From positions 1 through 38,987 of the forward strand of contig VHAX01000021.1 in assembly GCA_016872215.1 (NCBI GenBank): a DNA stretch of 38,987 nucleotides, in the 5' to 3' direction. Made by a program: the position numbers and the translations under genes. This stretch comes from Sphingomonadales bacterium. Its GTDB lineage: Bacteria > Bacteroidota > Bacteroidia > UBA7662. Each line of letters begins with the position of its first letter. Position 1 is the stretch's first letter. Shown here piece after piece: positions 1 through 38,987 of this stretch. Below the pieces are notes generated by a model. It had not been told where the DNA came from and made no database searches. It saw nothing but the letters and a program-made list of their open reading frames with translations.

Positions 1-2
1 CC

Positions 3-3000
3 CCCTTGCAGTATATCGTGGGCACACAATCATTTAATACCAGCGGCATCTACACCATTACGCTCACCAATCTCTCAGGTTGCGACAGTGTAATCACGCT
101 CAATCTGTATATCGATCAAGATTCATTATTCATCATCCGACAACCCCAATCGCGGCAGGTACTCCTGACCGATACGGGGACCTTCACAGCGGAAGCATTC
201 GGGGCGGGCTACTACCGCTGGCAGCAAAAGCAAGGTGGCATTTGGGTGTACCTACCCGAGCAGCATCCGTTCAGTGGCACAGAATCCCCCGTTTTAAGGT
301 TTACAGCCCTTGCCGCGCTGCACAACACCCTATACCGACTTCAGGCCAGCGGATGCGGGGGGGTGACCCACACTGATTCCGTACTGCTGAGCGTGCATCC
401 CCTGCTCGATAGCATACAATTGGCCTTACCGCTCGACATAGGTTGTCCGAACGATACATTAAATCTACCCATCAGAATCTCCGGATCCTCCCAAATTGGG
501 GCCATACAAGCGGCATTTACCTACGATACAACCGTACTACAGCTATTGTCGTTTACCGCTGCCCCTCAATCAGGTGTAACCTTGAACCATCAACAAGGAA
601 CGGTCTACATTGTCAGGCAAACCGCCAGCCCTCTGACCATCAATGGCGATACCTTATTGACCCTCCGCTTAGTCGTTATTACGCAAGGAATTTCGCAGTT
701 GCAGTGGCAAGTCCCCCAAGCGGGTGTAATGGGAATTTCCAGCCCGGCACCAGGTTCACTTTTGCATCGGGTGTCCTACAGATCGGGCCTAATAGATGCC
801 GAAGGCAATCGGCCGGTGGTACAAATTCAGCCAGGGCACACAAGCGTCACGGCCGGACAAACAGCTGTTTTGACCGTTCAGGCGCAGAATGTCCAGGCCA
901 TTCGATGGCAGCGGCTAACGCAAGGAACGTGGTTGGAGTTGAATAACGGGGGTGTGTACCAAGGGGTGGAATCGGATACATTATTCATTACCAACACGCC
1001 CGACAGTCTGAACCAGTCGCGGTATCGTGCCTTATTACTTGGAACTTGTCCCTCTTCCCTCGCGACCGATGAAGCCGTGTTGACGGTCCTGAGCAATCTG
1101 GCCCCCATAATCCTACGGATCGACAGCCTTGGGGCTTGTCCCGGGGCCTCCGTGCAAGTGCCCATTCGGCTGTCACAGGCCGATGCAGTGGATTCATTTC
1201 GACTGGTTATTACCTACAATCCTGATAGTCTGCAGTTCCAAGGCGTGAGCAATTTACACCCTTCGATCATCGGACGAGTGCATCTTCAATCGACATCTGG
1301 TAGACTTCAGATATCGGGCAGCCATTTAGCCGGCCTCTTTACGGGGCCCGCTATGACCTTATTGGAGGCCGGTTTCACCGTGTTGGCCAGTTCCAGCCTT
1401 AATTTAGACAGCCTTCCTCAGAATTTCCAGTGGTTTTCACGCTTCCGACAGCCTCTATTCGGTCAGTTCGTACCCGGTGGTGTATTCCTTAATGTATTCC
1501 CATACGTCGAAATCCTGCCCGTGCCTTTCCTTTGCACGGCCGATGGCCCACATACGCTCCAGGCGACCCCTGCGGGTGGTGTTTTCAGTGGAAGCGGAGT
1601 GATTGGCAACCAATTGTATCCGGTTCAAGGTGCGGGAACGCGTCTCATCACCTACACCGTAAATGTGAACGGATGCGTGATCGTTTCCCGTTCACTCGTC
1701 ACCATCTACACCACAACCCAGGGCAGCGCAGGTTTGGATCAACAAATATGCCGGGGTGCCACGGCCAGCCTCACGGCTAGTGGGGGCGTGCGGTTTCTCT
1801 GGAGTACGGGTGACACTACGACCACCATTCAGGTAGCACCTGCCTTCACGACCTCCTATGGGGTGGAGGTTACCAATGCAGTGGGATGCAGTAGCTTCGA
1901 TACGGTACGGGTGGAAGTTCTGGCTCCAACACCCGTTTCGGCAGGCCCCGATCAATCGATTTGCCCGGGTGGAAGCGTTGCGCTCGGGGCATCGGGTGCG
2001 GTCCAATACTTCTGGTCGCTCACCAATGGGTCGCCCGCCATCGGATTGTCGTCGGTGACCTCCCCGAATCCGATAGCCGCGCCAGCCGTCAGTACCGTTT
2101 ATATGGTGACGGGTCTCAGCGCCAATGGATGCCCGTCTACTGACACGGTTCGGGTAATAATCAATCCACCGCCCATGGTGAGCCTTTCCGATACAGCCAT
2201 TAATTATTGTCCAGGTGCTCCCCCTGTCGCGCTACAGGCATTTGGCGCCCAGCAGTACACCTGGACACTGGTTAACGGGTCACCCGCCACGGGTTTGTCG
2301 ACCATCTCGGGTGCGCTGGTGTATGCATCACCTTCGCAAACCACCGTGTACCGTGTAACGGGCACTAATGCGCAAGGCTGTTCGGCATCGGCCAACGCAA
2401 CTGTACATGTGGAGCGACTCACCACCGGTTCGACGCGTGTGATTTGTCAGGGTTCATCAACCACTCTAAGCGCAAACTACACCGGCTTCATCGGTGCTGG
2501 TCAACAGGTTTTTTATCAGTGGACACCCACGACTGGTCTTAGTAACCCCAATATTGCCCAACCTTTGGCGAGTCCCACCTCCACCATACAATATAGGGTG
2601 TATGCCTATTCAGCGGGATGTACCCTCACGGCAGTCACCTCAGTCATTGTAAATCCCTCGCCTTTGGTGCAGGCCGGCCCTGATGTCCGTATCGCTCCGA
2701 GTTCATCGATTCGTCTACAGGCGCGTATCAGCGGGGGCACCGCACCTATACAGTTTAGTTGGAACCCCACGACCGGATTGAATAACCCAGCCACCTTAGA
2801 CCCACTGGCCTCGCCTAACGTCACCACAGATTATGTGCTCACAGTTACCTCCGGCAATGGGTGCGTTCGCTCGGATACCATTCGGGTGGAAGTCGACAGC
2901 AGCATCACAGGCCGCGCAATCAGCGGGCGGGTGCTCTATGACAACGCACAACTGACACCCTTGTCTCAGGCCACCGTAATCCTTGAATATTTGGGTAGCG

Positions 3001-3203
3001 CACCGGCGCCAGCATCCCCGCCAACACCAAATTCCGCTGCTATAACAAGTCCGAACCCAAATGCCGGTGGTCGTGAACAAACTGACCCAACCCGGGTCGA
3101 ACAGCAGGCGGCCGATGCCGGATCATTATTTCGTTCCGGAGTCATACACGCACTCATCACAAACCGTCGGTTTCGACTCATTTCACAGTTCGTCAACCGC
3201 TAA
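3..3203 (+). CDS. Large secreted cohesin-like/PKD-repeat adhesin, N-terminus outside the window
   Basis: The frame is already open at the left edge, so the true start lies upstream. Counting from the TTG at 6, the visible part is about 1065 residues. It has two cohesin-like beta-sandwich domains (about residues 134-230 and 368-465, each opening with a Cys-Pro-x-x-x-(L/V) strand and a 'TYDTTVLQ/TYNPDSLQ' strand), Ig-like segments at about 40-130 and 270-362, then at least four PKD/Ig-like repeats (about 570-965) with the recurring pattern AGPDQ-x-ICPG...W...T-x-Y-x-V-x-x-x-x-x-x-GC. Near 973-998 a carboxypeptidase-regulatory-like strand begins (SGRVLYDN...TVILEYLG) but is not completed; a Pro/Ala-rich then basic tail follows to the stop. 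There is no sorting domain here; the next ORF has one. Probably a cell-surface or released protein. The substrate is unknown. The stop overlaps the next start (TAATG). Confidence 0.8.
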   Translation, partial: PLQYIVGTQSFNTSGIYTITLTNLSGCDSVITLNLYIDQDSLFIIRQPQSRQVLLTDTGTFTAEAFGAGYYRWQQKQGGIWVYLPEQHPFSGTESPVLRFTALAALHNTLYRLQASGCGGVTHTDSVLLSVHPLLDSIQLALPLDIGCPNDTLNLPIRISGSSQIGAIQAAFTYDTTVLQLLSFTAAPQSGVTLNHQQGTVYIVRQTASPLTINGDTLLTLRLVVITQGISQLQWQVPQAGVMGISSPAPGSLLHRVSYRSGLIDAEGNRPVVQIQPGHTSVTAGQTAVLTVQAQNVQAIRWQRLTQGTWLELNNGGVYQGVESDTLFITNTPDSLNQSRYRALLLGTCPSSLATDEAVLTVLSNLAPIILRIDSLGACPGASVQVPIRLSQADAVDSFRLVITYNPDSLQFQGVSNLHPSIIGRVHLQSTSGRLQISGSHLAGLFTGPAMTLLEAGFTVLASSSLNLDSLPQNFQWFSRFRQPLFGQFVPGGVFLNVFPYVEILPVPFLCTADGPHTLQATPAGGVFSGSGVIGNQLYPVQGAGTRLITYTVNVNGCVIVSRSLVTIYTTTQGSAGLDQQICRGATASLTASGGVRFLWSTGDTTTTIQVAPAFTTSYGVEVTNAVGCSSFDTVRVEVLAPTPVSAGPDQSICPGGSVALGASGAVQYFWSLTNGSPAIGLSSVTSPNPIAAPAVSTVYMVTGLSANGCPSTDTVRVIINPPPMVSLSDTAINYCPGAPPVALQAFGAQQYTWTLVNGSPATGLSTISGALVYASPSQTTVYRVTGTNAQGCSASANATVHVERLTTGSTRVICQGSSTTLSANYTGFIGAGQQVFYQWTPTTGLSNPNIAQPLASPTSTIQYRVYAYSAGCTLTAVTSVIVNPSPLVQAGPDVRIAPSSSIRLQARISGGTAPIQFSWNPTTGLNNPATLDPLASPNVTTDYVLTVTSGNGCVRSDTIRVEVDSSITGRAISGRVLYDNAQLTPLSQATVILEYLGSAPAPASPPTPNSAAITSPNPNAGGREQTDPTRVEQQAADAGSLFRSGVIHALITNRRFRLISQFVNR

Positions 3204-4402
3204 TGTTTTATACCATGAACACAAAGAATTTGGCTGGGTTTCACCGGTTGTGGTCGAAAATCCATAGTGGACTCCCTCGTAATATCCTATTTATATGCGT
3301 GGCCATATCTCTATGCCACATCACAGCCTCGGCGCAGTGGTCGCAGTCGTATGCGGTCGGCAGCGGCGGACATTTCATATTCCAGAATCTGCCCAATGGT
3401 GTCTATCGATTGACCGCCCAGACCGGCATGGCGCCGGGTGGGGTAACGGCTGCTGATGCGCATTTGATTTTCCAGTCGTTTGCCAATCCTTCGTTGCTGG
3501 GTGGATTAGCTCGGAAGGCGGCGGATGGCAATGGAGATGGTGTCGTGAACATCAGCGATGCCTCATTGGTGCTTCAGCACTCGCTTCAGAGCCCTAGTGC
3601 CAATTTAGCCACGGATTATGTGACTGACACCGTTTTGCTTGCGCTTCAGGACTCCAACGAAAGTCGGTCAGTTCGTGTTCTATCGTGCGGGGATGTCAAC
3701 CGTAGCTTTCAACCTGCTCAACGCTTATCCAACGGCCTGATTTTCGAGGAAGACCCGAATGGTTGGCCCTCCACTTATCCATATGTTGTGTTACCCGTGC
3801 GTGTTTCCCGTTCGCTTTCACTCGGTTCATTTCAGTGTTTCACCCTACTACCCCCTGGCGCCCGTGTATTATCGGTAAGGTCTCCATTCATAGAAGAAGA
3901 TGTTTCCTTTATTCAATCAAACGACACCCTCAGGTTGGGATGGTACAGCACGAAAGGTGCAGTAGAGGTTTTGGCGGGCTCTGCGCTATGGGAAATGACT
4001 TTTGACCAGCCGGCGCATCTTTTTTCCGATTTTCAGTGGATAACCCTGCCTGGCTCGGAATGGGCCAATGGGTCGGCACAGCCTCAGGAACCGATTACCC
4101 TCTACATACCCCGCAGCCGTGCAAAGCAATCCAGTGGGGATTTGCGGGTATTCCCGAACCCAACATCAGGGCTGTTCCGCATGCATTTTGACCTTGAGCA
4201 GACTGGGCGCGTCCGAATTACCCTGCATGAGGCCAGCGGGCGACTCGTCGAACTATTGCAGGAATCAGAAGTACATGCCGGACCATATGAAGCCCTTGCC
4301 GATATTTCTCCACGGCAACCCGGAGTTTATCTGGTACAAATGGAATTCACAAGCCTTGCTGGCGTCCGCATGAGCCGGTCCCGGTTGATTGTAAGCCGGT
4401 AA
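3203..4402 (+). CDS. Dockerin-like T9SS-secreted protein, probable C-terminal part of the preceding gene
   Basis: 399 residues if started at 3203; an ATG at 3215 is equally possible. Residues 27-44 form a hydrophobic stretch ending in ASA-Q that could act as a signal peptide. Residues 47-70 (SYAVGSGGHFIFQNLPNGVYRL) look like the second half of the beta-sandwich left incomplete at the end of the upstream ORF. Residues 78-130 hold dockerin-like helices with a calcium-loop pattern (AADGNGDGVVNISDASLVL), followed by a CGDVNRSF motif that commonly follows such repeats in Bacteroidota surface proteins. The last about 88 residues (from DLRVFPNPTSG) are a type A T9SS sorting domain ending in a basic LIVSR. 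Either a separate secreted protein translated by coupling at TAATG, or the downstream half of a gene broken by a frameshift or insertion. I favour the second. Confidence 0.75.
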   Translation: MFYTMNTKNLAGFHRLWSKIHSGLPRNILFICVAISLCHITASAQWSQSYAVGSGGHFIFQNLPNGVYRLTAQTGMAPGGVTAADAHLIFQSFANPSLLGGLARKAADGNGDGVVNISDASLVLQHSLQSPSANLATDYVTDTVLLALQDSNESRSVRVLSCGDVNRSFQPAQRLSNGLIFEEDPNGWPSTYPYVVLPVRVSRSLSLGSFQCFTLLPPGARVLSVRSPFIEEDVSFIQSNDTLRLGWYSTKGAVEVLAGSALWEMTFDQPAHLFSDFQWITLPGSEWANGSAQPQEPITLYIPRSRAKQSSGDLRVFPNPTSGLFRMHFDLEQTGRVRITLHEASGRLVELLQESEVHAGPYEALADISPRQPGVYLVQMEFTSLAGVRMSRSRLIVSR

Positions 4403-4423
4403 AACTATTACCGGCCGATTTTT
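4395..4423 (+). terminator. Intrinsic terminator of the adhesin genes
   Basis: A perfect 8-bp stem GCCGGTAA / TTACCGGC with loop AACTA is followed by CGATTTTTGATTTT. It overlaps the stop codon of the sorting-domain ORF, so it ends that transcript right at the gene end. Confidence 0.75.
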
Positions 4424-4518
4424 GATTTTAAAAAAATCGATGATGATCGAAATTTGTTGAAACGGCTCATTAAAAAAATCCCCAAAAACTTTTGGAACAA
4501 AATGAAGTTTTCAAAACT

Positions 4519-4556
4519 AAAAAACCCCATTCCTGATGTTGAAATGGGGTTTTTTG
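4519..4556 (-). terminator. Terminator just downstream of tRNA-Arg (works in both directions)
   Basis: AAACCCCATT and AATGGGGTTT pair around an 11-nt loop, with A-runs on one side and T-runs on the other. Read on the minus strand it directly follows the tRNA-Arg 3' end. Read on the plus strand it also has a T tail and could be a second stop for the adhesin transcript. Confidence 0.8.
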
Positions 4557-4628
4557 TGGTCTCGGCAGGAATCGAACCTGCATCTTAGGCTCCGGAAACC
4601 TACATACTATCCGTTGTACTACGAGACC
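4557..4628 (-). tRNA. tRNA-Arg (anticodon CCG)
   Basis: On the minus strand the cloverleaf is complete: acceptor GGTCTCG/CGAGACC, D arm GTAC...GTAT, anticodon stem TAGGT/GCCTA with loop TTCCGGA giving anticodon CCG (reads CGG), and T arm GCAGG-TTCGATT-CCTGC. The discriminator is A. The 3' CCA is not encoded, since the next bases are CAC, unlike the fMet gene nearby. A terminator hairpin starts immediately after it. Confidence 0.95.
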
Positions 4629-4643
4629 AGCCTAATGAGAACG

Positions 4644-4651
4644 CAAAAATA
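4644..4651 (-). promoter_or_regulatory. Minus-7 box for tRNA-Arg
   Basis: TATTTTTG on the minus strand matches the Bacteroidota TAnnTTTG element exactly and ends 15 bases before the tRNA 5' end, which puts the start site a few bases before the tRNA. The -33 element is weak (TGCG at 19 bp spacing). Confidence 0.6.
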
Positions 4652-4821
4652 TGGGCTTTTTCACGATTTGCGCACCATATACGGGGCAAAGGACTATATG
4701 AAAACATGGAGGAAATACTTTTTGTGGACAACTTGTTCATAAACCCGATTTCCAGTGGATAACCTTCTTTTCCTTGTGGATATTGCGTGCATATTTTGTG
4801 ATCAACTTTCACCCCTTTTCG

Positions 4822-4852
4822 TTTGCCTGAATCATTTTTGTATATACCTTTA
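4822..4852 (+). promoter_or_regulatory. Promoter of the large structured RNA
   Basis: TTTG (4822-4825), exactly 19 bases, then TACCTTTA (4845-4852). This matches the Bacteroidota primary sigma consensus TTTG-N19-TAnnTTTG at all but the last position. Expected start site is near 4858-4860, and no protein-coding frame follows on this strand. Confidence 0.7.
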
Positions 4853-4857
4853 CTCGT

Positions 4858-5720
4858 CGGTTTCGTCATCCTTGTCTGATGCGAAAGCAACAACGTTCTT
4901 AAACAGACTGGCCCAAAATTGGGGGTGCTTGAGTCCAATGATTACTGCGAAGTAATGTCGGAAGCAGCCGGGGGTTCACCCCGAGGCATCGGTGTCAGGC
5001 AAAACGGATTACACGTCCTATGTGGCGTGTGAGTCAACCGAAGGCGGCCGCAGAGCTTGTCGAAGGTTGAATCAGAATGTGGCCTCCGGCCATAGTTCGT
5101 GATCCGCGGGCAGTGTGCGCGTCAGATTCACAAGCCTTATGGTTTGCGGGGTGTGATGCAGATGATGGATGCAATGCCATCAGAGCGCTGGCCGAACTGA
5201 TTCACCGGATAGGATCGAGGGAAGGCGCATAGCCAACCTAGATACTGTGCAGAAATGCCTGCCGGGAAACCTAATGACCATCAACCGAGCGAAGCGGGAA
5301 TCATGAAAGAAAGGTCGGAAGATCTGCCGAAGACTGATTCAAAGGAAGGTCGCAAGGTCTTCAAAACGCCCGCAAGGTGATGGAAATAGGGGACCATTGC
5401 GCAGTTGATGCTTAGCGGAGTAGTAGTTGAAACCGGCCGTAAGGTCGGCAGAGATAAAAGCAAGCGGTGTTGCAAGGCACCACAAACCAATCGGGTGGCA
5501 AGGTGAAGGGTCCGGAAGTTGGCGAAAGTCACGGTCGGACTGAGACTCGCAAGGGCAGAAGTCAAGCCGGAGTTGCAGTTCCTGCAAACCCAGTCATGAG
5601 GAAGTTGGACAATCTGCATCTCTAAAACAGTTGCAGTTGTCGATGTGGTCAGCGAGCCGATGGGTCACGGGTAAAGCCATGGCCACGACGGGGGTCCGGA
5701 AACGGATCCCCGTTTTTTTT
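4858..5720 (+). ncRNA. Large (about 860 nt) structured non-coding RNA, family not recognised
   Basis: The stretch from the promoter to the terminator has no plausible plus-strand gene but is full of RNA-like structure. Clear hairpins with GNRA loops include ATTACT-GCGA-AGTAAT (4941-4956), AGGTC-GGAA-GATCT (near 5312-5325), AAGGTC-GCAA-GGTCTT (5346-5361), CCGGCC-GTAA-GGTCGG (5433-5448) and GGTGTT-GCAA-GGCACC (near 5466-5481), plus CGGGG-TTCA-CCCCG (4969-4983), TTGCAG-TTC-CTGCAA (5573-5587), and a GGCCGC...GTGGCC stem near 5046-5085. The element NG(C/T)AAGG occurs six times between 5351 and 5555. GTGGTC pairs with GGCCAC just before the terminator. Size, density of GNRA loops and tRNA neighbours recall large RNAs such as GOLLD, ROOL or OLE, but I see no signature that assigns it. 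It lacks the tmRNA tag/tRNA-like ends and the RNase P GAGGAAAGTCCGG core. Confidence 0.75.
5688..5720 (+). terminator. Terminator of the large structured RNA
   Basis: An 11-bp stem, ACGGGGGTCCG / CGGATCCCCGT with one G-T pair and a GAAA tetraloop, is followed by eight T residues. This is a textbook intrinsic terminator on the plus strand with no protein gene upstream for it to serve, so it marks the 3' end of a non-coding transcript. Confidence 0.92.
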
Positions 5721-5865
5721 GCCCCCACTGTGGGAAATTGATGTCGTTGTGGATTGCTTGGGCTGTGGGAATTCGCTTTGATTGAGGGTATTCGGATCGA
5801 TTTTTCTCTCTGTGTACGGGCCTAAGTCCTGAACTGGGCACGAGCCTGACACCAAAAATACGAGC

Positions 5866-5892
5866 AAAAAAAGCCGCGCGAGGCGACTTTTT
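5866..5892 (-). terminator. Terminator of tRNA-fMet
   Basis: On the minus strand AAAAAGTCGC pairs with GCGGCTTTTT around loop CTCGC (one T-G pair), ending in a T run. It begins two bases after the encoded CCA of the tRNA. Confidence 0.88.
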
Positions 5893-5893
5893 A

Positions 5894-5968
<75 letters not shown>

Positions 5969-5977
5969 ATAGGAGTG

Positions 5978-6009
5978 CAAAGATAAAATGCAGACATTTG
6001 CAATCCAAA
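5978..6009 (-). promoter_or_regulatory. Promoter of tRNA-fMet
   Basis: On the minus strand TTTG (6006-6009), 20 bases, then TATCTTTG (5978-5985), a perfect TAnnTTTG element. The predicted start is within a few bases of the tRNA 5' end at 5968. It lies in the 47-base gap to the divergent era gene. Confidence 0.7.
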
Positions 6010-6015
6010 TAAATA

Positions 6016-6909
6016 ATGAACAACCACAAAGCCGGATTCATCAGTCTGCTCGGCCTCCCCAACGCAGGTAAATCAACCCTAATGAACGCCCTGGTAGGGG
6101 AGAGGTTGTCGATCATCACCCCCAAGGCTCAAACCACCCGACACCGCATCATCGGAATCCTAAGCGGGGAAGGCTACCAACTCGTGTTTAGTGACACGCC
6201 CGGATACCTCGAAAGCGCCCACGGACTGCACCAGATGATGATGCGGTATGTCGATTCAGCCCTGCGTGATGCCGATATTGTACTGCTGATGGTCGACATA
6301 TCCCGACCCCCGGCAAAGGACGCCGACCCCTACCGAAAGCAGATCATCGACGCGGCAGAATCACTCATCGTGCTCTTCAACAAGACTGACCTGCTCAAGC
6401 CAGAAGAGCGCGAAGATCGACTGCTGGAATGGCGAGAACAGTTCCCCGATCAACAAATAATGGGACTCTCGGCCACAACCGGAGAAGGAAAAAATGAGCT
6501 GATGCAAGCCCTGCTCGACCGAATTCCCGAATGCCCAGCCTATTACGATCCTGACGCACTCACCGATAAAAGCGAGCGATTTATCGCAGCAGAGATCATC
6601 CGCGAGAAGATATTCTTGAACTACCGACAAGAAGTACCCTATTCCACCGAGGTCATGATTGAACACTTTAAGGACGATGACGGCCTTTTGCGCATAGAAG
6701 CAATTGTATATGTAGAGCGCGAATCGCAAAAGGGCATCATCATCGGTGCGGGCGGGTCGGGGCTCAAAGCCGTGGGGACTGAAGCGCGCAAGGATATGGA
6801 AGCCTTCTGGCAACAAAAAATATTTCTCACCATAAGGGTAAAAGTCCGTCCCAATTGGCGCAACGACCCGCGACAACTCCGTTATTTCGGGTACAGCGAC
6901 AAATCATGA
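6016..6909 (+). CDS. era: GTPase Era
   Basis: 297 residues, the usual Era length. Era is an essential GTPase that binds the 3' end of 16S rRNA and helps mature the small ribosomal subunit. G1 GLPNAGKST is at residues 13-21, the switch threonines near 40, G3 DTPG at 60-63 and G4 NKTD at 122-125. The C-terminal KH domain carries the RNA-binding loop GIIIGAGGSGLK near residues 239-250. The ATG at 6016 puts the first G motif at the standard place. The TGA stop overlaps the der start (ATGA, 6906-6909), so the two ribosome-assembly GTPases are translationally coupled, an order common in Bacteroidota. Confidence 0.97.
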   Translation: MNNHKAGFISLLGLPNAGKSTLMNALVGERLSIITPKAQTTRHRIIGILSGEGYQLVFSDTPGYLESAHGLHQMMMRYVDSALRDADIVLLMVDISRPPAKDADPYRKQIIDAAESLIVLFNKTDLLKPEEREDRLLEWREQFPDQQIMGLSATTGEGKNELMQALLDRIPECPAYYDPDALTDKSERFIAAEIIREKIFLNYRQEVPYSTEVMIEHFKDDDGLLRIEAIVYVERESQKGIIIGAGGSGLKAVGTEARKDMEAFWQQKIFLTIRVKVRPNWRNDPRQLRYFGYSDKS

Positions 6910-8207
6910 GCAGAATTGTAGCGATCGTAGGACGCCCCAACGTAGGCAAATCGACATTGTTCAATAGACTCATCGGTCGGCGCGAAGCCATCGTTGATGA
7001 CCTTTCGGGTGTGACCCGCGACCGTCACTACGGCACATCGGAGTGGTGTGACGAGGCATTCACCATCATCGACACCGGCGGATACGTCACCCAGTCGGAA
7101 GACCAGTTCGAAGCAGCCATACGCAAACAAGTGCACCTGGCCATCGAAGAAGCCGATATATTGTTGTTTGTGGTGGACGTGACCACCGGCATCACCGACC
7201 TCGACCAGTCACTCGCCAACATGCTCAGGCGCCATCCGAAACCTCTGTTGGTGGTGGCTAATAAAGTAGACCACGGCGAGCGTCTGCCCGCCAGCAGCGA
7301 ATTCTATGCCTTTGGGTTGGGGGAGGTCTACCCCATTTCCTCCCAGACCGGATCTGGAACAGGCGAATTACTCGATGAACTCATCAAGCATCTGCCACCC
7401 GCCACCGAGCCCGCACCGGAACTGCCCAAAATAGCCCTCGTGGGCCGTCCCAACGTTGGTAAATCCACCCTGCTCAACGCTTTGCTGGGTTATGAACGCA
7501 CCATCGTGACACCAATCGCCGGCACCACACGCGACGCTGTGCACACAGAATACAAAGGATTCGGCCACCATTTTGTGCTCACCGACACCGCCGGGCTGCG
7601 TAAAAAGGCCAAAGTACATGAGGATATAGAATTCTACTCGGTGTTGCGTACCCTTCGGGTGATCGAGGAGTCGGACGTGATTCTATTGCTCCTTGATGCC
7701 ATTCAAGGCATTGAATCGCAGGATCTGCAAATCTTTCACCTCGCCTCCAAACACCGACGGGGCGTCGTGATCCTGGTCAACAAATGGGATTTGGTCGAAA
7801 AAGACCATAAAACCATGAAGGAATACGAGAAAACAATCCGTGAACGCCTGGCACCCTTTCGCGATGTACCCATATTGTTCATTTCGGCGACCGACAAGCA
7901 GCGCATTTTCCAGGCAGTGGAAACGGCCATGAAGGTTCATCAGGCACGTCAGGCGCACATTCCAACCCGACAACTGAATGAAGTGATGGGTAAGGTAATC
8001 GAAGATTACCCCCCGCCATCCTGGAAGGGAAAGTACATTCGAATAAAATACATCACCCAGTTGCGACAAGTGCCACCAACATTTGTTTTCTTTTGCAATC
8101 TGCCTCAATACATCCGAGACCCCTACAAACGTTACTTAGAAAATAAGTTGAGGGATCACTACAATTTGTCGGGTGTGCCCGTCATACTATTGTTCCGGGA
8201 AAAATAG
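6906..8207 (+). CDS. der: Tandem-domain GTPase Der (EngA)
   Basis: 433 residues from the ATG at 6906. The open frame extends upstream to 6855, but that part lies inside era, and the protein's first G motif follows directly from this ATG. Two consecutive GTPase domains each have GRPNVGKST (near residues 8 and 181), DTGG or DTAG at G3, and NKVD and NKWD at G4, followed by the KH-like domain with the conserved run after VRKxxP-type residues (here SWKGKYIRIKYITQ). Der works in assembly of the 50S ribosomal subunit. Start and era stop overlap by four bases. No clear terminator follows; the next gene has its own promoter. Confidence 0.97.
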   Translation: MSRIVAIVGRPNVGKSTLFNRLIGRREAIVDDLSGVTRDRHYGTSEWCDEAFTIIDTGGYVTQSEDQFEAAIRKQVHLAIEEADILLFVVDVTTGITDLDQSLANMLRRHPKPLLVVANKVDHGERLPASSEFYAFGLGEVYPISSQTGSGTGELLDELIKHLPPATEPAPELPKIALVGRPNVGKSTLLNALLGYERTIVTPIAGTTRDAVHTEYKGFGHHFVLTDTAGLRKKAKVHEDIEFYSVLRTLRVIEESDVILLLLDAIQGIESQDLQIFHLASKHRRGVVILVNKWDLVEKDHKTMKEYEKTIRERLAPFRDVPILFISATDKQRIFQAVETAMKVHQARQAHIPTRQLNEVMGKVIEDYPPPSWKGKYIRIKYITQLRQVPPTFVFFCNLPQYIRDPYKRYLENKLRDHYNLSGVPVILLFREK

Positions 8208-8281
8208 GGGAGGACCGGGCAAAGGCAAACAAGCGACTTCAATTCAAGAATTAAAAATATGTGAATTTTTTCTGTATCGTG

Positions 8282-8312
8282 GTTGCACACATTCTTTTAC
8301 TCATTACATTTG
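8282..8312 (+). promoter_or_regulatory. Promoter of the small lipoprotein gene
   Basis: GTTG (8282-8285), 19 bases, then a perfect TAnnTTTG element (TACATTTG, 8305-8312). The predicted start near 8318 leaves a leader of about 15 bases before the ATG at 8333, and rules out the in-frame upstream ATG at 8261. Confidence 0.7.
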
Positions 8313-8332
8313 CCTCGTTAAAACACAAACTT

Positions 8333-8515
8333 ATGAAAAATGTATTCTCTGTGCTGATGGCTGGTGTTATGTTGTTCTCAGTTGCTTGTGGTGGTGGTGA
8401 AGAAGCTGCAGAAGAAACAGCTGTTACAGAAGAAGTAGCGGCTGAAGAGCCTGCTGCTGCTCCTGACTCAACTGCTGCTGCTCCTGACTCAACTGCTGCT
8501 GCTCCTGCTCAGTAA
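8333..8515 (+). CDS. Small acidic alanine-rich lipoprotein
   Basis: 60 residues. The N-terminus MKNVFSVLMAGVMLFSVAC ends in a lipobox (S-V-A-C, Cys19), followed by GGG and a run rich in Glu and Ala, then a seven-residue unit (AAAPDST) repeated twice and ending AAAPAQ. The mature chain is therefore a short, acidic, probably disordered tail anchored to a membrane by lipid. Such tiny lipoproteins are common in Bacteroidota and have no assigned role. The start at 8333 is chosen because the promoter element lies at 8305-8312 and the signal peptide begins exactly there. A strong own promoter and four following terminators suggest heavy transcription. No function can be given. Confidence 0.8.
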   Translation: MKNVFSVLMAGVMLFSVACGGGEEAAEETAVTEEVAAEEPAAAPDSTAAAPDSTAAAPAQ

Positions 8516-8765
8516 TCAGCAAGCCAATCAAAAGAGCCCACCCTACGGTGGGTTTTTTTTTGGAAATTCAGCAAGCCAATCAAAAGAGCCCACCCTACGG
8601 TGGGTTTTTTTTGGACATTCAGCAAGCCAATCAAAAGAGCCCACCCTACGGTGGGTTTTTTTTGGACATTCAGCAAGCCAATCAAAAGAGCCCACCCTAC
8701 GGTGGGTTTTTTTTGGACATTCAGCAAGCCAATTGAAAGAAGTCAATTTCCAAGTGGGCTTTTTA
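8516..8765. repeat. Tandem array of four intrinsic terminators, plus a degenerate fifth
   Basis: A 51-bp unit (first copy 52 bp) is repeated at 8516, 8568, 8619 and 8670. Each begins TCAGCAAGCCAATCAAAAG and contains the stem AGCCCACC / GGTGGGTT with loop CTAC followed by eight or nine T. Copies are nearly identical; the first ends GGAAAT where the others end GGACAT. From 8721 a fifth copy keeps TCAGCAAGCCAAT, then diverges into another hairpin ending GGGCTTTTT. On the minus strand the same stems are followed by CTCTTTT, so the array can also stop the convergent transporter transcript. Confidence 0.92.
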
Positions 8766-8818
8766 AGACACAGGTCATGCTCGATTGGTAATGTGCGAAA
8801 AATAGACTGGGTTTTTTC

Positions 8819-10402
8819 TCAACGCACATTCCCCATCAACTTGCGCATCATGGGCGATAGAAGCAAAAGGGCTACGCCAGCGATCACGGCATAACCACCG
8901 AAGAGCCTGTAGCCCTCGGTATAGGCATTCAATTTGTCGAGTGCCGTAGCGTTGGATTGTTCGGCCACTATGCTTGCGCCAAACAAGCCAGCCACATATT
9001 GTCCGTAGGCACTTGCCAGAAACCACATCCCCATCATCAGCCCTTGTAAGCGCGTTGGGGAGAGTTTTGTCATGATCGACAGGCCAATAGGCGACAAACA
9101 CAATTCACCGAGGGTCACCACGAAATAGGCTACAGTGAACACGTCGAGTGAGGCGATGCCCTCCGCCGTGGCAAAAAAACGAGTGGCATAAAAAGTATAG
9201 AAAGCCAGTCCAAGGAAAATGAAACCAAGTCCAAACTTGACCACCGTATTCGGTTCTAGTTTTTTGCGACTCATGGCTACCCAAAGCAAGCCCAACAATG
9301 GGGCAAAAAGAATAACGAACAGGGAGTTGGCTGCGTTGTTCACCCCATTGGGGTCGAGGATCACACTTCCCAGCAAACGATCGTTGAGGTTGTTGGCCGC
9401 AAACAGGCTCAAAGAGCCGCCCGCCTGTTCGAAAATGGCCCAGAAAATCACCGAAAACAAGATAAACATGAGTGCCGCCACCAGCTTCCGTACTTCCGCG
9501 GCGGAATGGCGCGACATCTCATATGCCAGATAGAGCAGGCTGAAGGGACCGATGGCATACATAAAATAATCGGTATAGACCGTGTTGGCCACCATTTTCA
9601 TGATTACTGGTACCGACAGGAGCGCTCCGGCAAAAACCGCCCATTCCTGCCAAAGAAATCCCGCCACACGTCGACCTGCGTCCTGTGAACCGGAAGAACT
9701 GTGACTGGATGAATCAGAAACGGAACCAGAAGCCGATGAGTCATAGTTTGCGGGTGTAAGTGGACTTGCCCCAATCGGGCCCATGCTGCGCCGGGTGAAC
9801 ACAAAAGTGAGCAGACTGATGCTCATCACCACCGCCACCAGTCCGAAAGCCACATTCCAACGCAGCACCTCAGGCACCCAGCTTGAAAACAGGCTCCCCT
9901 TACCAATCGCGATACAGGCATAGCCCCCAAAAAGTGCGCCCATATTGATGCCCGAATAAAAAAGCGAAAACCCCGCATCGCGGCGGGCATCGTCCTGCCG
10001 ATACAAAGCCCCAACCATGGTAGAGATATTCGGCTTAAAAAAGCCCGTGCCAATGACATTAAAAGAAATGCCCAGAAAGAAATACGACTTCGGATCGGCG
10101 GCCAGGATGAGACTGCCGCAAATCATAAGAAGTCCGCCCCAAAAAAGCGACTTCTGAAAGCCCAGAATGCGGTCGGCAAACAATCCCCCGATAAAAGTGA
10201 ACGCATACACAAAAGCCTGAGTGGCCCCATACTGCAGGTTTGCCGCCTTTTCATCCATAAACAATTGGTTTACCATGAAATAGGTGAGCATGCCCCGAAT
10301 GCCGTAGAAGCTAAAACGCTCCCACATCTCGGAGAAAAACAAGTACCACAATTGGCGGGGGTATTTCCCCTCAAAAGACTGAATGGAGGTTAGGCTCTGC
10401 AT
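8819..10402 (-). CDS. POT-family proton-coupled di/tripeptide transporter
   Basis: 527 residues with about 12-14 membrane segments. POT (PTR2) carriers import di- and tripeptides through the inner membrane with protons. The family signature in helix 1 is present (EMWERFSFYG, an ExxERFxYYG variant), as are GGLFADRILG after helix 2, the GTGFFKPNISTMVG motif, and FSLFYSGINMGA. A Ser-rich cytoplasmic loop (about 218-240) separates the two halves. Third in a row of three paralogues; the start lies 22 bases downstream of the previous transporter's stop, so the two are probably one operon. It ends facing the terminator array. Exact substrate range cannot be read. Confidence 0.9.
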   Translation of the reverse strand: MQSLTSIQSFEGKYPRQLWYLFFSEMWERFSFYGIRGMLTYFMVNQLFMDEKAANLQYGATQAFVYAFTFIGGLFADRILGFQKSLFWGGLLMICGSLILAADPKSYFFLGISFNVIGTGFFKPNISTMVGALYRQDDARRDAGFSLFYSGINMGALFGGYACIAIGKGSLFSSWVPEVLRWNVAFGLVAVVMSISLLTFVFTRRSMGPIGASPLTPANYDSSASGSVSDSSSHSSSGSQDAGRRVAGFLWQEWAVFAGALLSVPVIMKMVANTVYTDYFMYAIGPFSLLYLAYEMSRHSAAEVRKLVAALMFILFSVIFWAIFEQAGGSLSLFAANNLNDRLLGSVILDPNGVNNAANSLFVILFAPLLGLLWVAMSRKKLEPNTVVKFGLGFIFLGLAFYTFYATRFFATAEGIASLDVFTVAYFVVTLGELCLSPIGLSIMTKLSPTRLQGLMMGMWFLASAYGQYVAGLFGASIVAEQSNATALDKLNAYTEGYRLFGGYAVIAGVALLLLSPMMRKLMGNVR

Positions 10403-10424
10403 AGGTTGTTAACGGGATAGTGTG

Positions 10425-12074
10425 TTAAGATTCCTCACCCATGGAGCGGTTCAGCCAACGTAACATCAGGAACATACCCGCGGCGGCCACCCCCAAAAGG
10501 GTAAAATTTACAAGGAAGAAATCGCTCTTGTGGGCATAGCTATCCCACATGGTGGCCAAGATCCCACTCAGCTTGTTGCCAATGCTCGTGCTCAGAAACC
10601 AGCCCCCCATCATCAGAGCGGTGAGTCGGCGTGGACTCACCTTGCTCACCAGACTAAGGCCCATCGGACTCAAAAATAACTCCCCGATGGTTATCACCCC
10701 GTAGCAGACCACAAGCCACCAACCACTGGCTTTCATCTCGCCGTTTTTGCAGACATAAACAGCGGCCACCATCACCAGGGTACTGAGTGCGCTGATAAGG
10801 AGTCCCCATGCGATCTTGGTGGCCGTACGCGGTTCTTTTCCCCGCCTGCGCAAAAGAGCAAAGAAGCCCACCACCACTGGCGTCAGCAGGATCACCCAAA
10901 GCGGGTTGATGCTTTGAAATAACTCTGTATTGAACAGATGGAGCGACTTGCCTTCGGCCGGCATACGCTCCGCCTGTAGATTCTTGAAATACACCAGTTT
11001 GCCCCATTCCTTCACTTCCTTACCGTCGACCTTCACCACCTTAAAATTCGCGTCGTAGGCGGTCACCGAATCAACTTGGTTGGGGGCCGACTCGGCCAGG
11101 TAGAGGGCTTCAGCGGCAGGACGCACCAGTTCGGGTACCTCCCTGTCGGTATAGAACTGTGCCCAGGTGGTGAGGGCGGTGCCATTCTGCTTAAAAACGG
11201 CCCAAAACATAATGCTCACAGCGAAAATACTGAGCAGAGCTGCCAGTTGACGCTTATCGTCGACCGCCGCCCGAATCCACAGACCCACGTAAAACACCAC
11301 CACAGGAATGGTCGCGAAAATAAAGGCATCCGTACTGTCGCTGCCCAGCAGGTTACCCGGAATCATCCAGGCGGCAATGCCTACCACTACGGCCGGCAGG
11401 AAAACGGTGCCAAATACTCTGGCGAGCGACATATCCTCCTTTTGGGCAGGTTTACGCACATCGGCGTGCCGATAGTGGCGCAGACCCATAGCAAAAACAA
11501 CAAGGCCGATGAACATCCCCACGCCGGCGGTCATAAAGGCCTCACCCCAGCCATATTTGTTGCGCATGAAGGCAGCAAAAAGGTTGCATATACCCGCCCC
11601 AAGGTTAATCCCCATGTAAAAGATGTTGTAGCCGCTGTCCTTTTGCGTATTGTAGCGCTCATCGTTATACAAATTGCCCAGCAGCGTGCTGATGTTGGGT
11701 TTGAAAAAACCATTGCCCAAAATGATCAGCAGGAGAGAGATGTAAAATGTTGTCATGCCCGGCAGGGCGAGTCCCATATACCCCAGACCCATTAAAGCCC
11801 CACCAATGAAGATACTCTTGGTATAGCCCAAGATACGATCTGCTAATAGTCCACCCAGAAAGGGGGTCAAGAAAACAAATGCGATGAACGTACCGTAGAT
11901 ATCGGCTGCCTCCTTGCGATCCATAGCCATTCCCCCGGTGGCGATCGGATCGGTCAGATAGAGTTGAAAAATTCCAATCATCAGATAATACCCGAAGCGC
12001 TCCCACATCTCGGTGAGAAACAGGAAGGGGAGTCCTGAAGGGTGTTTGCCGTTACCGGAGGGTACTGTTGACAT
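10425..12074 (-). CDS. POT-family peptide transporter with extra periplasmic-type loop
   Basis: 549 residues. Family motifs: helix 1 EMWERFGYYLMIGIF, GGLLADRILGYTKS, GNGFFKPNISTLLG, YNIFYMGINLGA and the C-terminal LSPMGLSLVSKVSP. In helix 1 the usual ExxERFxYYG ends in Leu instead of Gly, unlike the two neighbours. After about residue 300 there is an extra soluble stretch of about 75 residues (around VRPAAEALYLAES to LHLFNTELFQ) that the other two lack; similar inserts occur in one branch of bacterial POT proteins. The stop is 22 bases before the next transporter's start. The 249-base gap upstream to the third paralogue may hold its own promoter. Confidence 0.9.
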   Translation of the reverse strand: MSTVPSGNGKHPSGLPFLFLTEMWERFGYYLMIGIFQLYLTDPIATGGMAMDRKEAADIYGTFIAFVFLTPFLGGLLADRILGYTKSIFIGGALMGLGYMGLALPGMTTFYISLLLIILGNGFFKPNISTLLGNLYNDERYNTQKDSGYNIFYMGINLGAGICNLFAAFMRNKYGWGEAFMTAGVGMFIGLVVFAMGLRHYRHADVRKPAQKEDMSLARVFGTVFLPAVVVGIAAWMIPGNLLGSDSTDAFIFATIPVVVFYVGLWIRAAVDDKRQLAALLSIFAVSIMFWAVFKQNGTALTTWAQFYTDREVPELVRPAAEALYLAESAPNQVDSVTAYDANFKVVKVDGKEVKEWGKLVYFKNLQAERMPAEGKSLHLFNTELFQSINPLWVILLTPVVVGFFALLRRRGKEPRTATKIAWGLLISALSTLVMVAAVYVCKNGEMKASGWWLVVCYGVITIGELFLSPMGLSLVSKVSPRRLTALMMGGWFLSTSIGNKLSGILATMWDSYAHKSDFFLVNFTLLGVAAAGMFLMLRWLNRSMGEES

Positions 12075-12323
12075 AAATCAGAATGTGTATTAAATTGATA
12101 AAACTACAAATTGATTGGTTTTTCGATGCTACAAGTGTGTCCGAAGAGGGTGAAGGGGTGAAAGGACGTTCAAACGATAGGAAGATCAGGAAGGTTGCTT
12201 TATGTATGTGGTGATGTTGATCATCGGTCGACCGGTTGTTCATTATGAACGATTGAATGGGTGATTAGGATCATCGGTTGATGATAGAGTTGGGGGTGAC
12301 AGTGTCGTCAGGAAAATTACAGG

Positions 12324-13802
12324 TCAACGAATACCGTGGAAGAGTTTGTTGACGAGTGGACTCACCACAACGAGGAAGAGGCCGATGCCTACGGTAACCA
12401 ACCCCATAGTGCTGTAGACATCCACATAGGTGGCCAGACTCGTGGATGCATCTATTGATGAGGCACCTTCACCCCCTCCATGCTCGGCACCGGTGAATTT
12501 GGCGAGCATACCCGCAGCATAATTGGCTCCGGCAATACTCAGGAACCAAGCACCCATGGCCGTAGCAGTCATATCCTTCGGAACGAGTTTAGTCACCATA
12601 CTCAGGCCGATTGGGCTCAAAAACAGTTCACCCGTGGTATGCAGCATATACAACAATGCCAACGTCCACAGTGGAACCTGATACTCCACAGCGAGTGGTG
12701 CTGCGAGGAGAATCACCAAATAGCCTAGACCCAGCTGCAAAATGCCAAGTCCGAATTTCATCGGTATGGAAAAGTCACGTCCAGTCTGCTGCAAGCGCAC
12801 CCACATGATGCTGAACAACGATCCAAACAGAAGAATATAGGCCGGGTTAAAAAACTGAGTGGTGGCGGCACCCATTTCCCAACCCCCAATCATGCGGTTC
12901 ACATTTCGGTCGGCAAACAGAGTGAGGCTGCTACCGGCCTGTTCGAAGCAGGCCCAAAATACCACATTAAAAAGCATCAGGATGATAAAACCAATCATTT
13001 TGTCGAGCTGTACACGACCATCCTTTACGCCGCGGGCAATTAGTGAGCCCAGCACATACACGGCCACGGCGAGCAGCACATAACCTGCAATATTGGTGTT
13101 GCGCAAGAGGAAGTAGAGCACCGGAACAAGAGCCAGACAGCCCAAAACAACGAGACTAAATGGACTCAAAGGCCCCCATTTCGGGGTGTGGAGCGTTTCG
13201 GGAGAAGGCGGCGCACTCACATGGCTGTAGTGACGGCCACCTAATTGAAATATGAGCACCCCCAACAACATCCCCACACCGGCGAGGGCAAAACCGGCAC
13301 GAGCTCCATACATGTGGCCCACCTCGGCGCAAACAGTGGTGGCGAGCAATGCACCCAGGTTAATGCCAATGTAGAAGATGGTGAAACCCGAGTCGCGGCG
13401 CACATCACCATCGGCATACAACTTGCCCACCATGGTGCTGATGTTTGGCTTGAACAGACCGTTGCCAACAATGATGATGGCCATACCCCAAAACAGCAGC
13501 ATTTCGGAGCCCTCAACGATTACAAATTCACCGATGGCCATAAGAATACCGCCGAGCAGCACGGCTAATCGCGAGCCAAGAATTTGGTCAGCAATGCGCC
13601 CGCCCAAAACGGGCATCACATACACCAACGCGGTGTAGGCACCGTACACGGCGAAGCCCTTTTCGTCGCCCATTTTCAGCGACTTCACAAGATAGAGCAG
13701 GAGCAAGGCGCGCATACCATAATAGCAAAAGCGTTCCCACATTTCGCTGGCGAAGAGAATCCAGAGGCCCCGGGGATGGGTGAGTTCGGCGTTGGCGTTC
13801 AT
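12324..13802 (-). CDS. POT-family peptide transporter
   Basis: 492 residues. Signature in helix 1 is EMWERFCYYGMRALL, a full ExxERFxYYG motif. Other family motifs: GGRIADQILGSR, GNGLFKPNISTMVGKLY, FTIFYIGINLGALL and LSPIGLSMVTKLVP. Imports di- or tripeptides with protons across the inner membrane. It is transcribed in the same direction as, and lies 139 bases downstream of, the dipeptidyl peptidase gene, so peptide release and uptake are encoded side by side. It differs enough from the two downstream copies that the three are not a recent duplication. Confidence 0.9.
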   Translation of the reverse strand: MNANAELTHPRGLWILFASEMWERFCYYGMRALLLLYLVKSLKMGDEKGFAVYGAYTALVYVMPVLGGRIADQILGSRLAVLLGGILMAIGEFVIVEGSEMLLFWGMAIIIVGNGLFKPNISTMVGKLYADGDVRRDSGFTIFYIGINLGALLATTVCAEVGHMYGARAGFALAGVGMLLGVLIFQLGGRHYSHVSAPPSPETLHTPKWGPLSPFSLVVLGCLALVPVLYFLLRNTNIAGYVLLAVAVYVLGSLIARGVKDGRVQLDKMIGFIILMLFNVVFWACFEQAGSSLTLFADRNVNRMIGGWEMGAATTQFFNPAYILLFGSLFSIMWVRLQQTGRDFSIPMKFGLGILQLGLGYLVILLAAPLAVEYQVPLWTLALLYMLHTTGELFLSPIGLSMVTKLVPKDMTATAMGAWFLSIAGANYAAGMLAKFTGAEHGGGEGASSIDASTSLATYVDVYSTMGLVTVGIGLFLVVVSPLVNKLFHGIR

Positions 13803-13941
13803 AAAGGATTTAGTTTGATGAAAATGGAGAGCAGAGTGTTAGATTTCAGGGTTCAGAGTGTCGTATTTTTAGGAACTAATCGACAACTGTTTGAACACGA
13901 GTGGCCAAAACTAAACAAATATGAGGAAAGACCGCGCGTCG

Positions 13942-16284
13942 CTATAAATTTTCACGCAAAAAACGGGTGATGGTAGTGAATAAGTGCAAACGCGTGTTAC
14001 CCCCGCCGATTCCGTGGTTCTTATCGGCGTAGGCCATAAAATCAAAAGGCTTGTTGGCTTCGGTCAACTTCTGGGTCATCACCAGGGCATTCTGGAAGTG
14101 CACGTTGTCGTCGGCCGTGCCATGAATGAGGAGGTAGGCCGATTTCAATCGATCGGCGTAGGTCGATGGGGAGTTGTCGTCATAGCCCCGTGCGTTCTCC
14201 TGTGGCGTGCGCATGAACCGCTCAGTGTAGATGCTGTCGTAATAGCGCCAGTTGATGACCGGGGCTACGGCCACCGCCGCTTTAAACAGTCCATCGCCCT
14301 GAACGGCCGCAAGTGAACTCATATAACCCCCAAAACTCCAACCGAAAATCCCGATGCGGCCGGGGTCTACATAAGGAAGCCCCTGCAGGTAGCGCGCAGT
14401 CCCTTTTTGGTCCTCGAGTTCATACTTGCCCAATTGAAGGTACGTACATTTTTTGAAATCTGCCCCGCGGTAGCCAGTGCCACGGCCGTCGACGGACACT
14501 ACAATATAGCCTTCCTGGGCAAGGTACTGAAACCACATATAGTACTGACCGAGACTAGCATCGACCGTTTGGCTGCCCGGCCCACCATACACAAACATCA
14601 ATACGGGGTATTTCTTCCGTGCGTTGAAGTCGGGTGGCCGAATCATAAATCCGTTGAGGGAATCCCCGGAGGGACCAGTGAAAGAAAAAAACGAACGGGG
14701 GACCATCCGGTATTGAGCCCATTGATTGCGCAGTGTCTGGTTGTCTTCTAATACCCGTATTTCCCGACCGTCGCTGTGGTGGAGCGACCAGACCGCCGGG
14801 CTGTTGATGTCGGTATGCTGCCGGATGTAGTAGCGGAATGTAGAGGAGAAGAATGCCCGAGTTTTGCCCCGTTCCGGGCCGGGTAAAGGCCTTGCAGCCG
14901 ATCCATCGAGAGATTGCACAAACAATCGGCGCTCCATCGGGGTAGGGTCCGCGAGGGAATAGTAAATTTGGTTGGTCGACTCATCTACCCCGTAGAAGTC
15001 GGTGACGTCGCGGTGGGGTTGACTCAAAACACGGATTTCGCGGCCGTCGATTTGGTGGAGGTACAACTGCTGAAAACCGCTTTTCTCACTGCTCCAGATA
15101 AATTCGCGACCATTTTTGAGGAAGGTGAGGTCATCGAGGATATCGACCCAGGTCTGGGCACTGTCGGTGTGCACCACTTGGGTGGCGGTCGACCTCGGGT
15201 CGGCCATCACCAATTCCACCCGGTTCTGGTGGCGATTCACCCGCTGAAACCAACAGCGGTTCGGATCGGTGGTCCACCCCGCCCGTGCGATGTACTGGTC
15301 GACCTCAGACCCGACATCTAATTTCTGCCGAGTGCCGCTTCCCAGTTCATATGTATGTAGCTCCACCACGGCATTTTTTTCACCCGCTTTCGGGTACTTA
15401 AAGTGATAGGGCTCCGGGTATAGGCCATTGAATAGGGGCATCACAAATTCAGGCACCTCCCGCTCGTCGAATCGGTAGTAAAGCAGACGGCGGCTGTCGG
15501 GCGACCAGAAGAAAGCGCGGGTGAATCCAAACTCTTCTTCGTACACCCAATCCGTCCCCCCGTTGATGATTTCATTGACCCGACCATCAGTTGTAATTTG
15601 GATTTCAGTATACGTACTTAAATCGGTTATAAACAGATTGTTGTCGCGCATAAACGCAATTTTATCTCCATCGGGGGCGAACTGTGCAAAGGCCTGTTTG
15701 TCGCCCAAACTCAAGTGGTTGATACGCCCCGAGCGGAGGTCCACCACATAGTTGATTTCGCGCGATGAGTAGCGGTAGATGGGTTCGGTTTCGGTCGACA
15801 AAAGCAACCGCTGTTCTCGTGAACAAAAATTGTAGTCGTCGAATTCGAGGGTGTCGCCCGATACGGGGTCTATGAGTTGGCCCGCACGGAAGAGGGTATC
15901 CACTGGCTTACCTGAGGCATAGGCATAGCGGATGATGTGGCCTTTGGATACCGCGGTGTAGTGCTCACCGTCGGTCATTGATCGCAGTCCGCTCACACCG
16001 CGCTGACTAAATTTGGGACTGGCGAAGATGTCCTGGAGCTCCAGCTTTTTTAGGGTTTGCTTCTTTCGGGGTTCCGCCGCACGCGTTTCAATGTTTAGCA
16101 ACGACAGACAACCTAAAAGGAACAATCCCAGCACAAAGTGGCGGGGTGTTGCTATGGATCTTAAGTGTATTATACCCGGACTGCGGTGGTTTTGACTTGA
16201 ACCGGGGTATAATGGGGCAGGGCGTTCATTAAAAAAAGTGGGTGCCGAAGCACCCACCGATGGAACAGGAAATTTTGAGTTCAT
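13942..16284 (-). CDS. Dipeptidyl peptidase IV, S9B family
   Basis: 780 residues. Residues 50-68 are a hydrophobic signal segment after an unusually long polar N-terminus; no closer in-frame ATG exists and a TATTTTGG element at 16309-16316 suggests transcription starts just before this ATG. An eight-bladed propeller (about 100-530) includes the DPP-IV double-glutamate motif WVYEEE (residues 246-251), which binds the free N-terminus of the substrate. The alpha/beta-hydrolase domain has nucleophile Ser650 in GWSFGG, Asp725 or Asp726 in GTADDNVHF, and His757 in DKNHG. It releases X-Pro or X-Ala dipeptides outside the cytoplasm. Three POT transporters follow downstream on the same strand, a fitting partnership. 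Confidence 0.93.
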   Translation of the reverse strand: MNSKFPVPSVGASAPTFFNERPAPLYPGSSQNHRSPGIIHLRSIATPRHFVLGLFLLGCLSLLNIETRAAEPRKKQTLKKLELQDIFASPKFSQRGVSGLRSMTDGEHYTAVSKGHIIRYAYASGKPVDTLFRAGQLIDPVSGDTLEFDDYNFCSREQRLLLSTETEPIYRYSSREINYVVDLRSGRINHLSLGDKQAFAQFAPDGDKIAFMRDNNLFITDLSTYTEIQITTDGRVNEIINGGTDWVYEEEFGFTRAFFWSPDSRRLLYYRFDEREVPEFVMPLFNGLYPEPYHFKYPKAGEKNAVVELHTYELGSGTRQKLDVGSEVDQYIARAGWTTDPNRCWFQRVNRHQNRVELVMADPRSTATQVVHTDSAQTWVDILDDLTFLKNGREFIWSSEKSGFQQLYLHQIDGREIRVLSQPHRDVTDFYGVDESTNQIYYSLADPTPMERRLFVQSLDGSAARPLPGPERGKTRAFFSSTFRYYIRQHTDINSPAVWSLHHSDGREIRVLEDNQTLRNQWAQYRMVPRSFFSFTGPSGDSLNGFMIRPPDFNARKKYPVLMFVYGGPGSQTVDASLGQYYMWFQYLAQEGYIVVSVDGRGTGYRGADFKKCTYLQLGKYELEDQKGTARYLQGLPYVDPGRIGIFGWSFGGYMSSLAAVQGDGLFKAAVAVAPVINWRYYDSIYTERFMRTPQENARGYDDNSPSTYADRLKSAYLLIHGTADDNVHFQNALVMTQKLTEANKPFDFMAYADKNHGIGGGNTRLHLFTTITRFLRENL

Positions 16285-16345
16285 GCCTGTGCGGATTGGG
16301 GTAGGTCGCCAAAATACGCAAAATCCCCACAGATGAACTGATTGC

Positions 16346-16789
16346 TTACTCCTCTAAGTGGAGCTCTTTGATGACTTCCACCGCTTGGTTGCCGGATTTG
16401 TCGGTCGCCTCAAAAACGATGTGGTATTCGCCGGTGTCGACCGAGGCCGGGATCACAAGCATTTCGTTCACATTAGCGCTCAGTCCGCTGATGGGGTACA
16501 CCTTGGCCCACTCCCAACTGGAAGTGGGGGATGACAGGCGGTGACCGTGTCCGTCGGCTGTGTGTATTTCGATGCGGGAGTTGAGCAATTCTTTGTTGTC
16601 GCTGTACGATGCACTCAAATCCAATGTATCGCCCGGATGTGCATCTGCATGATCCGATGCGGGATTCAGTACTGTGATAACTGGCTTTTCCTTGTCGGCA
16701 TCGTCTTTGCCGCACGAGAAGAGCAAGGGTGTGGTGAGCGCTACCAATAGGGCTGAGCGCAGAAGGGAGTGGGAAAAAGAATGGATCAT
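16346..16789 (-). CDS. His-rich Ig-like lipoprotein, DUF4625-like
   Basis: 147 residues from the ATG at 16789. The frame is open to 16843, but that extension would run through the promoter and operator, so the internal ATG is preferred. The signal peptide ends LLFSC (Cys26, lipobox), giving an anchored protein with one beta-sandwich: KPVITVLNP at the start, SGNQAVEVIKEL at the end. Histidines cluster in DHADAHPGD and in HTADGHGHR. The pattern resembles DUF4625 of Bacteroidota, whose role is not known to me. Metal binding is an inference from the histidines and from the twin palindromes over its promoter. It lies between DPP-IV and dnaK, same strand. Confidence 0.7.
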   Translation of the reverse strand: MIHSFSHSLLRSALLVALTTPLLFSCGKDDADKEKPVITVLNPASDHADAHPGDTLDLSASYSDNKELLNSRIEIHTADGHGHRLSSPTSSWEWAKVYPISGLSANVNEMLVIPASVDTGEYHIVFEATDKSGNQAVEVIKELHLEE

Positions 16790-16808
16790 AAAAGTAGAGG
16801 GTCTATAA

Positions 16809-16853
16809 TGCAACAAAGTTGCACAATTTTTTACTTTGTGCAACCTTGTTGCA
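16809..16853 (-). promoter_or_regulatory. Twin 15-bp palindromic operators over the lipoprotein promoter
   Basis: TGCAAC-AAA-GTTGCA (16809-16823) and TGCAAC-CTT-GTTGCA (16839-16853) are two copies of one 6-3-6 inverted repeat, centres 30 bp apart (about three helical turns). On the minus strand a promoter GTTG-N19-CAACTTTG sits inside them: the -33 element in the upstream palindrome and the -7 element in the downstream one. A dimeric regulator bound to both would block the polymerase. The layout and size suit a Fur-family regulator such as Zur, but I cannot name it from sequence. Confidence 0.75.
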
Positions 16854-16871
16854 AAAAAAAACTGGATATTC

Positions 16872-18788
16872 TTACTTCACCTCTTCAAAATCCACATCGG
16901 TCACCTGCTCTGAGTCCTTGGAGCTGGTCGATCCACCGTTACTAGGGTTACCAGCATCTCCGGCCTCCTCGGGTGAACCTGCTTCCTGGGTGGCTTTGTA
17001 CATTTCGGTCGAAGCTGCTTCCCAGGCCTTGCTGAGTCGCTCTGTGGCTGTTTCGATGGCCGGAAGATTACGTTCCCCGTGGGCCGACTTAAGTTCATCG
17101 AGCGCCGAGCGGATTTCCGACTTCTTTTCATCGGGCAATTTGTCGCCATACTCAGTCAGTTGCTTTTCGGAGGAGAAGATAAGGTTGTCGGCCGCATTGA
17201 GCTTCTCGGCTTCGTCGCGGAACTGTTTGTCGCGCTCAGTATTAGCATGTGCCTCTTGTTTCATCTTTTCGATGTCCTCCTTGCTAAGCCCCGATGAGGC
17301 CTCAATGCGGATCTTCTGTTCCTTGCCAGTAGTTTTGTCCTTGGCCGAAACATTCAGAATGCCGTTTGCGTCGATGTCGAACGTTACCTCTATTTGCGGC
17401 ACCCCGCGGGAGGCCGGTGGAATGCCGTCGAGGTGAAAGCGGCCGATGGTCTTGTTGTCGCTCGCCATGGCGCGCTCGCCCTGCAATACGTGGATTTCGA
17501 CAGAGGGTTGGTTGTCGGCAGCTGTACTGAACACCTGGCTTTTCTTGGCTGGGATGGTGGAGTTGGCCTCGATCAGACGGGTCATCACATTGCCCATGGT
17601 TTCGATGCCGAGCGAGAGGGGGGTCACGTCGAGCAGCAATACGCCCTCAACATGTCCGCTCAATACGCCTCCCTGAATGGCGGCGCCGATGGCAACTACT
17701 TCATCTGGGTTCACCCCCTTGGAGGGCTTACGGCCGAAGAATTGCTCTACTACCTCCTGAATCTTGGGGATGCGGGTGGAGCCGCCCACCAGGATCACCT
17801 CGTCGATCTGACCCACCTGAAAACCGGAGTCTTTCATAGCCTGGCGACAGGGTTCCAAGGTGCGTTGGACCAGTTTTTCAGCGAGCTGTTCAAATTTGGA
17901 GCGACTCAGTTTTTTCACCATGTGGCGAGGTACATTGTCGACCACTGTTATATATGGCAGGTTGATTTCGGCCTCGGTAGAGCTCGATAATTCAATTTTA
18001 GCTTTTTCTGCTGCTTCTTTGAGGCGCTGAAGGGCCATTGGGTCTTTGGTGAGGTCAACTCCCTCGTCGCTGCGGAACTCATCGGCCAGCCACTGAATAA
18101 TCACCTGGTCGAAATCGTCGCCCCCGAGGTGGGTGTCGCCATTAGTGCTCTTCACCTCAAAGACACCATCGCCCAGTTCCAGGATGGAGATGTCGAAAGT
18201 GCCTCCCCCGAGGTCAAACACGGCGATTTTAACATCGCTATTCTTTTTATCGAGTCCGTATGCCAGTGCCGCTGCGGTGGGCTCGTTCACGATCCGTTCT
18301 ACTTTCAGGCCCGCAATCTCACCGGCCTCTTTGGTGGCCTGGCGCTGGGCGTCATTGAAATAAGCGGGCACGGTAATCACCGCTGAGTCTACCTCGTGAC
18401 CAAGGTAGTCTTCCGCGGTTTTCTTCATTTTCTGAAGGGTCATAGCCGAAATTTCCTGAGCCGTGTAGAGTTTGTCATCGATTTTCACACGCGGAGTGTC
18501 GTTATCGCCCCGGGACACCTCATAGGCCACATACTTAAGCTCTTCCTTCACCTCCGAATGCTTGCGGCCCATAAAGCGCTTTATCGATGCAATCGTTTTT
18601 GTGGGGTTGGTGATGGCCTGCCTTTTGGCGGGGTCGCCTACTTTGATTTCTCCGTTCGGCATAAAGGCAACCACGGATGGGGTGGTTCTGCGGCCTTCAC
18701 TATTCGGGATCACAACATATTCGTTGCCTTCCATAACGGAAACGCAGGAGTTGGTGGTTCCCAGGTCGATGCCAATGATTTTTTTCAT
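16872..18788 (-). CDS. dnaK: Chaperone DnaK (Hsp70)
   Basis: 638 residues, standard length. Begins [21 protein letters not shown] (ATP-binding phosphate 1 loop); [16 protein letters not shown] near 195-210 is phosphate 2; [14 protein letters not shown] near 330-343 is the adenosine motif. The linker is the usual [11 protein letters not shown] region, then the substrate-binding domain and the typical acidic C-terminus ending in TDVDFEEVK. DnaK folds and protects proteins with DnaJ and GrpE; neither partner gene is adjacent. No CIRCE element lies upstream; a different palindrome does. The stop lies 19 bases from the twin palindromes of the downstream lipoprotein. Confidence 0.98.
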
Positions 18789-18893
18789 GATTTGAATTTA
18801 ATTTTGGTTTTCGACCATTCAGGCAATAGTAATGCCATTAGGTAGTTCCGTAGCAATTGAAGGCCAATGTGGCGCAGTATGAAGGATGTGTAA

Positions 18894-18941
18894 GAAATTT
18901 AGGCCGAAAACCACTTAACGTTTCTGCCAATTTGTCAGAAA
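18894..18941 (-). promoter_or_regulatory. Possible dnaK promoter with 21-bp palindrome
   Basis: At 18921-18941 TTTCTG and CAGAAA flank CCAATTTGT, and the dyad runs right through (CTGCCAA-T-TTGTCAG), so 20 of 21 positions fit a palindrome. A TAAATTTC element (18894-18901, minus strand), close to TAnnTTTG, lies downstream, placing the palindrome over the expected -33 region. dnaK begins about 105 bases further on. It is not CIRCE. Confidence 0.5.
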
Positions 18942-18994
18942 ACGCGCATTTAATGCCTTGATAAGGCCACCATTGGAGAGAAAAGGGCCCCTAA

Positions 18995-20197
18995 TTAGGG
19001 CACGAAATTCAGCTGTGGGTATTTGATCCGCAGGCTGTCGGTGCCGTTGCCCCCCATGGCTTTGCGGAAGAAGTTACTGCTGTAGGGGTATCCGGGTGAG
19101 GATTCCACGTCCTTGCGGTTGGGAATGCTCCGGCGGAACGCGTAGAGCCCAAGACCGTTGTCGACATTCGTGTAGGTTGGCCGCACATCCACAAGGCTGG
19201 AGCTCGGACGGTTGATTTGCAGGAAATTGTTGAGGTACTGGTCGGCGAAGTCGAAGATAAACAAGGTGCCACGCAGTCGGCGGTTCACGCTGTCGACCGC
19301 CGGAATTGCCGAATTCATAAAGGCGAAAAGATTGTTGCCACGCAGAAAGAGTGGAATCACAACAGCGGGATTTTCGACCTGCTGACTGGGGTAGGCCACC
19401 CAATCCACATGCTTCAGGGCCAAGCCGGGTGTATCGCCGGGGGTAACGGTAAAGCGATTCCACTCATCGTAGAACACCCTCAGGGTGAGATCGAAAGTTT
19501 TGGCGTTAAGGGGAATGCGGGGCTTCACCTGCGAGGGGGCAGCACTCCAGTTGATGCCGTTGTAGTTGGGTGGCAAAGGGGTATTGGGTGGAAGGGCAAA
19601 GCTGATGACGCCATCGCTACCGAAGCCTCCGATGGGCCCCCCATAAATAGCGTTGATGTCGTAGGGCTCTCTAGGGGCCGTCACCACCACGCCTCCCGGG
19701 GTTGTAATTTGGAGGGTATAGGTAAAACTCGAATCGAGAAATCCGGGTGACCGGAAGCGGTAGAGCAGCATATCGGGGTGGGCAAATAGTCCGGGTTCCA
19801 TCAAGGCGGTGTCGACCGACTCACATAAATAGGTTTCAACCGTTTGATTGTTGCGCTGTTTGAGGATCTTAACAGTGAGGTTCTTGTAGTAGATCGAGTC
19901 TTGTATGGAAGCAATCACAAAGGCGTCGCGCTCTTTATCGAGAAACGCCTTGTGGATTCGGATGTAGTGTTCTTGCTCGTCGGTCCGCAGCAGTGCCATC
20001 ACAAAGGTGGTTTCCTTCCAATCGGCCGTTACGTCGATTTCGGTAGAACAGGAGGGCAGCAGGCGCTGGAGGAAAAGCAGCGACAGCAGTAAAAGGAGTA
20101 GACGGGAATGGGCGAGGGTACGGGTTTGGGATGGGACCACAGCGGATGGGGTAAGGGCGAAAGTGCAAAAATAGAAATATGCGGGCATGTTTGGCAT
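18995..20197 (-). CDS. Conserved Bacteroidota lipoprotein, DUF4249-like
   Basis: Up to 400 residues. A Leu-rich signal segment ([20 protein letters not shown]) ends in a lipobox-like PSC, followed by [37 protein letters not shown], a start typical of Bacteroidota lipoproteins of the DUF4249 kind, and a beta-rich remainder. The substrate and role are unknown. The start is uncertain: ATGs at 20197 and 20188 precede a perfect TATTTTTG promoter element at 20166-20173, so a transcript from it could only use a later codon, for example GTG at 20140, which also gives a normal-length signal peptide. panB diverges 98 bases away. A weak CCCTAATTAGGG hairpin with TTTTCT follows the stop. Confidence 0.6.
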
Positions 20198-20295
20198 CTG
20201 TTTATGGTATTTCGAAAAATAAAGCGGATTTTGTGACCGATTTGGCGTGCCCCGCGCTCACGCAGATTACACCGTTCGCCCTCCAATCCCACGAT

Positions 20296-21120
20296 ATGTC
20301 TGTTGCCACCCCTGAATTTCGTAAGGTTACCACCCACTCCCTGCTTGAGATGAAAGAACGCGGTGAGAAAATCAGCATGCTCACGGCCTACGACTATTCA
20401 TTCGCGCTTATGCTCGATGCTGCCGGCATCGATGTACTGCTGGTGGGCGATTCAGCATCGAACGTGATGGCGGGCCACCAAACGACCCTTCCCATAACCC
20501 TGGATCAGATGATCTACCACGCCGGCTCGGTCGTTCGGGGAGTGGAACGCGCCCTCATTGTGGTGGACCTGCCCTTTGGTTCCTATCAGGGAAATTCAAA
20601 GGAGGCGCTCCAAAGCACCATAAGAATCATGAAGGAGTCAGGGGCCCATGCCGTGAAACTCGAAGGTGGATCGGAGGTGTTGGAATCGATTGAACGCATC
20701 CTCACCGCGGGGGTGCCGGTGATGGGCCACCTGGGCCTCACCCCGCAATCGATTTACAAATTCGGCACCTACAGCGTTCGGGCACGGGAGGAGGAGGAGG
20801 CGGAGCGACTCAGGCGCGATGCACATGCACTTCAAGAAGCGGGTTGCTTTGCACTCGTTCTCGAGAAAATTCCCGCACCCCTGGCCCGGGAGGTTGCCGA
20901 ATCGCTGTCGATCCCCGTCATTGGCATTGGTGCCGGCAGTGGGGTAGACGGACAAGTGCTTGTGGTGCACGACATGCTGGGCATTACGCATGAATTTCAC
21001 CCCCGGTTTTTGCGGCGCTACCTCAACCTTTACGAGCAGATCGGTAGCGCGGTGCGCAACTATGTTTCGGATGTAAAATCAGGCGATTTTCCAGGACCGG
21101 GCGAACAATACAACTCCTGA
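20296..21120 (+). CDS. panB: 3-methyl-2-oxobutanoate hydroxymethyltransferase
   Basis: 274 residues from the ATG at 20296. The frame is open back to 20179, but family similarity begins at [27 protein letters not shown] right after this ATG. PanB transfers a hydroxymethyl group from methylene-tetrahydrofolate to ketoisovalerate, giving ketopantoate, the first committed step of pantothenate and coenzyme A synthesis. Motifs: [21 protein letters not shown] (metal Asp), [16 protein letters not shown] and the late [16 protein letters not shown] with HDMLG. No panC or panE is adjacent. Nine bases separate its stop from a pseudouridine synthase gene, probably the same operon. Confidence 0.96.
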
Positions 21121-21129
21121 ACCTGATTT

Positions 21130-21813
21130 ATGCGTTCTGATAATCCCCACACACCACTGGTGTTGTATGAAGACAACCACCTCATCGCTGTGGGTAAGCC
21201 CGCGGGTATGCTCACACAAGGCGACGACAGCGGAGACCCCGCGCTGACCGACTGGGTGGGATCTTATTTAACCCATAAATACAACAAGCCGGGGGACGCA
21301 TTCGTGGGACTCATACACCGGATCGACCGTCCGGTGTCGGGACTCGTACTCCTGGCGCGCACCAGCAAGGCATTGGAACGCATGAACAAACAATTCCACG
21401 ACCGCCTCGTGCAGAAGAAATACCTGGCGGTGGTAACCGACAAGCCCCGCCCGGAGGAGGGCATACTGGTGCATTACCTCAAGAAAAACACCGATAAGAA
21501 TGTGGTTAGGGCCTATGAAAAGGAGGTGCGCGACAGCAAACGGGCCGAGTTGTTCTACCGTGTTGTGCAGTATGGAAGCAGCCGCAGCGTGGTGGAGGTC
21601 ATTCCCAAAACAGGCCGCCCCCACCAAATCCGTGTACAGCTGTCAACGCTGGGACACCCTATCCTGGGCGATGTGAAATATGGTGCGCCGAATCCCCTGC
21701 CCGGACATCGGATCGCCCTCCATAGTTGGCGCTTATCGTTCGAACATCCCGTAACCCTACAGCCACTAACCCTGGAATGCCCGGTTCCGGAAGGTGAACA
21801 GCTCGATTGGTAG
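21130..21813 (+). CDS. RluA-family pseudouridine synthase
   Basis: 227 residues, shorter than RluC/RluD because there is no N-terminal S4 domain. Catalytic motif HRIDRPVSGLVLLAR holds the essential Asp (residue about 65); KPAGMLTQ, KKYLAVV and GRPHQIRVQLSTLGHPILGDVKYG are the other family motifs. It converts uridine to pseudouridine in structural RNA; whether the target is 23S rRNA or a tRNA cannot be told. It starts nine bases after panB, an arrangement that suggests co-transcription. No terminator is evident after the stop. Confidence 0.92.
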   Translation: MRSDNPHTPLVLYEDNHLIAVGKPAGMLTQGDDSGDPALTDWVGSYLTHKYNKPGDAFVGLIHRIDRPVSGLVLLARTSKALERMNKQFHDRLVQKKYLAVVTDKPRPEEGILVHYLKKNTDKNVVRAYEKEVRDSKRAELFYRVVQYGSSRSVVEVIPKTGRPHQIRVQLSTLGHPILGDVKYGAPNPLPGHRIALHSWRLSFEHPVTLQPLTLECPVPEGEQLDW

Positions 21814-22201
21814 GCGATGAGGTTCTAAACGAACACTCATTCCTATGGATCTAATGTGGAGATGTTTTATTTCAAGTGAAAAATATCGAATTTGGGTATT
21901 TTTACTATTTTCTCTTTCTTCATCTTCAGGGTGAGAAAATTATGGCCTTGTACAATAGAATTTAGTCCACTCTGAAAGCGTACGGCCAAATCTACATCAC
22001 TCGATGGATTTTCAAGGCCGAATGCCATAGATTCAAATAAACTAAGCTCCTGCACGTTATGTGTTCATTATAGTCAGCATAGGGAGTGAATGTCGGCCAA
22101 ATGTTTGTGGATTAGGGTGTTATGGTTTTGGAGAATGAGTAATTCCTAGTGCAATGGAAACAACATAATGGGAAAATGGGTTATGGGTAAAAAAACAGAA
22201 A
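21814..22201. other. 388-base A+T-rich gap with a decayed gene
   Basis: Between the pseudouridine synthase and murI. It is richer in A+T than its surroundings. Apart from the MNT-like remnant listed separately I find no gene, RNA, strong terminator or repeat. Confidence 0.5.
21867..22055 (-). pseudogene. Remnant of an MNT-type nucleotidyltransferase (HEPN-MNT type antitoxin)
   Basis: A 62-codon frame opening with GTG reads LSLFESMAFGLENPSSDVDLAVRF, which matches the MNT catalytic core (L-F-G-S-x-A-x-G ... SDxDLxV-x-F). The Gly of the GS motif is replaced by Glu. The usual N-terminal helix is missing: a stop lies four codons upstream. The part after the core is short and does not look like the family. 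No HEPN partner is seen. Most likely a decaying piece of a HEPN-MNT toxin-antitoxin pair; a chance match is possible. Confidence 0.45.
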
Positions 22202-23101
22202 TCAAAGAAAATGGTGTACTTCTTCGACCTGATTCGGGTCGATATGCATGCCAAACAGCGATGCTTTCTCACAAAATCCCTCGCGCTTGTCGGTCGTTAG
22301 GTAGCGCACCCTCCCGGCTGTGGTGCACCGCGAACGAATCTCGGGATGCCGCTCCAGGTAGGTGTTCAATTTTTCGGCGATCAGGGGACCTTGTTCGATA
22401 ATTGAAACACCATTGGGGGCATGCCGACGGATTACGTCAATCAGCAGGGGGTAGTGGGTGCAGGCGAGCAGGACAGCATCGATGCGGGGGTCGGCATCAA
22501 AAAGCCGTCGCAGGTCACGGTCCACGAAATATCGGGTGCCATCTGAATCGAGCTCACCTACCTCAACCAGCGGTACCCAAAGTGGACATGCATGCTGCGT
22601 TACGGTCAATTCGGGGAAGAAGTGCCCGATTTCGATGGGGTAGCTGTTCGATATCACCGTGCCGGGTGTGGCCAAAATGCCCAAATGTCCGCTACGGGTG
22701 AAGTTGCCCGCCTCCTCCGTGCTGGGTCGGAGCACACCGAGGATTTTTCGGTCTGGGGCGACCGTCGGAAGCCATTCCTGCTGCAGGCTCCGCAGTGCCT
22801 TGGCCGATGCCGTATTGCAAGCCAAAATCACCAATGCGCATCCCCTCGAAAACAACTCCGAAACCCCCTCACGGGTGTAGCGCAGCACGGTCTCAAAGGA
22901 ACGGGTGCCATAGGGCACGCGCGCCTGGTCGCCCAGGTAGAGGTAGTCGAACAGCGGCTGGCGCCGGGTGAGGTGACGCAACACTGTGAGTCCACCCAGT
23001 CCTGAGTCGAACACACCGATGGGACCAGCAGCAGGGGCCGGGGGAATTTGGCCATCAGATTTGGTATACAGATCGGGCTGAGACTTGTTGATTGGGTTCA
23101 T
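22202..23101 (-). CDS. murI: Glutamate racemase
   Basis: 299 residues from the ATG at 23101. The frame continues to a GTG at 23125, but a TCTTTTTG element at 23128-23135 would start transcription near 23121, downstream of that codon. MurI makes D-glutamate for peptidoglycan. The active site is complete: GVFDSGLGGLTV (Asp and Ser), first cysteine in LACNTASA and second in LACTHYPL, also LGDQARVPYG. About 25 residues precede the core, a modest Pro-rich extension. It is the only cell-wall synthesis gene here, though murQ lies 4 kb away. yceI diverges from it. Confidence 0.95.
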   Translation of the reverse strand: MNPINKSQPDLYTKSDGQIPPAPAAGPIGVFDSGLGGLTVLRHLTRRQPLFDYLYLGDQARVPYGTRSFETVLRYTREGVSELFSRGCALVILACNTASAKALRSLQQEWLPTVAPDRKILGVLRPSTEEAGNFTRSGHLGILATPGTVISNSYPIEIGHFFPELTVTQHACPLWVPLVEVGELDSDGTRYFVDRDLRRLFDADPRIDAVLLACTHYPLLIDVIRRHAPNGVSIIEQGPLIAEKLNTYLERHPEIRSRCTTAGRVRYLTTDKREGFCEKASLFGMHIDPNQVEEVHHFL

Positions 23102-23190
23102 ACGTGGTCGCTTGGGTTGAGGCACATCAAAAAGAGTGATAATTAAATAACCACTTATATATTATTACATAAAACACATCATATCAAACT

Positions 23191-23721
23191 ATGAATTGGA
23201 TCACCGATGCTGCCCACAGTTCCATTCAGTTTAAGGTTCGGCATCTGTTGATTAGTACCGTCAACGGTACTTTCACATCGTACCGCGCTCAGGTGACTTC
23301 GGAGGGCGATAATCTGTCGAAGGTACAGGTGCAGTTTGAGGCCGACGTAGCGTTGGTGTCGACCGGACAAGCGGATCGCGACAAGCACCTTCTTTCGGAG
23401 GATTTCTTCTACGCGGAAAAGCACCCGCATATTCGTTTTTAGGGGGTCGAGGTAACTAGATGCAGCGACCGTTCCTATATTATGCATGGCAACTTGAGCA
23501 TCCGCGGGGTGAGCCTTCCGGTCGACCTTGACGTCGACGTAAACGGCATCGCGAAAGACCCCTATGGTAACACCAAGGCGGGACTCACCATACTCACACG
23601 CATAAACCGGAAAGATTTTGGTCTGAATTTTCATGTGTTGAATGAGGCGGGTAATCTGTTGGCGGGTGATGAGGTGCGCATAGAGGCAGAGGTGCAGTTG
23701 GCCCGTCAGACCACGGCTTGA
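23191..23721 (+). pseudogene. YceI-family lipocalin-like protein, interrupted by an in-frame TAG
   Basis: Starting at 23191 the protein reads MNWITDAAHSSIQFKVRH, the standard YceI opening, and continues to HPHIRF at codon 83. Codon 84 is TAG (23440-23442). The same frame then continues without shift through GVEVT...HGNLSIRGVSLPVDLDV to KDFGLNFHVLNEAGNLLAGDEVRIEAEVQL and a TGA at 23719. Both halves are fully YceI-like and together give 176 codons, the family length. YceI proteins bind isoprenoid-like lipids in a beta-barrel. A single nonsense mutation, sequencing error, or read-through would each explain it. No signal peptide, so cytoplasmic if made. Confidence 0.85.
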
Positions 23722-24825
23722 TCAGCGCTTCGGGCCGGGTTTGGTGAGCAGGGAATCCTTGAGGTTGAGCCATTCGAGGGCTGACTTCCACCGAACCTGA
23801 TGCTTTTCCGCATCGGTCCAGTGCATTTCGCCCACGATGCCACCGGGTATCGACTCACCCAGGGGAAACGGATAGTCGGAACCCACACAAATCCGGTTGT
23901 GACCGATGAGTCGTGCTATGTAATCGAGCATCTCGGGGTCATGTACCAGCGAATCGAGCCAAAAGCGTCCGAGGTAGTGACGGGGAGAGATAGGATTGTC
24001 GACCGCCACCAGGTCGGGCCGTACCTCAAAACCGCGTTCGATGCGCCCAAAGGTGGCTGGAAACGACCCGCCACCGTGGGCAAAGGCCACCCTTAACCTG
24101 GGGAATTTCTCGAATACGCCGGCAAACAACATACTACAGATGGCAAGAGAGGTTTCGGCGGGCATCCCTACGAGCCATGGCAGCCAGTAACGCTGCATTT
24201 TGTCGTGGCCCATCATTTCCCAGGGGTGCACGAACAGGGCTGCTCCGATGCGCTCTGCGGCCTCATAAAAGGGGAGTAGTTCGGGTTCCGATAGGTTCCA
24301 TTCGTTCACATGCGAGCCAATTTCGATGCCGGCCAAGCCCAATTCCTTCACACAACGCTCCATTTCCTGAATGGCCAGCTGTGGGTCTTGGAGGGGCACA
24401 GTGCCCAGGCCGATGAAGCGGTGGGGGTGTCGGCCTACGGTCTCCGCGATGTGTTCGTTGAGGTAGCGACTGGTGTCGAGCGCATCCTGGGGGCGGGCCC
24501 AATAGTGAAACATCACGGGGATGGTCGACAGTACCTGCATGCGCACGCCGTCGCGGTCGCAGTCGCTGATCCGCTCATGGTCGTCCCAGCAATTGGCGTT
24601 GATTCGGCGGAAGAGGGTGTCGCCCTGCATCATATGGGCACAACCCGGGCACGATCCGAGTTGGTGTTCGAGTCTGATGAAGCTGCCGTAGCCGAAGCGA
24701 GCGGCCCAATTTGGCAACTGTTCGGGGATGATATGGGTGTGGATGTCGATGGTGGGGGCGTGACCGAGGTGACCGGGGGGCAGGTCGGATCGCGAGCGGC
24801 GTTTGTTGGCCATGGGGGTGGTCAT
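23722..24825 (-). CDS. 2-amino-3-carboxymuconate-6-semialdehyde decarboxylase (ACMSD)
   Basis: 367 residues from the ATG at 24825; the frame is open further back, but that part lies inside the dioxygenase gene and its amino acids look random. Amidohydrolase fold: the metal motif is DIHTHIIPE near the start, later histidines in HPWEMMGHD and FAHGGGSFP, and the final Asp in GSDYPFPLG. ACMSD removes CO2 from the ring-cleavage product of 3-hydroxyanthranilate, steering the pathway away from quinolinate and NAD. It follows the dioxygenase gene by 34 bases on the same strand. The last codon TGA abuts the yceI stop (TGATCA), leaving no room for a terminator between these convergent genes. Confidence 0.9.
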   Translation of the reverse strand: MTTPMANKRRSRSDLPPGHLGHAPTIDIHTHIIPEQLPNWAARFGYGSFIRLEHQLGSCPGCAHMMQGDTLFRRINANCWDDHERISDCDRDGVRMQVLSTIPVMFHYWARPQDALDTSRYLNEHIAETVGRHPHRFIGLGTVPLQDPQLAIQEMERCVKELGLAGIEIGSHVNEWNLSEPELLPFYEAAERIGAALFVHPWEMMGHDKMQRYWLPWLVGMPAETSLAICSMLFAGVFEKFPRLRVAFAHGGGSFPATFGRIERGFEVRPDLVAVDNPISPRHYLGRFWLDSLVHDPEMLDYIARLIGHNRICVGSDYPFPLGESIPGGIVGEMHWTDAEKHQVRWKSALEWLNLKDSLLTKPGPKR

Positions 24826-24859
24826 GTGTCCGTTCGGTTTGGGGTGTTGGGTAGGTCTG

Positions 24860-25390
24860 CTACACGAAGCGGGGGTCGCTTTCCATAATGTGGCCACATA
24901 CGCCACAGGTGCGCAGAGCTTCGCTGCCGTAGTATTCCTTGAAGTGGGGGATGAAATCGGTCTCGATGTTTTGCAAGCTGAAGTAGGCCGCATGCAGGGG
25001 GTGGTTGCACTGCTCACAAAACCACATCAGTCCGTCGCGCAGTCCGAGTCCCACCCGAACCCGCTCCACCACCAATCCGATCGAGCCATCACTGCGCACC
25101 GGCGAGTGGGGTACGCCGGCCGGGCACAGGAACATATCGCCAGGTCCGAGCTGCAAGTCGCGGCTTTGTCCGTCCTCCTGTATGCGAACCGTAATATAAC
25201 CCTCTAATTGGTAGAAGAGCTCTTCTGTTTCGTTGTAGTGGTAGTCTTTGCGGGCGTTGGGACCGCCCACCACCATCACGATGTAGTCTTTGCCCAGGGG
25301 GTATAGGTTTTTGTTGGCAACCGGGGGCTTCAGCAGGTGGCGGTTTTCGCTGATCCACTGCGCCAGATTAAAGGGAGGTGCTATGGCCAT
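24860..25390 (-). CDS. 3-hydroxyanthranilate 3,4-dioxygenase
   Basis: 176 residues. A cupin that opens the ring of 3-hydroxyanthranilate using Fe(II) and oxygen. Iron ligands His51, Glu57 and His95 and the rubredoxin-like second iron site (Cys125, Cys128, Cys162, Cys165) fall at the same numbers as I remember for the Cupriavidus enzyme, so it is the bacterial two-iron form. The start ATG is at 25390. The product goes to the decarboxylase encoded 34 bases downstream. The other kynurenine-pathway genes (tryptophan dioxygenase, kynureninase, kynurenine monooxygenase) are not in this window. Confidence 0.95.
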   Translation of the reverse strand: MAIAPPFNLAQWISENRHLLKPPVANKNLYPLGKDYIVMVVGGPNARKDYHYNETEELFYQLEGYITVRIQEDGQSRDLQLGPGDMFLCPAGVPHSPVRSDGSIGLVVERVRVGLGLRDGLMWFCEQCNHPLHAAYFSLQNIETDFIPHFKEYYGSEALRTCGVCGHIMESDPRFV

Positions 25391-25495
25391 GGGGTGTGGG
25401 GTTTAAATCGCCAAAATAGGAAGGAATTACTAAATCAAAACCATCAACCAGCTTCGATCAATCAATTAACGACTTCAGCGCGCCCTTGAACAATT

Positions 25496-27112
25496 CTACT
25501 CCCCCAACACCTTAAGTGCGCGCTGCAGAACGAGATCGCGGCGGTGGAGTACCCGGTGGAAGCCCTCCGAGTTGTAGAGTTGCCGCCCCAGGTAGGCTTT
25601 GAGCCAATGGGCGATTTCTGCTTGTTCCGACTTCCACTGCGGTGCGTTGGGGGAGAAGTCGTCGAGCCGGGCGAATGAAGGTAGTCCACCCAACACTGCG
25701 GGCGGGAGGCTGTTTTGGGCTGCGAAACCAGCGGCGCTGCCCGCTGCGGTGAGTTCATTTCTGTAGCGGTCGGAGCAGTAGTAGCTGTAGCGGATGAGCT
25801 CGCCACTGCTGATTAAGCTGTAGAGCAGGCTGCCGAGCTTCGGGCCATCCTCTGTTACCACGCTGTCGGGCATGATACCGCCTCCGGCGAATACGCTGCG
25901 ACCACCGGTAGTTCGGTAGCGGGTGGAATCACTACCTGAAGCATTCTTTGCCTTGCGTGCATCCCCCGATTCTCCCTTTCCTTTTTTATCCCCCGAGCCC
26001 TTCTTTTCCCCCGCATCCCTCACATCCACCATTTCATCGTCGGGCCATTCGAGTCCCAGGTCTTCATAAGGCTTTTGTATGCAACGGCCGCTTGGGGTGT
26101 AGTAGCGGGCTACGGTGAGGCGCAAGCCGGCGCCGCCTTGCAGGTCGAACTGCTCCTGCACGGTTCCCTTTCCGAAGCTGCGGCGACCCATCACCAGTCC
26201 CCTGTCCCAATCCTGCACGCTCCCTGCGATGATTTCACTGGCCGAGGCCGATCCTTCGTCGATCAGCACCAGCATCGGTCCCTGTTCAAAACGACCATTA
26301 CGTGAGGCCTTGAATTCCTCACGCGGTTTCGTGCGCCCCTCTGTGTAGGTGATAAGCTTGTTGCCGTCAAGAAACTCATCGGCCAATTCGGTGGCGGCGT
26401 TGAGGTAGCCACCGGGGTTGCCCCGCAGGTCGAGAATCAACTGTTCAATTTTCTGTTGCCGGTTGAGGCGGTCGAAGGCCTCCCCGAATTCCTGCATGGT
26501 GGAAGCGGCGAATTTATTGAGGCGGATGTAGGCCGTTCCCGGTTTGATGTGGTAGGCGAGGTCGAGACTGTGGATGGGGATTTTATCGCGCACCACGGTG
26601 AACTGCATGAGGGTAGGTTGACCGCTTCTATGGATGCCCAGTTTCACCCGGCTGCCTTTTTTCCCTCTCAGCTGGCGGATCACCATTTGGTTGGTGAGTT
26701 CGGGTCCGCCCATGGCCTTGCCGTCGACCTCCACGATTTTGTCACCCGCCCGTATGCCTGCCTGCTCGGAGGGACCTCCGGAAAGTGCAGCCACCACGAG
26801 CACGCTGTCGTTGAGCCGGGTGAATTCCACGCCTATGCCTTCGAAGGAGCCCTCAAGGGGTTCGTTGGCCGCCTGCAGATCTTCAGCGGGTAGGTAGGCG
26901 CTGAAGGGGTCGAGTTGCGCCAGCAGCGCGTCGATGGCCGGTTTGTGGAGGGAGTCGACTGCAACCGAGTCTACATACACCTGTTCGATCAGTGAGAGTA
27001 CTTCCTCCAAGGGATTGGAAGTGGTCGATTCAGGTGTGGGGCCGAGTGGACCACCACTGTTGAGGCGGTAGCCGGCCCACATGCCCAAGAGGGTGGTGAG
27101 TCCGAGCAGCAA
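25496..27112 (-). CDS. C-terminal processing peptidase, S41 family, with PDZ domain
   Basis: 538 residues from TTG at 27112. An N-terminal membrane segment (LLLGLTTLLGMWAGYRL) anchors it facing the periplasm. PDZ domain at about 90-170; the catalytic Ser lies in GSASASE (287-293) and the Lys is Lys315 in SFGKGTVQE. A Lys/Gly/Ser-rich insert (about 366-395) interrupts the C-terminal part. These proteases cut periplasmic proteins at their C-termini. The start is doubtful: the frame stays open upstream for over 45 codons (ending RRISSWRLP before LLLGL) without any ATG, while an ATG at 27152-27154 sits in another frame. So the real start is a rare codon upstream, or a frameshift lies near 27130. 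Confidence 0.9.
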   Translation of the reverse strand: MLLGLTTLLGMWAGYRLNSGGPLGPTPESTTSNPLEEVLSLIEQVYVDSVAVDSLHKPAIDALLAQLDPFSAYLPAEDLQAANEPLEGSFEGIGVEFTRLNDSVLVVAALSGGPSEQAGIRAGDKIVEVDGKAMGGPELTNQMVIRQLRGKKGSRVKLGIHRSGQPTLMQFTVVRDKIPIHSLDLAYHIKPGTAYIRLNKFAASTMQEFGEAFDRLNRQQKIEQLILDLRGNPGGYLNAATELADEFLDGNKLITYTEGRTKPREEFKASRNGRFEQGPMLVLIDEGSASASEIIAGSVQDWDRGLVMGRRSFGKGTVQEQFDLQGGAGLRLTVARYYTPSGRCIQKPYEDLGLEWPDDEMVDVRDAGEKKGSGDKKGKGESGDARKAKNASGSDSTRYRTTGGRSVFAGGGIMPDSVVTEDGPKLGSLLYSLISSGELIRYSYYCSDRYRNELTAAGSAAGFAAQNSLPPAVLGGLPSFARLDDFSPNAPQWKSEQAEIAHWLKAYLGRQLYNSEGFHRVLHRRDLVLQRALKVLGE

Positions 27113-27328
27113 GGGCAGGCGCCAGCTACTGATGCGGCGCGCTGGGGCTCCATGAGCTCCGTTCGTGGTGGGTTCGGAGGGTTCGGATGAGGTGGGTTGG
27201 GTTTCCAGAGGGATTGATCGATTGAATAAAGAAAAAGCGCCTGCAAAAATGAGGTTATTTTGGTGAACCTAATGCAATGTTTCTCATTTTTGTGCGGATA
27301 AGTAATAAGTTTCAACATACCCGTCATA

Positions 27329-28249
27329 ATGCCCGATAGTCCAAACCAAAAGCCCAGGCGCAGGTCGCCCAAAACCGTGACGCCTGGCTGCATCAGTGCA
27401 TCAACCGAAGCGGATGCCAGGACTACCGAGCAAGCCTCGGCCTACCGCAACTTCGACCACTTGTCGATTCGCTCCATGTTGCGGGTTATGAACCGCGAAG
27501 ACCGCAGTGTGGCCCGGTCGGTGGGCAGGGCATTACCCGAAGTCGAAAGGCTGGCGGAGGCCATCTACCGACAAATGAATGCAGGTGGACGCTTGTTCTA
27601 TCTCGGTGCCGGCACCAGCGGGCGCCTGGGTATTGTAGACGCGAGCGAATGCCCGCCCACCTTCGGGGTGGAGTCCGGGCGGGTGGTGGGACTCATAGCA
27701 GGGGGCGATGCCGCCATCCGCAAAGCGGTGGAATTCGCCGAGGACCAGCCCGATGGGGGATGGAACGACCTGCAAGCGCATCATGTAGGGTCCGGCGATG
27801 TGGTGGTGGGACTGGCAGCATCGGGTACCACACCTTATGTGGTGGGGGCACTGGCCGAATGCCGTCGACGAAATATCCCCACCGGGTGCATCACCTGCAA
27901 CCAGAACAGCCCCCTGGCGGCGCAGGCCGATTACCCCGTGGTGGTGGTGGTAGGCCCCGAGGTCATCAGCGGCTCAACACGCCTCAAAAGTGGTACCGCA
28001 CAGAAGTTCGTACTCAACATGCTCACCACCACGGTAATGGTGCGCCTCGGCTATGTACGAGGCAACCGCATGGTGCACATGCAGCTCAGCAACAATAAGT
28101 TGTGGGATCGCGGCATCCGCATGCTGCGGCAGGAATACCCGATCACAGAAGCCGAAGCCCGGCGCCTGCTCAACATACATGGCTCCGTCGATGCTGTTAT
28201 GCGCCAGCTCGAGTCGCAACCGCCAACCGGTCCGAATGCACCACATTGA
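27329..28249 (+). CDS. murQ: N-acetylmuramic acid 6-phosphate etherase
   Basis: 306 residues. MurQ splits the lactyl ether of MurNAc-6-phosphate to GlcNAc-6-phosphate during cell-wall recycling. SIS-domain motifs: GGRLFYLGAGTSGRLGIVDASECPPTFG, VVVGLAASGTTPYVVGAL and VISGSTRLKSGTAQKFVLNMLTT, the last two with the catalytic and sugar-phosphate residues. The first about 35 residues are a polar extension not usual for MurQ; the family match starts near NFDHLSIRSMLRVMN. It is divergent from the S41 peptidase and overlaps the next gene by 14 bases, so they are probably translated together. Confidence 0.96.
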   Translation: MPDSPNQKPRRRSPKTVTPGCISASTEADARTTEQASAYRNFDHLSIRSMLRVMNREDRSVARSVGRALPEVERLAEAIYRQMNAGGRLFYLGAGTSGRLGIVDASECPPTFGVESGRVVGLIAGGDAAIRKAVEFAEDQPDGGWNDLQAHHVGSGDVVVGLAASGTTPYVVGALAECRRRNIPTGCITCNQNSPLAAQADYPVVVVVGPEVISGSTRLKSGTAQKFVLNMLTTTVMVRLGYVRGNRMVHMQLSNNKLWDRGIRMLRQEYPITEAEARRLLNIHGSVDAVMRQLESQPPTGPNAPH

Positions 28250-28805
28250 GCCCTTTTATCGGTGGGTCGACGAATACAACGCCTGCGAGGATAAATATTC
28301 ACCATTCTACGGGCGGGCCTATTCCGAATCCCAGTACACCCACAGCATCTACAACTACCTTATCCACCCCCAATGGGATGAATTCGGGTCGGAGACCCTG
28401 TTCATGAAAATTCTGTATGTCGACTACCCCGACGGTTTTGCGGTGCTCGAGTTCATCGGTGAATGGAACGATGCCGTAAACAACGACGTCATGCAACTCA
28501 AAACCGAGGTGCTGGAGGTGCTCCTGCGCAACGGAATCCGGAAGTTCCTGCTTCTGGGGGAACGCGTGCTCAATTTCCACCCGTCCGACGATTGCTACTA
28601 TGAGGACTGGTTTCAGGATGTCGATGAAGGATGGATCGTGGCGATCAACTTTCGCGATCATGTGCGCGAGGAATGGAGCCGCTGCGGCATTGATCAATAT
28701 GTGCACTTCGGGGGCGAACTCGACGAAATGCCCTGGCAAAAATACCACCCCACCGAACTGTTTCGCCATGTCGATGGTTTGGTGAATCGTCGGCTTACAT
28801 TCTGA
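28236..28805 (+). CDS. Conserved protein of unknown function downstream of murQ
   Basis: 189 residues from the ATG at 28236, inside the end of murQ. The frame is open back to 28053 but that part is murQ in another frame. It starts MHHIEPFYRWVDEYNACEDKYSPFYGRAYSE and is rich in Trp, Tyr and acidic residues (YYEDWFQDVDEGWIVAINFRDH). No signal peptide, membrane helix or cofactor motif is seen; it looks like a soluble cytoplasmic protein. I do not recognise the family. The overlap with murQ ties its expression to cell-wall recycling, but that is not proof of a role. Confidence 0.75.
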   Translation: MHHIEPFYRWVDEYNACEDKYSPFYGRAYSESQYTHSIYNYLIHPQWDEFGSETLFMKILYVDYPDGFAVLEFIGEWNDAVNNDVMQLKTEVLEVLLRNGIRKFLLLGERVLNFHPSDDCYYEDWFQDVDEGWIVAINFRDHVREEWSRCGIDQYVHFGGELDEMPWQKYHPTELFRHVDGLVNRRLTF

Positions 28806-29128
28806 TTTTTTATAGGCTTATGCATGCCAGCGCAGGTTCATCCAGCACCCAAACAGCCATAATCCCAATCCATTCAGCACCAAAACCATTCCACTTAGCC
28901 CGAATACAAACCACTCAGCCCGAGCATAAAAAAAAGACTGAAATCTCATACCCGAGCATCAATCTAATCGATAGATCCTCACGGCTAAGCTTCAACCAAA
29001 ACCACAGAAATCCCGTACCTGCGCATCACCCCAGAATGACCGCGAACATCAACGGAACGACAAAACGAGCATCAAAATTGAACGCACCGAGTATCAACCT
29101 AAACCAATAAAAATCCCGCAACTTAAAA
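28806..29128. other. 323-base A/C-rich spacer with weak direct repeats
   Basis: Plus strand is unusually rich in A and C. GAAATC(T/C)C(A/G)TACC at 28940 and 29007 each continue into a (C/T)G(A/C)GCATCA tail, 18 of 22 positions equal. Variants of CCGAGCAT occur near 28917, 28952, 29071 and 29089. A 96-codon frame here has no recognisable protein character. I see no terminator or clear promoter for the ABC exporter. Confidence 0.45.
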
Positions 29129-31024
29129 GTGTCACGACCGCAATTCAACAGCAACCAAAGTGTAGGCACCGACGATGCTCCCAAGGTGCGTCTCAGCGGA
29201 GCCGCCCTGAGCCGATTCCTGCAACTCCTTAGATACATGCGGCCCTACCGCAGCGCGTACTTCCTCGGACTTCTTATGCTGGTGCTCTCGAGCCTTTCGT
29301 CGCTCTCCTTTCCATGGCTCATGGGGCAGCTTATCGATACCTCCCTCGGACAACTGCCATCGAACCGCGAAGGCCTGCCGGGGGTAGGAGGGGGCCCATC
29401 GGTGTCGTGGGACCTCAACGGGCTCGCCTGGGTACTAGTGGGTGTACTCGTCCTGCAGTCTATCTTCTCCTTCGCGCGGGTTTACCTCTTCGTGCGTGTG
29501 GGCGAGTCTACCCTGGCCGACCTCAGACGCGATACCTATGAACATCTGCTGCGCTTGCCCATGGAATTCTTCGGGTCGAGGCGGGTAGGTGAACTTAACT
29601 CACGGCTATCGGCCGATTTATCGCTCATTCAGGACACGCTAAGCACCACCCTTGCCGAATTGCTGCGCCAGACCGTGGTGCTGGTGGGTGGACTAGCATT
29701 ATTGGCGTCGACCAGTGTTCGGCTGATGGGGTTCATGCTCGCCATACTCCCCATTTTGGTGCTTTTGGCCGTGGTTTTTGGTCGCTGGATCCGCAAGGTG
29801 GCCCGCGCAGCGCAAGACGAATTGGCCGATGCCCAAACCATCGTGGAGGAAACCCTGCAGGCTATTGGCAGCGTGAAAGCCTACGCCAATGAGGATTACG
29901 AAACCCAGCGATTTAAGGGCAAGATGAGGTCGGTTGTGAAGTTGGCCCTCCGGGGTGCCCTGTTCCGGGCTGCGTTCACAAGCTTTGTGATCCTCGGGCT
30001 GTTCGGGAGTATAGTAGCGGTCATCTGGTTTGGTGCGCTTATGGTGCGCGACGGCAGCCTCAGCATTGGTAGCCTCACCAGTTTCGTTTTGTACAGCACC
30101 TTCGTAGGTGCCGCCCTGGGAGGCTTCGCCGAGTTGTTTGCCCAGCTTCAACGTACGCTCGGGGCCACCGAACGCGTGCTCGATCTCTTTTCCGAACCCG
30201 CCGAGCCCTGGACCGGAGGAACGGCCGATGCATCGAAAATCAAGGGCCACATCGAATTTCAGTCGGTCGACTTCCACTACGCATCGCGGGCCGACGTGCC
30301 TGTGCTCAGGCAGGTGAACCTTTCGGTCGCCCCGGGCGAAACCCTGGCCCTGGTGGGAGCAAGTGGCGCGGGAAAATCGACCATCGTTCAGTTGCTGCTC
30401 GGATTCTATGCACCCGTGGGCGGCACCGTGCAGGTCGATGGGGTAGAGCCCAGCCATTATGGCTGGTCGACCTACCGACGCAAGCTGGCGGTGGTGCCCC
30501 AGGACATCGTTTTGTTTGGCGGAACCATCCGCGAGAACATCGCTTATGGCCGACCCGGTGCTGGCGACGATGAGATTCGCGACGTGGCAGTACGGGCGCA
30601 CGCCTGGGAGTTTATCGCACAGTTTCCTCAGCAGCTCGATACTGTGGTAGGGGAGCGCGGGGTGCGGTTGAGTGGTGGACAAAGACAACGTATTGCGATA
30701 GCCCGTGCCATTCTGCGCGATCCGGTGATTCTAATCCTCGATGAGGCCACGAGTTCGCTCGACAGTGCGTCTGAACGGCTTGTGCAGGCCGGTTTGGAGG
30801 AGTTGATGCGCGGGCGAACTTCGGTGGTGGTGGCGCACCGACTTAGTACGATCCGCGGTGCTCACCGGATCGCAGTGCTGCAACAGGGAACGGTGGCGGA
30901 ATATGGCACCCACGAAGATCTGATGGAGGCCGATGGTCTGTATGCGGGCATGTATCGGCTGCAGATGAGCGGTCGCATTCTGGAGTCGGGGTTGACATCC
31001 GATCCGTTGGACCTGCGAGGGTAG
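29129..31024 (+). CDS. MsbA-like ABC exporter (fused membrane and ATPase half-transporter)
   Basis: 631 residues from a GTG. The membrane domain covers about residues 30-330 with six helices and the coupling helix EFFGSRRVGELNSRLSAD. The ATPase domain has Walker A GASGAGKST (410-418), Q-loop Gln458 (VPQD), signature LSGGQ (514-518), Walker B VILILDEATSSLD (533-545) and the switch His in VVVAHRLST. It works as a homodimer or heterodimer exporting lipid, peptide or drug; the substrate cannot be told. No partner half-transporter is adjacent, so a homodimer is likely. Only GTG fits near the homology start; the first ATG comes after helix 1 begins. Confidence 0.93.
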   Translation: MSRPQFNSNQSVGTDDAPKVRLSGAALSRFLQLLRYMRPYRSAYFLGLLMLVLSSLSSLSFPWLMGQLIDTSLGQLPSNREGLPGVGGGPSVSWDLNGLAWVLVGVLVLQSIFSFARVYLFVRVGESTLADLRRDTYEHLLRLPMEFFGSRRVGELNSRLSADLSLIQDTLSTTLAELLRQTVVLVGGLALLASTSVRLMGFMLAILPILVLLAVVFGRWIRKVARAAQDELADAQTIVEETLQAIGSVKAYANEDYETQRFKGKMRSVVKLALRGALFRAAFTSFVILGLFGSIVAVIWFGALMVRDGSLSIGSLTSFVLYSTFVGAALGGFAELFAQLQRTLGATERVLDLFSEPAEPWTGGTADASKIKGHIEFQSVDFHYASRADVPVLRQVNLSVAPGETLALVGASGAGKSTIVQLLLGFYAPVGGTVQVDGVEPSHYGWSTYRRKLAVVPQDIVLFGGTIRENIAYGRPGAGDDEIRDVAVRAHAWEFIAQFPQQLDTVVGERGVRLSGGQRQRIAIARAILRDPVILILDEATSSLDSASERLVQAGLEELMRGRTSVVVAHRLSTIRGAHRIAVLQQGTVAEYGTHEDLMEADGLYAGMYRLQMSGRILESGLTSDPLDLRG

Positions 31025-31110
31025 GAGTGGTTTTCCACATCCATTTTTTTGTGTAAAACTTTTACCCGTTTCTTTTGTTCGCTGCTCTTCCTTTTGTGGC
31101 GCTTATCTTC

Positions 31111-31118
31111 TATTTTTG
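31111..31118 (+). promoter_or_regulatory. Minus-7 box of the act operon
   Basis: TATTTTTG is a perfect TAnnTTTG element; no good -33 element lies 19 bases upstream. The predicted start near 31125 favours ATG 31161 over earlier codons for actA. Confidence 0.55.
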
Positions 31119-31160
31119 CCCCCGTCAAAAACCGCGGGGTGCGGTGGAAACGTAAAGCGA

Positions 31161-32075
31161 ATGAGAGCAAAATTTCATTTTCAAAAATCGGTTGTCTTAA
31201 GGAGTGTGGCATCGGGCGTGGGGTTGAGTCCGTTGGTTTCAGTAACTACCTGGGCTCAGGATGTCGCCGATGCGCCGGCAGATTCCGGCTTTGGCTTGTC
31301 GCAACTTATCTGGGTTCTCATTTTCATTGCCGCCGCGGTTGGTTGGTTGTTGGTGCGCAGCAGCCGGATGTTGGACGAGGAGTTTCAGGAGCGGGTAGAC
31401 GCGGGCAAGGCCGATCCAGATCCAGATAAACTAAAGGATGTAGGCATCAAATTCAAGCCCCGCGCCGTGCATGTGGTGGGGGCATTGCTCACCCTGTTCC
31501 TCATCGGGGGCATAGGTTGGGGCATCGATGTAGCCTCGTATGTAGGTATACAGCAGGGATATCAGCCTGCTCAGCCCGTAGCGTTCAGTCATGAACTGCA
31601 TGCAGGGGCGCATCAGATCGCATGTAGTTATTGTCATACGGGTGTGGAGCGCGGAAAAAGTGCCACCATTCCCTCGGTCAATATTTGTATGAATTGCCAC
31701 AATCAGATCAAGAAGGATGCGCCTGAGATTAAAAAAATTCATGCGGCTTGGGAGCAAAACCGCCCCATCGAATGGATTCGGATTCATAATTTGCCCGATT
31801 TCGCTTATTTCAACCACTACCAGCACTACAAAATTGCGGGCATCGAATGCCAGACTTGCCATGGTCCGATCGAAAAAATGCCGGAGGTGTATCAGCATTC
31901 GCAGCTCACCATGGGATGGTGTATCAATTGTCACCGCGAAACCAAGGTCGACCTCGACAACGGTTATTACCAGGCTGTTCATGGCGATAAGCCCGCGTTT
32001 CAGGCTGCTTTGAAGGAGAAGGGGCTCACCATCGCCAATTTGGGTGGACTGGAATGCTCTAAGTGTCACTATTGA
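31161..32075 (+). CDS. actA: Alternative complex III subunit ActA, pentaheme cytochrome c
   Basis: 304 residues from the ATG at 31161. A signal-like N-terminus ends TTWAQD, then two membrane helices (about 45-65 and 100-125) and a soluble domain with five CxxCH heme sites: CSYCH, CMNCH, CQTCH, CINCH and, at the very end, CSKCH. ACIII oxidises menaquinol and passes electrons to periplasmic carriers or directly to an oxidase; ActA collects them from the iron-sulfur subunit. First gene of the operon, 50 bases before actB. The frame is open back to 31116, but that start falls on the -7 promoter element. Confidence 0.95.
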   Translation: MRAKFHFQKSVVLRSVASGVGLSPLVSVTTWAQDVADAPADSGFGLSQLIWVLIFIAAAVGWLLVRSSRMLDEEFQERVDAGKADPDPDKLKDVGIKFKPRAVHVVGALLTLFLIGGIGWGIDVASYVGIQQGYQPAQPVAFSHELHAGAHQIACSYCHTGVERGKSATIPSVNICMNCHNQIKKDAPEIKKIHAAWEQNRPIEWIRIHNLPDFAYFNHYQHYKIAGIECQTCHGPIEKMPEVYQHSQLTMGWCINCHRETKVDLDNGYYQAVHGDKPAFQAALKEKGLTIANLGGLECSKCHY

Positions 32076-32125
32076 TGTTTCGTTTGATAATTCGTTGAAC
32101 CGAAGGTTACCGCTGATCTACCGTT

Positions 32126-35100
32126 ATGGATAAAACACAACCCAAGTACTGGAGGAGCCTGGCCGAATGGCAGCAGGAGGATTCGTTCCGTGAGGAAGCC
32201 TCTCGTGAATTCAAGGAAGAACTACCACTCGAGGAAATTCTCGGATCGGGCAGTTTGTCGCTTTCCTCCAGCCGCCGCGATTTTTTGAAGTTTTTCGGCT
32301 TCGGAATGGGGGCCGCCACGCTGGCCGCGTGCACCAAGACACCCGTAAAAAAGGCGATTCCTTTTGTGAATCACCCCGAAGAGATGTCGCCCTCGCTCGC
32401 CACCTGGTATGCCACCACCTATTATGATGGCTACGATTATGCCAGCGTACTGGTGAAAACCCGCGAAGGCCGCCCCATTAAAATGGAGGGCAATTCGATG
32501 TCGTCTATCACCAAGGGAGGTGTCAACGCCCGGGTTCATGCCTCGGTATTATCACTCTACGATACCACGCGCTACAAAAGCCCCCGCTCGGGCAATCAAT
32601 CGATTTCCTGGTCTGAATTCGACCAGGCATTTGCCGCTCAGATGGATGCCGCCGCCGGTCGCCCCGTTGTGATGCTCACCCACAGTGTGGTGAGTCCCAC
32701 CACCCGTCGCCTGATTGCCCAAACAATGGCCAAATACCCCAACCTGCGTTGGGTGTCGTATGATTCCATTTCTGCTTCGGGCATGCTGGAGGCCAATGAA
32801 GCCGATTTTGGGCAGGCCGCTTTGCCTTCTTACCGTTTTGCTCAGGCCCGTGTTGTTTTGGGCATCGATGCCGACTTTTTGGGCAATTGGTTGTTGCCGG
32901 TCGCCTTCACGCGCGATTACACCCAAAACCGCAAGATCAACCCCGATAAACCGGAGATGTCGCGGCATATACAGTTCGAGTCACGCCTCAGCGTCACCGG
33001 CTCCAATGCCGATGTACGCGCAACCTACCGTGCATCCCAGGGGGCTCAGTTGGTGGCCAACCTCTACAATGCTATAGCGAAATTAGCCGGAAAAGCCTTA
33101 TTGTCGGTTCCCGCTTTGGAGCTGGCTGGCAATTCAATTACGCAATCGGCCGCTGCCCTTTGGAAGGCTAAAGGCCAAGCTTTGGTGGTATGTGGCTCCA
33201 ACGACCCTAAAGTACAACGGATGGTCAACGGTATCAACCAGATGCTGGGGTCCTATGGAAGCACGATTGATTGGTCGGCCCCTATGTCGATACGGCAAGG
33301 CCGCGACCGCGATGTAGAGCAGTTGATGGCTGATCTAAAATCAGGTGCGGTGGCCGGTTTAATCGTTTGTGGTGTCAATCCAGTCTACGATCATCCGAAA
33401 GGTAAGGAGTGGGCGGAACTAATGAAAAAAGCCACGGTGAGTGTGGCCTTCGCCACCCAGCCCGATGAAACAGCCGTTTGCGCGCGTCTTATTGGTGCTT
33501 GTAGCCACTTTTTAGAGAGCTGGGGCGATGCCGAGCCTGTTGCGGGTCAGTATAGCCTGCAGCAGCCTGCCATTTCACGGCTCTACGATACCCGTTCACT
33601 CAACGAATGGTTGCTGCAACTGTCTGGTTCGGGTGAGTCGTCCTACGACGCGTTGAAGTCGACCTGGAACGGACTCGCTTCTGCTTCCGGTGCCATCGAT
33701 ACTGGAGCATTCTGGCGTACCGCCCTGCACAATGGGGTATATATTGGTTCAGCCCGTGCGGGTTCTTCGGTGGTTTACAAAGGCTTTGACAGTTCAGTGG
33801 CCTCAGGAATTGCAGCGGGTAAGGCCGATGGTTTGGATTTGGTATTGTACGAAAAATTGAGCTTGGGTAATGGTGCGCATGCGGGCAACCCCTGGTTGCA
33901 GGAGATGCCCGATCCGATATCAAAAGCGTGTTGGGACAACTACCTGGCGGTGAATGTGAAGACCGCCCGTGAGAACAACTGGAAAGACGGGGATATGGTG
34001 AATGTGAAAGCCGGATCTGTGGAGGTTGAGGTTCCCGTACTGGTTCAGCCGGGTATGCACCCCAGCACTGTTGCCCTTGCAGTGGGCTATGGCCGAAACG
34101 ATGTGGGTGTCGCCGGCAAGGGGGTTGGCGTTAATGCCTTCGCTTTTATGCAGTCGGGCGACCACCGTTCATCGATTATTTCGGGCGTACAGGTAAAGGC
34201 TACGGGTCAACATACAGAATTGGCCCAAACCCAAACCCACCATACCATTGAGGGGCGCAACATTATGAAGGAGACACACCTCGACCGCTACATGGCCGAC
34301 CATGCCGACGGTAATGTTCGTCCGTATGTCACCCGCAAAAAGGCCGACGGCAGCTATGAGAAAGTCTATCCTGGCAAGAGCCGAAATGCGATTACCTTGT
34401 GGCAGGACCGCGAGTACGAAGGGCACCATTGGGCCATGGCGGTCGATCTCAATGCGTGTACGGGTTGTGGCGCCTGTGTGGTAAGCTGTCAGGTCGAAAA
34501 CAACGTGCCGGTTGTGGGCAAGCAGGAAGTCATCAACCGCAGGGAGATGCACTGGATCCGCATCGACCGCTACTACGCTTTTGTGCAAGATGGGGAGCGG
34601 ATCGACAAGGAAACCGATTACGACCGGATCGGAACCGGTGATCAGGTAGATGTGGTGTTTCAGCCCATTATGTGTATGCAGTGTGACAACGCGCCCTGCG
34701 AAACGGTTTGTCCGGTTCTGGCCACGGTTCATTCCGATGAGGGCCTCAACCAGATGGTCTACAACCGCTGCGTGGGCACGCGCTATTGTGCCAACAACTG
34801 TCCGTATAAAGTGCGTCGTTTCAACTGGTTCAGCTACATCGACAACCCCAAATTCAATACGAATCCCACGCAGACCGATCTTGGACGTATGGTGCTGAAC
34901 CCCGACGTAACGGTCAGGGCCCGCGGGGTCATGGAAAAATGTACGTTCTGTGTTCAGCGTATACAGGCAGGTAAACTCGACGCCAAGCGCGAAGGCCGTG
35001 GAGTGGGTGACGGAGAAATTAAGACCGCCTGCCAGCAGTCTTGTCCGGCCGGAGCCATCGTATTCGGCGATCTCAACGACCCGGAGAGCGAGGTATCGCG

Positions 35101-35206
35101 TCTGTTCCTCAACGAGCGCTCCTATGGTGTCGTCGAGGAGCTCAACGTGCTGCCCTCGGTCAACTATCTTACAAAAGTCAGAAACCGTGATACAGTAAAA
35201 TCTTAG
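32126..35206 (+). CDS. actB: Alternative complex III subunit ActB, molybdopterin-like and iron-sulfur domains fused
   Basis: 1026 residues. A twin-arginine signal (SSRRDFLKFFGFGMGAATLAAC) near residue 50 ends in Cys, so it is probably a Tat-exported lipoprotein. The first about 700 residues are a molybdopterin oxidoreductase-like domain, which in ACIII holds no cofactor. The last about 250 carry ferredoxin-type cluster motifs: CTGCGACVVSCQVEN, CMQCDNAPCETVCPV, CVGTRYCANNCPYKVRRFNW, CTFCVQR and CQQSCPAGAI. In the complex these clusters relay electrons from the quinol subunit to the hemes. The single fused chain is the normal Bacteroidota form. actC begins 34 bases later. Confidence 0.96.
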   Translation: MDKTQPKYWRSLAEWQQEDSFREEASREFKEELPLEEILGSGSLSLSSSRRDFLKFFGFGMGAATLAACTKTPVKKAIPFVNHPEEMSPSLATWYATTYYDGYDYASVLVKTREGRPIKMEGNSMSSITKGGVNARVHASVLSLYDTTRYKSPRSGNQSISWSEFDQAFAAQMDAAAGRPVVMLTHSVVSPTTRRLIAQTMAKYPNLRWVSYDSISASGMLEANEADFGQAALPSYRFAQARVVLGIDADFLGNWLLPVAFTRDYTQNRKINPDKPEMSRHIQFESRLSVTGSNADVRATYRASQGAQLVANLYNAIAKLAGKALLSVPALELAGNSITQSAAALWKAKGQALVVCGSNDPKVQRMVNGINQMLGSYGSTIDWSAPMSIRQGRDRDVEQLMADLKSGAVAGLIVCGVNPVYDHPKGKEWAELMKKATVSVAFATQPDETAVCARLIGACSHFLESWGDAEPVAGQYSLQQPAISRLYDTRSLNEWLLQLSGSGESSYDALKSTWNGLASASGAIDTGAFWRTALHNGVYIGSARAGSSVVYKGFDSSVASGIAAGKADGLDLVLYEKLSLGNGAHAGNPWLQEMPDPISKACWDNYLAVNVKTARENNWKDGDMVNVKAGSVEVEVPVLVQPGMHPSTVALAVGYGRNDVGVAGKGVGVNAFAFMQSGDHRSSIISGVQVKATGQHTELAQTQTHHTIEGRNIMKETHLDRYMADHADGNVRPYVTRKKADGSYEKVYPGKSRNAITLWQDREYEGHHWAMAVDLNACTGCGACVVSCQVENNVPVVGKQEVINRREMHWIRIDRYYAFVQDGERIDKETDYDRIGTGDQVDVVFQPIMCMQCDNAPCETVCPVLATVHSDEGLNQMVYNRCVGTRYCANNCPYKVRRFNWFSYIDNPKFNTNPTQTDLGRMVLNPDVTVRARGVMEKCTFCVQRIQAGKLDAKREGRGVGDGEIKTACQQSCPAGAIVFGDLNDPESEVSRLFLNERSYGVVEELNVLPSVNYLTKVRNRDTVKS

Positions 35207-35240
35207 TGTTTAATACTATTGCAACAAACGATACGATAAG

Positions 35241-36680
35241 ATGTACGAATCCCCCATCAGGCGACCGCTGATCACCGGTGAGACCAGTTACGCCAAAATC
35301 ACCGAAGACATTGCCCAGACCGTGGAAGGCAAGCCCACCAAATGGTGGTATCTAGGATTTACTGTTTCGGCTGCCGCCCTTGGCCTGTGGTTCCTAACTG
35401 TAGGTTACCTTCTCTTTACAGGGGTAGGGGTGTGGGGACTCAACAAAACGGTCGACTGGGGTTGGGACATCACCAATTTCGTCTGGTGGGTTGGTATTGG
35501 TCACGCCGGCACCCTGATTTCCGCGATTTTGCTGCTCTTCCGTCAGAAATGGCGAACCGCGGTGAACCGCTCAGCCGAGGCTATGACCATATTTGCGGTC
35601 ATTTGTGCGGGTAGCTATCCGCTTCTGCACGCCGGCCGCCCCTGGGTAATTTATTGGGTGTTTCCTCTGCCCAATACCTACGGATCTCTTTGGGCTAACT
35701 TCAATTCGCCCTTGTTGTGGGACGTATTTGCCATCTCTACCTATTTAACCGTATCCATTGTGTTCTGGTATGTGGGCCTCATTCCCGATTTGGCCACCAT
35801 ACGTGACCGTGCATCGGGTCTGCGCCGCAAGATATATAGCTTTTTCAGTTTCGGTTGGAATGGTTCTGCCAAAGCCTGGCAGCGCTTCGAAAGTGTGTCC
35901 CTGATCCTCGCCGGATTGGCCACTCCGCTCGTTCTTTCCGTGCATTCGATTGTATCGATGGACTTCGCGACCTCGGTAGTCCCTGGTTGGCACACCACCA
36001 TCTTCCCGCCCTATTTCGTGGCGGGAGCGGTATTCAGTGGGTTCGCAATGGTACTCACCCTGATCATCATTATGCGCAAAGCCATGCGCCTCGAGCAATA
36101 CATCACCATAAACCACATCGATGTGATGAACAAAATCATTTTGGTGACGGGTTCCATCGTGGGTTCGGCTTACATCACAGAATTTTTCATTGCCTGGTAC
36201 AGTGCCGTGCCTTACGAGCGCTACGCCTTTATTAATCGTGCTTTTGGTCCCTATTGGTGGGCCTACTGGGCCATGATGACCTGCAACGTGATCACCCCGC
36301 AGTTGTTCTGGTCGCAGAAACTGCGCCGCAATATCACCGCGGTGTTCATCATCTCGATTTTCGTGAACATCGGAATGTGGTTTGAGCGATTTGTAATCAT
36401 CGTTACATCCCTGCACCGCGACTACCTTCCCTCGAGCTGGGTGATGTACTCTCCTTCCTGGGTGGAAATCGGGATGTTCATCGGTTCCCAGGGTCTTTTC
36501 TTCACCCTCTTCTTCTTGTTCGCTAAGTTTGCGCCAGTCATTGCCATGGCCGAGGTCAAATCGGTAGCCAAGAGCTCGGCATCACAGTATATCAAGAAGA
36601 CTGCGGAGAAGGAAGGCGTAGACCTGAAAGAGTTGAATCCACAGGTTGTTGTACCCCAATTAATGGATCAATATGAGTAA
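35241..36680 (+). CDS. actC: Alternative complex III subunit ActC, NrfD-like quinol-binding membrane protein
   Basis: 479 residues with about ten membrane helices, NrfD/PsrC family. The opening [18 protein letters not shown] is typical. Conserved parts: [25 protein letters not shown] and [17 protein letters not shown], which include His residues thought to lie at the quinol site and proton path. It oxidises menaquinol and feeds electrons to ActB. The last eight bases overlap the start of actD (36673-36680), so the two are translationally coupled. Confidence 0.95.
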
Positions 36681-37191
36681 GCATTATATTATCGGCGTAT
36701 TCGGTGATGAGGAGCCCCTGCTTGAGGCCGTAAAGGAGGTTCGCGCCAGTGGTACCCGCATCCACGAAGTATATACCCCTTTCCCGGTGCACGGACTCGA
36801 TGATTTGCTGGGTTATAAGCGCAGTCGCCTCCCCAAGGCAGCTTTTCTGTTTGGTTGTTTGGGCTTTATCCTGTCCATCACCATGCAGGCCTGGATGTTG
36901 GGCATCGATTGGCCCATGAACATCGGGGGCAAGCCGCCCCTCGCCTGGCCCGACTTTGTTCCGGTTTCCTTTGAGCTTACCGTGCTCATCACCGCACTGG
37001 GCATGGTAGGCACCTACCTTGTTGTCTGTGACTTTATTCCAGGTAATGAAGCGAAAATACCCGATTTACGGGTCACAAGCCATAAATTTTGTATAGCCAT
37101 TGAGCGCGAAGGCACCAACGCTGCGGCGGTTACCGCTCTGCTGAATCGTCTGGGTGCCGAAGAAGTGCACGAAAAAGAACTCGAACTATGA
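36673..37191 (+). CDS. actD: Alternative complex III subunit ActD (DUF3341)
   Basis: 172 residues. N-terminal soluble part [47 protein letters not shown] is the standard DUF3341 opening; two membrane helices follow (about 55-78 and 98-120). It is a structural membrane subunit without cofactors. It overlaps actC by eight bases and actE by four (ATGA at 37188). Confidence 0.94.
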
Positions 37192-37772
37192 TCGCAAGGA
37201 TATTACTACTTAGCTTGTCGCTCTCAGGTTGTGCCCTGATAGCCGACAAAAAAGACCCGGGTTGGGAGTACGCCCCCCAGATGTATGTTTCCGACTCCTA
37301 TGAGCCCTACAGCCAGGTACGCGAACATACCGTTAATGCCGACGGTAAGAATATGCGCGCCCCTGTTGAGGGTAGTATTCCCCGCTCCTCAACGGGCTAC
37401 GACAATACGCGGATGGAATTGATGTACAACTACCCCATCCATAAAGACAGCATAGCCGATGCCGCCCGGATTTTGAAGAACCCGCTCGAGAAAAACGAGA
37501 AGAATTTGGCCGCAGGCAAATACTTCTACACTTCATATTGCGCGCCATGCCACGGTGAGGCGGGTGCCGGCGACGGCCTGGTGGGTCAGAAGTATGGGGG
37601 GGTGGCCAACTACAAGGCATCTAATGTGGTTAACGTTTCGTCGGGCCACATCTATCATGTAATCTCCAAAGGCAAGGGGAGGATGTGGGGACAAGCCTCA
37701 CAGATTCGTCCGGTCGAAAGATGGCAGATCGTACATTATGTCAACCAATTAAGAGGATATCAGGGAGAATAA
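37188..37772 (+). CDS. actE: Alternative complex III subunit ActE, monoheme cytochrome c lipoprotein
   Basis: 194 residues. A short signal ends in LSLSGC, a lipobox with Cys15. One heme site (SYCAPCHG, near residue 120) is followed by a likely Met ligand in KGKGRMWGQ. It takes electrons from ActA and could hand them on to an oxidase. Start codon overlaps the actD stop; the next gene begins three bases after its own stop. Confidence 0.94.
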   Translation: MIARILLLSLSLSGCALIADKKDPGWEYAPQMYVSDSYEPYSQVREHTVNADGKNMRAPVEGSIPRSSTGYDNTRMELMYNYPIHKDSIADAARILKNPLEKNEKNLAAGKYFYTSYCAPCHGEAGAGDGLVGQKYGGVANYKASNVVNVSSGHIYHVISKGKGRMWGQASQIRPVERWQIVHYVNQLRGYQGE

Positions 37773-37775
37773 ACC

Positions 37776-38987
37776 ATGGGACACCACCACGAATTCCATC
37801 CTGCCCCCGAGCAGTTCACGCCTTCCGATTCATTGCGCCGCATCCTGATGGGCATGATGGGCATCGGAGTACTGGCCATCGTTTTCGGCCTGTTCACGAA
37901 CCCGGATCGTTTTTGGGCTAATTTCTTGTTGAACAATTGGTATTTCATGGGTCTGGGCCTGATGGGCACTTTGTTTTTGTCGACTCAGGCTGCGAGCAAC
38001 GCAGGATGGTCGGCCGGTTTTAAGCGCATCCCTGAGGCCATGGCGGGTTACCTTCCGGTAGCCTATGTGGGTATGGGTGTGCTACTTTTAGCCCTAGTGT
38101 TTCACTGGAACCATCTCTACCACTGGGCAGTGGAAGGCATCGCCGATCCGGGGAGCCAACACTACGACGAGATCATCGCCGAAAAGGTGGCCTACCTCAA
38201 TGTGCCCTTTATGGTGGGCCGCGTTCTGGTGATTTTTACTTTGTGGTATCTGTTTACCCGTGCCATGCGGCGCAATTCACTGCTGGAGGATGAAATCGGC
38301 GGGGTGAAGATGCTGAAGCGTAACAAAACCCTTGGTGTGATCTTCCTGCCTGTGTTTGCCGTCAGCTGGGCGATGTCGTCCTGGGACTGGCTTATGAGCC
38401 TCGATGCCCACTGGTATTCCACCATATTCTGGGTTTATCAGTTCGCCGCTTCATGGGTAACAGCTATTTCGGTGATTACGTTCACCGTTATTTTGTTGCG
38501 CCGTGCCGGACACCTAAAGATGGTGACCAACAACCACCTCCACGATTTGGGTAAGTTTATGTTTGCCTTTAGTATTTTCTGGACCTACATCTGGATTTCA
38601 CAATACCTGTTGATTTTCTACGCCAACATCCCGGAAGAGACCATCTATTTTCAGGAGCGCTTTGAGCACTTTGAGTTTTTATTCTTGTTCAACATCGTCA
38701 TCAATTTTCTGGCGCCATTCTTCCTGCTTATGACACGGGGCTCCAAGCGCAACGACGGACTTATGCTGGCTGTTGCGCTGGTGATCATCATTGGTAAGTG
38801 GATCGACCTCTACCTCGGAATCATGCCGGGCACCTTGGGTGCGAAAGCAGGAATTGGATTCATCGAGATCGGCATGTTCGTGGGCTTTGCTGGATTATTT
38901 GGCTGGGTGTTGGTTAAGGGATTGAGTTCAGTATCCCTCGTTCCTGCCAAGCATCCATTCCTCAAAGAATTTGCCCATCACGAGGTA
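37776..38987 (+). CDS. actF: Alternative complex III subunit ActF, runs off the window
   Basis: 404 codons are seen without a stop, so the C-terminus lies beyond the right edge. From the ATG at 37776 (MGHHHEFHPAPEQFTPSD) there are about ten membrane helices, an NrfD-like paralogue of ActC without the cofactor-linked role. Landmarks: WNHLYHWAVEGIADPGSQHYDEI, LNVPFMVGRVLVIF and SSWDWLMSLDAHWYSTIFWVYQF. It is three bases downstream of actE, in the same operon. In Bacteroidota the operon often continues with cytochrome oxidase genes; that cannot be checked here. Confidence 0.93.
   Translation, partial: MGHHHEFHPAPEQFTPSDSLRRILMGMMGIGVLAIVFGLFTNPDRFWANFLLNNWYFMGLGLMGTLFLSTQAASNAGWSAGFKRIPEAMAGYLPVAYVGMGVLLLALVFHWNHLYHWAVEGIADPGSQHYDEIIAEKVAYLNVPFMVGRVLVIFTLWYLFTRAMRRNSLLEDEIGGVKMLKRNKTLGVIFLPVFAVSWAMSSWDWLMSLDAHWYSTIFWVYQFAASWVTAISVITFTVILLRRAGHLKMVTNNHLHDLGKFMFAFSIFWTYIWISQYLLIFYANIPEETIYFQERFEHFEFLFLFNIVINFLAPFFLLMTRGSKRNDGLMLAVALVIIIGKWIDLYLGIMPGTLGAKAGIGFIEIGMFVGFAGLFGWVLVKGLSSVSLVPAKHPFLKEFAHHEV

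What the first reader, a model, noticed from the sequence alone, without database searches (positions are those of the whole stretch)
8516..8765. Four near-identical terminators in tandem after a 60-residue lipoprotein
A 51-bp unit holding a whole intrinsic terminator is repeated four times with almost no divergence, with a decayed fifth. The near-identity means recent amplification or active homogenising. The stems also work on the other strand, so the array isolates convergent genes. It may give the small lipoprotein mRNA several stable 3' ends or act as an absorber of some RNA-binding factor.
Basis: seen in the sequence. Interest (0 to 1): 0.6.

Follow-up and report, generated by a model that had tools for sequence, protein, structure and literature searches.

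The report
Stop signal copied four times
In one uncultured Bacteroidota bacterium, the ordinary transcription stop signal behind a small, probably abundant lipoprotein gene has been copied four times in a row by local DNA duplication, giving spare stop signals where its relatives have one; it is real, but mostly an ordinary process with a tidy result.

Summary
Four head-to-tail units of 52, 51, 51 and 51 bp (8516-8720) each hold a complete intrinsic terminator and follow directly on the stop codon of a 60-residue lipoprotein gene. Units 2-4 are identical; unit 1 differs by one T and one substitution; a degenerate fifth unit follows. The array is unique in its 2.09 Mb genome and is the only same-strand cluster of strict terminators there. 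In 15 relatives of the same family the locus der - lipoprotein - terminator is conserved with exactly one terminator, 17-24 nt after the stop, with stem sequences that change but always pair. So an ancestral single terminator was amplified in this lineage. The fifth unit resembles a sister species' single terminator better than units 1-4, so it is an older, decayed copy. Tandem arrays are common in this genome (141), so slippage explains the amplification without a special function. Most likely effect: unit 1 terminates most transcripts; units 2-4, 71-173 nt from the stop and outside the reach of a trailing ribosome, catch read-through before the convergent POT transporter gene. Whether four copies are selected is unknown. 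Copy number is from one draft assembly and unverified. The 'absorber' idea has no support.

The parts
8283..8312 (+). Bacteroidota-type promoter: TTG (8283-8285), 19-nt spacer, TACATTTG (8305-8312), 28 nt before the start codon
   Evidence: TTG-N19..21-TANNTTTG found at -28 to -32 in all 16 family genomes; consensus TTTG/TANNTTTG from PMC6847099
8333..8515 (+). small lipoprotein gene, 60 aa, lipobox FSVAC, Ala/Glu/Pro-rich tail
   Evidence: ORF; orthologues after der in 15 relatives; GCT for 15 of 17 Ala codons
8516..8567 (+). terminator unit 1 (52 bp), hairpin 8535-8554, 19 nt after the stop codon
8568..8618 (+). terminator unit 2 (51 bp), hairpin 8587-8606
8619..8669 (+). terminator unit 3 (51 bp), hairpin 8638-8657
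8670..8720 (+). terminator unit 4 (51 bp), hairpin 8689-8708
8721..8771 (+). degenerate fifth unit; first 13 bases identical to the units, then a decayed terminator closer to the sister species' single terminator
   Evidence: no stable hairpin
8819..10402 (-). convergent POT-family (PTR2) peptide transporter gene, whose 3' end faces the array
   Evidence: Pfam PF00854, E 6e-47
6906..8207 (+). der (EngA GTPase) gene upstream, used as anchor for the orthologous locus
   Evidence: Pfam MMR_HSR1 twice plus KH_dom-like

Best explanation
The array is the lipoprotein gene's own intrinsic terminator, multiplied in place. Shown: the terminator is ancestral and single in the family, and four near-identical copies plus one decayed copy stand here. 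Inferred history: an early duplication left two copies; the distal one decayed; the proximal one was later expanded to four by replication slippage or unequal exchange, which short direct repeats and hairpins favour and which is common in this genome. Inferred action: RNA polymerase leaving the strongly expressed lipoprotein gene meets unit 1, 19 nt after the stop codon, where most transcripts end. Polymerases that pass it, for example because a ribosome at the stop codon hinders the hairpin, meet units 2-4 at 71, 122 and 173 nt, beyond ribosome reach, so little transcription enters the convergent POT gene. The spare copies need no further function and may be selectively near-neutral.
For: One terminator at the orthologous place in all 15 relatives, 17-24 nt after the stop, with perfectly paired stems whose sequences differ (aagcctgtc/gacaggctt, aagcccatc/gatgggctt, aatcccggcc/ggtcgggatt and others), which shows conserved terminator structure. 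Units 2-4 identical. The genome holds 141 non-redundant tandem arrays, 75 outside genes of at least 100 codons. The G003 relative has an unrelated 15-bp x4 array just after its single terminator, and the lipoprotein gene itself has a 21-bp x3 array. The fifth unit aligns better to G003's single terminator (29; 3 of 2000 shuffles) than to units 1-4 (24; 32 of 2000). A conserved own promoter and the highest GCT share for Ala (0.88) against 1469 genes, a codon also enriched in ribosomal protein genes, suggest high expression. In E. coli a terminator 17-18 nt from a stop gave efficiency 0.12 or 0.8 by context and about 0.9 beyond 30 nt (PMC4824070). Homologous repeated terminators recombine readily by slippage in E. 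coli (PMC2991278).
Against: No transcription data, so termination, expression level and coupling are inferred. Transcription-translation coupling is not established for this phylum here. By random placement only about 0.2 terminator-holding arrays would be expected among the 27 intergenic arrays with period of at least 30, so pure chance is a little strained though not excluded, and that leaves room for selection. The crude gene calls and terminator scan are noisy (60 of 195 sites near a same-strand gene end against 42 in the opposite-strand control).
Confidence: 0.62

Rival explanations
1. A selected super-terminator: four copies are kept because the gene is very strongly transcribed and each terminator has become weaker, so several in series are needed.
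For: The core hairpin here is the weakest of the 16 family members (-12.4 kcal/mol against -13.5 to -21.0; one G.U pair, one pair shorter than the sister species). The gene looks highly expressed. Chance expectation of such an array is about 0.2.
Against: The energy difference to the next weakest is about 1 kcal/mol and disappears when A/U pairs are counted. Intact repeats may only mean recent copying. Relatives with the same gene manage with one terminator.
Confidence: 0.2
2. The copy number is an assembly product: the true locus has fewer or more than four units.
For: Units 2-4 are identical and the source is a 53-contig draft, so reads shorter than about 200 bases could not count them.
Against: Graph assemblers usually collapse rather than add repeats (general knowledge); unit 1, the unit junctions and the fifth unit are distinct, so at least two units are required by sequence.
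Confidence: 0.1
3. The array makes several stable 3' ends or a structured RNA that titrates an RNA-binding factor.
For: Identical hairpins in series could in principle bind the same factor.
Against: Not dispersed or conserved in copy number; Rfam matches all below threshold; distal units transcribed only on read-through.
Confidence: 0.05
4. The 51-bp repeat (17 codons) encodes a repeat peptide.
For: Open frames cross the array on both strands.
Against: 51 is a multiple of 3 one time in three by chance; unit 1 is 52 bp and breaks frame; relatives have one non-coding terminator with compensatory stem changes.
Confidence: 0.01

Closest known systems
Tandem or double intrinsic terminators and hairpin clusters (e.g. 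as surveyed in PMC8355165; engineered double terminators)
   Same: More than one intrinsic terminator in series after one gene, giving spare termination capacity
   Different: [quoted passage not shown] here one unit with its spacer is copied four times almost without change, hairpins about 31 bases apart
Intergenic minisatellite / VNTR arrays
   Same: 51-bp head-to-tail near-identical units, single locus, degenerate terminal unit, absent in relatives
   Different: The unit happens to be a complete, ancestral terminator; length variation between strains not tested
Bidirectional terminators between convergent genes (PMC5381666)
   Same: Lies between convergent genes; hairpin also forms on the other strand
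   Different: Reverse U-tract is weak (CUCUUUUGAUU)

Membership tests
Rho-independent (intrinsic) terminator | GC-rich hairpin followed by U-tract, after a gene, on the coding strand | tested here: met
   8-bp core stem, loop CTAC, T8-T9, in units 1-4
Rho-independent (intrinsic) terminator | Structure conserved while sequence changes in orthologues | tested here: met
   16 of 16 genomes, stems differ but pair fully
Rho-independent (intrinsic) terminator | Transcripts end there | not testable with these tools
   needs Term-seq or a reporter
Tandem repeat locus (minisatellite/VNTR) | Head-to-tail near-identical units at one locus | tested here: met
Tandem repeat locus (minisatellite/VNTR) | Copy number varies between strains | not testable with these tools
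   one genome per species held; other species have one copy
Dispersed intergenic repeat (REP/BIME/MIRU-like) | Unit present at many loci in the genome | tested here: not met
   only this locus
CRISPR array | Identical repeats separated by unique spacers | tested here: not met
   units abut; nothing unique between them
PG1828 family lipoprotein (NF050142) | Score above curated cut-off | tested here: not met
   22.9 bits (window) and 32.3 bits (relative) against cut-off 50

The most novel reading that the evidence does not exclude
A length-variable terminator array: slippage changes the number of terminators behind a very highly expressed lipoprotein gene, and so tunes read-through and antisense transcription into the convergent POT transporter as a rheostat that can vary between cells of a population.
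Probability: 0.06. Interest if true: 0.55.

Novelty: new variant of a known kind. Interest (0 to 1): 0.3.

Why it matters
It is a clear natural case of a whole terminator being multiplied in place, with sister species showing the single-copy ancestor and a relic of an earlier copy. It would let one measure how many identical terminators in series a cell tolerates or benefits from, a question known mainly from engineered constructs, where such repeats are quickly deleted. The conserved 17-24 nt stop-to-hairpin distance in the family is also a handle on whether translation affects termination in Bacteroidota.

Tried and rejected
Dispersed repeat family: rejected, single locus. A second array found by a 3-mismatch pattern search (G000 contig C12, about 29620-29829, period 47) looked like a sibling but is not a terminator: no T-tract, and it lies beyond the 3' end of a DNA polymerase beta-subunit-like gene (named by eye, not by a family search). 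Plasmid, phage and viral-contig origin: no match. Rfam: only sub-threshold matches. Repeat peptide: rejected (see rivals). CRISPR: no spacers. CAI against a small reference set was uninformative for the lipoprotein (0.66, below median); only the GCT share is striking and the tandem repeat contributes to it. Literature: no hit for 'tandem intrinsic terminators', and none of the titles and abstracts listed describes a natural array of identical terminators; the library is open-access only, so this is weak evidence of absence.

Full report
Observation. Between a 60-residue lipoprotein gene (8333-8515, +) and a convergent POT transporter gene (8819-10402, -) stand four head-to-tail units of 52, 51, 51 and 51 bp, 8516-8720, followed by a degenerate fifth. 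Units 2-4 are identical; unit 1 has one extra T and one substitution. Each unit folds as a terminator hairpin with a run of T (unit 1 -21.2, unit 2 -19.9 kcal/mol; no shuffle as good); the fifth does not. The array begins at the first base after the stop codon. On the other strand the hairpin also forms but the tail is weak, so 'bidirectional' is only a possibility.

Genome context. The window lies in a 2.09 Mb, 53-contig draft genome, which I took in stretches and scanned whole. The unit occurs nowhere else. A strict scan finds 195 terminator-like sites, and the only same-strand neighbours within 120 bp are the three pairs in this array. In 484 kb of other Bacteroidota DNA there is one neighbour pair, not identical. 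Tandem arrays as such are common here: 141 non-redundant, 75 of them outside genes of at least 100 codons. Placing 51-bp duplications at random in intergenic DNA captures a whole strict terminator 0.6% of the time; with 27 intergenic arrays of period 30 or more about 0.2 such arrays are expected. That is compatible with chance but leaves room for selection.

Relatives. Anchoring on Der, 15 other genomes of the family carry der, then a 57-66 residue lipoprotein, then exactly one terminator whose hairpin starts 17-24 nt after the stop codon. The stems differ in sequence but pair without mismatch in all 16 genomes, so the terminator appears to be under selection as a structure. A Bacteroidota promoter (TTG, 19-21 nt, TANNTTTG; consensus in PMC6847099) stands 28-32 nt before the start codon in all 16, so the gene is very probably its own transcription unit. 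GCT makes up 15 of 17 Ala codons, a larger share than in any of 1469 genes tested; ribosomal protein genes are also high. I infer strong expression; the repeat-rich tail is a caveat, though relatives with other tails are GCT-rich too.

History. The two same-genus relatives with the locus have one copy. The fifth unit keeps AGAAG and GGGCTTTTT, as in those sisters, where units 1-4 have AGAG and GGGTTTT, and aligns better with the G003 terminator (score 29; 3 of 2000 shuffles as good) than with units 1-4 (24; 32 of 2000). So an older duplication probably left a distal copy that decayed, and the proximal copy was recently expanded. G003 has its own, unrelated 15-bp x4 array after its single terminator, and the lipoprotein gene here has a 21-bp x3 array; this neighbourhood seems prone to slippage. 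In E. coli circuits homologous terminators are deleted by slippage within tens of generations (PMC2991278), which suits a recent, labile array.

Mechanism. Unit 1 starts its hairpin 19 nt after the stop. In E. coli a terminator that close to a stop can be partly suppressed by the ribosome (efficiency 0.12 or 0.8 at 17-18 nt, about 0.9 beyond 30 nt; PMC4824070). Units 2-4, at 71, 122 and 173 nt, would be free of this. The simplest working model is therefore a main terminator with spare copies that stop read-through into the convergent POT gene. The steps from sequence to termination are inferred, not shown. Whether the extra copies give any advantage is open: the core hairpin is the weakest in the family (-12.4 kcal/mol), but by little.

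Verdict. It is a neat natural variant of tandem terminators, produced by an ordinary duplication process. The copy number rests on one draft assembly.

Noticed in passing
G000 contig C12, about 29620-29829 (L027 1422-1631): A 47-bp x4.4 tandem array beyond the 3' end of a DNA polymerase beta-subunit-like gene, not a terminator.
   Followed up: partly
window 8451-8511: 21-bp x3 tandem repeat inside the lipoprotein gene (Asp-Ser-Thr-Ala-Ala-Ala-Pro type), absent in this form from the sister species.
   Followed up: partly
L003 about 1737-1796: A different 15-bp x4 tandem array directly after the single terminator in a same-genus relative.
   Followed up: partly
L110-L125 (family survey): Stop-to-terminator distance of the lipoprotein gene is held at 17-24 nt in 16 genomes although sequence changes; possibly a coupling of translation and termination.
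   Followed up: partly
window 8333-8515: Ala codons of the lipoprotein gene are GCT in 15 of 17, the highest share among 1469 genes; resembles PG1828-family lipoproteins but scores below the cut-off.
   Followed up: partly
window 8819-13802: Three POT-family (PTR2) transporter genes in a row on the - strand.
   Followed up: no
window 8791-8828: An inverted repeat (TGTGCG...CGCACA) overlaps the stop codon of the POT gene; not a terminator by its tail.
   Followed up: no
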